Below, in pieces: positions 1 through 64,000 of a stretch of 64,000 bases of DNA. The notes beneath the pieces were generated by a model. It did no database searches and was not told the DNA's origin. It saw nothing but the letters and a program-made list of their open reading frames with translations. Made by a program: the position numbers and the translations under genes. The DNA is taken from assembly GCA_002104905.1 (NCBI GenBank), contig MCFE01000120.1, positions 97,999 through 161,998 on the forward strand. The letters are read 5' to 3'. Source of the DNA: Basidiobolus meristosporus CBS 931.73 (Eukaryota > Basidiobolomycota > Basidiobolomycetes > Basidiobolales > Basidiobolaceae). Position 1 is the first letter of the stretch. Each line of letters begins with the position of its first letter.

Positions 1-90
1 CAGCAGATTCAGGTTGATGAGAATCAGTGGCCAGCAGGACTCACTGGTAGTGCCAAGGCAAAGGCATGGTTGTACATACCTTCAAATTAG
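1..90 (+). pseudogene. C-terminal end of an unidentified ORF
   Basis: Frame 1 is open from the window edge for 29 codons and stops at a TAG near position 90. The segment is rich in Lys, Ala and Trp and is not recognised. It lies in transposon-rich DNA and could be the tail of an unknown element ORF running in from the left, or chance. It is recorded because the window edge truncates it. Confidence 0.2.
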
Positions 91-1231
91 CCCTTGCTTC
101 TTAGCTGTTTGTAATGTGTGCCATTGAGTATATCTAATATATCTGCACTTGATTGATACTAAGTATGCAACTTTATTGCTTCACAATATTTGTTGGACTG
201 CATGAGACTTCTTTATATGACATATAACTGGAATATATCCAGAGTGTGTACCATGTATTCTCGTAATGGTGGCATATTTCTGACAAGTTGCATACCTTGC
301 AATGGTGATAATTTCTGATGTGAATACCATGCAAATGTCAACACATGCTGGTCTCAGGATGGTCTCTGGGTCATATGCTGCCAGCTGCAAGATTGTTTTC
401 CACTTATACCATGTATATGGTAAGTTTCATCCTGGGATGATTTTGGCAAGTAGTAATAGGAAAATACTTGTTGCCCTCATTACTGATATTAGTGGAAGCA
501 TGCCACCTCTCTAACCACAATAATACATCAATCACCAGTAGATGGATTACTGGGCTCACTTGACTGCATAAAGTATCCTTACCATTTTCTTCCACAGGTG
601 TTGTCTCATTGCTTAATGGGACTTTGCTAGGTTCATGCAGAGTACTGTTGTTATGAAAGATAGGCTCAAAATCCATCATTGAGCCTGCTTCTTCAGAGTT
701 ATCACTCTGCATGCCATATTCAGAAGGCTGTGGTGAGCTTAAAGGTGTCACAAACTCTCCTGACTCAGTTTGTGCAAGGTGACAAGCACTGCCAGATGCT
801 GTTGTAGAAGTATTGAGTGTCCAGCAAGATATTGCTAGTACAGTAGTCAGTGGTGAATGGTCAAATATGACTTGCATTACAAACACAGGCTGTGCTCCTT
901 GTGATACTTCCTATGCTGTCTGCATGCTTCATGGCTGAGAGGCTTATTACAATAGCCACATGGACTTTTCTCTCTTCTCTAACGGTGTTGAATCAAAGTA
1001 ATCTTATCCATGGGACAAACACTTTGCACTCAACAACATAATACCATTATGTCCCTTTTTGTCAATACTGATGTGAACTTACGACAGTTTTGTATCTGAT
1101 ACATTGCACAAACATGAATGTAAGATTCAAAGATGACCTACCATAGTAAGCATTTTAAATAAAGCTGTGGCACCACATGCACATGTATATGTAGCATCAT
1201 TTCCCCTTTGGTTTGACTCACCTCCATACAT
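91..1231. other. AT-rich stretch, no supported gene
   Basis: No recognisable coding region, RNA gene or repeat boundary was found. A 160-codon minus-strand reading frame (404-886) is rich in Ser and Thr, matches no known family and has no supporting context. It is therefore not called. Confidence 0.4.
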
Positions 1232-1606
1232 ATGCCACCAAAAGATAAAGTAAAGTCATCTGGCGCCCAACCAAACCCCATTGCTGACAGCAGCAGAAGA
1301 ATGGTTGGACAACAGCCTGCTTTGACATTTAGTGCAACAAGCAGAGCTATAATCAAAAAAGGTCCTGTGGACAGTTTGCCCAGCAGTGGGAATAAAGCAT
1401 ACTCCTCAGGCTTTCAGTCCAGTTGGCAATTTGGGATATCTGTGGAGCCATAAGCTGACCATATGGCTGAAACAGATGAGAATGTGGCAAAAGTGGTATC
1501 CTCCGTTCAAGACCAGCAAGTGGCCATCATAATACAACCACCACCCATATTAGCAACTATGCTGTCAGCTCATACCAAAGCATTAATAGGCAATTAGGTG
1601 CAGCAG

Positions 1607-2673
1607 TGTGTTGGTGCATAGGTCCAAGGGAGAAATATGTCCAACACTTCTTAAGTGTTTTGTGTGTGGGGTGTTCACTGGGTGCAATAACCTCTGGCAA
1701 ACCCTGCTAGGAATACTTGTCTTCTGTCTCTAATCTATTGTGAAGGGGAATAAAGCCTCAAGCTTGTCAAAAGAAAACTTTTGAGCTAAAATCCCCAACT
1801 TAGTTGGCGTCTTAACAAATGTATATGCTGGGTTCAGTGTCCTTTGTGATGACAATGTACTAAAGCTTCCAAAGTCAATACAACTGTAAACTCCACCAGC
1901 AGGGACCTGATAAAAATGCAGCTGTGGTCAATAGTCACAAAGACAGAAAAGTGTCTTTGCCTGTACAAGAACAAACCTTGCAAGGAATCAAATATAATAA
2001 AGATACCTACTCTGGGTATTCCTCACAAGTAGTGCCTCCAAGGTCAGTTGGATGTCAGCGTGGTCTCCTGGGAGTGTCCTGTGGTCTGGGGTTGGAAGTT
2101 CAGGTAGCAGCATGTAGCAGTGATCACACTAATCAGCAAGTCAGTATATTGATAAAGGGATGATGATTTATTGTTGAGGGATTGCCTCCCTCATATACTT
2201 TTCTTACTGGCTAAGTGATTACTAATCATGATGTCCCAAAAGGTTCTAGATATCAATAAATATCTTAATGACATCAGAATGACCTAATAATTTTCTAAGT
2301 GGACACCCGAAGGCTCTAAGAGGCACTGCATATCCAACCAATCAGGAATCAGTATTCTGTAGCTTGTGCAACATAGAGATACCGTATATGGTATGAAAAT
2401 GGTAGGGATGGTGACACGGGTTGACCATGTGTCACAGGTACTGGTACAGGTACTTGCCTAATATAGAAGCACTTGTAGCTACTAATCTTACATATAGTGA
2501 GGGGTAACTTATGCAATAAGTTAAGCAGGGGTTATAGTCAACTGGCTTATGGGATAGTACTGATCACGTAAGACAAATGGGATAAAACCAAAGTAAGTGT
2601 GGTAGAGATATAGGGAAGTAGAAATATGGGAACAAGCACATCTGTCAGTGGGTGTCACTGCTACCCCACTACA
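1607..2673 (-). repeat. Solo Ty3/gypsy-type LTR
   Basis: This stretch of about 1.07 kb begins TGTGTTGGTGCATAGG and ends CCCCACTACA. It is alignable along its length with the LTRs of the gypsy element at 7847-13354 and lies in the same orientation. No internal domain is attached, so it is a solo LTR. It sits inside R1 coding sequence. A clear target duplication was not found (left flank GCAG, right flank GTGG). The peptide-like reading frame within it recurs in all LTR copies and is not a gene. Confidence 0.8.
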
Positions 2674-3472
2674 GTGGCTGATAGGATAGATGCAATGGCC
2701 CAGAGAAATCAGAAAGTAGTTTAGAAGCAGGATGAGCAGATAAAAGGTATGGAGCAATCAATATTTCAGTTAGAGCAAGCAGTGTCCTTGCTGCAAAGAA
2801 GGAACTCAAGTAGCTCAATGTCACAGCCAAGAATTAAGCCATTTCCCTGTGTGACAGCAGAGGAACACTGTACAGTGTTTGAAGCACAAAAACACTCCCC
2901 AAAGATAAAGCCTACAGAAAAAATATCACAGCATGGGAGGTAGAAGATATAGTGTTTATACCAAAGCCCAAAATCAAAAGACATTGAAGATCCATGCAGC
3001 TGTTAAGTGTAATGATGAAGAGTGGGCTAGTATTCAAGTGGTCACCAAAGGTCTAGTATGAAAACACTGTAAGGCCAGCATATAATTAAACTATCAGGAA
3101 CTTAAGGCCCAGCAGAATGCACTTGACTTGCTCCATGAGAATTATCTTGGATTCAAACAAGCAAATGGCTTTTGGGCAAGCATTGCTATGCTAAGAAAGT
3201 TACTCAAGAATAGTGGAAACTATCAAAGGCAGAAAAACAAGTGTGAAATGGCTAAAAACTAGCAGCCTCCTCAAGAGCCTGTTAGAAGCAGATCCAAATG
3301 CTTCAAACAGGCATCAAAGAGGCATCAGGTAGCTGGAAGAGTGTCAAAAAGGGAAAGGCAGGCAGACACAGAATCACAAGCACAGCATATACCAAGGAAA
3401 AAGTGTAGTTCTACTCAAGAAGCACTCAGTCAAAGCAGCAGTGAAGGACCTGGCAGTGATAAACACAGGCAG

Positions 3473-4674
3473 TGTAGTAGGGTCACAGTGACATCAACTG
3501 ACAGATGTGCTCATTCCTGTATTTTCTACTTCCCTATATCTCTACCACACTTACTTTGGTTTTGTCCCATTTGTCTTACGTGATCAGTACTATCCCATAA
3601 GCCAGTTGACTATCACCCCTGCTTACCTTATTGCATAAGTTACCCCTCACTATATGTAAGATTAGTAGCAACAAGTGCTTCTATATTAGGCAACTCTACT
3701 GCACTTATTGTATTTTTATCACATTTGTCCTACTTGAACAGTACTATCCATAAGCTGGCTGACTATGACACCTGCTTACCTTATTGCATAAGTTATCCCT
3801 CACATTATGTAGGACTACCAGCTGTAAGTGCTTCTATATTAGGCAGCACCTGCTGCCATACCTGTGAGATATGGTCAGCCTATGCCACCATCCCTACCAT
3901 TTCTATACCATATATGGTATCCCTACATTACACAGGTTTCCAAATACTGGTTCCTGATTGGTTGGATGTGCAGTGCCTCTTAGAACCTTCTGGCACCTAC
4001 TTAAAATGCTCTTAGCTCATTCTGATATCATTAAGATTTCTATAGATCTCCAGAACTTTCTGGAACACCATTATTAGTAATATTTTAGCCAGTGAGAAAA
4101 GTATATCAGGGAGGTAATTCCTCAACAATCAATCATCATCCCTTTTATCAATATTCCAACTTTTTGATTAGTGTGATCACTGCTATCTGCTGCTACCTGA
4201 ACTGCCAACCCCAGACCACAGGACACTCCCAGGAGACCACGCTGACAGCCAACTGACCTTGGAGGCACTACTTGTGAGGAATACCCAGAGTAGGTATCTT
4301 TTATTATATTTGATTCCTTCCCAAGTTTGTTCTTGTACAGGCAAAGATACTTTTCTGTCTTTGTAGCTATTGACCACAGCTGCATTCTTATCAAGTCCCT
4401 TCTGGTCAAGTTTATAGTTGTTTTGACTTTGGAAGCTTTAGTATATTGTCATCTCAAAGGACAAGGAAGCAAGCACATACTTTTGTTACAATGCCAACTA
4501 AGTTGGGGATTCTAGCTCAAAGGTTTTCCCTTGTCAAGCTTGTGGCTTTATTCCCTATCACAATAGATTAGAGACAGAACCCATGTATTCCTTGTAAGCT
4601 TTTGCCAGAGGTTATTGCACCCAGTGAACACCCACACACATAATACTTGAGAAGTGATGGGTGTATCTCTCCCT
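3473..4674 (+). repeat. Inverted gypsy-type LTR, end-truncated, with internal duplication
   Basis: This is a reverse-orientation copy of the same LTR family. It begins TGTAGTAGGGTCACAG, the complement of the LTR 3' end. It stops near GTGTATCTCTCCCT, about 18 bp short of the expected terminus, and passes directly into R1 sequence. It is longer than the other copies because a block of roughly 150 bp around AGTGCTTCTATATTAGGC occurs twice in tandem (about 3540-3695 and 3700-3845). Together with the LTR at 1607-2673 it forms a large inverted repeat with about 0.8 kb between the arms. Confidence 0.75.
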
Positions 4675-5300
4675 AGCCCAGGACAGACTGAATTCTATGA
4701 TAGCCAAGAAGAGTTACCAACATGAAAGCAGCTGTTTTCACAATAGTTGGCAGTGCAGCCAGTTAGCTACACTTCAGTGAGGTAGATGAGTTTGTGGAGA
4801 AAGGCAATTTGTCTACTACAGCCTCCATGTCCTCCATTGTTGACAGTGCAGATATCCCACTGACAGACAAAGGAGCAACATCAAGAACTCAAAAGGTTAT
4901 CACACTGCCTTTGATAAAATTTTGGTATGTCAATAGGCACACCAAGAGGTTGTAGCACTTCTTCAAAAGCAGTGCTCAAGAAAACGCACTTGAATATTGC
5001 AATGACTTTTTACAAAGACTGGCAGATAGGGAGCTAGACCTTACAGTGCCAGCTGAAAACCAGGACATGTGGGAGCCAGTAAGGAACAGTGGCATGAAGC
5101 CATTACATTCCTGCCAAAGTCATAGAAAGAGAGTGGTATAGCAGAAATTCTTATTGAGTGGTGGATTTTAATGGAGTTGCTTGTTGAGCATGGGGTTGGG
5201 CTTAATGTTAGTGTAGGGTATAGTGACTTATATAGGTCAACACACTTGACAATGGAGGTACAACTGAAGTTCCCACAGAAATTAATCAATTCTTAGTGCT

Positions 5301-5612
5301 GAAGAATAAGAGAAACAGTTGAGTCTGGTAGTAGGGAGTGTAAAAAGAGGCAATAGCCAATCAATGCACACAAACATAGAAGGCACTACAGTGTCCAGGA
5401 TCAGAAAGTGAGAAAATTGCCAGAGAACCAAGCAAAAGCCACTTTTGTATTGTAAGGATGAGAAATTTTGACCAGCTTTTTTATGATATCCGGGGTGCTA
5501 CTATTTTTTGAAAGCCTTTGCATGTTGTCCTGATGGAATCAATACCTCTTAGTCATGGGACTTAGAATTTGTGGCAGCCTTTTGATGGGATTGTTACAAC
5601 AACTCTTCATAG
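5301..5612. other. Remnant sequence between R1 and copia A
   Basis: AT-rich sequence with no recognised gene. A piece reading TTGTTACAACAACTC just before the copia A LTR resembles an LTR terminus and may be a relic of another insertion. Confidence 0.3.
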
Positions 5613-5962
5613 TGTTGTAAGAGTCTTGGAGATATTGGAGGTGATTTGGAGAACAAGTAGATTATGCGATTATCACTTAATGATTTATTGAATGTAAAAG
5701 TAGTATTTATACTTTTACCTGGTGTTGGCATTACAAACATCTAGAATTGGTTAAAGAAGGTCCCAAGAGCATGTGTGCAAAGTTTAGGGCTGTTTGGACA
5801 ACTTTGTGAATTTTCATATTCTGGGTACCTGGTATTTAGGTGAAAATATTCTAAGTAAATCCTGACAAGGAATTTTGGTCAGTACTCTCTAGGATTTGAA
5901 GGTGATGATCTAAGTGACTAAGTTAGGAGAATATTTGGGTGTAAATATGAATTTTTTCAACA
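5613..5962 (-). repeat. Copia A 3' LTR
   Basis: This 350-bp LTR starts TGTTGTAAGAGTC and ends TTTTTTCAACA on the plus strand. The inner flank (about 5963-5975) reads CTCCTACTCAG, a purine-rich tract on the element strand consistent with a polypurine tract. Confidence 0.88.
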
Positions 5963-5973
5963 CTCCTACTCAG

Positions 5974-7842
5974 CTAAATGTTCATACTGACTAGTCCTAA
6001 TTTTGACCTAAGATATTCAAACTTGTCTCTAGCTAATGGTTTTGTAAATATGTCTGCAATTATTTCATCTGTAGGACAGTAAACTAAGCTAATTAAGTTA
6101 TTCTCTATAGCTTCACATATGAAATGATGTCTAATATCTATGTGCATGGCTCTGGCATGAAAAGTTGGATTTCTACCTAATTGTATACATCCTTGATTAT
6201 CTTGAAATAAAGTAATAGACGTTTTTTGACATAGGCCTAAATCTTTAAAAAGCTTTCTTAACCACATTACTTCTTTTGTAGCTTCACAGGCTGCCATATA
6301 CTCTGCCTCTGTGGTGGAAAGTGCTATGGTTGGTGGCTTTCTTGAATTCCATGAAATTGCTCCTTTAGAGTAAAGAAAGGTGTATCCTGTGGTGGATCTT
6401 CTGTCTTCTAAATTTGGTCCCCAATCAGCATCAGAGTATCCCAAACAATCCTGTTCTGAATCCTTATAAGTGTATCTTAAGCAGATATCAGCAGTTCCTC
6501 TTAGGTATCTGAAAATCCGCTTAACTGCTGCAATATGATCAGATCCATAGTTCTGATTATGTTGGCTAACAACTCCTACTGAGTATGAGATATCTGGACG
6601 TGTTCCAAGCATGATATACATCAGACTGCCAACCATAGATTGATAAGGAAAGTCAGGGCTTTTAGATGGCACCAAGGTCTCTTGATTTGGTTGAGTTTTG
6701 ACCAAGTTGAGGCTTGTCTCCATTGGGGTAGCTGCCAGTTTACAGTCTTCCATTTAGTACTTCTTTGGTATATCTTGAATATACTTGGATTAGCTTAGGC
6801 TGATAATCTGGGTACTTCTGTCTATGGTGAACTTAATCCCTAAGTAGTAACTAAGTTCTCTTAGATTGGACATCTTGAACTCTTTAGATAGGCTGGATTT
6901 AGTCTCTTCCAATGTTGCTAGATTATTGGCGGTTATAATAAGATCATCCTCATATAGAGCTAATAGAACTGGAGTTGCTCTATCTGGTTTATAGTATATA
7001 CTATAGTCAGCATTACTCCTTGTGAAACTTAAAGATTCCAAATAAGAATCTATCTTGCAATTCCAAGCTCTTGGTGATTGTTTGAGACCATATAGTGACT
7101 TTTTAAGCTTGCAGACCAAATAGGGGTTATCTTAGTCAGCAAGCCCATCAGGCTGGTCCATATACACATCCTCATCAGGTTCTTCATTCAAAAATGCAGT
7201 TTTTACATCCATTTGATGAATAAAAAACTTACATTTGGCTGCAATTGCCAAAGTTAATCTGATGGAATTAAACTTGGCTACTGGTGCAAAGGTCTCAGTA
7301 TAGTAAAGTCCTTTTGTTCAAGAGTATCCTTTGACTACAAGTCTTGCTTTGTATCTTTCAATTGTACCATCAGCCTTGTATTTTGTCTTGAAGACCCATC
7401 TGCATCCAATTGATTTTTGGTTGATTGGTAATTTGACCAAGTCCCAAGTTTGATTTTGCATCAGGGCCTGATATTCCTCAGTCATTGCAGATCTCCAAAA
7501 CTTTGTCTGAGGGCTATTTAGGGCCTCTTTTACAGTCAGGGGCTCATCAATATGAACTGAATAGGCATAGGCTAAGTTTGTACCCTCATTGATAGAGTAA
7601 TTTGAGCTATTTCTTGTCCGATTAGATCTCTGGGCATTTGATACTGGAACAATTACTTCTGGGATATTCCTGGGCACTGATTCTGGCTGAACCATGGTTG
7701 TAGAGTCCTCTGGAGTGAAAAAATTATCATTGTTTTGCTCTGATGCAATCCTGACAATTGGTGGACTTGAGATCAAATTTTTGTCATCATCTGATGCCAT
7801 TTTTTGTGAAAATTTTGAATTTTCATCAAACAATGCTGTGGT
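5974..7842 (-). pseudogene. Copia A pol, RT and RNase H part
   Basis: This is the 3' part of the Gag-Pol polyprotein. The RT begins around WRSAMTEEYQALMQNQTWDL and includes CRWVFKTKYKADG. The YVDD box has become YEDDLII. RNase H is well preserved, with GYSDADWG, STTEAEYMA and DNQGCIQL, and ends near LRSKLGLV at 5974. Frame-breaking TAA codons lie at 7132-7134 and 6754-6756, and both are also present in copia B. The aspartate-to-glutamate class change of the active-site box suggests loss of RT activity. At 7842 the frame is broken by the gypsy insertion and it resumes at 13359. Confidence 0.88.
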
Positions 7843-7846
7843 GGTG

Positions 7847-8907
7847 TATAAGTCCAAGGGAGAGATACATCCAACACTTCTCAAGTGTTTTGTGTGTGGG
7901 GTGCTCACTGGGTGCAATAACCTCTGGCAAAAGCTTGCTAGGAATACTTGGGTTCTGCCTCTAATCTAATGTGAATGGGAATAAAGCCACAAGCTTGTCA
8001 AGGGAAAACTATTGAGCTACAATTCCCAACTTAGTTGGCGTCTTAACAAAAGTATGGGCTGGGTTCAGCGTACTTTGAGATGGCAATGCACTAAAGCTTC
8101 CAAAGTCAAAACAACTGTAAACTCCACCAGCAGGGACTTGATAAGAATGCAGCTGTGGTCAATAGTTACAAAGACAGAGAAGTATCTTTGCCTGTACAAG
8201 AACAAACTTGAGAAAGAATCAAATATAATAAAAGATACCTACTCTGAGTATTCCTCACAAGTAGTGCCTCCAAGGTCAGTTGGCTACCAGTGCGGTTTCC
8301 TGGGAGTGTCCTGTGGTCTGGGGTTGGAAGTTCAGGTAGCAGCAGATAGCAGTGATCACACTAATCAACAAGTTGGAATATTGATAAAAGGGATGATGAT
8401 TTATTGTTGAGGGATAGCCTCCCTTATATACTTTTCTTACCGGCTGAGTGATTACTAATCATGGTGTTCCAGAAGGTTCTGGATATCAATAGAAATCTTA
8501 ATGACATCAGAATGACCTAAGAATGTTCTAAGTAGGTGCCAGAAGGTTCTAAGAGGCACAGCACATCCAACCAATCAGGAATCAGTATTCTGAAACCAGT
8601 GTAACATAGGGATACCTTATATGGTATGGAAATGGTTGGGATGGTGACACGGGTTGATCATGTGTCACGGGTACTGGTGCGGGTACTTGCCTTATATAGA
8701 AGTACTTATAGCTAGTAATCTTACATAAAGTGAGGGGTAACTTATGCAATAAGGTAAGCAGGTGTGATAGTCAACCGGCCTATGGGATAGTACTGATTGG
8801 GTAAGACAAATGGGATAAAACTAAAATAAGTGTAGTAGAGATATAGGGAAGTAGAAAATAAGGGAATGAGCACATCTGTCAGTGGGTGTCACTGTCACCC
8901 CACTACA
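7847..8907 (-). repeat. Gypsy element 3' LTR
   Basis: A 1,061-bp LTR beginning TGTGGTGGTGTATAAG and ending CACCCCACTACA. It closely matches 12285-13354 throughout. Confidence 0.9.
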
Positions 8908-8921
8908 TCCACCCCCCTCTC
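8908..8921 (-). other. Polypurine tract of the gypsy element
   Basis: On the element strand the sequence GAGAGGGGGGTGGA directly precedes the 3' LTR. This is the expected position and composition of a plus-strand priming tract. Confidence 0.75.
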
Positions 8922-8929
8922 AGCTTTGA

Positions 8930-11900
8930 ACTTGGATCAAAGCAAACTAATCTTGATGTGCAAAATTCCTATGCTTGAATAACTTAAGTTGGTTTCCAGC
9001 AACTGGTGCTCTCAACTGGGTGTTGTCAAGCTCAGATATGTAATAACTTCCATTTCCAATCACTTTGGAAATGAGGTAGGGGCCAGTCCATTTGTTGTCA
9101 AACTTGTGGCTCCATTGTTTGTCCAAGGTGGAATCATAGAGTAGTACTGGGTCTCCTAGTGATAGTGGTTTTGGTCTTGTTGGGTGAGATTTGTCAAAGG
9201 GCACCTTGTTCTTTAGTTGTGTATCCTTAAGTTGTTCAGCAGCTCTGCTAATATTCAAGTCATGGTGATCAAGTTGCTGTATGCAAGTTGCAAGGTGGGC
9301 TTCAGTCTGCATATTGGATCTCCAATTCAATGAGTTCCAAGTGACTGTGTTTAACTCAACTGGTAGTATGCAGTCATGTCCATAGAGTAGCTTGAATGGC
9401 AATAATCCAGTTGTTTGCTTGGTAGTAATTCTATCTGCCCAGAGTGCTAGATGTAATTGCTGTGGCCACAGTGTTGTGTTATTCTCACAGGTCTTGACAA
9501 GAGAGTTCACCAATGGTCCATATCCTCTCTCTATCATTCCATTGGCTTGAGGGTGGTAAGCTGTTGTAAAAGCAATGTGTATCTTGTACTTTGAGCACAA
9601 CTCCTTGATCATTTGGGATGTCATCTCTCCTCTGTCAGCAACAAACTGCTGGATGCAGCCAAATCTGCAGATGATGTCTTCAAGTGTAAATCTCCATATG
9701 GTATGGCTCTTGTTGTTGGGCAAGGCTTAAGCCTCTGCCCATCCACTAAGGTCATCTCTAGCAACAATCAGGTACTTTTTTGATCCAGCTGTTGGCATGT
9801 GGACAAGGTCAATACCAACCTTTTGCCATAGACAGATTGTGTAAGTAGGATGCAGTGGTTCTTCATAACGCTTGGAGGATCTCTTCTGGCAAGCTACACA
9901 TGACTCAACAAAGTGCTGGATATCATAGTACATGTTTTCCCAGTAGTACCTCTGAGCTGTGGTATTGTAGGTGGCTTCTTGTCCTCTATGTCCTCCTGGT
10001 TTTCCTTGGTGGATGCTTGTCATGATGTTCAGTTGCTCTTGAGGGGTAGTGACTACTCTTCTTGGCATAAGTCCAGACTTCACTTGCTCAAAGAGAAGAT
10101 CATCTTTAAGATAGTAGTGATGTGCCTTCTTCCTGAGTTTTCTAATCTCCTGAATTTCCATCCAACTAGGTTTCTTAAGTGTCCTTAGATATTCCTTGAT
10201 CAGACTCCAGGTAGTTCTCTCTTGGTCTTTGATGGCAATCTGTTGGATCTCTGCATCAATAAAATCATCAAAGTGAGGGTCCAAGTCTTCAAATAATTGT
10301 GGTCCTTTCCTGGAGAGTGCATCAGCCACAACATTTGTCTTGCCAGGGATATGTTTGACCTCAAAGTCAAACATTTTCAGCCATGCCATCCATTGGTTTG
10401 TGGCATCATCAGGTAGGTCAGGCTTGTTGATCATTCCTATAAGTGGCTTGGCATCTGTCTCCAGGATAAAATGTGTCATGTAGAGTTGTGACTTCAGTTT
10501 CCTCAGCATCTTCACAACTCCTAGTAGTTCTCTCTTAATCTGTGAGTATCTTTGCTCTCTAGGAGAGAATAGGCAGCTCTCATATCTGCAGGCATAGCGG
10601 TTGCCATCTTCATCATCTTGTCCAAGTAGTGCTCCAGCTCCTATGGGGCTTGCATCCACTGTCAAAATAGGTGGGCATTCAGTGTTTTAATAGTCAAGAG
10701 GTCTTAGAACTGGTGGAGATACTAAGGCCTCTTTCAGTAATTGCATGGCTTCTTCTTGCTCTTCTCCCCAGATAAATGGGGTGTTCTTTCTCTGTAGTTG
10801 GTAAAATGGTTCTGCTATCTCAGATAATCTTGGGATCCAGATCCTAAAGAACCCACAAGCAGCCACAAAGCCATGAGCTTGTGTGAGATTTGTGGGGGTA
10901 GGCCAGTTGCATATCTTTTGTGTCTTGGAGTCTCCAGGTGAACGACCAAAGGTGTTGCATTTTTGTCCAACAATGGATATCTCTGATACACCAAAGCTGC
11001 TTTTCTCACCACTGATGGTGAGTCCAGCTTCTTCAATGGCTCCTAATATGGCATCATTGTCTGCAATATGGTCATAAACAAACTTTCTTACTCCAGGCAT
11101 AACTTCAGTGGTGTCCCGGAATTTTGGTCCTTTGATGCCTATGTCATCCACAAAGACAGCAAGTTTCCCAGGTATAAACTGATACAGCACATTTACCATG
11201 CATCTCTGGAACTGAGCCACGGAGTTTGTAGCCCCTTGGCTGAGTCTTGTCATCCTCAACAGTCCAAATGGTGTCTGTAGTGCAAACATATCTCTTGATA
11301 TCTCATCAAGGGGGATCTAGTCATATCCTGAGTAGAGATCATATGTTGAGTAGATGGAGTGGCCACTAAAGCTTTCTGCAAAGTCATCAATAGATGGAGG
11401 TATAGCAGCATCTCTGATAGTGACAGCATTTGCAGGTTGCATGTCTTGAATGAATTGGAGCTTTCCATTCTTCTTTTTGGTCACAAACCATCTGTTAGCA
11501 TAGGGTCCATGGCAAGGTTCTAGGATACCAGCTTCTATCTTCTTCTTAAGTAGGTCATGCACATCAGCTTGGAGTCCCCTGGGCAGTGGGTAAGGCTTAA
11601 ATGACCAGGGTGTGTGGGGCACTGTATGAAACTTGATGGGTTTTTCAACCAATGTCTTTAAGAGTCCCATCTCCTTGTCATTATATGAGAAGACCTTGTC
11701 ATGCCTTTTCAAGGTCTCCTTGAATAATAGTATCTCCTCTGGTGTTAGGTTTCCATCACCAATGATAAGTTGCTTAGGTCTCTCAGGTGTAAGTTGTATA
11801 TCATCTGGTGTTTCTTCTGGTGGTCTAATATAATCAGCGGGTCAAGATCCATCAGTCAGTGGGGTAAGTGATGGTCTAATCTTCTGTTCTACTGTCTTGT

Positions 11901-12284
11901 ATTTTGCTTGAACCATAGCTGTTTGCTCCTGTATATCTAATGAGCAGCTCCAAATGTTGGGGTGTATATTGTCAGGCTCTTCATCTTCTTCCATAACAAG
12001 ATGTGCCTTCTGGCAAGCAGTATGTGTCCTCTTATTGTTGGGTGTTACACCACAAAAGGTTGACTGTAGTCCTGGATTGGATCCTTGTATGGTGTACCAT
12101 ACTGACCCATTGGAATAGTTGGTAGTTGTAGCCTTAGTACTGGTTTCCCTTGGTCTACCTAGCAGAAGGTCAAAGTTTGCCTTCTGGCAGATGAAGAGGG
12201 GAAGCCAGACCTTGATTCCTTGTACCTCAATAGGAAACTCGTGTACTACACCATAGAGTGGACTAGATCCTGAGTTTGCATTGG
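8930..12284 (-). pseudogene. Gypsy pol: protease, RT, RNase H, integrase (stop-riddled)
   Basis: The protease end is recognisable by FDLLLGRP near 12165. The RT carries FVDDIG as its active-site box (within 10687-11289). RNase H includes TVDASPIGAGALLGQ and ETDAKPL and the family signature DALSRKGP. Integrase has an HHCC zinc domain (H..H then CVACQ) and a DDE-type core with HPQANGMIERGYGPL, then a chromodomain-free C-terminus around KWTGPYLISKVIG. Four in-frame stops interrupt one continuous frame, at about 11842, 11317, 10687 and 9727. Three of them could be single C-to-T changes from Gln or Arg codons. The pol is therefore inactive, although the reading is otherwise well preserved. Confidence 0.88.
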
Positions 12285-13354
12285 TGTGGTGGTGTATAGG
12301 TCCAAGGGAGAGATACATCCAACACTCTCAAGTGTTTTGTGTGTGGGGTGTTCACTGGGTGCAATAACCTCTGGCAAAAGCTTGCTAGGAATACTTGGGT
12401 TCTGTCTCTAATCTAATGTGAAGGGGAATAAAGCCACAAGCTTGTCAAGGGAAAACTATTGAGCTACAATCCCCAACTTAGTTGGCATCTTAACAAAAGC
12501 ATGTGCTGGGTTCAGCGTCCTTTGAGATGACAATGTACTAAAGCTTCCAAAGTCAAAACAACTGTAAACTCCACCTGCAGGGACTTGATAAGAATGCAGC
12601 TGTGGTCAATAGTTACAAAGACAGAAAAGTATCTTTGCCTGTACAATAACAAACATGGGAAAAAATCAAATAAAATAAAAGATACCTACTCTGAGTATTC
12701 CTCACAAGTAGTGCCTCCAAGGTCAGTTGGCTGCCAGTGCGGTTTCCTGGGAGTGTCCTGTGGTCTGGGGTTGGAAGTTCAGGTAGCAGCAGGTAGCAGT
12801 GATCACACTAATCAACAAGTTGGTATATTGATAAAAGGGATGATGATTTATTGTTGAGGGATAGCCTCCCTTATATACTTTTCTTACCGGCTGAGTGATT
12901 ACTAATCATGGTGTTCCAGAAGGTTCTGGATATCAATAGAAATCTTAATGACATCAGAATGACCTAAGAATGTTCTAAGTAGGTGCCAGAAGGTTCTAAG
13001 AGGCACAGCACATCCAACCAATCAGGAATCAGTATTCTGAAACCAGTGTAACAGGGGGATACCATATATGGTATGGAAATGGTAGGGATGGTGACCCGGG
13101 TTGATCATGTGTCACGGGTACTGGCGCGGGTACTTGCCTAATATAGAAGTACTTATAGCTAGTAATCTTACATAAAGTGAGGGGTAACTTATGCAATAAG
13201 GTAAGCAGGTGTGATAGTCAACCGGCTTATGGGATAGTACTGATTGGGTAAGACAAATGGGATAAAACTAAAATAAGTGTAGTAGAGATATAGGGAAGTA
13301 GAAAATAAGGGAATGAGCACATCTGTCAGTGGGTGTCACTGTCACCCCACTATA
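12285..13354 (-). repeat. Gypsy element 5' LTR
   Basis: A 1,070-bp LTR beginning TGTGGTGGTGTATAGG and ending CCCCACTATA. The terminal CA has become TA. On the element strand it joins straight to protease sequence, marking the gag deletion. Confidence 0.9.
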
Positions 13355-13358
13355 ATGC

Positions 13359-15460
13359 ATTCCTGGACTTGATCAGCTTCTTTGCTTTGGTATTGTAGAG
13401 TCTGTATTCCTTACTCTCATTGCAGTAGCCCAAAAATATGCATTTTACACTTTTTGGCTCAAATTTTGACTGATTTGCGGCCAGTTCTTTGGCATATGCT
13501 GTACACCCAAAAATTCTTAGATGTTCTGCATTTGGTCTGTATCCATACCATGCTTCAAATGGAGTAGAATCATCAAGTATTCTGTTATAAATCCTATTTT
13601 TAACATATACAGCAGTGGCAACTGATTTCACCCAAAAATCATAGGATAATTTTTGATCATGGATCATATATCTTGCCATATCAATTGTTGATCTGTTAGC
13701 TTGTCCTGCTACTCCATTTTGCTGTGGGGAGTATGGTACAGTAGTCTCTTGCTTTATCCTATGAGTTTTGCAGAAGTGGATGAAGAGTTTTGAGGTATAT
13801 TCTCCACTATTGTCAGAGCATTTTTTATTTGATTTTTTCACCAGTTTCTCTCTCCACCATAGCTTTAAACTCCCTGAACTTAGACAGAGCATCTTCCTTT
13901 CTCTCCATGAATTAGACCCATGTGTATCTTGTATAATCATCAATAAAAGTGATTAAATACTTCATCCTGCCTAATAATAAATTTTGCATAGGTCCACACA
14001 GATCTGAGTGAATTAGATCTAAATTTTTCTTAGTTTTAATTAACACAGAGCTCTTGTGCGGTTGTCTGGCTTGTTTCCCATATATGCAGACTTCACAGTG
14101 CTCCAAATTAGCTGGGGGATCAATTTTCACTCCAGAAATTAGCTGATCTTTGATCATTTTGCACAAATTATCAAAATTGATGTGTCCAAATATCCTGTGC
14201 CAAAACCTTGATGTTTCTTCCTTTAAGTCACTTATATTGGCTTCCAGATATGATGGAATATAAGTCAACTTGTATAGATTCTGATCTCTGATGCCAGAAG
14301 CAATATGGGCACCATTTTGATCAGTGATCCTGCATCCAGAATTGTCAAAACTGAAACTGAGTCCTTCTTCTGTGGCCTTGCTTTCAGATAGTAGGTTCTT
14401 GCCTATTTCTGGTACATAGAGTACTTCTTTAAAGGTCAGTGTATGGCTTCCTTCACTGATTCTAAGGTTTACTTGAATATTTCCTTCTCCCACTGCATTA
14501 TGTGTTCTATTGTCACCCATGAAAACCATCTTAATTGGAATTTCTTGATATTGGGTAAAAAGTTCTTTTTGGTGTGTAAAGTGTTAAGAAGCTCCCAAGT
14601 CAATATACCATGTCTGAGAATCCTTGTTTGCGGTCATATTTAGTGCAGAAATGAATAGTCTATCTCCAGTTGTTGCAGCATCTCCATATTCAGGCTTCTT
14701 TTGCTGATTGTCTTTCTTTTTGAGAGGCCGGTCTGATGTGTGTCCTTTCCTTTTGCAGTAGTTGCAAAACAGGTTGCTGTTGCCTTTGTAGGTTCTTGGG
14801 TGCCTCCTTTGTTGGCTATCATTGCTTATTAAAGCATTTTCTTCTTCCTTCTTATTTGTGCTTGATTTTCTTAATTCTTCATCCAGGGGCCTTCCATATA
14901 TGTAATTTAAGGTCAAATCTTCAGTTCTGGACTCTAGGGCTGATACAAGGCCCTGAAACCTTTCTTTCAGGCTATTCAGGATGGTAACTATCACATCCTC
15001 ATTGGTAGTTGGTACGCCCACAGATTCCATCTCATCTACCAGCAGGGTAATTCTGTTAATTAAATTTTTCATTTCTTCTCCTGGCAGCATCTTTGTAGTA
15101 AAGAATTTTTGTCTCAGATACATCTTTGTGGCAGCTGAACATGACTGGTAGGTGTCTTCTAATGCTTTCCAGGCATTCTTTGCCATTTTTGCTCTTGAGC
15201 ATTGAATTAGCAATTTGTCCTTGACATTAAGGCAAATGCAGTTAAAGGCACATTGTTCTTTCTTCTGGTACTTTAAGGCTTCCTCTTCCACGTTTTTAGG
15301 AGGGCATTCTTCTCCCATGACAATATCTCAAAGGTCTCTCTCTTGTAGCAGCATCTTCATCTTCACCTTCCACACTTAGTAGTTAGATCCATCCAACTTT
15401 TCAGCAGAAGGAAAAATTCCAGTGATAGCAGTAGTAGCCATTGCAGAGAGTGACAGCTTG
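13359..15460 (-). pseudogene. Copia A gag, protease and integrase part
   Basis: The 5' portion of Gag-Pol reads from about 15460 downwards. A UBN2-type gag (KYQKKEQCAFNCICL, SCSAATKMYLRQKF) is followed by a defective zinc knuckle CNYCKRKGHTSDRP, whose last cysteine is missing. The protease has WYIDLGAS where copia B has WYIDSGAS, so the catalytic motif is altered. The GAG-pre-integrase HHCC region (FWHRIFGHINFDNL, HCEVCIYGKQ) and the integrase core (HSDLCGPM, TFIDDYTRYTWV, PYSPQQNGVAGQANRS) follow. Stops early in gag correspond to Gln and Trp codons in copia B. The open frame ends at KSRNA, where the gypsy element interrupts it. Confidence 0.88.
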
Positions 15461-15472
15461 GGGCTCATAACC
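15461..15472 (-). other. Copia A primer-binding site, half-tRNA type
   Basis: Directly inside the 5' LTR the element strand reads GGTTATGAGCCC. Its complement GGGCTCATAACC is the anticodon stem-loop of eukaryotic initiator tRNA-Met (CAU anticodon in the loop). It is not the usual acceptor 3' end. Drosophila copia and yeast Ty5 are the established precedents for priming by a tRNA half-molecule. The identical 12-mer sits at the same place in copia B (24985-24996). Confidence 0.75.
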
Positions 15473-15820
15473 TGTTGTAAGAGTCTTGGAGATATTGGAA
15501 GTGATTGGGAGAACAAGTAGATTATGTGGTTTTCACTTAATGATTTATTGAATGTAAAAGTAGTATTTATACTTTTACCTGGTCTTGGCATTACAAACAC
15601 ATAGAATAGGTTAAGGAGGTCCCAAGAACATGTGTGCAAAGTTTGGGGCTGTTTGGACAACTTTGAGAATTTTCATGTTCTGGGTACCTGGTATTTTGGT
15701 GAAAATACTCTAAGTATATCCCAACAATGAACTTGGTCAGTATTCTTTAGGATTTGAAGGTGATGATCTAAGTTTCTAAGTTAGGTGAATATTTAGGTGG
15801 AAATACAAATTTTTACAACA
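15473..15820 (-). repeat. Copia A 5' LTR
   Basis: A 348-bp LTR bounded by the inverted termini TGTTGTAA and TTACAACA. It is closely similar to the copia B LTRs and the solo LTRs of the region. Confidence 0.9.
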
Positions 15821-16858
15821 TCAGGTAGCTGGAAGAGTGCCAATAAGGGAGTAGCAGGCAGACTTAGATGAATCAGCATAATATTTATCAAGAAAAAGTG
15901 TAGTTCTACTTGAGAAGCAGTCAGTCAAAGTAGCAGTGAAGGAACTGGCTGTGATAAGAACAAATGGCTACCTCAGGAGCTCATCACAGCATGGGCTGAG
16001 AGCTTGAAACAAGCAGGAAAGAAGTGTCAGGTTGCTTGCAGAGTGCCAGCAAGGGACAAGCAGGCAAAAACAGATGCATCCAAGCAGCAATTATCAAGGA
16101 GAAAATGTAGTTTAATACAAGAAGCACTTGGACAAAGTAGCAGTGAAAGACCTGGCAGCAATAAAGAAAAAGATAAAAAGAAAAAGTCTAATCCAGCCAG
16201 TGACATGGAAACATAAGAAAAATCTGCAGTTCCTGCCAATTAATGCTGTTAGCCCAGAACAGACTTAATCCCATCATAGCCAAGAAGAATTATCAACAAG
16301 ACAACAGCTGTTTTCATGAGAGTTTGAAGTGCAGTCTGTTGAGCTACACTCCAGTAAGGTAGATGAGTTTGCAGAGAAAGGCGTTTGTCTACCATAGCCT
16401 CCACATTCCTCACTGTTGACATAGCTGAGATCCCACCAACAAGCAAATTAACAACAACAGGAACTCAAAAGGCTATTGCAATTCCTTCAGTGGAACTTTG
16501 GAACATTAATAGGCACACCAACTGGTTGCAGTACTTCTTCAAGAGAAGTGCTCAAGAAAATGCACGTGAAAATTGCAAGGATTTATTGCAAAGACTGGCA
16601 GACTAAGTGCTAGACCTTGCAGTGCTGACTGAGGACCAGGACATATGGGAATCAGTGAATGAACAGTGGCATAAAGCCATGGGGTACCCATCAAAGTCAT
16701 GGAAACAGAGAGTTACAGCAGAAATACTTATTGAGTGGTGGATTTTAACAGAGTTACATGTTGAGCATGAGGTTGGGCTTAATGTTAGTGTAGGGTATGA
16801 GGACTTGTATAGGTCAATACAATTGACAATGGAGGTACAACTAAAGTTCTAACAGAAA
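15821..16858 (+). pseudogene. R1 element copy 2
   Basis: This second copy of the unrecognised R1 coding element abuts copia A. The Lys/Ser-rich segment beginning TCAGGTAGCTGGAAGAG occurs twice in tandem (about 15821-15960 and 16005-16180). It is followed by the Trp-rich C-terminal segment, readable as WLQYFFKRSAQENARE, then a stop, then EDQDIWESVNEQWHKAMGY and EILIEWWILTELHVEHEVG. The same text in decayed form is at 4741-5297. Conservation at the protein level between copies indicates a former ORF of a mobile element. The family is not recognised. Confidence 0.5.
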
Positions 16859-16986
16859 TTAATCTATGTGCCTTTAACAGGTCTTGGATCTCTCCTTTGT
16901 TGGCTAACATTACTTATTAAAGCATTTTCTCTTTCCTTCCTGTTGGCACATGATTTTCTTAATTCTTTGTCCAGGAGTCTTCCATA

Positions 16987-17333
16987 TGTTGTAAAATTGG
17001 TAATTCCACCTAATCATTCACCTAATGTAGTAACTTAGATCATTACCTTCAAGCTCTAATGTATACTGACCAAAGTTCTTGTCAGGATTTACTCAAAATA
17101 CTTTCAGCTAAATATCTGGTACACATAACATGATAATTCTCAAAGCTGCTGAAACAGCCCCAAACTTTGCGCACATGTTCTTGGGACCTTCCTTAAGCTA
17201 CTCTGTGTGTTTATAATGCCAAGACCATATAAAAGTATAAATACCACTTTTATATCAATAAGTTATTAAGTGAGTATTACAAAGTCTACTTGCTCTCCCA
17301 ATCACTTCCAATATCTCTAAAACCCTTACAACA
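16987..17333 (+). repeat. Solo copia LTR inside copia C gag
   Basis: This plus-orientation LTR runs from TGTTGTAAAATTGG to CCCTTACAACA. It interrupts gag sequence homologous to about 14900. The flanks CTTCCATA and CTTCTATA are similar, so a diverged target duplication is possible, but it is not exact. Confidence 0.8.
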
Positions 17334-17612
17334 CCTTCTATATACATAATATAAGTTCAAACCTTCAGTTCTGGACTCTAGGGCTGATACATGACCCTGA
17401 AGCCTACCTGTCAGGTGGTTCAGGATAGTTACTATCAATCCTTGACAGTAGTTGGTACACCCACAAATTCCATCTCATCCACCAGCAGGATAATTCTGTT
17501 GATTAGATTTTTCATTTCTTTTCCTGGCAGCATCTTTGTAGTAAAGAATTTCTGTTGAGGATACATTTTCTTAGCAGCTGGAAATGACTGGTAGGTGTCT
17601 TCTAATGCCTTC

Positions 17613-18915
17613 TGTTGTTTTGTTTATGATTAGTTTGGGGCTTGATCTACAATGTAGAGGCTAAATAACAACATACAACAACTTCCAGTATGCCAATACT
17701 GAAAAATTTTATTAGGGGTGTGATATACCAACAGAAGATACAACTTTCACTAATATCCACAATTTTAGGCTTAAAATATGCTATAGACAGTGATTCTCAC
17801 TTCTACCGCAGTGTTCTGACCTTCTGTTGACTATTGGGCTTAATTACTTTTATTGTAACCTTTCCTTATTTGTAAGTCACTTTCCTTTCTGAGAAGCTAC
17901 TTCCTAGTACAGAAATTCTGAACTCCCCTTTAACCTAAAGGGGTGTGGTGCAGAAGTCTCTAAAGGGGTCTTTAGACCTAAGGGGTGTTTAAAAGGGAGT
18001 CTTTAGAGTAAAGGGGCTTCATATAGTAATCTCTAATGTGGACTTTACACTAAAGGGGTGCCTAAAGGGGCTTCTTAAAGAGGTCTCTAAAGGGGTCTTT
18101 AGAGTAAAGGGGCTTCATATAGTAATCTCTGAAGTGGACTTTACACTAAAGGGGTGCCTAAAGGGGCTTCTTAAAGAGGTCTCTAAAGGGGTCTTTAGAC
18201 TAAAGGGGTGTCTTTAGAGTAAAGGGGCTTCTTTGAGGGGACTTTTCCAACAGAAAAGTGATATTTTCTTGTAGAATTTAGATTGATTCTTGTGAGCTTT
18301 GCAGTTGCTTTACTGGTGTACTACCAATCAAAGTCAGAATACTCAACAGTGCAAGTGATGCAGGGAAGTCTTAAAACCTTTAAACCTGTAATTGTAGTGT
18401 GGAGATTCTGGAAAGAGTGGCTTTCCTTTTATTTTTCAGCTGGGGAAGTTGTATATATCAAAGTTCTGAAGCATCAATCTTTTTGGGTGCTTGAGTAAGC
18501 AATACACAAGATACAAAGCTAAAATCCTGCAGTGGTGCAGATCAGATATGGGTGCAGCACCTGTGATAATATTACATGATTTAATTGGCTGGTTCAAAAG
18601 CTACATGCAACCAAAGCACCATAGTAATCATAGCAATTGAGGCTTAGTATATTTAATAATTAGACTCTTTTTGTCATAACTCCTTAAGTACTGCTTCAAA
18701 TGAGCTGTAATCTGAAACATGTGTTGGCTACTGTGTGTTCTGTATGACAAAATATTCTATGGGGGATTGCTTGACCAAGTCTGGAGCACTTGTCCTTCTT
18801 AGTTGTAAATTCTTGATCTTTCACTTGTGTGTTACAATAGCAAAAAGCAAAATAAAGAAATGAGTGCAATATTGGTTTGAGACATTGTAGTAATGGAATA
18901 CTTTCCATTACCACA
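17613..18915. mobile_element. 1.3-kb TG-CA insertion, probable solo LTR of an unknown family
   Basis: The element interrupts copia C gag exactly. CTTC at 17609-17612 recurs at 18916-18919, and the intervening 1,303 bp open with TGTTGTTTTG and close with ATTACCACA. A TG-CA boundary with a 4-bp duplication fits a solo LTR of another LTR retrotransposon. It contains no recognised ORF but carries the G-rich tandem array at about 17938-18240. No second copy is in this window, so the class assignment is inference. Confidence 0.55.
17938..18240 (+). repeat. G-rich tandem repeat, period 96 bp
   Basis: A unit beginning CTTTAGAGTAAAGGGGCTTC at 18001 recurs at 18097, giving a 96-bp period and just over two copies. 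Shorter AAAGGGG and TCTTTAGA motifs repeat within and around it. The many GGGG runs on the plus strand make G-quadruplex formation plausible. Confidence 0.8.
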
Positions 18916-19222
18916 CTTCCCAGCATTCTTTGCCATTTTTGCTCTTGAGCATTGAAGTAGCGACTTGTCTTCAACATCAAGGCAAATACAGTTAAAGGCA
19001 CCTTGTTCTTTCTTGTGGTACATTAAGGGTTCCTCTCCCTTGTTTTTAGGAGAGCATTCTTCTCCCATGACAGTATCGCAAAGGCCTCTTTCTTGTAGTA
19101 GCATCTTCATCTTCATGTTCCACACTTGGTGGCTGGATCCATCCAACTTCTCAGCAGAGGGAGAAATTCCAGTAATAGCAGTACTAGACATTGCAGAGAG
19201 TGATGGCTTGATGTTTATAACC

Positions 19223-19570
19223 TGCTGTAAAAGTCTTGGAGATTTTGTAAATGCTTTAGAGTACAAGTAGATTATGTGACTATCACTTAATGATTTATTG
19301 AATATGAAGTAGTATTTATACATTTACTTGATCTTGGCCTAAAAAACATGTAGAGTAGGTTTAGCAAGGTCCCAAGAAAATGTGTGCAAAGTTCAGAGCT
19401 GTTTGGACAACTTTGATAATTATCATGTTCTAGGTACCTGGTATTTTAGTGAAAATATTCTAAGTAAATCCCAATAAGAGATATGGTCAGTATACTCTAA
19501 GATTTGAAAGTAATGATCTAAGTGATCAAGTTGTGTGAATATTTAGGTGGAGTTACATATTATCACAACA
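19223..19570 (-). repeat. Copia C 5' LTR, diverged
   Basis: This LTR runs from TGCTGTAAAAGTC to TTATCACAACA, adjacent to the decayed primer-binding site and gag of copia C. It is more diverged than the A and B LTRs, which indicates an older insertion. Confidence 0.8.
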
Positions 19571-19792
19571 ATATCAAGTACCCAGCACATGATAATTCTC
19601 AAAGTTATCCAAACAGCCCCAAGCTTGGCACACATATTCTTGTGACCTTCCTAAGCCTATTCTACATTTTTACTATGCCAAGCACATGGAAATGTATAAA
19701 CACTACTTTTACATTCAATAAATCATCAAGTGAAAACCACATAATCACTTGTTCTCTAAATCACTTCCAATGGCTCTAAGACTCTTACAACA
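19571..19792 (+). repeat. Truncated inverted copia LTR, abutting the copia C LTR
   Basis: This opposite-orientation copy lacks about the first 125 bp of the LTR and ends GACTCTTACAACA. With 19223-19570 it forms an inverted repeat of about 220-bp arms. Confidence 0.75.
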
Positions 19793-20310
19793 ACTCCAAT
19801 CCCATCATGAATATTACCTTCAAGTTCATCATGGTGGTGAAGAGCTGGCACATGGAGGGCAGCCAGGAGGAGGTGGAGAATATTCAGGACAGATGTGCAC
19901 ATGGAGACACCTTTGCATTTAGCATTAAGAAGCCAAGTGGCACCAATGCAGGGGCAATCAATCTAGTGATGCAAAGATTGGGTGGACCTAACATGAAACT
20001 AATTCTTACTAGGACATCTGTACCAATGAATGCTGGGTTTCTCCTGGGTATAAGCCAATTTATACAACATTCAATACAGAACTCACACAAGCAAGAACCA
20101 GAGCATACCTATAAGGGGGACTAGAATCCAGCAGGGAGAAACAATATATTGGTTTGTACTGAAAAGTGATTGCAGATACTTAGGAGGTATTAATGGCAAG
20201 AGTGATGGCAACTAAGCATATGTTTGCAAGATGTTTATGCTACCAGCAATAAAAGGTATACAGCAACTTTGCAAGTATCACACTGAAAAGCTGTAGAGTT
20301 GGGATGATAG
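19793..20310. other. Unassigned stretch with a 105-codon open frame
   Basis: A plus-strand frame runs 19807-20124 (starts MNITFKFIMVVKSWHMEGSQ). It lies between transposon pieces, matches no recognised family and has no clear partner exon. It may be another element remnant. Confidence 0.25.
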
Positions 20311-20658
20311 TGTTGTAAGAGTCTTGGAGATATTGGAAGTGATTGGGAGGACAAGTAGATTATGTGGTTTTCACTTAATGATTTATTGAATGTAAAAGTA
20401 GTATTTATACTTTTACCTGGTCTTGGCATTACAAACACGTAGAATAGGTTAAGGAAGGTCCCAAGAGGATGTATGCAAAGTTTGGGGCTATTTGGACAAC
20501 TTATCAAATTTTCATGTTTGGGGTACCTGATATTTTGGTGAAAATATTCTAAGTAAATCCCAACAAGGAATTTGGTCAGTATTCTCTAGGATTTGAGGGT
20601 AATGATCTAAGTGACTAAGTTAGGTGAATATTTAGGCGGAATTACAAATTTTACAACA
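20311..20658 (-). repeat. Copia B 3' LTR
   Basis: A 348-bp LTR from TGTTGTAAGAGTC to TTTTACAACA. The inner flank CTCCCACTCAGC reads on the element strand as a purine-rich priming tract. Confidence 0.9.
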
Positions 20659-22772
20659 CTCCCACTCAGCTAAATGTTCATATTGACTAGTCCAAATTTT
20701 GACCTAAGATATTCAAACTTGTCTCTGGCTAATGGTTTGGTAAATATGTCTGCAATCATTTCATCTGTAGGACAGTAAGCTAAGTTAGCTAAGTTATTCT
20801 CTATAGCTTCATGTATGAAATGATGTCTAATATCTATGTGCTTGGTTCTAGCATGAAAAGTTGGATTTCTACATAATTGTATACATCCTTGATTATCTTG
20901 AAATAAAGTAATAGGCGTTTTGTGACATAAGCCTAAATCTGTAAAAAGTTTTCTTAACCACATTGCTTCTTTTGTAGCTTCACAGGCTGTCATATACTCT
21001 GCCTCTGTGGTGGAAAGTGCTATGGTTGGTTGCTTTCTTGAATTCCATGAAATTGCTCCTTTACAGTAAAGAAAGGTGTATGCTGTGGTGGATCTTCTGT
21101 CTTCTAAATTTCGTCCCCAATCAGCATCAGAGTATCCCACAAGATCCTGTTCTGAATCCTTATATGTATATCTTAAGCAGATATCAGCAGTTCCTTTTAG
21201 GTATCTAAAAATCCACTTAACTGCTGCAATATGAACAGATCCATAGTTCTTATTATGTTGGCTGACAACTCCCACTGAATATGAGATATCTGGACGTGTT
21301 CCAAGCTTGATATACATCAGACTGCCTACCATAGATTGATATGGAAAGTCAGGGCTTTCAGATGGCACCAAGGTCTCTTGATTTGGTTGAGTTTTGACCA
21401 AGTTAAGGTTTGTCTCCATTGGGGTAGCCGCCGGTTTGCAGTCTTCCATTTAGTAGTTCTTTAGTATATCTTGAATATACTTGGATTGACTTAGGGTGAT
21501 AGTCTGGGTACTTCTGTCAATGGAGAACTTAATCCCTAAGTAGTGACCAAGTTCTCCTTGATTGGACATCCTGAACTCCTTAGATAGGCTGGATTTAGTC
21601 ACTTCCAATGTTGCTAGGTTATTGGTGGCTATAATAAGATCATCCACATATTGAGCTAATAGAACTGGATTTGCTCTATCTGGTTTATAGTATATACTGT
21701 AGTCAGCATTACTCCTTTTGAAACTCAAAGATTCCAAATAAGAATCTATCTTGCAATTCCAAGCTCTTGGTGATTGTTTGAGACTATATAGTGACTTTTT
21801 AAGCTTACAGACCAAATGGGGGCTATCTTAGTCAACAAACCCATCAGGCTGGTCCATATACACGTCCTCATCAAGTTCTTCATTCAAAAATGCAGTTTTT
21901 ACATCCATTTGATGAATAAAAAATTTATTTGGCTGCAATAGCCAATATCAATCTGATGAAAATAAACTTGGCTACCAGTGCAAAGGTCTCAGTATAGTCA
22001 AGTCCTTTTGTTTGAGAGTATCCTTTGGCTACAAGTCTTGCTTTGTATCTTTCAATTGTACCATCAGCCTTGTATTTTGTCTTGAAGACCCATCTGCATC
22101 CAATTGATATTTGGTTGATTGGTAATTTGACCAAGTCCCAAGTTTGATTTTCCATCAGGGCCCAATATTCCTCAGTCATTGCAGATCTCCAAAACTTTGT
22201 CTGAGGGCTATTTAGGGCCTCTTTTACAGTCAGGGGCTCTTCAATATGAGCTGAATAGGCATAGGCTAAGTTTGTACCCTCATTGATAGAGTAATCTGAG
22301 CTATTTCTTGTCTGATTGGATCTCTAGGCATTTGATACTGGAATGATCACCTCTGGGATATTCCTGGGCACTGATTCTGGCTGAACCATGGTTGTAGAGT
22401 CCTCTGGAGTGAAAAAATTATCATTGTTTTGCTCTGATTCAATCCTGACAATTGGTGGACTGGAGATCAAATTTTTGTCATCATCTGATGTCATTTTTTG
22501 TGAAAATTTTGAATTTTCATCAAACAACTCATCCCTGGACTTGATCAGCTTCTTTGCTTTGGTATTGTAGAGTCTGTATGCCTTACTCTCATTGCAGTAG
22601 CCCAAAAATATGCATTTCACACTTTTTGGCTCAAATTTTCACTGATTTCCGGGCAGTTTTTGGCATATACTGTACACCCAAATATTCATAGATGTTCTGC
22701 ACTTGGTCTATATCCTCACCATGCTTCAAAAGGAGTAGAATCACAAAGTATTCTGCTATAAATCCTATTTTT

Positions 22773-23122
22773 TGTTGTAAGAGTCTTGGAGATATTGGAA
22801 GTGATTGGGAGAACAAGTAGATTATGTGGTTTTCACTTAATGATTTATTCAATGTAAAAGTAGTATTTATACTTTTACCTGGTCTTGGCATTACAAACAC
22901 GTAGAATAGGTTAAGGAAGGTCCCAAGAGCATGTGTGCAAAGTTTGGGACTGTTTGGACAACTTTGAGAATTTTCATGTTCTGGGTGCCTGGTATTTTGG
23001 TGAAAAAATTCTAAGTAAATCCCGACAAGGAATTTGGTCAGTATTCTCTAGGATTTAAAGGTGATGATCTAAGTGACTAAGTTAGGTGAATATTTAGGTG
23101 GAAAATACAAACTTTTACAACA
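22773..23122 (-). repeat. Solo copia LTR inside copia B integrase
   Basis: A 350-bp LTR with TGTTGTAA and TTACAACA termini. It is flanked by TTTTT on both sides (22768-22772 and 23123-23127), where copia A has a single TTTTT. This is a later insertion of the same family that has lost its internal region by LTR-LTR recombination. Confidence 0.9.
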
Positions 23123-24984
23123 TTTTTAACATATACAGCAGTGGCAACTGATTTCGCCCAAAAATCATAGGATGATTATTGATCATGGATCATAGATCTT
23201 GCCATATCATTTATTGATCTGTTAGCTTGTTCTGCTACTTCATTTTGCTGTGGGGAGTATAGTACAGTAGTCTCTTGCTTTATCCCATGAATTTTGCAGA
23301 AGTGGATGAAGAGTTTTGAGGTATATTCTCCACCATTGTCAGTGTGTATTTTCTTGATTTTTCACCAGTTTCTCTCTCCATCATAGCTTTAAACTCCCTG
23401 AACTTAGACAGAGCGTCTTCCATTCTCTCCATGAAGTAGACCCATGTGTATCTTGTATAATCATCAATAAAAGTGATTAAATACTTCATCCCACCTAAGG
23501 ATAAATCTTGCATAGGTCCACACAGATCTGAGTAAATTAAATCTAATTTTTTCTTAGTTTTGATTAACCCAGAGCTCTTGAGTGGTTGTCTGGCTTGTTT
23601 CCCATATATGCAGGCTTCACAGTGCTCCAATTTAGCTGGGGGATCAATTTTCACTCCAGAAATTAGCTGATCTTTGATCATTTTGCACAAATAATCAAAA
23701 TTGATGTGCCCAAATCTCCTGTGCCAAAGCATTGGTGTTTCTTCATTTAAGTTACTTATATTGGCTTCCAAATATGATGGAATATAAGTCAACTTGTATA
23801 GGTTCTGGTCTCTGATACCCAAAGCAATATGAGCACCATTTTGATCAGTGATCCTGCATCCAGAATTGTCAAAACTGAAACTGAGTCCTTCTGCTGTGGC
23901 CTTGCTTACAGAAAGTAGGTTCTTGGCTATTTCTGATACATAGAGTACTTCTTTAAAGGTCAGTGTATGGCTTCCTTCACTGCTTCTAAGGTTTACTTGG
24001 ATAGTTCCTTCTCCCACTGCATTATGTGTTCTATTGTCACCCATGAAAACCATCTTAATTGGAATTTCTTGATATAGGGTAAAAAGTTCTTTTTGGTGTG
24101 TAAAGTGTTGAGAAGCTCCAGAGTCAATATACCACGTCTGAGAATCCTTGTTTGTGGTCATATTTAGTGCAGATATGAATAGTCTATCTCCAATTGTTGC
24201 AGCATTTCCATATTCAGGCTTCTTTTGCTGATTATCTTTCTTTTTGAGAAACCGGTCTGATGTGTGTCCTTTCCTTTTGCAGTAGCTGCAAAACAGGTTG
24301 CTGTTGCCTTTGTAGGGTCTTGGGTACCTCCTTTGTTGGTTATCATTGCTTATTAAAGCATTTTCTTCTTCCTTCTTATTAGCGCTTGATTTTCTTAATT
24401 CTTCATCCAGGAGCCTTTCATAAATGTAATTTAAGGTCAAATCTTCAGTTCTGGACTCTAGGGTTGATACAAGGCCCTGAAGCCTGTCTTTCAGGCTATT
24501 CAGGATGGTAACTATCACATCCTCATCAGTAGTTGGTAGGCCCACAGATTCCATCTCATCTACCAGCAGGGTAATTCTGTTTATTAGATTTTTCATTTCT
24601 TCTCCTGGCAGCATCTTTGTAGTAAAGGATTTTTGTCTCAGATACACTTTCTTGGCAGCTGAAAATGACTGGTAGGTGTCTTCTAATGCTTTTCAGGCAT
24701 TCTTTGCTGTTTTTGCTCTTGAGCATTGAATTAGCAATTTGTCCTTGACATTAAGGCAAATGCAGTTGAAGGCACTTTGTTCTTTCTTCTGGTACTTTAA
24801 GGCTCCCTCTCCCACGTTTTTAGGAGGGCATTCTTCTCCCATGACAATATCCCAAAGGCCGCTTTCTTGTAGCAGCATCTTCATCTTCACCTTCCACACT
24901 TGGTAGTTAGATCCATCCAACTTTTCAGCAGAGGGAAAAATTCCAGTAATAGCAGTAGTAGACATTGTAGAGAGTGATAGTTTA

Positions 24985-24996
24985 GGGCTCATAACC
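24985..24996 (-). other. Copia B primer-binding site
   Basis: The element strand reads GGTTATGAGCCC, immediately inside the 5' LTR and identical to copia A. The ATG within it is in frame with gag. Confidence 0.75.
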
Positions 24997-25345
24997 TGTT
25001 GTAAGAGTCTTGGAGATATTGGAAGTGATTGGGAGGACAAGTAGATTATGTGGTTTTCACTTAATCATTTATTGATTGTAAAAGTAGTATTTATACTTTT
25101 ACCAAGTCATGGCATAACAAACACATAGAATAGGTTAAGGAAGGTCCCAAGAACATGTGTGCAAAGTTTGGGGCTGTTTGGACAACTTTGAGAATTTTCA
25201 TGTTCTGGGTACCTGGTATTTTGGTGAAAATATTCTAAGTAAATCCCAACAAGGAATTTGGTCAGTATTCTCTAGGATCTGAGGGTAATGATCTAAGTGA
25301 CTAAGTTAGGTGAATATTTAGGTGGAATTACAAATTTTCACAACA
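24997..25345 (-). repeat. Copia B 5' LTR
   Basis: A 349-bp LTR from TGTTGTAAGAGTC to TTTTCACAACA, followed by the GATAG target duplication. Confidence 0.9.
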
Positions 25346-25543
25346 GATAGAATTGTGTCAATATTAGAAAATGAGCACATATATATTGGTCAGTATCAGG
25401 AGGCCATTGATTTTTTGATTCCAACTATCTAGTACCTGATTTTCCCTAACCCAAATGTAACTAATCCCAGTTATGGTTTATTTTGCCCATCTCAAAATCT
25501 ATTTTTAGCTGTTACACCTGATCTACTTTCATGTGGTCATTAC

Positions 25544-25893
25544 TGTTGTAAAAAATTTGTAATTCCACCTAAATATTCACCTAACTTAGTCACTTAGATC
25601 ATTACCTTCAAATCCTAGAGAATACTGACCAGATTCCTTGTCGGGATTTACTTAGAATATTTTCACCAAAATACCAGGTACCCAGAACATGAAAATTCTC
25701 AAAGTTGTCCAAACAGCCCCAAACTTTGCACACATGTTCTTGGGACCTTCCTTAACCTATTCTATGTGTTTGTTATGCCATGACTTGGTAAAAGTATAAA
25801 TACTACTTTTACAATCAATAAATCATTAAGTGAAAACCACATAATCTACTTGTTCTCCCAATCACTTCCAATATCTCCAAGACTCTTACAACA
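25544..25893 (+). repeat. Solo copia LTR with ATTAC target duplication
   Basis: A 350-bp plus-orientation LTR from TGTTGTAAAAAATTTG to CTCTTACAACA. It is flanked by ATTAC at 25539-25543 and 25894-25898. The stretch 25346-25538 before it holds nothing recognised. Confidence 0.92.
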
Positions 25894-26439
25894 ATTACAT
25901 CTTCAACTAATCTGCCAAGTCTTTCCAAGTAATAGATCTATCCAACCATTAAGCAGTTGCCAAGACTGATCCAGTCTCTTAGTGCTTACTAATTCAACTT
26001 GATCAGAAAAGTACAAACAAAGCTTGCTGAGCATTTTGGTTTAGTGTGTGTCTTAACAAAATTAAGTTTGTGTCTCAGCAAAAATAAGAACTCAACAATT
26101 CTGCTCTAGTTTCTGCCTAAGCCTAGCATATCTAGCACTCTCAAAAACACCAAGCCTAGCCTATGTAGCAAGCCAACTCTGTTATCTATATAGCCAAGAC
26201 TAGCTATGTCTAAGACCAATATCAGACCAGAATCTCTCCGCTAGTATCTTCACCACTCTCTGACAATTCAAAGTTTCTGTACTTAACTGTCCCTTTGGTT
26301 CAGTTAAACTATTAATGAGTTCTATTGTGCTTTTCTCTTGGATACAACAGTCACTTTGATCATTGTCTACAGATTTTAGAGAATTCTGGCCAAATTCCTT
26401 CTTGACATTTATGTAGTAACTTCTCATGTTCTGGGCACC

Positions 26440-26895
26440 TAATGTTTTGGGTGAAAATATTCTATTTGTCCAAACAGCACCAAACTCTGTGCATATGTTC
26501 ATGGGATCTTCCTAAGCATATCCTACTTGTTTGTTTTGCCAAGATTATGTATATGCATAAGCACTACCTTTACATTCAATAAATCATTTAGTGAGAACCA
26601 CACAATCCACTTGTTCTCTCAATCACTGCCAATATCTCCAAAACTCTTACCAAATATTTGTCACCTCCTGGGAGCTATATTGGTGAAATACCATAAGTTG
26701 TCCAAAGAACCCCAACCTTTGCACCCACACTGTCAGGATTGTCCAAAATATCCTCTACAGGTTTGCTTAGCCAAGACCATGTAACAGTATAAATACTACT
26801 TTTACACTCAGTAAATCATCAAGTGAAAACTCTATAATCAACTTTTACTCCCAATCACTTAAAATATCCACAAAATTCCTGCAATAATTCCAAGC
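26440..26895 (+). repeat. Two decayed copia LTR fragments
   Basis: Two successive diverged pieces (about 26440-26655 and 26660-26895) retain LTR landmarks in order: a GTCCAAACAGC-like box, a TATAAATACTACTTTTACA-like box, AATAAATCAT, and the CCAATCACTT end. Flanks and termini are no longer definable. The sequence at 25899-26439 holds no recognised feature. Confidence 0.6.
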
Positions 26896-27709
26896 TTCAA
26901 CGTGACCCAATGGCGGAGGAACTAGTTAAGATCTCATGAAGTCAATGGAAGGGTTGGTTAGCAATGGGGAATGGTCAAGTTGAGTTGTCAATCTAAATGA
27001 TCTCAACATCATCAAGCTCCACTGAAGCCAGAGCACTGTATCCATCAGCAAAAAGCCGATCATAAGCAGCCATTATAAGCTTGTAACATTTTCCAATGCC
27101 CACATCATATTTCTACACTTTTCCGCAGTACTTGTGACATGCAACCTGCTTCTGGTATACACAAACAGTAGTTTCCAGCATCGTAAAGGCCAACGATGCA
27201 AGAATATAAGGCATCAACTCTCATCCAGACCAGATACCAGCATAGTAGGAAATGGTTGAGACTGCTACCAAAAACCATCAAGCCACCCGATCGGATCTGG
27301 TCCACGAACCCATCGGGCTATCAGCGAAACCTATGGGGCGCATGATTCATTGACCGCTACTGGCTTTCCCCGATGCAACGATTTCTTTAGGGAGGAATCT
27401 AATAGCCTGCATCTCATCCTTCAGCCCGGATGCACCACGCTTACAATCAATTGGAGGTGGTATCCAATGGGGGGGATCCAGTTGTAGAAATGGTTTATTA
27501 AATAATGTGCGATCCCTAGTTAGGGAGAAGTCAATATCAGATGGACATACGGTAATGAGTTGCATTATATAATTCCCGAGCGAGGGAGGACAAGATCCCT
27601 ACCGGATGGATAGAGTTCACATCTCAAACCACTCGGGAAGTCTAGTGGGACATGTTAGATATCCGCGATGACGTCGAGACATTGATTCGGGCCACAGCGA
27701 CCTGAAGAT
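26896..27709. other. Boundary between transposon-rich and gene-rich DNA
   Basis: No gene or repeat is supported. Base composition shifts here from AT-rich transposon sequence to the more GC-rich gene block. Confidence 0.4.
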
Positions 27710-30700
27710 CTATTTCTCTTTCAGTTCCGTGTCCAGAATCACCACTGGCTGCGGCTCTCCCTCGAACGAAAGAAGTGGCTTATCCATGTGGGAAGGTACG
27801 GCGTTAGTGTATTGGGGGGTGGTTGAAGTGGGCTTGACATCGACCAGCGGATGCCCGTTGCCTCCCTTGTTGAACGAGATTAATGGTTTGATTTTTTGCG
27901 AGCGCAGATTCTTCGACAGGGCCTCCTCGGGCTTTAGATCCAGTTGGAGTAGAGGCTGACCAGGATTGCGGCGGGAGACGGTGGTTCGAGAGCGTGACAA
28001 GCCAGTCCGGTGCTGCTTGGGTGTATCATCCAGCAACGGCTTGGCCGAGGAATTATGGGGGGCGTTGCGCGTGGGACTATGAGGCATTTCGTCCAGGAGG
28101 GATCCTGAGTTGTATCTGCGAATGTCGGCCTCGGTGGTGTGGTTGATTTTAAGGCTGCGCGATCTGCTCAGACCTGAGCCACTGCGATGTAGCTGGGCCC
28201 CGGCGTACGATTCGCCGGAGCTGGATTTGTTAAAGTCGCTGTGGAGCAGGCTTCCTTCTCTGAAGGAGCTCCCCAGGCTCTCCTCTCGCTCCATCCCAGT
28301 ATACTTGTTGGAGTTCTTCCTTGACAAGCGTGGTCTGGAGACCTCGTCCAGCAATGGGCCTGCCTGTCTACCAGAAGCTTTCTGGGGTGTGCGGGATCTC
28401 CCAGCATCCTCGTGGAGCAGGCTGCCGGATTTGTAAACCGCGGATCCCTCCGGGTCAAGGTCAAGCGTTTTGTTTGCTCGCGCCGAGCGTTTACCATCGG
28501 CATGCAACAGCGTGCCAGATCTGAAAAGTCGGCCGGTCTCCTCTCTCTCCTCCGGCACCCTTGATGGCTTGGTAGACTTCGATGTGCTGCGGTGAAGTAG
28601 CGTCCCGGATTTGAACTTGGGATTGTTGTCCGAATCGAAATCCAACGCTCTTCCTTGGGATTTACTGGATTTGCCATCACGGTGCAGCAAGGTTCCCTCC
28701 CGAAAGACCGGGTTGAATTTCTCAGCTATTTCCGGAGGCTTGAATTGCGGCTTGATGTCTAAGCTGAGGAGCGTTCCCTCCTTGAACTTCACAGGCTCCG
28801 GCTTCTTTTCCTCCTCCTCCTTCGTCTCCTCGGTGGGCTGCGGGTTGAAGAACAGGAGGGACCCCGGAGTGAATGTATTGTCGCAGGGATTCCCGTTGGC
28901 CGAGGATGTTTCGGAGTCGGAGTCATTGGACCGGCTCTTCGAGTCAGCACCCACATCTGGAGATTTGCGAATGGATTTATTTCTCCCCAGACCGCCCTGT
29001 TTAAAGGGAGAAAGAGCCTGTTAGAATCACTGGCTTAGCGTGTAAACGACCCAGGATGGCATACCTCCTTCACGCGCAAGGATTTGGATCTTCCGAGGCT
29101 CCTATCATCTTCTTCGTCGTCTCTGGCAAAGAGCTCTGGGTTGGTCTCATAGATGTGGCGATTCTATCCCGAGTCAGCATTAGCCTCCATCCTCCAACCT
29201 TGGGAAGAGCTGGAACTTACCTTGGCTTGGCGAAGCCCCAGGACCCACTCCTTCAGAGCATCCCCGCTTTCCACGCAAATGAAGTGCACGAAATCCTCGG
29301 CATTCTCGAACAGGTGGACAGAGTCGGACGATTTGAGGGAAAAAATGAATTCGGTGGGGGCTTTCTTCCGGCTTTTGGTCAGGGTGTAGATATCGAAGTT
29401 GCTGAGCGCGCAGAGAAATTGCTCGTTGGTGCCCTACGATTCTGATTGTTAGTCCACGCACAACCCGGAGCTCGGAGACCACGTGCTCACCTTGATGTCC
29501 TTCGAGAAATAGATTGCCCCTTCTTTGAGCACAAAGTGCTTCTTTTGCCACTTGTGCTTCTTCATCTCCAGATACATCCAGCCAGAAAGGGTGGGATAGT
29601 GTTCGACCAGGCCCTAGAGAGAGAAATTAACCACCCGTGCTGCATGCGTGGCTTGCAAAGGAATCTTACATCCACCGTCAACGTTGATCGGAGCGTGTAT
29701 CGCCGCAGCACCAATGCGTTGCTGCTGTTGGCTTCCCATGATTCTATCGTATCAGAGATAACATCCCAATCCCTGAGGGGTCGCTCTATAGAAATGGTCA
29801 ATAAACCTTGGCTGAGAGGAGATGCCGCAAGCGGATGTTACCGATGCCGTAGTCGTTCGCCAGCTCAAACAGCGTCCACTGATCACTGCCATCAATATGG
29901 CTTTTCTCCTGCATGTCGGCGATTAAGGTTTCGGCGGTAGTCAAGGAGGTCATATGGACTATCTCGAAATGGTCGGCATCGTCGATGTAAATCCTAACAG
30001 CAAACTGGAACACAAAGCATTACTACAGGCGAGCACCATCCCAACCCAGGAGTTTGGCTCACCTTCTTGATATTCATTTCTTGGAGCTTTTGGGACGCGA
30101 TCTTGGCCTTCTCCTCATTCTGCTCTTGGCTGTCGCTTTGCGTGTCGGTCTCGTGTGGGCCCTCGGCCTTACCTGAGGAGGATTTGTGGGAGCGCTCCCC
30201 ATCCTGTTTTGCCGATTGGGAGCTGGAGGCGGGAGGATTGATGACTGAAAGTCTGGAACGGGCTCGTTTTGTGTTTCCGTGGAGGAAACGGTCCAGGTTT
30301 CGAATCAGGTCGTCAAGGTCCCCGTAATCGTCCACAGTGACATTCTCGATCTTCACTGAGGATTTGTTTTTGGTGAATCTGCTGTGCTGTGTGTTGACCT
30401 CTTCTTCATCCGAAGAAGGCTCGTGGATGGTCTCCTGGTCGTCATCGAGTTTAGCTTAGATAAGATTCGGGTTACTATTTGCTCCACGGTGAAGAGATAG
30501 CACAAAGGCAACTAACCCATTGACCTCTTGAAAACCATTTGCTGTGATTTGGCTGGTAATTGCCGGCTGTGAGGGTGGCCAGTCCCATTCACCCTTCCTC
30601 TGGAAGGGGAGTATTTCCCCTCGCGATCTGAGGGCTGTCGGCGGGAATTTGAGCGAGAAACCCCATTAGAAGTGTGGGATCGGTGAGGCTTCCTCGACGG

Positions 30701-31029
30701 GCTATCTAGTTCATTCAAGGGTTTTCCATCGGTGGAGATACTGTGGTCGACATAGATCTTGTCAAACTCCTTCTCCATTTCAGAAAGAAACGAGCCAGCC
30801 ACATTGTGTTTGGCTGGATTGTCTAAATGTCGGGAGGGTTTGTCCTATGTCCAAGAACGAGTCAGATATCCACCAAAGAGACGGAGAGACAAAACGATGA
30901 GTATCCTGGCTGGTGCGAGAGCGAGTGGACAGCACGAACACCGAGAAAAGGAAAATCACCTACCGAATAGCTGTTGACAGTTAACTGTAACTCGTCGAGA
31001 ATCTTGTCCAATTCTTTCGAGTTATTCAT
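27710..31029 (-). CDS. RA-PH adaptor protein with C-terminal LL-motif repeats (9 exons)
   Basis: Probable Ras/Rap-effector adaptor. Model exons are 31029-30964, 30844-30517, 30454-30063, 30004-29842, 29785-29670, 29613-29491, 29433-29221, 29163-29065 and 28996-27710. All junctions are GT-AG, and the phases close to one frame of 928 residues. The N-terminus is short and charged. A Ras-association domain lies at about residues 263-355 (FAVRIYIDDADHFEIVHM, TLFELANDYGI). It is followed at once by a PH domain at about 356-467 (LSGWMYLEMKKHKWQKKHF, ALKEWVLGLRQA). Tandem RA-PH is the hallmark of the MIG-10/RIAM/lamellipodin and Grb7 families. The C-terminal 400 residues look disordered and repeat a motif of the form F-K/R-E/S-G-T/S-LLH-x-D about a dozen times. 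The RA-PH call is confident; the partner GTPase is unknown. Confidence 0.88.
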
Positions 31030-32602
31030 CGCTGGTGTGCAAGTACTCTCACTGAATAGTAGAAGCAACTATGGTGAAAGGCTTGGTATTATATCACTAG
31101 GGGCCCTCTTTTCAGGGATTTTTGATTCTTATGTAGGATACAAAGGAGGCAAATAGAGGGAATCCAAACGGGCCATAACTCAGCAACCAATCGCAATCCC
31201 AAAGTAATATTTGTTAATCATGCGTGGAGATTATTTGAAATCGATTTGAAATGGATCATTAAGTGAACAATGGAATTCTGTGGCACGACCATTGGCCGAT
31301 TCACGAATGGGACGCGCTTGCAAATAATGGCTTGTTCAGGGAAAATGTCTGAGCAGACACCCACCGAAGGAACGACAGGGATGAGCTGCATAAGATAAGT
31401 AGTCCAATCCATGGATCGAACGAAGTACGGTGGGCGTGGAACCGTCGAATATCGCAAATGGAGAATTTCCTGGCGTTGGCCCTGCACTCTACGGTCCCTG
31501 GGCGACGCAGAACCGTTTCCCGAAGGAATGCGTCAGAGCTGAGGAGATGTTCCCTAGAAGTGGTCAATGGTGCCACCGACGTCACGGCATCTGTAGTGTT
31601 GTCATTTAATTATCTTGGTGGCAATCAAGATGAATAATAGAGTTTGTACCACAGTGTGGAAATGAAAGGAATTTCTGCACATTCCCTACGCATTCTTCCC
31701 TCACTGCAGGTCCGACAGACATAATCTAGCAATGAACCCTTTTTGGGGTTCATTGGCATGCCGACACAATATTCCTTTCTACAACTGCGAAACAGGATTG
31801 CTCCTAGCATCACAAGGTTGACCTACTGTGGTACAACAAGAATGTCAAGTGGATTAGTGTGTCTGATGACTTGGATTTTCATGGCTACACATCAGCTGCC
31901 TGCTAAACAGGCTGATTCTCCTCGCCCAACCATCCTCCAATGCCATTACGGGATACTGTAAATAGGAATGCAATGCTCGGTTGGTGGCAAATGTGGCATA
32001 GAACTACCATATTCGTCACTATCGCCCTCGCCCAAATCCGCCAACTTCGTCAATTGGGTTGGAAGATTAATCACCGGAGTTGTTAGCCACGCTAGTTGCA
32101 GGAATAGTTGTTCAGTAATGGTTGGTCAAAATTTGCTCCACCCTGGGGATTGATTGGTGTACAAGTAGTTTGCAGATATGCATGGGTTAACCGCCTCAGA
32201 TTATCCTTACCATAGCCGCCTCCATCTTCATCAGCCCTGTCCTCCTCATTACTGCCTTCTTCGAGCTCCCCTAACCCTGGGACAAGAGGCAGACGAAGTT
32301 ACTAATCCGTACGAATGATCATCACGATTTCATCTAGTCCTTATTTGTCCCTTTCCTGTGCCACTGGTTCGAGCTGAGGCTCACATGCTCGAAATTCCTC
32401 AAGATTTGATAGATATTGATCAGGTTTATTTGGTGCTGATGGAGTGGGGTATAGCATGGAAGCATGTGTATTCATGTCATTAGGAGCGAATTTTCTGAGT
32501 TAACACCAGCGGGTTGGTATTTCCCATGAGAGGATGTACATTGGAGGTGATGCTGGTTAACATTGGGCAACAGCACTACGTCTGCTCAGCGATGATCTAT
32601 AT
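31030..32602. other. Intergenic, nothing recognised
   Basis: Only short overlapping frames without family resemblance are present. The region holds the upstream side of the RA-PH gene and the downstream side of the FAH-family gene. Confidence 0.4.
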
Positions 32603-33487
32603 TTATAACTTGGCACGAATAAGCCCAGTGGGGGCGGTTTCAACCTTAACTGGATTAGATATGCGGCCAATCTTTTCAACCTCCACCTCACAGACATCTC
32701 CCTCCTTCAACCACACGGCGGGCTTGCGGGTGCCGCCGACGCCTTGTGGTGTACCGGTAAGGATCACATCTCCGGGCTGAAGGGTGGTGCCCTGCGATAA
32801 GAAGCTAACCAGCTGGGCGACAGGGAATATCATGTCCGAGGTTGAGCTGTCTTGCATGACCTCGCCATTCAAGCGGGTGGTGAGTCTCAAGGCCTGGGGA
32901 TTGGGAATCAAGGATTTGTTGACAATGCAGGGACCCAGAGGGGAGTATGTATCGAATCCCTTGGAGAAGCACCATTGTCCAGAACCAAAGGCCGGGCTTT
33001 GCCACTTGCGGGAGCTAACGTCATTGCAAACAGTGTATCCAAGGACGTAGTCCAAGGCATTTTGAGGCGACACATCGCGGCATGCCTTGCCAATGACGAC
33101 GGCAAGCTCAACCTCATAATCGGCTTCCTCGTTACTAGCTATATGAGGGACAACAATGGGCTCGCCTGGATGTTGGAGAGTGCTGGAGGGTTTGAGGAAA
33201 ACGATGGGATGTTTGGGGATAGGGCTGTTGAATTCTTTGGCATGGGCCTTATAGTTAAGACCAATTCCACGGAAAACTGGGACCTCCTCCAAAGGAGCCA
33301 GCAACTTCTTAACAGTGAGCTCACGGTCAGTCACTCGAGCTGTTCCGTCGAATAGGTTGCCGTTGATCACCTTGGCTTTCAAGTTCTCTACAGTTTTTGG
33401 CCATTGCTCGCTAGCAAGGATTGGCTCTCCGTTGTAAATTTTACCGTCCTCACGAGCGACAAAACGAATAACACGATTCCAAGACAT
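32603..33487 (-). CDS. Fumarylacetoacetate hydrolase family protein (FAHD1-like)
   Basis: Single-exon gene of 294 residues, the usual length of the short FAH-family enzymes. The family core is clear. FRGIGLNYKAHAKEF precedes the active site. EADYEVELAVVIGKACRDV supplies the metal-binding glutamates and VCNDVSSRKWQ the aspartate. PLGPCIV, LVSFLSQGTTLQPGDVIL and TGTPQGVG form the C-terminal fold. Members hydrolyse C-C bonds in acylpyruvates or act on oxaloacetate using Mg or Mn; the mitochondrial FAHD1 is the best-known animal homologue. No obvious targeting peptide is seen. Exact substrate cannot be deduced. The ATG at MSWNRVIRF is the first in frame and matches family starts. Confidence 0.93.
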   Translation of the reverse strand: MSWNRVIRFVAREDGKIYNGEPILASEQWPKTVENLKAKVINGNLFDGTARVTDRELTVKKLLAPLEEVPVFRGIGLNYKAHAKEFNSPIPKHPIVFLKPSSTLQHPGEPIVVPHIASNEEADYEVELAVVIGKACRDVSPQNALDYVLGYTVCNDVSSRKWQSPAFGSGQWCFSKGFDTYSPLGPCIVNKSLIPNPQALRLTTRLNGEVMQDSSTSDMIFPVAQLVSFLSQGTTLQPGDVILTGTPQGVGGTRKPAVWLKEGDVCEVEVEKIGRISNPVKVETAPTGLIRAKL

Positions 33488-33824
33488 GTAAGTGGTTGAG
33501 TGAAAGGATTGTCTACTGTTTTCAAGCGCTGTATCTCTACACCTGGCTAGTGGTTGGTAACAAACAATGCTGAGGCGCTAGCGAATTTATATTTGAAAAT
33601 TTGCTCCTAAAACTGTTAATCAGTGCTGTAGGTGTCATCCTATCACCACTAATACTGAGCCATAGCTGGTGATTGGAAAATCCTCGAGGATTACTCCTGA
33701 GGATTCCGATTATTTCCTCGAATCTCTGCTTATTTGACTCATCTTGACCATCTTGGGAATTGTTGGTTGAAATTCCAGCAATATGGGAAAGTCTGATTAG
33801 ATTGGATGAAGAGTGAGCGCTCAG
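33488..33824. other. Short intergenic gap, nothing recognised
   Basis: Contains the 5' flank of the FAH-family gene. No ORF or RNA gene is supported. Confidence 0.4.
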
Positions 33825-34132
33825 CTAACTACTGGATGTATTACGAAATGGGCTTCTGATAAGCCACGAGAGAATCCTCAAAACTTGTTCACACTGTGGC
33901 AGCAACCAGGGATCGGGGGAATTCGGATGGCTTGGATGTGGGTAACAAGATGAGAATAGGAATCGGGACTCGTTTGCACATACCGCATGCTGGCCTGATA
34001 ATTGCGAGATGTTATGTTGATAGCACTGGATAAATGTGCGCGCATCTGTGTACAAATGCCCTCCAAAAAGATCGTGTCTAGGGCCTGAGATCCTATCCAC
34101 GATGCGCTAACTTGGCGCTTGGATGCTGCCAT
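33825..34132 (-). CDS. Hypothetical small protein, two exons
   Basis: A possible gene with exon 1 at 34132-33984 and exon 2 at 33930-33825. They are joined over a 53-bp intron with a GTATGT donor and an AAG acceptor. Joining keeps the frame open to a TAG, giving 84 residues that begin MAASKRQVSASWIGSQALD and end LIRSPFRNTSSS. Without splicing each frame also stays open for some distance, so evidence for the intron is limited to the splice signals and the helical-looking product. The family is not recognised. Confidence 0.35.
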
Positions 34133-36616
34133 CTATCATCTACTGCATCTCTATCTTTGATTAAAATCTAGCAAAAGAATTGGTGCTGTTACTTGGGACA
34201 TCGTGATCTTTTCATCAGCCCCCAACCATCTTGCGAAGGTGGCACCACCATTTTCACCCGACGGAGAGGGTAGGAGGCCCGCTACCGGTAAGTGGCACGG
34301 TATCTTGATCCAGGTGGGTATCTCCCCCGATCCTCGATCTGGATGCCGTGCGGTTGACCAAGCCTCAGTGAGCATCCAAATTTGGTGATCCCCTTTATAG
34401 CCAGTCTAAGAATAATATACAAGCCAAGGGGAGTCGGATAAGACTCATCCCTTGGGAGGGAAATTTGTCCCAGGGGATATACACATTGGTTTCTGATTTC
34501 CATACCGGAATATATATCCTGCTGCTCCAAACCAGCTTTGTGAATCCATTATTGGTCTCGGAGTCCCCATGCCCAGGTCAGATGGTTGCTCTTTCCAAAC
34601 GAACCACACATGCTACGGGCAAGGCTGGATTTTGCTTGTGGTTGTAGGGCCGTGGCGAGTCCACAGTCTAATTAGGCTTACGCCGTCGGGGGTGTTTCGA
34701 TCTTCAGGATTTGTTCAATGGTTGCTCGCAACTGGTTTACACGATCTGCCTAGCTTCTACCACCCGGCCAGTTCATGGAGCGATGTAGAAGGGCCTGCCG
34801 AGGTATTGCATATTGGTACTTTGTACCTGCCAGTGTTCTCGTATCAAGCGGACTATCGAGCTGCGGCTTGAGGCGGTATGGGGATGCGTAGTGAAGCACA
34901 TGCCCAGCAGGAATTATGACCATAAATAGCTAATTTGCATTGTCATACTGGTGCTTGATTTTACTGAAGGTGCCAGCCATGGAATAAGCAACCATGACCA
35001 CTAAGATTCCCCAAAGTCCTGTGTCAAGTTAATCATTCTTCAACTGTACAGCCTGGCCCCTATGATCAACTGGGTGTCATCGGCATCCGCTGCGGCACGC
35101 AGAGCTTGAGCTCATTTGCACATTGATAGCAGTCTATTGGCATGCATCCTGTACCAAGGATAAATTATAGGCTGATGTGGAAAAGTTGCTTAAGTTCTGC
35201 ATAACATGGCTAGTCTCTGTGGCATAAATGGGCTCGAGGAAAGATCCGCCTAAATTCGAGAGATCGGACTAATACAGGCTATATCTAGCGATTGCAGGCA
35301 TGCTCGTGCGAAATTCTCCAAACAAGATATGTGCATGACAGGATTCAACTGACGAGGTGGACTGCTATATCCAATTCCCTTGGTACGAATATGCAACAGT
35401 GCTGCACAAGCGTATCTTAATTATGATCAATCTCCCAAGGGAATGTAATCAAGCATATAATTGGAAGGATTGTCTTACACAAGTCGCGAGAATGGTGGCG
35501 GGATATCAACTGTCACAGATGGTGAGTGAAGACTACCAATAAAGGCCCACTGGAGGTCGCCCAGACCAACCCACAGATAAGCATACTTGCTGATTGAGTT
35601 GGCAGTGATGCTCGCATGTCTTGCCGTATGTAAGGCATCGACCATGGATTATCTCCAGGTTCGGCGATTTATGTGGCATAGGATCGCCTGATAAGAGTCA
35701 ATATTCCAGCCAGCTTAGACCTCAGGGCCTTAGCTGCCAGGGTAGAACATGACCAATGTTGCCTTGGGATTCATCAGGATTGACCGCGACTTCAAGTTTG
35801 AAATGTAGCTTGAAACGCACATATGAAAGTGTGATTCCAGCGATGTTTAGCACGAATAAACCTCACAGCAATCGTACTAGCTTCTGAAACTACTAGCTAA
35901 TATACTGCATCCTTGCATTGTGATCTGGTGCAATTCTGCCTGTAAACGTCATTGAGCCACTATTGTGTCAACAACTGATACAATAAGGCCGATGCAACCA
36001 CATAGCCATTGCTATCGTTATGCTACAATGTCGAAAGAATCCCTTACCCAACCGTTTTTATTAGGCGATTTTTCCTTTGGGCTTCTCATCCCAGTATAAG
36101 CCCTTATTCATTAAAATATATGAAGATTCAGTCGTGAATATATGCTCTGTATATGACTAAATCTTTAATTTTCTATCCCGTCTAACATAACGTGAAACAA
36201 ATCATAGGCAACTCTGTCTTCCGATCCTTTTCAATATTTGCTCCAGATATATGTAATTACTTTCTTCAGCTGGAATTCCTCATTTATTCTTCGTAACCCT
36301 CCTTAACTCTGTTTCGATATCGTTCCCACATTGAGCCAACGGGGCCGCTGTCTCTCCTTTTCTTTTCGACCAACACAAGTAGCATTTCACTCCAATAAGC
36401 TTACTCATATAGCTCTGAAGTGTTACTACCTACAGAGTACCTTTCCTTGCCTAGCCTCCCCATCAAGTCGCTCTACATTGTCTGGCTAGCAAACTTGAGC
36501 TATTTGTCGGCCTTCTGCCACTCCTTTTGCTTTCAAGTTGAAGCATTGGCTTGTACAACGCTTCCCCATATCCCTGGTTTTTGTTTCGAGCACATTTCTC
36601 AGTGAGTTTTGCTGGC
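34133..36616. other. Long intergenic region, no gene supported
   Basis: Numerous short frames on both strands lack family resemblance or a consistent splice model. Pyrimidine-rich sequence in the last 300 bp precedes the RhoGEF gene and is likely its promoter and 5' UTR. Confidence 0.4.
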
Positions 36617-39505
36617 ATGAGATCAGATAGTTCTTCCAAGATATCTTTGAAGAGCAGAGCTAATCAACTGGATGACTCTAACGAAAGCTGTTTATATATC
36701 TCCTCGAAATCCTCAATATATTCTAACGCCTCAGATTCGGATGCAATGAATACCACTGAGGTGGAGAAGCTATTTCTCGATTTGTTTCAAAGTGAATTGT
36801 CACTATTCACAGACAACAGCGAGCTCCAATTCGGCCAGTTACTTCACAACACACCGGGCCAAATAGATTATTTCGACTCGGATATTCTCACTCGAAGTAA
36901 CGAAATACAGGAAACAGCTGCCGAGAATCACGAAACGAGGAGTAAATCTAGCTTCAATTCCAGATATTCGTTAAAGGGTCTCCAGCTCTTCAAAACAATA
37001 AAGAAGGTTGCTCCCTCTTTACCGCGTTCTGATTCGAATAATCCCAAAAGAAGCGATTGTGAATCCAGAGATGACACATTGGAGTATCAACAAAACGCTG
37101 GTGACGATTTTGTTGATGAGACCCGGGAAACTTCTGACAAAAAGATGGATCCAGATTTAATACATGATTATGGTGAGATTTTTGCACATTGAATTGAAGT
37201 CCCTCCACTTCATTATTAACAGTCCTGATTTTTATTAATCCAAGACGAGAGCAGCAATGCTGACTATACTGGGATATATTCAGATATAGCTAACTCAACA
37301 TCTGGTGAACCAATTACTCGCCCACTAAGATATTCATTACGAAATGAACTTACCTCAATCTCGCCACATCAACAATATGACAATCCAAGTCAAGAGCCCT
37401 CTTCTAAAAGCAGAAGGTCTTTTACAAGCATTCTTTCATCTCCTAAACTAGCAAGTGATGAGAATCTCTCTCGCAATCCATCACAGAGAAGCGACTTCTC
37501 TAATACTTCAGCAAGCTCTTGGTCCACTTACACCGACAATGACGACAACCAGGGCCTGGAGTGTTCTCAAAGCAAAATATTTGTCCCTCTGGATATTCCA
37601 AACAATCTTGGGGATTTTTCCGCTACTTCTATATTAAACGAGCTGGGCATCGTGGATGAAAAAGAAGTTAAACGTTCACAGAGTTTGAATACGCCATCGA
37701 AAACCCCTGAAGCGCACTTTCTGCGAAAGAACTCGTCTTCAGTGGATCTTCCTTTACTTAATAGTTGGAGCCAGGTAGATGTTTCTCACATGTTGGCCAT
37801 CAGAACAGTACACCCTGAATGCGCCTCACATGCACATTATTATCATGGGCTTATGCTAATCTGCCGTCTATATTCAAATAGCAAAAAGAATGCATAACCT
37901 CTAGGCAGCTGGTAAGTGCACTCCACACATAATATCCGGAGGTCAGTAGGTTAACCATATCGTGCAGAACCAAGCGTTCCGACCTGGTTGCAATGAGGCG
38001 CGATACTACGTTGCTGAGGAGATCTTCACTACTGAAATCAGCTACCTGGAGAATCTTGAAATTATTCTCAATGTAATTTCCAGAAGTAGCATAGACGCCA
38101 ACCATAGCCATACTAACTTCATTATTTGATCTTCCGTTTCCATGTAGACCTTTATGATTCCAATTCAAAATATGGCCAAGACGCCCGATCCTATCATCGG
38201 GCCTCATGATACTAAGATCATCTTCCAGGGCATTGAATCGCTGCATCAACTCAGTCAAGAGTTATGCTATGAACTAAAAACCGAGATTGAGAATTGGAAC
38301 CAACACTCACTCATTGGAGGCTTATTCTTGAAGCGACAGAGGTCTTGGGACATTTATCCCAGGTTTGTAGACAACTACTCCTTTGCGCGTGAAGCCATTC
38401 AGAGGGCTGAGGGAACCGCATCATACAATACTTTCATGAAGGTTTTCTGAGTTTCCTTACGTCGTAATTTCAGCTGTTCAATTTACTCATTATGCCTGGA
38501 TAGAGTGTGAAAAAGGACACCAAGCGCCAAACTCTCAAGGATTTTCTTATCATTCCGATTCAGCGTGTAACAAGATATACTTTGCTTCTGAAGGGTACTC
38601 CAACTGTCAGCTGTGTTAAGCTGAATTTGCACTAATCATTTCATTTCTTTAGATCTTCAGAAGCAAACCCCGGAGGATCACCCTGACTTTGGCGAGGTTA
38701 CAGAGGCTCTGACGTTCATGAAAGAACTCGCAGTAAGAGTTAATGAGGTGAAGCAAATGGAAGAGGAGCGAACCCAACTGTTTACCATCTTTAATAGCAT
38801 TCGAAACTGCCCGGTAAGTTTGTTAGGAATTTTTCGTTACCACATCTCAGTGATTGACATCTCTATAGCCTACAGTGATCAACTCAAAGCGCAGGTTTGC
38901 ATTGGAGACGGATCTTGTAGAAACCCGGACAAATCGGAAACTCCATATTGTGCTGTTTTCGGACTATCTAATGCTGGCCACCCCGAACAAAGGCAGACAG
39001 GTGAAAACAGGGGAGAAGTGGGCTTTTCTTCGGTTAATTGATCTGAGGCATATTATTCTATTTAATGTACCGGACACCAAAGGTATGTTTTCGCACAATC
39101 ACTTATCTGATGAATTGCCCATTGACTTAACGCAAAAAACCTGCCCTAGATGCTGCCAATCTTACCGTAATTTTTGTATCCAACCCGATCCCTAGTACTG
39201 ATGCAGAGGGCGCCGAACAGTCGGGGCAAAGCCTTCCAGTCAACATGACGGAGAGCCAGCAGACCTCACCACCACCTTCTCCGAAAAGTGCCACCCGCAC
39301 CAATTTCCCGGAGCCAAGAAAGCGGGCCAGCTCCAAGAAATCCATGCCGCCAAATCAATACGTCTTTCAGCACTACGATCGAAAATCCAAGGTGGAGTTT
39401 TTGATTGCCCTTGAAAATGAACTGTCCAACATTCGGAAGAAACTGGGTGGGAAGCCGCGTAATTTTATTCAAACATTCAATCACCTTCATTCCAACACTT
39501 TTTGA
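36617..39505 (+). CDS. Rho guanine-nucleotide exchange factor (DH-PH), 8 exons
   Basis: Activates a Rho/Cdc42-type GTPase at membranes, by family. Exons are 36617-37172, 37245-37774, 37968-38072, 38148-38441, 38504-38594, 38653-38813, 38869-39082 and 39150-39505. The phases close to 768 residues. The first 360 residues are Ser/Thr/Asn-rich and look disordered. The DH domain starts at about residue 365 (EARYYVAEEIFTTEISYLENL) and contains the CR3 helix DFLIIPIQRVTRYTLLLKD. The PH domain follows (RRFALETDLVE, KLHIVLFSDYLMLAT) and is interrupted by a Ser/Pro-rich insert before YVFQHYDRKSKVEFLIALENE. The second intron (193 bp) is the longest and has the least certain boundaries. Other upstream ATGs in the frame (36551) are possible, but the ATG at MRSDSSSK was preferred. 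Confidence 0.88.
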
Positions 39506-41049
39506 ACTCCCCCAGCCTTCCGCCTCTCCCCCCCACCCCGCAACTGCAGCTCGAAATCCGACTCATTTCTTTCTCAGTTATTACTGGCATATTTTTAATT
39601 TTGATCGCTTCCGAGCTTTGGTTACCTCAATCGGATGTATATTAGTTGGTATAGACTTCCCCTGATAGCGTCTCTTGTTTTTATACTCAAAATATCTTCC
39701 CCTCCACCGTCCCGTAATAATGCTCTGCAACCTACCGATTGCCCTCAAGACCTTGGCCAGCATCTCCGTGGGATGTATGGTCCAGTGTTGTTGGCAGTTT
39801 CGATCCATTAAAATGAACCAAACGATGAATGTTCAATTCCCCAATCGATTGCCATGGCGATCCCTACCAACACATGAGTATGAATGGATCGTCCAATTTT
39901 GAGTCGAGGGAGACTGAGGCCCCTCGCCCATTGACGAGCGATATAGGCCTCTTCGTACGGTGGGGGAGCATGCAGTTGGGTCTGGTTTCGTGGCTGAAGT
40001 ATGATGTAGGTGTGTCTGGTAGTCTTGCTGATCGTTCAAGATCGATTGATTGGCGATGATTCTGCTTATCCAGTGGCATCAGTAGATCATGAGGCCCAGT
40101 TTCTGATCACCCCGCGATGGATGTGCATGGGAGATGGGTGCTGATCGTTAGATCAACTGTTTCACCAATGTGTTGAATAAAGCCAACCCCTCTGCATTAT
40201 TACGAGGTCACCTACCATATGGAATGACAAGGTGCTGTCCAGCTCAAGTGGCCCCCCTCTTGATAGGGGGAATGAGGGACGATTGAGATGCAGAATCTCC
40301 CTGACACTACTCCTAGACCAGTTCAACCCAAAACGCCGTCTTCCCAACCAAATGCACAGCCATAGATGGCCAGAACATAAGCCCGACAATAGGCCAGAAA
40401 ATCCATTTGTACCTGAGTATCGCTCGGACGTGCGCGGGTTGGTCTGGTGTGTATCAGATGAGGGCTGACTCAAGAGAAATGGAGGATGCCAACCACGGAA
40501 TGGATATGCGCCGATCAGACTTGCTCTAGATTAGTCGGTGTGCCAGCTAGACAGATTAGTGCCATCGCAGAGATGTCTCCATGGCCGCTCGTGCCATCTA
40601 ATCCCAGTAATCCGAGGAATCCTGAAATGCTACCCAGTGGGTTGTGGCTCGGCGTGTTGATGGAAATGATGGCCGGTGATCATGAGCGTACATAGTCGGA
40701 CACTCTGGCCGATGTTTTGGGCCCTGCTATTCGGCAAGAGCCGAATCATACATGTTGGTTGGTTCAAGGTAGTTGATTCTTGGTCGGGTCACCCCCAACA
40801 TCAGAACATCAGTACAACATCGACCGATTCTGGAATCGATGGGTCGGAGCCATACTTGATAATGATAAAGTACAAATATTTTATTCACATCAACGAATAA
40901 TGTCGAGATTCTCGGTGTATTTGCAGCACCGCCGGTTGGCAGCCAAGAATAGTGTGTTTAAGGGTCCCGTTTGATGATGACCACGGCATGATACATATAT
41001 ACACTGGGAGGGCGGAGGGGGAAGGGGGGTGCAATGGGTAGAAAGCTTT
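39506..41049. other. Intergenic region, nothing recognised
   Basis: Holds convergent 3' ends of the RhoGEF gene and of the minus-strand membrane-protein gene. No additional gene is supported. Confidence 0.4.
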
Positions 41050-42819
41050 CTACTCTTGTTTGGACTTGACAGACTTCATCCAATTGATCATCGAATTTCC
41101 GAGGAATTGGATCACCTCGTCGGCAGTCACGGCAATCCTGTCCTTCCAAGTGAGAAGAACTGGTTGAATCTCCTCGTATGCTTCTTTGGCAAGTCTAGGG
41201 ATCTGTGCGGAGAATTGCATTCCCATATTGGCCAACATCTGGATGCACTTCACCATCATGGGCCACATGGGCTCCAGATAGCTTTGGACCAGCTGCTGTG
41301 CGAATCTCGCGGCCTGTTCCGTGTAGACCAGACCTCTTTTGCTTATGGAGGCGATACACCTCAACTGCTCCCCGAAGTTAAACGAGAGTGGCTTCAATAT
41401 GGTGGCCAGCGATCGGAGCCCGGAGAGCATGGCGGCGCCACACGCGATCGTGTAATCCACTGCTAGTTGAAAAACGCTAGTCGCATGTTGGCAAAGATTT
41501 GAGCCTGCGATTACAATGAATCCCCATGCATGCGTCAACCCGTCTTGGAGCGGGGACCAGGCAAGCACAGCCCAACCCTGGAGCACCTTCAGTGAGTTCC
41601 AAAATGTATTTCTGAAGAACCTGTAAACTCTCAGCGACTTAATGACGGCAAGCCGATGCACTTCAATGGCAGCTTGATAAGCACTCTTCAGATTGCTGAA
41701 GAAATACTTCGAGCAGCGATATGCTTGGCACGTAAAGGAGAATGCGCCCTCGCAGAAGATGACCAGTGAACTGGTTAACATCGCCCAGGCTCTTGGCACC
41801 CCCGTCGTCCATAACCATACAATGCTCGTCTTGAGTAGGCGGTAGGTAAGTTTGCAGACCTCCCAGCCGATCATGATGGAATATTCCTGAAACATTGCCA
41901 GCGAAGAGTGATAAAAACTACGGATGCCTGAACCTAGGCGTCTGAGATGGCATTGGATGTGCCTTTCCCACGTGGGTGCAATTTTGCTGAGAAGGTTACT
42001 GCAACCGACGTACACATTCGACCAGATTCGTTCGAGATTGCGATTGATCATGGTAATTAGAGGCTTGACGGCTGGGATCAAAGAGTACACCTTTCCTGTG
42101 AAAAGGTAAAGGTCTCGAAGATCATCCAACAGGTCGAATATGAGCACCTGAAGGCATTGGATGGCTAGTTTTCCCAGGAAGCACCCTCTAGACACCACCC
42201 AAGAGGAAACATCGAACACAAGGGTGGTGAACGACTGAACAAACCGGCTTAACAGGGTGTTCTCAAGGATAGCAGCGATGGAATGGCAGGTTCGCCAGAA
42301 ATACGCCGAGCCAAGGTAACCGAGCTCAAGTGCACTACGGGCGAAGCGATTCGCAGCTGGCAGTAGGTGCTTGCCGACTTTCAGCCCGGAATCCAGGATC
42401 AAGGCACTAGGGCGTAGAACATAGCGATTCCAGTACCAGGGGGCCACACGTTTGAATGTCTCCGGTAACTGCGCCAGGTATCCAAGAAGGCAAGTGAGTA
42501 GAAAAGGGACCTTTTCTATGGCCCAGAGAATGCCGTCGACGGTGCAGAACACCCCGATCTTATACAGACCCCAAACCAACCGGAGAAAAAGATACACAAA
42601 AGCAAGTGGGAAAAATGGGATCAGAAGCGCACGGTTGCGACGAAGGGTGGTGGGCTCTGTATCGTCTGGTTTATCTTTAATTATGTTTGCTTTCCTCTCC
42701 TTCTCTAGTCTCCAGTTTGGAGTGTATTCCCTTGCAACAAACAGGAAACAACTGAGGAAAAGTAGAATGGCACCTATCACCTTAGGTGAAGAGAACAACT
42801 GGGTGAGTACTTCCTGCAT
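41050..42819 (-). CDS. Unrecognised membrane-associated protein, 589 residues
   Basis: Intronless frame of 589 residues with no recognised family. The N-terminus has one clear hydrophobic helix (VIGAILLFLSCFLFVA, about residues 14-30). A basic loop follows (KERKANIIKDK), then a second hydrophobic hairpin (LLIPFFPLAFVYLFLRLVWGLY). The remaining length is a chain of Trp-, Leu- and Arg-rich amphipathic helices with recurring WxxG and WxxT spacings. There are no Pro/Ser-rich linkers. The arrangement suggests an integral or membrane-hugging protein of the ER or nuclear envelope. Function cannot be assigned. The start is the first ATG of the frame. High GC and long open length argue that the gene is real. 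Confidence 0.75.
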   Translation of the reverse strand: MQEVLTQLFSSPKVIGAILLFLSCFLFVAREYTPNWRLEKERKANIIKDKPDDTEPTTLRRNRALLIPFFPLAFVYLFLRLVWGLYKIGVFCTVDGILWAIEKVPFLLTCLLGYLAQLPETFKRVAPWYWNRYVLRPSALILDSGLKVGKHLLPAANRFARSALELGYLGSAYFWRTCHSIAAILENTLLSRFVQSFTTLVFDVSSWVVSRGCFLGKLAIQCLQVLIFDLLDDLRDLYLFTGKVYSLIPAVKPLITMINRNLERIWSNVYVGCSNLLSKIAPTWERHIQCHLRRLGSGIRSFYHSSLAMFQEYSIMIGWEVCKLTYRLLKTSIVWLWTTGVPRAWAMLTSSLVIFCEGAFSFTCQAYRCSKYFFSNLKSAYQAAIEVHRLAVIKSLRVYRFFRNTFWNSLKVLQGWAVLAWSPLQDGLTHAWGFIVIAGSNLCQHATSVFQLAVDYTIACGAAMLSGLRSLATILKPLSFNFGEQLRCIASISKRGLVYTEQAARFAQQLVQSYLEPMWPMMVKCIQMLANMGMQFSAQIPRLAKEAYEEIQPVLLTWKDRIAVTADEVIQFLGNSMINWMKSVKSKQE

Positions 42820-44133
42820 TGGAATGATGGAGAAAATACGGGTCTTAGGAGGGCTTATAATTTGGAAGTCCGTAGTACACCACCTCTTGGCAATCCATTA
42901 TAGATCAGCCCAGTCAGTGATCTCGAAACTGATCCAAAACCTCTGTTGTAGTCACTCCCGTGTTATATGTCGCTCTTATTATGTGGTGAGTGGAGCGAAT
43001 CAAGTGATCGGGATTTCTGGAATAAACCATACCGGATTCACCACGATATGCCATAATTGGTTGCAGCGTAGCTTGGCATCATGACAAACAAGGCCCAAGT
43101 GAACAGTATAGGTGCCCAACACGAAATCAGCGGTCGTTAGCCATATATACCTCTCGCATTGCTCCTACGAAAAGAGAAATTCCAACATGTCGTGTGTTCC
43201 GTCCAGGCAGACCGAACGATAAGCAACCGCAATGGATCGTTGTATGACACAAGCTGAGGCTGAATATCAATGGGAATGGGAACGGGCATAGGATATGAAT
43301 GCGAGTGTGAGTGTGAGTGTGAATACAGCGCCTTAGTTGAATCAGTCCCTTTTTCTGGCAAGCCTTGTGTCGAACATGATTCAGTTCAGATGAAGATGGC
43401 TTCGTGAAAGCAACGGCCTGAACATATCCTGCCAAATACCAAGAGCCACTCGATACATCTTTGTCCCGATTTCCTCACTGCGACTGCTCTGCAGCCATGC
43501 CATCTTTTCACAGGATGAGCCTGAATCTATCCCCATCACCCACCCGATTGGCAACATGATCAACACAACCTGTCATGTCCAACGCACTACTATTTGTACC
43601 ACATTCCCGGCAGGCTTCCATCGGCGAAATCCGCTACCCCATCGTGGTTGATGGTTGAGTGACGATGATGTCAGGAATCCTGTGGTATTGTTAGAAAACC
43701 CATAGGGTGGTGGATCTCGTTGTATTCCAAGCTAGCTTGTCGCCTTGACAAGCGGGTGTGCTGGTGGTATCTACAGGGGTTCTCAAACTCCCACATATCT
43801 TGCTTCGGAAAACACACGAGCCCGATTGCTTCCTCGACTCATGATTTCAAGCAGTGCATTCGCTGAAACAGGGATGAGCCATTCGATAAGCGCAGGCAGA
43901 TCGTGCAACAGTAATCAATCAATGGCTCATTCATGCCAGATCAGTGGCTTGATGAAGCTATCAGATGATGGAATTGGCTCGTCGTATGAGTTATTGACAA
44001 ACTCCATGAGTGGAGGAGCGAGTGGCTGATTATGTCGTCAGAAACTTACGCAGCCCGAATAGTGTTGAGACGGCATCGGAGGGCTTGTCCGCATTAAAAC
44101 TCCTCACCTCTGCTTGTGCTGCTATACTGAATT
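42820..44133. other. Intergenic region with a short GTGTGA microsatellite
   Basis: A run of GTGTGA-type repeats lies at about 43299-43325. No gene is supported; the region probably holds divergent promoters of the membrane-protein gene and the DsbA-like gene. Confidence 0.4.
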
Positions 44134-45080
44134 ATGGATCTCAACAAACTCGACCAAGCTTTGAAGAACGTTTCCGCTCCTTACTCCGGTATCTGGCATT
44201 GGGTATTACTCTTCGCAAGTGCTGCCACTCACTACTCAATATAGGCCATCGAATTGGCCCGCAAGCGGCCTCGCATATTCTCGAGTTCTATGTGGATTTT
44301 ACAGTGAGTTCTTACTCCCCTGTTCTCCGCAACATCGTTACTAAGCTCGTTTGCTCGCTCCAGTGCCCATTCTCTCGTCGACTCTTCAACAATCTCACCA
44401 AGGTAAATATAAGCCCAGTCTCCATACTCGTTTTTAGGAAGGTCATTGCGTTAATTGGGCTGGACGAACAGGAGGTGATTCCCAGTGTTCAAGCCGATTC
44501 CGACAAAAGCATCCAGTTTATCTTACGCCATCAAGTGCAACCGTGGCACCCACAGAGCACCTTGCTACATGAGGTTGGCAACCCTCCAATTCCCTTCCAA
44601 GGAATGTTTATTGAATGGGACCTAAGAACCGTTGCTTTTAGGCTTCGCTGGCAGCGGAGAAGATAGACCCCCAGAAATTCCTGGCCTACGCGGAAAAGCT
44701 GTTTGATGTTCAGCGGGAGTAAATATTCTTTTCGCTTGGTTGCTTGATAGCTGGCCCTCGACTTATCACCGGTATTTAGTTACTTTGACGAGGCATGCCA
44801 CAACCTCAGTCGCACCCAGATCTATCACTCCTTGGCCGATCATGCCGAGTCTCTGGGGATCGACCGAGAGGAATTCCTAGGGTACCTTTTGATACCAGAC
44901 GCTGAACCACGAAACAAAGGGAACAAAATCCATGGAGATCTCAAATACCACATTAAATTGGCCAGACAAAATGGGATTCATGTCTCCCCTACGGTGTTGC
45001 TTGACGGGATCATTGACTCGTCAGTTTCAAGCTCGTGGGGGCTAAACGAATGGAACGACTGGCTGGAGGCCAAGTTGTGA
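44134..45080 (+). CDS. DsbA-like thioredoxin-fold protein (CPFS active site)
   Basis: Exons are 44134-44188, 44245-44303, 44364-44402, 44442-44573, 44642-44718 and 44780-45080, giving 220 residues. The N-terminal part reads HRIGPQAASHILEFYVDFTC, then CPFSRRLFNNLTK. The beta strand and the C-P-F-S helix start are as in DsbA-like proteins, with serine for the resolving cysteine. FILRHQVQPWHPQSTLLHE and the C-terminal VSPTVLLDGII with the cis-Pro loop complete the fold. A CxxS site cannot form the internal disulphide, so a glutathione-dependent or non-redox role is more likely than classical oxidase activity. The 39-bp third intron is a multiple of three and open, so its retention would only insert 13 residues. 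Fungal proteins of this group are mostly uncharacterised. Confidence 0.82.
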
Positions 45081-46503
45081 TTTCAGAGAGAAACGGCTAC
45101 GTACTTTCTACATCCTTGTAGCTCCTCACCAGCAGCTCCCTGTGCATACATTTGGATTGCTCCCGGACTCAGTGATGTGATGGCTAAGGCCTACTGAATA
45201 CTTGTGTGGAATCGATGGCCAACAGCCTCGTCCGAATTTCTCCTAATAAATCACCTGTTCCCTCTAATGCAATGGCTCACTCCATGGGCTGTAGTTGAAT
45301 TGGCGGATTAGAGAGCGCGAGGGCAGTTCGGGTGGTCAACAGTGCATTCCCTTGAATCCTGTTGTATTGTTTTTCATGCGCATCGAATCAGCGGGGCAAG
45401 CTCCTGATTCAGATGCCATTACTGTGACCATCTCCTGCCATCTATAGGTAGATTTCATTTGAGCTGGCTGGAGGGGAGATGAGACTGGAGACGTGCTATT
45501 GGTGAAGGGCGGGGTTGTTTTCAGAAGAAATCAAGGATGTGTCGCATCCTCGACCCTGGTAGGGACCCATGTGAGGCTTTCATGCCAGGCTGGCAAGCAA
45601 CATCGATCCAAGATTCACCTCGATGATGTGGCTGACCGGTGTTCTGCGAAGGGATGGGCGGATGAACCGCAAACACGCCCACATATCACCACCATTGCAA
45701 CGAAGCCAGCTGGCGCGGATGCAATTTGATTAGTTTGGTAGCATTGTCCGGGTTGAGGAGGAACAGTTCTGGCACACCGCCCTCTGTGTGTTTCACCCAC
45801 CCCTCCAGGTACATAATTCATCAGCTCTCCAAATCCTACTCTTGGTCGAGCTAATCTGTCTATATATGGCAAACAGTAACTGGTTTTTAGTTGACTTCCA
45901 CTCAGAGGGAACTTCCCAAATCTGGTGCAAGGTCGGCTTCGCGACAGGCTTATCCGAAATTCTTCTTACGACAAAACACACCACCCGCTGTTCCCCACGA
46001 GTTCCCTGTTGTGCAACAGCATGATGGTATCTGCAACCCTTGCTCTCCATGGAAGCTGGATCCTTCTACTCACCGTCACCCTGAACTTTCATTTACTGGC
46101 CATTGCAGTGCACGCTTGCTAACCAACAATGGCGTCGGTGTTGCCGAAATTTGGACGCTGGCTTCCCTGAAATAGCATCTGATACCGCTTTGGTCTCTCA
46201 GATTCACTAGCATTTGGCAAAGCACCGTAAACCCCCCCCCCCCAGCCTATCACACTTGGGATGTGGAGATACACCTAGGTGAGGCTCACTCGGTTATCAT
46301 GCTCTATGTACCTGAGAATTCCAGGAAAATCGATTAATATGCCGATGTCATGATATCACTGATATTCCTTCGGAATTTCACTGATTTTCGCTGAAAAGGA
46401 CCCCATATATACACTAGCCTCATGCTGTACGAGCCTAGTTCATCCCTTCCGTACCTATTTCTACCAAACTTGTCTGTAAATTTACTGCTTTGTTCAGCGA
46501 AAC
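45081..46503. other. Intergenic region with a poly-C run
   Basis: A run of 13 C lies at 46231-46243. No gene is supported; the last 200 bp upstream of the TBC gene are pyrimidine-rich, as expected of a promoter. Confidence 0.4.
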
Positions 46504-49500
46504 ATGAAATCCTACGACATTATACGGTAGCTATTTCCCCGAACACTCCTCACCTCCCATTTCGCTAATGTGTATTCATCTTGGGCCCAACAGTGCGAAA
46601 TGGAAAGCTACCTTTGATCCGCCCTCCATCTCCCTTGAGACTTTTAAGGATCGTGGAATGTTCGGCACATCTTGTACTGAAGGGCTTAGGTCCGTCTGCT
46701 GGAAGGTATCTTTGCTCGTCTACTAGTGGACCCGCAGTTGTCAGAATATTGGCATTTACTCTGTTTATGTCCCAGATTTATTTAGATTGCTTACCTTCTC
46801 TGGACACTTCTTCCTGGGTGTTGGCTTTACAGCAACAGCGTCAGTACTATGAGGATTTAAAGAAGCGCTTCGTTTTCGATCCCAATGCCGAGGAAACTGC
46901 CCAAGAGGCGCAAAATTTGGCGGTGAACAATCCCTTGTCCCTGGACCAAGAAGTAAGTTTCTACTGTCGGTTTTACTGGCCGCCCAAAACTAAATAACGC
47001 TGCCTTTTCACACCACCAACAGAGTCCTTGGATCCAATACTTCAAAGACGGCGAGCTTCGTAAAATCATCAGACAAGATGTCGAGCGCACGTATGAATTC
47101 CAAGACCATCTCAAACTCGTATATGCTTGCGTTGACGAGTTCCCCATCTCATAGATTCCCGGATTACGAGTATTTCCACTCTACTACTGCTCAGACGCGA
47201 CTGACCGATATGCTGTTCATTTATTGTAAACTTCACGAGGATGTGTCGTACCGGCAGGGAATGCACGAGTTGCTTGCCCCTATTCTCCAGATAGTCGACG
47301 ATGAGTGCCTTGAGGTTTCTTCGCTTCCAGAAGAAGACAAGTAAGTTGAAGCTTTCTAGTGGAACTTATCATTTGCATCCTGCTGATGGACTATTAATTT
47401 GCATAAAGTGAGCTTCCCTCTGAGCTGATAAAAGAAGTGCTAAACCCCGAATATGTGGAACATGATACCTTCTCCTTGTTCACTAACCTCATGAAATCCG
47501 CCAAGCAGTGGTACGAATTCAACGACGAGCTTTCGAATCAAAGAACGCTTCGAGCGCTTAAAACGATGGGCAAGGTAATTCACCGACTACTATTGCAGTT
47601 GTGCATCGACAATTACCCTAACGCTTCATCTAGAGTTTGGATGAATCGAACCTTTTGGGTAGCCAGACGTTACCAATGGTAAATAAGTGCATCCGACCAG
47701 CGCAAAGAGAGCCTCTTATTAACGTTGACTGAATGCTTTGCAGACACCAAATCAGACTCCCATAATGGTGAAATGCACTCGTATTCACCACGAGTTGCTA
47801 AAGGTTTACGACCCTCAACTTTACGCATATCTGGAGTCACTACAGATCGAGCCTCAGCTTTACGGGATGTGAGTGGATTTGGCTGCTTACAACAACCTCC
47901 ATCATTCGCTAATCAAATTCGTGTTCGTCAGTCGATGGCTCCGTTTGCTCTTTGGACGCGAATTCCCTTTGGAGGAGCTTCCTCGGCTATGGGATGGGAT
48001 TTTTGCTGATGGGGCTGACCTAGGCTTGGTAGACTACATCTGTGTGGCCATGCTCCTGTATATTCGAGAGGACTGTGAGTGGTTTGGCCTCAGCATGGGG
48101 GTTTACAAGGCAAGCAGTACTAACCCCATTGGATATTCCTAGTGCTTGCTGCTGATTACGCGATGTGTCTACACCGGATCATGAAATTCCCCTCCGTCGC
48201 CGACCTTACGATATTTATTAAGCAGGCCCTGCATCTCCGTGACCATCCCAACTTTGATGGTGGATCGAAGATCATCTTTCAAAACGCCAGAAATGCTGGT
48301 CGTCAAGCACCCACCTTGTTCAATTATCCTAACGAGGAACCTGCGAAGCCAGGGAATCAACGAGCCCGAAGAACTCAATCGGACACCACCGGGAACATTA
48401 CCGCAGCCAAACCTCATACTGGAAGAGTGCATCCTCCCCGGAAGAGAGATGAGGCAATCGCACAGATCAACAAGGCGATGCATGACATCAAGAAAACCGT
48501 CAACCCCCTCCAAAGCTACCTGAAGCGCACCCTATCCTACAACCAAAAGGTTCAGCACGATTCCTCATCCAACGAACCAGACTTCCAAAGCATCTACGAG
48601 CACGCAATCCCTCAAAGTGTCCCCGCGAGTGAAGACCCCATCCCCGGCAAGAGCAAATCCCAAGTTGGTGCCAGTGTCGAGGCCCTGGACTCGCCAGTTA
48701 CGTTTGAGATCGGCTCGTTGGTGGACAAATGCATCGATCTACTTGAGAAAGGAATATTCGGCAAATCCCTTAGCTCAGCAGCTGAAAGTTCGGCGGAATC
48801 AACTCCCGCCAAATCCTCAGAGATCGTCAAGAACGAGATGGACATCGTTACCGCCTTGGTTGGCCTGAAACATGTTCGAGATGTATTAACTCGAGTGACC
48901 GCGGACCTGAACCCAGATATACTGAGCCAGCCATGGCCGCAGGAAGGCGATGACCATTGGGAGCTAGTGGAGCACCACAGCGACTCCGATGCCCCTCCAG
49001 CGCACCAAGACATCTCTACGCTTGGTGTTATTGTGGAGGCGAGTCCGGAATTTAGCGCGAGCGAGGTTGACAAAGACCAACCAGAATCACCTGTAGATAC
49101 CAAATCCGCCAACCCCACCACCCCGAAAGAATCGGCTTTCGTCGACCTAAGCTCCAACGATTGGAAATCGTCCAACATGGCCTCGCCGGAGCCTGAGGCT
49201 CTTCAGGATCCCTGGAAATCTGAGCCAGAAAGCTACTTGCAAACCAGTCCCGTCGTTGAGTGTGCCCCAGATGGATTGAGTGACAAGTCCACCGAAGTGG
49301 AGAATTATGTGACGGGCGATTCACCAACAGAACCACCCTCTCACACTGCGCCGCCCAAACGAGTGACCCAAAAGGCCGACGTGCTTTCTTCCTTGGAAAG
49401 CATCCTCGCCGAGGATGAACGTTCTCCCTCTACGCCCAGCCGTTTCAGCACCAACCCCAACTACAACTGGATCTTTCACGGCAACAAGGACTCGTCTTCA

Positions 49501-49740
49501 AACTTCGACAGTTGCGCCTCGATGTCGTTCTCTCGCTCCGAATCCGCTGAGAACCTCAAGGAATACACCTCGGGTAGAATGAGCCAATCCCTCGATCTCG
49601 AGAAAGAAAGGAAGCCCAAGAACCTGCCCACGCGCACCAAGAAGCTGGTAGGGAAATCCGTGTCGAACGACTCGGATGACCCGTTGAAGTCTCGTGATGT
49701 CAATCGTAGGAACCTCCGCATCTTAGACGACTACGCCTGA
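46504..49740 (+). CDS. TBC1D5: TBC1D5-type Rab GTPase-activating protein, 10 exons
   Basis: Rab-GAP of the retromer and endosome branch. In animals TBC1D5 inactivates Rab7 and binds retromer. Exons are 46504-46526, 46594-46705, 46776-46952, 47023-47090, 47155-47340, 47409-47574, 47634-47678, 47744-47868, 47932-48074 and 48143-49740, totalling 880 residues with consistent phases. Family signatures are LRSVCWK, NNPLSLDQE, the arginine finger in IIRQDVERT, the glutamine finger in SYRQGMHELLAP, LNPEYVEHDTFSLFTNLM, and LYGIRWLRLLFGREFPL followed by LVDYICVAMLLYIRED. Both catalytic fingers are present, so GAP activity is expected. The C-terminal half (about residues 400-880, in one large exon) is disordered, rich in Ser, Pro and Glu, and not conserved. 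Confidence 0.93.
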
Positions 49741-50707
49741 GCCCCACCGGTCTGACAAGAAGCCAGGTGCACGACCGATATGTATGTGTCTTGTTGATAC
49801 TTGGCAACTGGCCTTTAACCGATATCCCACGAATTACCACCCTCCACCTTGTTAAAATACGCCCCACCTTTATCCCACCCTTCGGAATACCCCGGCTCAA
49901 CTATGAATGATATTCCTCCCTAGCCATGATCAGAGGGCTCCTGTTATCAGCGAACCTCGAGATGTTGTAGTGACGACCAAGCGGCCGACTTACCAAACCA
50001 TCTCCTTTCATGGAATGTTGTTAACCAAGCATCAATAAAGGCTATGTTACTGCGTCATTTCAGCTGGCTCATGCCTCCTCCACGGCCTCACCACTGCTGG
50101 CGCATCTCCATTGTATCGCCCTAGCCTTGGTGAAACCTAGCATCCCACCATGAATCCACTGAGCGCCAATGCGTTTAATTGAAGGCTTGGATAGCGACCA
50201 ATGGTGGCCCAAGTTGCACGTCTGAGACTAGCCACCCACTGATTTGTCAACACTGGATGCAATGAATGGTCCCAGCCAAATCAAACCGGCTTCTGACCCT
50301 TCGTCAATAAAGTGTTGTCATCAAAATGGTATGGAGCTTGCCATTTACGAGACTGGGCTTTCCCGATATGGCGAGATACTTATATCACATCTACCATATA
50401 TGCAGCGGGCATTAAGACTGAATCATGCAATGCCCATGATTCACTGGTGGGTGGAGGGACGACCATGATTTCTGCCGGGGCAGGGGGTGGAGAATCCACC
50501 GTGGTGTTTGGGATGTTCACCCGGCGAAGCAGGGAAATCGCCGCATATTCCAAATCGGAGGGCTGACCCGGGTTCACCCACTGGTCTAGTATCGAGGAAA
50601 CGTATTACCGTGGAATTGAACAGCACTTCAGATTACTACTATAAAGCCAATCATCTGTGGCTCGCACCCTCATACCTTCCGGATTGTTGCCACTACCTAC
50701 AATTACA
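49741..50707. other. Intergenic region, nothing recognised
   Basis: 3' flank of the TBC gene and promoter side of the kinase gene. Overlapping short frames around 50312-50577 have no family resemblance. Confidence 0.4.
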
Positions 50708-52061
<1,354 letters not shown>

Positions 52062-52704
52062 AATGGCCACGGCTATGGCGTTGCCAATGCCAGATACTGG
52101 GGATCTATGCTGGAGAACAAGGCCATCCTAGCTAAACGGACTTTTAAGATTACCTTGGACTGAATCACTCCCCAACCCCATCCACTCGTCTCTGTATTAT
52201 TCCAATTACCGTTTCTTTCGAAATCAATGCTCAAAATAAAGTTCGATGGTCACCAAGCCATCATACAACATCAATGTGTGGCCCTCCCCTTGGCACACAG
52301 GTCCCCCTGGCCAATGGTACTCGACACCCGCGGCATGTGTGTGGGTCGGTCGGAACACAGTGCACAACCCAGAATCGTGCAGTGTTGGTAGAGTTGACTC
52401 ATCATGAACCTTTGCTCCAATGCGACATTCCCATCTAAGGCTGATTATTAGTGGTGATACTGGATAATTCCCCAGTACCCTGATCGAATATTCCTGATTC
52501 CATCGTCGCACCCACCAATCATGTGCCATGAAGTCATCAGTGATCCACTAATTGGATTCGGCCAACTTTCCAAACAATCCTTCTCGATGTGGCAGAGAAT
52601 TGGTTGGGCGATGAGGGCGATGGCAGGCTGGGCAACATAAATATGCATCTGGCCTTGGGAGTGCCAACAAGTCACTGCCTCCTTTGTGCTCCAGTGTTTG
52701 CAAG
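52062..52704. other. Intergenic region, nothing recognised
   Basis: Terminator side of the kinase gene and promoter of the phosphatase gene. No further gene is supported. Confidence 0.4.
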
Positions 52705-53638
52705 ATGTCCACCATCAATAATCTGTTCATTTTCTCTGACTTCGATGGCACCATCACCAAAGAAGACTCGTTGAACATCTTGATCGACAAATGCATGGGC
52801 TCTGAGCCCAGACAAAGCATTGACGATGCCATTAAGCAAGGGACCATGAGTTTCAAGTAAGCCAGCTCTTTCCATTCTCAGAACCTACGCCATCGGTAAT
52901 TAAAACGTAACTCCAGGGAGGGAATGACCCGCCAGTTTGCCGGTATTGATGCATCCTGGGAAGAGGCCTCGACTTTCCTACAGTGTATGTGGACACTCAC
53001 CGACCTTGATTGGTGCAGACCAGGCTAACCGGTACTCTTTAGCTACCACTCACGTCGATCCTCACTTCAAGGAGTTTGCCCAGTACTGCGATGCCGAGAA
53101 TATTCCCCTCACCGTAGTTAGCTGGTAAGTATGGGCTCTAGCTCGCCTCCAAGGCCTACGGCGATTCTTATCCAACTGATATCACTCTTATAGCGGGATT
53201 GGGCCATTGATTAAGGAGTTCTTGAAGGGATTCGTTGGAAGCGAGTTGGCCAGCAAGATCCAGGTCGAGGCCAACAGTGTGGAGATCATCGATCAGAAAT
53301 GGATCCCAGTGTACCACGACGACAGGTAATGTTCGGCACCGCTCGCACTTGGCTTACGATCGGTAACCAACCACATGCGCTTTAGTGATTTTGGCCATGA
53401 CAAATCCTTGACCATGCGTCAGATCAAGGCAACGCTGGAGGTCAAGCCCATCTTGGTGTTCCTCGGGGATGGACTATCGGATATCTCGGCTGCCCGCGAG
53501 GCGGACATTCTATTCGCAAAGAAAGGATGTGATCTGGAGGACTGGTGTATCAAGGAGAATGTCAGTTACACCTCGTTCGAGAACTTCTCGCACGTCTTGG
53601 AGGTGCTCAAGAAATTCATCGCAACTAGAGAAATGTAA
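52705..53638 (+). CDS. HAD-superfamily phosphatase (MtnX / polyol-phosphatase-like)
   Basis: Small haloacid-dehalogenase phosphatase of 228 residues. Exons are 52705-52856, 52917-52984, 53043-53124, 53194-53325 and 53386-53638. Motif I is FSDFDGTIT, with both catalytic aspartates, at residues 10-18. LTVVSW is motif II, with the usual Ser. A lysine follows in DKSLTM. Motif IV is LGDGLSDISAA. The FAGIDASWEEA and VEIIDQKWIP segments fit the phosphoserine-phosphatase/MtnX branch with a small helical cap. The yeast homologue of this type (Pyp1, YNL010W) acts on polyol phosphates; methionine-salvage MtnX is the other close branch. Substrate here is undetermined. Cytosolic, with no signal peptide. 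Confidence 0.88.
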
Positions 53639-53955
53639 TCCCCGAATACCTACCAATAAACACCAGCAAATCCCAACCGCCATCGAAAGCCGGCAATCAT
53701 TCTTTTGATCCCTGCGCGCATTATTCTGGCCTGGAATGTGAGGTGATCCATCTGTACGGACACCTAGGCCAGACAATCGGGCTCTCACATACATCCGGAC
53801 GAATTGGGGATTTGTTGAGAAACTTTATTGACTGTGCTAGATTGACAATTCTTCTGGAATGGGGACATGAGGGATAACAGGGTCTAGCCGTTTGCTGATG
53901 TATATTCGCTCAGTAAAGACAGTCAGTCGGTTCAATGTGTGATGTGGACTCGATC
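53639..53955. other. Short intergenic gap between converging genes
   Basis: Shared 3' region of the phosphatase gene (plus) and the secreted-protein gene (minus). No feature was recognised. Confidence 0.4.
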
Positions 53956-54381
53956 CTACTCGTACTGCATGGGCATCTCGTGCCCAAGCATTTCGTTCTC
54001 CATCATTGGGTCAAACGACATCTCTCCCCCGTACTCTTTCCCACGCATCATGGCGCTACTCATTCCTTGCATTTCCATGCTCGGGCCTGCTTGATATTTG
54101 GCATTAAAGCCCGTGTTGTGGCTTGCCTTGGCGGTGTTGAGGGTGTTATGTTGGCGGGTGACGGTGGTGAACATCTGGCGCATCAACGGGTCATAGGTAG
54201 CAGGCTTACTGATCATGTAGGGCATGTATCTGCCTCGGGTTCCGTAACCACAAAGATAGCCCCGTTTTACACACATTCTAGGAGCATATCGAGGGTACAT
54301 TTGGGTGTAGTATACCGGCACAGCAGAGCAGACTTGGAATACAAGGCCACAAAGTAGAAATAGGCAGGCGAGGAATTGCAT
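53956..54381 (-). CDS. Small secreted Met- and Tyr-rich protein
   Basis: Intronless frame of 141 residues. The first 20 residues form a typical signal peptide (MQFLACLFLLCGLVFQVCSA), with likely cleavage after A-V or CSA. The mature chain begins with a Tyr/Pro/Arg-rich block (YYTQMYPRYAPRMC) containing two Cys (about residues 37 and 44). It then becomes strikingly rich in Met, with clusters such as MEMQGMSSAMMRG and FDPMMENEMLGHEMPMQ at the C-terminus. No family is recognised. A secreted or wall-associated protein is inferred from the leader. It is the last apparently intact host gene before the subtelomeric block. Confidence 0.65.
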   Translation of the reverse strand: MQFLACLFLLCGLVFQVCSAVPVYYTQMYPRYAPRMCVKRGYLCGYGTRGRYMPYMISKPATYDPLMRQMFTTVTRQHNTLNTAKASHNTGFNAKYQAGPSMEMQGMSSAMMRGKEYGGEMSFDPMMENEMLGHEMPMQYE

Positions 54382-55489
54382 CGTTTGAGAGTTCTTGAGA
54401 TTGTAGAAGCTGGAGCTGAATGATTCCTCCCAGCAACAGGTGTGCTGTTTATATAGTCGGCGATACGACTTTGGTTGGTGTATTTCATGTTGTAAGCGTT
54501 AACGAAGTTGTATAACAAGCTCCGGTTTCATATTAAGGTGTAGTTCGCCATATGACTCAATCCCAGCTCCAACCAGTAGTGAAACATTATCCTGTCGTCC
54601 AATCAAGCAGTTTGGCCTGCTCTAAATTAGTTGTCAAATGTGGTTTGGTTCTGGAAAGAATACCGACATGTATCAACATCTTAGAGGGACGCTAATAACA
54701 CTTCAAAGGCAGCATCAAAGAATCAGTTGCTTGAACTAACGGATCGACTTGGCGCATGAAAAGCACCAGCCGGGGTATATAATAATCATTTGCTCAGTAG
54801 ATACTTCTACTACTACTAGTGGAAGCTTTCATATCATGGCAGGCCTCCATACTCCTAGCCTCCGTTCATAAACCACCTCATACTGATGTGACAAATGGTC
54901 TGCCAGACTACCAATCAAACTCCAACTATGCCTTGAGCTTGTAGAATTGAATTATTGGACATTTCCTCACAAGGGAGGCTTACTTCAGGACTGAAGGTCA
55001 TACTAACAATGGCAACCCGTAAATTTTGTCTTAGGCCTTAAAAGACAACTTACCCCATATGTGGATGCTGAAAGTCATCCTAAGTGAGTAGTTGTGATGG
55101 TCCAGACAGCCGTGTAAGTGCTTAGGGCACCTTGGTAAGCACAAAGGTTAGACTTATTGAAATTTTAACAGACCATATCTCAAGGGGGCTAGTCGTGACT
55201 TGGATGCAGTCTGTATGTTAGGCAGGACTAGCAAGAATAGCCTTACAGGACCTTCAGAGTGACTCAACGAATAGCCATGAACTTCAGCAGCATACCACAC
55301 AGGTATCAGCAAAATCATTCCCCGGTAAAGTTGAAACTCTCAAAAATCAAGCAGACCCATGTGTTAGTTCCTGGTACTTCCTCATAGCTTTACTAGTCTT
55401 TTAAATTTTGCAACGCTAATAGTCAGAATGAGTTGAGTGGCTTCTTTGAATATAACATTGAGCATTTGGAGTATTTAGACCTCTGTTGA
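54382..55489. other. AT-rich non-coding stretch
   Basis: No gene or repeat was recognised. This begins the transition to the subtelomeric part of the window. Confidence 0.4.
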
Positions 55490-55775
55490 TGTTGTAAATA
55501 TTTAGTTCACGCCTTAACCACTCATATACCTTATGATTCTATTTTGCTTATTGCTAAATTACGAGTTATTTACTGAAGATTTAGTTGGCGAATTCATAAA
55601 ATTAGCGAAGGCCGGGAAGTAATCAAGCTTTTCAAACTCGTCCAAAAGCCATCAATTTTACAATGTTTCCCTCAGTGTAAAAACTTTATTTGAACTCAAT
55701 AAAACAATAACTGAATATCATGCAATTCCCCTAATTCTCCGAATCACTTTCAACACTCTCAAGAGTCTTACAACA
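55490..55775 (+). repeat. Divergent copia-type solo LTR
   Basis: About 286 bp running from TGTTGTAAATATTTAG to AGAGTCTTACAACA. It keeps the termini and the ordered landmarks of the copia LTR family, an ACTCAATAAA box then CCGAATCACTTTCAA, but is much diverged. Flanks GTTGA and GAGGA match in three of five bases. The following stretch to 56316 holds nothing recognised. Confidence 0.6.
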
Positions 55776-56316
55776 GAGGACGTCTACAACATTGCCAAGG
55801 TTCAAGTGCCAAGTGGATAAGGGAAACATTCTTCCCAAGTTTGAATATGGCAATATATGAGAATTACATGAATTTCCAAGTCTGCAATGTATTAGACACC
55901 TATAGGCCATAATAACCATGAAAGGTCTACTTAACTTCAATATTCTAGATTTTGAGCACTTCAGTTGTTGGCTATGGAGATGACAAAACATGAAGGTATG
56001 CCAAGTAATTCACAGTTCTATAGACATGGAGTAAGGGTTGTGTTTACATGGCCATTGTGTCTTACGTAGATAAATTGCCGTTTGACCAGCAAAATTTGAA
56101 ACGTCGAGTATATCACATTGTCTATCTTTTTAATGCAAGGCTTATGCTAGGATACAAATATACGAGTATTAAACGTGATGCTGATTGCTAGAGTTGAGGT
56201 ACAACGGTGGTTCAAAGTGGTGTTGATTACCCTCAATATTAAGAGGGATGGTTATTGGCATTAGAGGTGAAGGATTGCTTCTAGTTATGTTAGTATTTCA
56301 CCATAAGTTGAAGGAA

Positions 56317-57047
56317 TTAATGCTGGTGTATGTTGGAAAGCTTCTTGGCTATGATACTACCGATTTCAGCGATTGGTGTGGGCCTGTCCATTTGACGGTG
56401 TTGACAGTGAATATCGTACACCTCAATATCACCAAGAACGTGTGACTTTCACAGCTCTGCAGTGATCAGCGGGATGGCTTCGTGCTCGGGAATTGTAGCA
56501 CGAAAGAAGAGCACGTCGCTGCTAACGGTGAGTGGAGTAAAGTTCTTGACAAGCTTAAGATTATTTGTGATCACGCATTCGGTTTTTTCCCATAAATATT
56601 CACCCGCATTCGGCACACCAGAAGAGAGGTGCAAGCTTTCCTTTGGGTTTGATAGGGAAAAAAACCGAGTATGAGTCATGCGGATTATGGTCTAATTTAA
56701 GTAGGAGTTGCGCAAGTTCAGCAACTGTAGTTGCTTCAAATAGTATGCGCAATGGAAGCTCAGCAAGTAGTGTGGCGTGAATACAACTAGTCATTTGCAC
56801 TGCTAACAAGGAGTATCCGCCTAGTGCGAAGAAATTATCATGGCGACCGATTCGTTCGATATTCAGCAGCTCTGACCAGATTCCTGCTAGAGTGCACTCC
56901 ATTGCACCTTGCGAAGCCTCATATGCCTGAAGTGCGAAAGCATTATGGTGGGGGGATGGTAGTGCCTGCTGATCAATCTTGCTGTTAGGAGTTAGTGGCA
57001 GCTCATCTAAGCGCACAAAGGCAGATGGCGTCATGTATTCAGGTAGC
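56317..57047 (-). pseudogene. NRPS C-terminal relic: end of A domain, PCP, damaged thioesterase
   Basis: Minus-strand remnant of a non-ribosomal peptide synthetase terminus. It begins abruptly at KLPEYMTPSAFVRLDELPLT, the last motif of an adenylation domain. It continues through a peptidyl-carrier domain with the phosphopantetheine site DNFFALGGYSLLAVQ (Ser codon near 56812). It then enters the thioesterase linker KGKLAPLF. The body of the thioesterase, including its catalytic Ser region, is missing. The frame shifts near 56620 and picks up only the thioesterase end. There, a TGA at 56449-56451 replaces an expected Trp before HVLGDIEVYDIHCQH and PTPIAEIGSIIAKKL. The domain style resembles bacterial-type NRPS. 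It is non-functional: three losses (5' truncation, internal deletion with frameshift, nonsense codon). Confidence 0.85.
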
Positions 57048-57059
57048 TTAGGGTTAAGG
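57048..57059 (+). repeat. Telomere-like tract at the NRPS break
   Basis: TTAGGGTTAAGG on the plus strand directly abuts the truncated NRPS coding sequence (codon Leu of LPEYM). The following 108 bp (57060-57167) are AT-rich with no recognised feature. Confidence 0.6.
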
Positions 57060-57167
57060 TTCTAAATTCTGTTATTGAATCAGATTAAGTATTGTAATAC
57101 CATTTCAACTTGATTCAAGTTGAATAGTGCAAATTGCACAAAGTAGTTATATCTATAGTAATGTGAA

Positions 57168-57184
57168 GGTTAGGGTTAGGGGGG
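57168..57184 (+). repeat. Telomeric tract at the 3' edge of LINE copy 2
   Basis: GGTTAGGGTTAGGGGGG on the plus strand merges through its G run into the 3'-truncated LINE copy 2. Confidence 0.8.
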
Positions 57185-58010
57185 TAGCAAGAGGGGTAAG
57201 AATGATTTGTGAACAACATTAATGAGGGGAATATGTTAAGGATTGATATTCATCATAAAGGGAGTGTGCTGCTTCAGATATTGCTGCCAAAGGTCTGTCA
57301 AGTACTTAAGGTATGCCAGTTTGGGTTTTTCTGACTGCAGAATATAATGAGCAAACTTCTTGATTTCAGGATCTCCAAGTATAGCTCTCTAGCAGGAGCC
57401 AGGTGTAGTGCGGTGTGTTCTCTTCCAGGTGTCAATCAGTGGGTTGTTGCAGTGGTGAAGTCTGAGATATAATCTGGTTCTAAAGTAGAGAAGTCTGATC
57501 TTATATGGCATAAACCCAAAAGCACCAAGAATAGCATGTCTGTAGGGGCATTCAGGCAGATGAGGCACCAAGGAGGTAATACACTAGACTGCAAACTTGT
57601 CAAGCTTGGAGCAGTCTCTAGAAGTAAGAGAGAGAAGTGGTAAGCCAAATTTCAGGACAGGGAAGACAAACCGGTTGAGTAGAAGGAGGCAGCTGGGAGC
57701 TGAAGCTGTTGGAGGAATAACAGCCAGTAGCTTGTGGAGTGCTTGTCTTGCCAGGATAATTCTCTTCTTCAGGTGTGCTCCAGAGTCTAGTCCAGTAGGA
57801 GGGAAAGGAAAGCCAAGATATGTAGCAGAAACCTGAGCAGGTAGAGTGCAGTACTCCAAGCTGATAGGACAACCCAAAGGTACTGTTTTTGCAATTGAAA
57901 GATAGAGATTATTCTTCTGCAGATACTGGTGGATGGTCTGGGAGTCTTGTTGCACATTGGAGGAGGATATTCTGATGTCATCAGCAAAGAGGGTAGCCAG
58001 GCAGTCAGCT
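57181..58010 (-). mobile_element. LINE copy 2, truncated at both ends
   Basis: About 830 bp, closely similar to 58205-59035 of LINE copy 1. It covers the YADD-type RT motif (LFADDIRISSS) down to HIPLINVVHKSFL. It lacks everything 5' of the RT active site and the last 150 bp including the 3' hairpin. Small differences introduce stops (for example near 57390 and 57590). It is bordered on both sides by TTAGGG tracts. Confidence 0.9.
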
Positions 58011-58037
58011 GGGTTAGGGTTAGGGTTAGGGTTAGGG
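58011..58037 (+). repeat. Telomeric tract between LINE copies 2 and 1
   Basis: Four GGGTTA units followed by a G run, on the plus strand. They join the 5'-truncated end of LINE copy 2 to the 3' end of LINE copy 1 with no other sequence between them. Confidence 0.92.
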
Positions 58038-58075
58038 GGGAGACAGTCACCAACAGGTGAAATCTTTATTTCAGT
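58038..58075 (-). other. LINE copy 1 3' end: AATAAA signal, hairpin, C run
   Basis: On the element strand AAATAAAGATT is followed by the hairpin TCACCTGTTGGTGA (stem of 5 bp, loop of 4). GACTGTCTCCCC follows, then telomeric CCCTAA units. The same order occurs in LINE copy 3. It is a probable recognition structure for the element RT and a poly(A) signal. Confidence 0.7.
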
Positions 58076-58094
58076 TGAAACAAAGAAGCCAGCG

Positions 58095-60863
58095 CTACTG
58101 TTGTAGCTTTGATACAAGAGTGTGTAGCTGAGGGGAATTTGTAGGTAAGTTAATAAGAAGTGATGATAGTTCTTCAGTGCTCAAGACACTGTTCAGTGGG
58201 AAGGGGGGTAGCAAGAGAGGTAAGAATGACTTGTGAACAACATTAATGAGGGGAATGTGATAAGGATTGATATTCATCATAAAGGGAGTGTGCTGCTGCA
58301 GATATTGCTGCCAAAGGTCTGTCAAGTACTTCAGGTAGGCCAGCTTGGGTTTTTCTGACTGCAGAATAAATTCAGCAAACTTCTTGACTTCAGGATCTCC
58401 AAGAATAGTTCTCCAGCAGGAGCCAGGTGCTGTGTGGTGTGTTCTCTTCCAGGCCTTAATCAGTGGGTTGTTGCAGTTGTGAAGTCTGAGGTATAATCTG
58501 GTTCTAAGGTAGAGAAGTCTGATCTTATAGGGCATAAACCCAAAAGCACCAAGAATAGCATGTCTGTAGGGGCATTCAGGCAAATGAGGCACCAAGGAGG
58601 TAATGCACCATACTGCAAACTTGTCAAGCTTAGTGCAGTCTCTAGAAGTAAGAGAGAGAAGTGGTAAGCCAAATTCCAGGACAGGGAAGACAAACTGCTT
58701 GAGTAGAAGGAGGCAGCTGGGAGCTGAAGTTGTAGGAGGAGTAACAGCCAGTAGCTTGTGGAGTGCCTGTCTTGCTAGGATAATTCTCTTCTTGAGGTGT
58801 GCTCCAGAATCTAATCCAGTAGGAAGGAAAGGAAAGCCAAGATATGTTGCCGAAACCTGAGCAGGTAGAGTGGAGTTCTCCAAGTTGATGGGAGAGCCCA
58901 AAGGTACTGTCTTTGCAATGGAAAGCTGGAGATTATTCTTCTGCAGATACTGGTGGATGGTCTGGGAGTCTTGTTGCACATTGGAGGAGGATATTCTGAT
59001 GTCATCAGCAAAGAGAGTAACCAGGCAGTCAGCTGAGAGTCTTGGGAAATCATTCAGGAAGATGGCAAACAGTATAGGACCAAGCACAGAGCCTTGAACC
59101 ACTCCATTAGGAACTGAGAACACTGGTGATTGCTCACTTGGGTGCAGAATTTTTGCTTGTGGATCCAGAAACAGAGACCTGACAAGGAGGGTGAGAGAGG
59201 TACTGGAGAAGCATTGCAACTTGGACCAAAGCAGATTTCTGTCAACTGAATCAAAGGCCTTAGTAATATCAAACAGAACTGAGGGATACTTGCACTGGAG
59301 AGAGTGATCTTGGCTAAGTATGACTGCATATTCCAAGGAGAGGCCAGGAACAAAGCCAAACTGTGCAGGATGAAGCTTGAGGGAGTCAGAGTAGAGCTCC
59401 TGAGCAAGCAGAAGCTCAAACACCTTTCTGCAGGTGGGCAGCAGAGATATTGGCCTGTAGGAGCTAGGATCCAGGTGCTTTCCTTTACCCTTGTACAGTG
59501 GCAGAACATTTGCAAAGGACCATTCCTCAGGAGTAGAAAGCTGGGCTGAGCATTGCTGAAGCAGTGGAAGCAGAAGTGCAGACATGGCCTTGGTACTAGT
59601 CTTCAGAAGCTCATAAGAGATTGTGTCCACACCTGGAGCAGTAGAGTTGGGAAGCCTCTTGAGCACATTATGGATTCTCCTTTGATCAAGTGCAAGTGGG
59701 ATGGGCAGAGTCTTGAAGTCAGGATGAAAGCCAGGAGTTGAGTACTGCTTTGTAGAGAAGAAGATGTTAGCCAGCTGCTCTGTTGAAGGTAACTTCCTGG
59801 AAGAGGGCCTCATTGCCCTGTAGAGTCTTGATACTGTTCTTGTTATAGAGTTGGAAGATTGCAGAGGCAAGGAACTCATAATATGATCCCAGAGCTGAGT
59901 ATGCAGAGTGTGGTGAATTGCCTTGGAGTGGTGTATTGCTGTCAGGAGGAGTTTCTCTGTTTTTGGGTTAGGGAAACTCAGGTAGCTTTGTTGCAGGGCT
60001 GAAACAATGGATTCCCATTTTCTTGAGGTAACAGCAGTAGTCTTGCATGGCAGTGAGAGGGAGGCAGACACCAGAATCAGATGCTTCACAAAGAGCCAGG
60101 CATAGTTGAGATCATCTGGCAGAGAAAGCAGCAAACTGGCAAGCTTCAAGTAGTTCCCAAAGTCTTTCTTCTGATTCTTGGTAGCTTTGTGGGTGAGCAC
60201 AGTAAGTTTTGGCAGCTTCTTCTTCACAACTGGTTGCATAGAAAGGGACCAGGCTGGGTGGTCAGAGGCTCTCAAGGATCCTAGCTCAGCTCCAGAGAAT
60301 TGCTTAACTTCATTCACAAAGTAGAGGGCAGCAGCAGAAGGGCAGATCCAGTCAACACATCTTTTCTCAGATTGAGCACCTAGTGCTAGCAGATGGCTTT
60401 CTCTCAGGAAGTTCAGTAGGAATGTAGACCTTGGCTTCATTCTTGCAGTTAGAGTAGTCTTGTTCTCAGGATGGGGAATGTTGAGATCTCCAAGCAAGAT
60501 AATAGGTGTTGATATAGATTGCTGGTATTGCTGAACTTTCTGGCATATAACTTGCACTTCCTGAAGGGCAAGACTTGGAGGCAGATAGCAGAGCACCAGA
60601 CTGATAGTTGGCAACTGGAGAGCAGCACAGTAAGGGGAGTAAAGAGGAACACAGAGCTGAGGAGTATTGATGGTAGAAGAGATGAAGCAGATAGAGGAGG
60701 TATTCTTTGTTCTAGGAGTAGAAAAGCAATATAGATTAGTCAAAAGTATAGAGGGTGGCTGGACATCAATCAAACACAGGAGGGAAAATCTTGAAAGAAG
60801 TCTCTCTAGAGTTGGTCTTGATGGCTGTATGCTGTTGCAGTTAAGCAACAGAACTTCAGGTAG
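58095..60863 (-). CDS. LINE ORF2: AP-like endonuclease and reverse transcriptase
   Basis: A long frame, about 920 codons after the ORF1 stop. The endonuclease occupies about the first 225 residues. LLNCNSIQ corresponds to the N-terminal strand, ILLGDLNIPH is the GDxN motif, RCVDWICP follows, and RASDHPAW contains the catalytic SDH. RT motifs follow from about residue 395: NSTAPGVDTISYELLK, PLYKGKGKHLDPSSYRPISLL, LFDITKAFDSVDR, NGVVQGSVLGPILFAIFLND and LFADDIRIS. The C-terminus has a Trp/Cys-containing segment (GSCWRTILGDPEV). The endonuclease has no ATG ahead of it in this frame; the first ATG falls about 130 codons in. Translation must therefore come from readthrough of the ORF1 stop or a non-ATG start. 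No frame breaks are seen, so the enzyme is potentially active. Confidence 0.92.
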   Translation of the reverse strand, partial: LPEVLLLNCNSIQPSRPTLERLLSRFSLLCLIDVQPPSILLTNLYCFSTPRTKNTSSICFISSTINTPQLCVPLYSPYCAALQLPTISLVLCYLPPSLALQEVQVICQKVQQYQQSISTPIILLGDLNIPHPENKTTLTARMKPRSTFLLNFLRESHLLALGAQSEKRCVDWICPSAAALYFVNEVKQFSGAELGSLRASDHPAWSLSMQPVVKKKLPKLTVLTHKATKNQKKDFGNYLKLASLLLSLPDDLNYAWLFVKHLILVSASLSLPCKTTAVTSRKWESIVSALQQSYLSFPNPKTEKLLLTAIHHSKAIHHTLHTQLWDHIMSSLPLQSSNSITRTVSRLYRAMRPSSRKLPSTEQLANIFFSTKQYSTPGFHPDFKTLPIPLALDQRRIHNVLKRLPNSTAPGVDTISYELLKTSTKAMSALLLPLLQQCSAQLSTPEEWSFANVLPLYKGKGKHLDPSSYRPISLLPTCRKVFELLLAQELYSDSLKLHPAQFGFVPGLSLEYAVILSQDHSLQCKYPSVLFDITKAFDSVDRNLLWSKLQCFSSTSLTLLVRSLFLDPQAKILHPSEQSPVFSVPNGVVQGSVLGPILFAIFLNDFPRLSADCLVTLFADDIRISSSNVQQDSQTIHQYLQKNNLQLSIAKTVPLGSPINLENSTLPAQVSATYLGFPFLPTGLDSGAHLKKRIILARQALHKLLAVTPPTTSAPSCLLLLKQFVFPVLEFGLPLLSLTSRDCTKLDKFAVWCITSLVPHLPECPYRHAILGAFGFMPYKIRLLYLRTRLYLRLHNCNNPLIKAWKRTHHTAPGSCWRTILGDPEVKKFAEFILQSEKPKLAYLKYLTDLWQQYLQQHTPFMMNINPYHIPLINVVHKSFLPLLLPPFPLNSVLSTEELSSLLINLPTNSPQLHTLVSKLQQ

Positions 60864-60869
60864 TCAGGC
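60858..60869 (-). promoter_or_regulatory. Candidate stop-codon readthrough site, TGA CTA
   Basis: The element strand reads GCC TGA CTA CCT GAA, with TGA at 60866-60864. ORF1 and ORF2 are in the same frame across it. UGA followed by CUA is the best-documented high-readthrough stop context in eukaryotes. Confidence 0.65.
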
Positions 60870-62372
60870 AGAGGTTGTAGCTTCTTCAGAGGCAGCATTG
60901 ACAATGTGACCTGCAGAGTCCCAGAGCTCTTCAAATGGTGCATCACTTAAGTCAGCAAGGAGGGAAATGGCATGGTTCTTGAGGAAGTATGCCACATCAT
61001 AGGAGGGGGCTTGTCTCTTGATGGCAGCAAAGAAAGACAGAATGGCAACATGGGCTGGAGGCTTGTTGAACAGTAGAGAGTCAGAGGATTCAGATTCTTC
61101 AGGCACTATCTTGAAGTCAGTTTTCAGCCAGTTAAGGTTCTTCTCCACAAAGGCAACAAATGGGTCAGCAATGTTTTGGTCTAGGATAACCTCCAGAATC
61201 TTCCCTTTTCTCCAGGCCAGGTTGACAATTCTTGAGAGCTGAATATTGCATGCCTTGAGTGCTCTCCTGATGTTGGAAATGGGAGTCCAGGGAACTTGCT
61301 TCAAGTACACCACAGTCCAGGTAGAAGCTGGTGGTAGGTTTGCTGGGGGCTTGTAAGTTCTTCTGTGTGGCAATGGAGCTGCAGTAGTCAGATTGGAGTC
61401 CACATTCTCAGTAGAGGGTTTTCTTGATGTGTCTTGCTGAATGGTACTGGAGCTGGATGTGCTGATAATTCTTGCTAGAACCTTGCCTGCATAAGTCTGA
61501 GGTATAGCTGAGGTGACTCTAGAGGTGGTGGCAGCTGGTGCAGGTGGAGAGGCAGAAACTGAAGCTGGAACTGAGGTCACCTGGGAGAAGGCAGTAGAAG
61601 CAGGTTTTCTGGGAGGAACAGAGTTCACTATCCAGTTGTTCTGTAAAACACTGGAGTAGCTTTTCAGTGGAACAGGATCTTGCTCTTGAACAGGAACAGA
61701 AGCAGGAGGCTGGGGCTGAGCAGTAGTGGTAAGGCAGTGGCACTCCAAGGAAGCTTTTTGCAAGGCATCTCTGGCAGTCTTCAGGGCAGTATTAGCTTCA
61801 TTCTTGAGCTTCTTGCATTGGGCATCCAGTCTCTTGTTTTCAATAGCCAGGGCAGTATTGGCAGCCTCTAAATCAGCAATTCTCTTCTCAATTGCAAGGA
61901 ATCTCTGAAGAAATGCATCAGTAGAAGTGCCGGCATCTGGGAGAGCAGTGGCAGGAATAGAGTCCATTGACAGTGGGCTTCTTGAAGGCAAGGAAAGTGG
62001 ACTGGCAGATTCAGGCACAAAAGGAGATATCCTGGCAGGAGGAGAAGGAGTATCCAAGGCAGTAACAGAGGCAATTCTTGTTGGTGAAGCAGCAGCAGGG
62101 GAGGCAAGCCTGTTCAGAAACTGGGCAGGAGAGAGTGCTTGAGGAGAGGGAGTCTTCAGCTTGCCAAGCATGTCTTCCATCAGAGTGATACCAATATTCC
62201 TGGTGCATTTGCAGAGAAAAGTAAGCTTCCTGAGTCTGCCAGCTCTTCCATTCCTTCTGATGGTTCCTTTGTTTCCACAGTTGGGGCAAGAAATCTTCTT
62301 GACAGACTTGTCAAAGCAATCAAGAACCTTCCTTTCAGGTATAGTGGGCTCCTGTTGAGGTTTTGGTGGCAT
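60864..62372 (-). CDS. LINE ORF1: zinc-ribbon and coiled-coil RNA/DNA-binding protein
   Basis: ORF1 of the LINE has 502 residues from the ATG at 62372 (MPPKPQQEPTIP). A transposase-like zinc ribbon lies at about residues 25-55: CPNCGNKGTIRRNGRAG followed by FLCKC. A Ser/Pro-rich linker comes next. A coiled coil is at about residues 155-205 (LAIEKRIADLEAANTALAIE, LDAQCKKLKNEA). A Pro/Ser-rich region and a C-terminal domain beginning STWTVVYLKQVPWTPISNIR follow. That last domain resembles an RRM-like or gag-like fold of other LINE ORF1 proteins. The product presumably packages the element RNA and may recognise the telomere. It ends at the TGA that is in frame with ORF2. Confidence 0.85.
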   Translation of the reverse strand: MPPKPQQEPTIPERKVLDCFDKSVKKISCPNCGNKGTIRRNGRAGRLRKLTFLCKCTRNIGITLMEDMLGKLKTPSPQALSPAQFLNRLASPAAASPTRIASVTALDTPSPPARISPFVPESASPLSLPSRSPLSMDSIPATALPDAGTSTDAFLQRFLAIEKRIADLEAANTALAIENKRLDAQCKKLKNEANTALKTARDALQKASLECHCLTTTAQPQPPASVPVQEQDPVPLKSYSSVLQNNWIVNSVPPRKPASTAFSQVTSVPASVSASPPAPAATTSRVTSAIPQTYAGKVLARIISTSSSSTIQQDTSRKPSTENVDSNLTTAAPLPHRRTYKPPANLPPASTWTVVYLKQVPWTPISNIRRALKACNIQLSRIVNLAWRKGKILEVILDQNIADPFVAFVEKNLNWLKTDFKIVPEESESSDSLLFNKPPAHVAILSFFAAIKRQAPSYDVAYFLKNHAISLLADLSDAPFEELWDSAGHIVNAASEEATTSA

Positions 62373-62441
62373 ATCCAGAGTTTCAGCTTCAAATTTCAAT
62401 TTTTGAGATTTTTGGGTGATTTTTGATGGGCGGGATCAAAA

Positions 62442-62455
62442 TTAGGGTTAGGGTT
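62442..62455 (+). repeat. Telomeric tract at the 5' end of LINE copy 1
   Basis: TTAGGGTTAGGGTT on the plus strand immediately follows the LINE 5' end (GGGCGGGATCAAAA). Confidence 0.85.
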
Positions 62456-62497
62456 GCGTGCTGTGACTGCTTTTTACGATCGCAAGGTCAGAACCTA

Positions 62498-62660
62498 GGA
62501 AAAAATAAAAATAGTTAGTAAAGGTGATTTAATGGATGGATGGATGGATTTGGAGTCAGATTCAATCAAAAAATCAAATCGTTGACTAATTTAAAGAGGA
62601 AAAAATAAAAATAGTTAGTAAAGGTGATTTAAAAAAATAAAAATAGTTAGTAAAGGTTAG
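62498..62660 (+). repeat. Three copies of a roughly 30-bp AT-rich repeat
   Basis: AAAAATAAAAATAGTTAGTA plus AAGGT occurs at about 62500-62526, 62600-62626 and 62632-62656. The first two continue GATTT; the third continues into TTAGGG. A GGAT microsatellite (62533-62548) lies between the first two copies. Confidence 0.8.
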
Positions 62661-62670
62661 GGTAGGGGAG
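62655..62670 (+). repeat. Degenerate telomeric tract at the 3' end of LINE copy 3
   Basis: GGTTAGGGTAGGGGAG on the plus strand borders the 3' end of LINE copy 3. Confidence 0.7.
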
Positions 62671-62676
62671 GGAAAG

Positions 62677-62704
62677 TCACCAAGTTGGTGAAATCTTTAT
62701 TTGG
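62677..62704 (-). other. LINE copy 3 3' end hairpin
   Basis: The element strand has AAATAAAGATT followed by TCACCAACTTGGTGA, a perfect 7-bp stem around one base. This is the counterpart of the copy 1 hairpin, with the same neighbouring bases. Confidence 0.7.
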
Positions 62705-62749
62705 GTTAAGAACTAATCTAAGTACAAATAAAGAAGCCAATTAAGAGGT

Positions 62750-64000
62750 CTAGAACCTCTCTAATAAGTAATGTAATTTATGTTTTGTTTCATCTCTAAT
62801 GTTTGTTTCAATAAAGTAAAGCTCATCAGGGGTAAATATAAAATTCAGGGGTTTTGGGGGAAGTACAAATTGTAGATGTTTCTGATCAATATAATCCAAG
62901 ACTGGAACCCAGCCTGGAATTAGGTGTAGTAGGAAAGGTGTGTGAACTTGTAAGTAGCTCTGCCACATAGATCTTAGATGGTCCTGAGCCAGTAGTCTTG
63001 GTTTCTCAGCTTTTTGAAGTTTTGAAGCAAGCTCTGTTACTACAGCAGAGCCAACCAGGGTGTGCCAGCAAGAAGATTTCAGGGAGGAGTTAGATTGAAG
63101 CCATTGTTTGATGGAGGGGTTATGTGATTTCTGAAGTTTGACTAGGAAGGAAGCACGGAGATAGATCATTCGGATTTGGTATGGGTAGAACCCAAAAACT
63201 CCATTAGTTGCATGGATATAGGGAGATACTGGAAGATAAGGTACCAAGGATCTGATACACTGATGGAGAAATTTATCCAGGCGGTGAAGTTCTCTGGAGG
63301 TTAGGGGTATAATGTGGAGACCAAATTCAAGTACTGGCAGTACATACTGCTTCAGAAGTATAGGGATCTTTTGAATTGGAGTGTCTGGAGTGACTACTAC
63401 CAGAAGCTTTTTGAGAGCCTGTTGGGCAAGATGGATCCTATTATTCAGGTGGAGCTTTGAGTCAATCCCATGTTGACAAAATGGCAGACCTAGATATATT
63501 GCAGTTTGTTGTGGCAGAATGCTAGTGGTCTGTATAGTTGTAGTGCACCCAATTGGGACTGTCTTGGAAATTGAGAGTGAGAGGTTGTTGGCAGCCAAGT
63601 ACTTCTCAATGATGGCAGTGTCTGCTATGGGATTAGGAGTAGCAATCTTGATATCATCCGCATAGAGAGTTAGTAGTGGATAGGGAGAGTCTGGTGAGGG
63701 GCCTTTTGGAAATAAAGGAAAGTTGTGTAGGAATATCACAAATAGTAAGGGACCTAGTACAGATCCTTGGACTACTCCATTTGGAACCTCATAAGTCTCT
63801 GATGTACAACTTGGATGCAAAATTTTGGCTGAGTTCTCACAAAATAGAGAACGTACAAGAAGGGTCATTGGTAGTGTGGTAACTGCTAATAGCTTTCTCC
63901 AAAGCAGAGCTCTGTCCACAGAGTCAAAGGCTTTAGTAATGTCAAACAGAATGGTTGGCAATGAGAATTGAAGTGAATGATCATGGCTTAGCACTACAGC
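62750..64000 (-). CDS. LINE copy 3 ORF2, C-terminal part (partial)
   Basis: Reverse-transcriptase fragment of about 415 residues, open to the window edge. Motifs are LFDITKAFDSVDRALLW, NGVVQGSVLGPLLFVIFLHN and LYADDIKIA (standard YADD), then a long C-terminal region including GFYPYQIRMIYLRASFL and SSCWHTLVGSAVV that parallels copy 1. There are no frame breaks in the visible part. The endonuclease and ORF1 lie outside the window. Confidence 0.92.
   Translation of the reverse strand, partial: AVVLSHDHSLQFSLPTILFDITKAFDSVDRALLWRKLLAVTTLPMTLLVRSLFCENSAKILHPSCTSETYEVPNGVVQGSVLGPLLFVIFLHNFPLFPKGPSPDSPYPLLTLYADDIKIATPNPIADTAIIEKYLAANNLSLSISKTVPIGCTTTIQTTSILPQQTAIYLGLPFCQHGIDSKLHLNNRIHLAQQALKKLLVVVTPDTPIQKIPILLKQYVLPVLEFGLHIIPLTSRELHRLDKFLHQCIRSLVPYLPVSPYIHATNGVFGFYPYQIRMIYLRASFLVKLQKSHNPSIKQWLQSNSSLKSSCWHTLVGSAVVTELASKLQKAEKPRLLAQDHLRSMWQSYLQVHTPFLLHLIPGWVPVLDYIDQKHLQFVLPPKPLNFIFTPDELYFIETNIRDETKHKLHYLLERF

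Follow-up and report, generated by a model that had tools for sequence, protein, structure and literature searches.

In the genome of Basidiobolus meristosporus, LINEs of two families (A and B) together with a short partner element most likely add themselves to chromosome ends, where they stand in tandem with the 3' end facing inward and the 5' end facing outward. This reading builds on their terminal site and polarity, the short TTAGGG junctions, the telomeres lying outside the arrays, a TERT-like gene and near-identical copies with an intact ORF2. The window, i.e. the whole stretch of 64,000 b that was analysed, is the last part of contig C225 (161,998 b) in an assembly of 89 Mb and 1,311 contigs. 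A kinase exon of the window agrees at 100% identity, over 95% of its length, with a protein of strain CBS 931.73, from which the genome is taken to be that of this fungus. As originally predicted, three LINE copies of the same orientation are present, all on the minus strand between positions 57170 and 64000 (Table 1). The motif (TTAGGG)2 has five matches here, including three that overlap within a single tract, whereas shuffled sequence would be expected to give 0.01. Positions 1-27000 are occupied by densely nested dispersed repeats, including an LTR-like repeat beginning with TGTTGTAAGAGTCTTGG. To the left of the array lies an NRPS gene fragment, the carrier domain of which was identified as PF00550 (E 1.8e-12). 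On the right, which is its upstream side, the fragment breaks off at the start of the array, with the cut C|TTAGGGTTAAGG. This abrupt cut shows within the window itself that host sequence ends where the array starts. The junction at 57048-57059 was missing from the tracts listed in the original prediction. The array of contig C90 (L081) has a sequence recognised by eye as resembling the neighbouring short fragment.

Table 1. Features of the array and its left border in the window (positions are those of the 64,000-b window).
Feature	Position	Strand	Description or basis
NRPS gene fragment	56600..57047	-	Adenylation-domain end (motif by eye in translation) and carrier domain
Host gene/array junction tract TTAGGGTTAAGG	57048..57059	+	Sequence
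Short fragment of another array element	57060..57169	- (assumed from TTAGGG junction)	By eye
TTAGGGTTAGGGGGG joined to internal G-run of LINE A	57170..57184	+	Exact-pattern genome search
LINE A copy 1	57185..58011	-	5'-truncated, without ~160 b of 3' end
GG(TTAGGG)4GGG junction tract before true 3' end of LINE A copy 2	58012..58040	+	
LINE A copy 2, 3' end to 5' UTR	58038..62656	-	
3' block of copy 2 RNA: AAUAAAG, hairpin, C-run	58038..58080	-	Common to five families
ORF2, 922 aa	58095..60863	-	APE-type endonuclease fold and reverse transcriptase
ORF1, 502 aa from first ATG	60864..62372	-	CxxC...CxC near N-terminus (by eye), coiled-coil-like middle
(TTAGGG)2 within LINE A 5' UTR	62442..62453	+	Sense strand CCCTAACCCTAA
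TTAGGGTAGGGG junction tract and first bases of LINE B 3' end	62657..62672	+	Sequence
LINE B (copy 3)	62669..64000	-	3' UTR and C-terminal part of ORF2

Four TTAGGG tracts had been cited as directly followed by, or bordering, LINE copies. Two of them, at 58012-58040 and 62657-62672, are indeed 3'-end junctions, while the other two are not. Behind the tract at 57170-57184, where a LINE 3' end had been claimed, copy 1 opens with an internal G-run, some 160 b away from the element's end. An exact pattern of TTAGG joined to this G-run was found at a single place in the genome, which is the one in this window. Copies 1 and 2 are 92% identical over 300 b (D11). The tract at 62442-62453 had likewise been taken for a junction. 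Beyond its (TTAGGG)2, all 20 retrieved copies, the window and loci L021, L039, L073 and L074 continue with the same 5' UTR sequence, so that the tract belongs to the element and not to the target or to a junction. The concern that the tracts could be part of the LINE itself thus holds for this tract only. Its sense strand, CCCTAACCCTAA, is perhaps a candidate site for a telomere-repeat-binding transcription factor. No telomere is assembled at the right side of C225, which stops, together with the window, inside copy 3. The ORF2 part of this LINE B copy (416 aa; RVT_1 E 4.7e-13) is open up to the contig end.

Both ORF1 and ORF2 of LINE A copy 2 are open. The reverse transcriptase of its ORF2 was identified as RVT_1 (E 1.5e-24), and the LINE A enzyme matches LINE-1 ORF2p at E 2.3e-12. 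The APE-type endonuclease fold spans residues 1-211 of ORF2, with Asp33 at the position of the catalytic Glu. Asp was found at this position in all three family members covering it, and Glu in all ten distant rows. The Asp might still bind metal, and the fold is kept, which counts against the end-addition reading. ORF1 matches were confined to Basidiobolus ranarum and further contigs, in agreement with the predicted different ORF1. ORF1 ends with UGA, followed by CUA and ORF2 in the same frame (60861-60866 of the window and seven distinct copies), and no AUG is present in ORF2 before residue 142 in either the window or these seven copies. From this arrangement, ORF2 is probably made by readthrough of the UGA stop codon. 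Among 1,387 first-look candidates, 49 ORF2 copies were scored, of which 47 are without interruption and 98-100% identical. The recent activity that had been proposed from the open frames of the window is supported by these near-identical intact copies, from which the LINE families are judged to be recently active.

The location of the elements was analysed across the whole assembly. A 27-base signature of the LINE A 3' end was found at 646 exact places (601 forward and 45 reverse), and 100 of these matches were tabulated by position. On contigs larger than 50 kb, all 38 listed 3' ends (36 plus two on C91, counted among the 100 listed of 646) lie at most 18.3 kb from the contig end faced by the 5' end. 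This supports a restriction of the element to chromosome ends. Contigs below 20 kb carry 62 listed places, 53 being nearer to the faced end and nine nearer to the other end; four of these nine are on the reverse strand (C27, C217 twice, C284). The same picture was obtained with ORF2, for which 39 of 40 copies on contigs larger than 50 kb (49 scored) are no more than 7.9 kb away from the faced end, and with the 5' UTR (40 scored of 78 candidates, 33 on contigs of known size), for which all 26 copies on large contigs lie within 6.3 kb of it. Three exceptions on large contigs count against end addition, as do the nine places on small contigs. A LINE A copy at C355:154755 has the reverse orientation and lies 2.9 kb from the right end; a reversed ORF2 with one stop lies at C726:56456, 10 kb from the right end. 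The third, at C558:97937, is an interior LINE A copy, 98 kb into 218 kb. It adjoins TTAGGGTTAGGG, beside sequence found too in the terminal array of C130, so that a fusion, inversion or misassembly is a plausible origin of this copy.

Reading contigs C1 and C2 through to their termini showed LINE copies followed by telomere. Terminal telomere tracts measure 213 b on C1, 196 b on C2, 247 b on C21 and 221 b on C22. Addition toward a telomere, as proposed for the window, is therefore supported by the terminal site, the outward 5' ends and, on other contigs, the telomeres found outside the arrays. Telomeres point nearly always rightward in the contigs, with (TTAGGG)3 counted 8,002 times forward and 103 times reverse in the whole assembly. 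Mirrored LINE arrays were observed near both ends of C291 (160,813 b) and C1091 (180,151 b), which are candidates for whole small chromosomes.

A terminal site could also be simulated by the assembly if contigs break at repeats, in which case any repeat would seem terminal. C225 itself stops within a LINE copy and many of the carrier contigs are short, as this explanation predicts. Against it stand the strict polarity, the telomeres lying outside the arrays and the behaviour of a control. The LTR-like repeat starting with TGTTGTAAGAGTCTTGG has 2,287 exact 27-mer copies, spread equally over both strands (1,104 forward, 1,183 reverse) and interior: among the 44 listed places on contigs larger than 50 kb of known size, eight are within 20 kb of the end by the same rule as applied to the LINEs, and 12 within 20 kb of either end. 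An artefact, already disfavoured by these data, is extremely improbable.

The arrays are shared by a non-autonomous element of about 530 b, which was read in L037 and L030. Its head signature occurs 220 times exactly in the genome. Where the contig is large and its size known, all 32 copies listed lie at most 17.9 kb from the faced end. B-box-like and A-box-like motifs were noticed by eye in the head, where neither ARAGORN nor Rfam called a tRNA in the element. LINE A, LINE B, the partner and two further families share the motif AATAAAG at their 3' end, together with a small hairpin, a C-run and AAAGAAGCCA. The hairpin folds more stably than its shuffles in LINE A (z -2.8) and LINE B (z -2.0), with only -1.0 to -1.6 in the other three families.

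The junctions carry little telomeric sequence. TTAGG within 10 b of the 3' end was found at 431 of the 646 LINE A places, and is lacking at 215, a number that counts against end addition. Those of the TTAGG-lacking ends that were inspected have part of a unit (such as TAGGG or AGGG), an altered repeat or a G-run alone. Two repeats are present at about 100 and three at no more than 13 of the 646 junctions, both being upper figures due to slightly looser patterns. In the set of 98 distinct family-A junctions, from which two without G-run (L029, L066) were left out, the telomeric stretch before the G-run is at most 9 nt in 92 cases, with peaks at 3 nt (TTAGGG; 22) and 9 nt (TTAGGGTTAGGG; 13). With 24 nt, the 58012 tract exceeds all others among these 98, and the window therefore overstates the usual amount of TTAGGG. 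In the set covering all families, 131 of 141 junctions have at most 9 nt, the longest having 36 nt. The G-run itself varies from 3 to 12, which favours slippery pairing between the C-run of the RNA and GGG. Host sequence or sequence of other elements directly precedes the junctions. Of 45 tracts with an exact TTAGGG start, 27 are preceded by C, 16 by T and two by A (raw counts, G being excluded by definition). Since C is the only base unable to pair with a CCCUAA template, C|TTAGGG starts at a fixed template position are what template-directed addition predicts; they fit telomerase and LINE reverse transcriptase alike. None of 101 junctions has a run of five T among the 20 nt preceding the 3' signature, meaning that there is no long poly(A).

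These features were also weighed against a TRAS/SART-like process, in which the element would insert at an endonuclease cut within the repeat array, with a later loss of inner repeats until one or two are left. Three or more repeats at no more than 13 of 646 junctions are hardly expected from such a process where terminal tracts of 196-247 b are available, and neither is the lack of poly(A) or the Asp at the catalytic Glu position. SART1 itself is described as needing three repeats, avoiding the first two and depending on poly(A) (PMC7265360). Such insertion into repeat arrays, one of the precedents named in the original prediction, is judged unlikely. Tracts of mostly zero to two repeats together with the absence of a T run fit a HeT-A-like addition to bare or nearly bare ends.

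Growth of the arrays chiefly by recombination of ends, through break-induced replication or tandem amplification and with retrotransposition minor or past, has some direct indications. LINE 3'-end pieces are equally spaced at C2:259993-260259 (120 b) and at C324:150698-151305 (283 b), which suggests tandem amplification beside retrotransposition and counts against end addition. Several junctions have flanks in common, and break-induced repair is described at MoTeR arrays (PMC7367193). The 98 distinct family-A junctions with many differing flanks, the many different truncation points and the finding that 47 of the 49 ORF2 copies scored are intact speak against recombination as the main process, which is considered highly unlikely.

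A gene for telomerase seems to be present in this fungus. Matches to the telomerase RNA-binding domain were obtained for two stretches on C880, both above the cut-off, one of them with an in-frame TAG (intron or defect) that counts against the end-addition reading, and an RT motif was seen by eye nearby. The genome thus carries a TERT-like gene, and its telomerase activity is a prediction from sequence.

The following scheme is proposed for end addition. The ORF1 and ORF2 proteins, the latter probably obtained through UGA readthrough, would bind the RNA at its 3' block with AAUAAAG, hairpin and C-run. At a chromosome end carrying either no TTAGGG or one to two units of it, the G-rich 3' strand would pair with the C-rich end of the RNA. 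The reverse transcriptase would then extend the 3' end of the chromosome, giving a new copy that is often 5'-truncated, and telomerase would afterwards cap the new outer end. The G-rich strand is the primer strand by geometry, as already argued in the original prediction, and we infer that priming occurs at the chromosome's own 3' end and not at a cut made by the endonuclease of the element. The data suggest that the LINEs and their partner were added onto worn or broken chromosome ends. Candidates for the origin of the one or two junction repeats are addition by telomerase, remains left after erosion, and copying from the LINE RNA tail. In a tentative version, which we hold possible without favouring it, the LINE would write the junction TTAGGG itself: one to two CCCUAA units at the RNA end would serve as a telomerase-like template on any broken end, followed by the 3' UTR. 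If true, the LINE and its partner would be a self-templating chromosome-healing system beside telomerase. Two questions become testable in one organism: whether LINEs and telomerase compete for broken ends or share them, and whether a LINE RNA tail is able to template telomere repeats.

Among known systems, HeT-A, TART and TAHRE of Drosophila have their 3' end inward and form tandem arrays added to chromosome ends, and LINE A likewise stands in tandem copies at chromosome ends with its 3' end inward. Drosophila is without telomerase repeats, whereas here (TTAGGG)n is found at the ends and TERT domains were matched, i.e. telomerase repeats are not completely replaced. Endonuclease-deficient Penelope-like elements (Athena and relatives) display short telomere repeats at their junctions and are primed by the G-rich 3' end. 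They differ in the type of reverse transcriptase and in lacking an endonuclease, while LINE A keeps an APE-type fold and its reverse transcriptase matches LINE-1 ORF2p. With TRAS and SART of Bombyx mori, LINE A shares two ORFs, an ORF2 with APE-type endonuclease and reverse transcriptase, and the telomere location. TRAS and SART insert inside repeat arrays, SART1 with a need for three repeats and poly(A) (PMC7265360), whereas the LINE A junctions point to nearly bare ends, with few 3'-side repeats (three in at most 13 of 646; at most 9 nt in 92 of 98) and without poly(A) (T5 absent from the final 20 nt in all 101 junctions).

Telomere-associated LINEs are known from insects, fungi, Giardia, Chlorella and a lizard (PMC10088271). 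Searches of open PMC papers found no earlier report of these Basidiobolus LINEs; as far as these papers show, the APE-type two-ORF family in Basidiobolus, its partner and the junctions pointing to nearly bare ends are new. The closest fungal parallels (PMC12857005, PMC7367193) are MoTeR1 of Magnaporthe/Pyricularia oryzae and FoTeR of Fusarium oxysporum, which have one large ORF with reverse transcriptase and restriction-enzyme-like endonuclease and fall in a clade with CRE/SLACS. Like LINE A, they are fungal telomeric LINEs in tandem arrays with telomere repeats on the 3' side and the 5' end toward the chromosome end (38 of 38 listed LINE A copies on contigs larger than 50 kb). FoTeR has 3' tracts of about three to eight repeats (PMC12857005). 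The original comparison with MoTeR does not extend to the element plan, as LINE A has two ORFs, an N-terminal APE-type domain and zero to two repeats. MoTeR and FoTeR represent the restriction-enzyme-like type in Ascomycota, and LINE A the APE type, with hundreds of copies in an early-branching fungal lineage.
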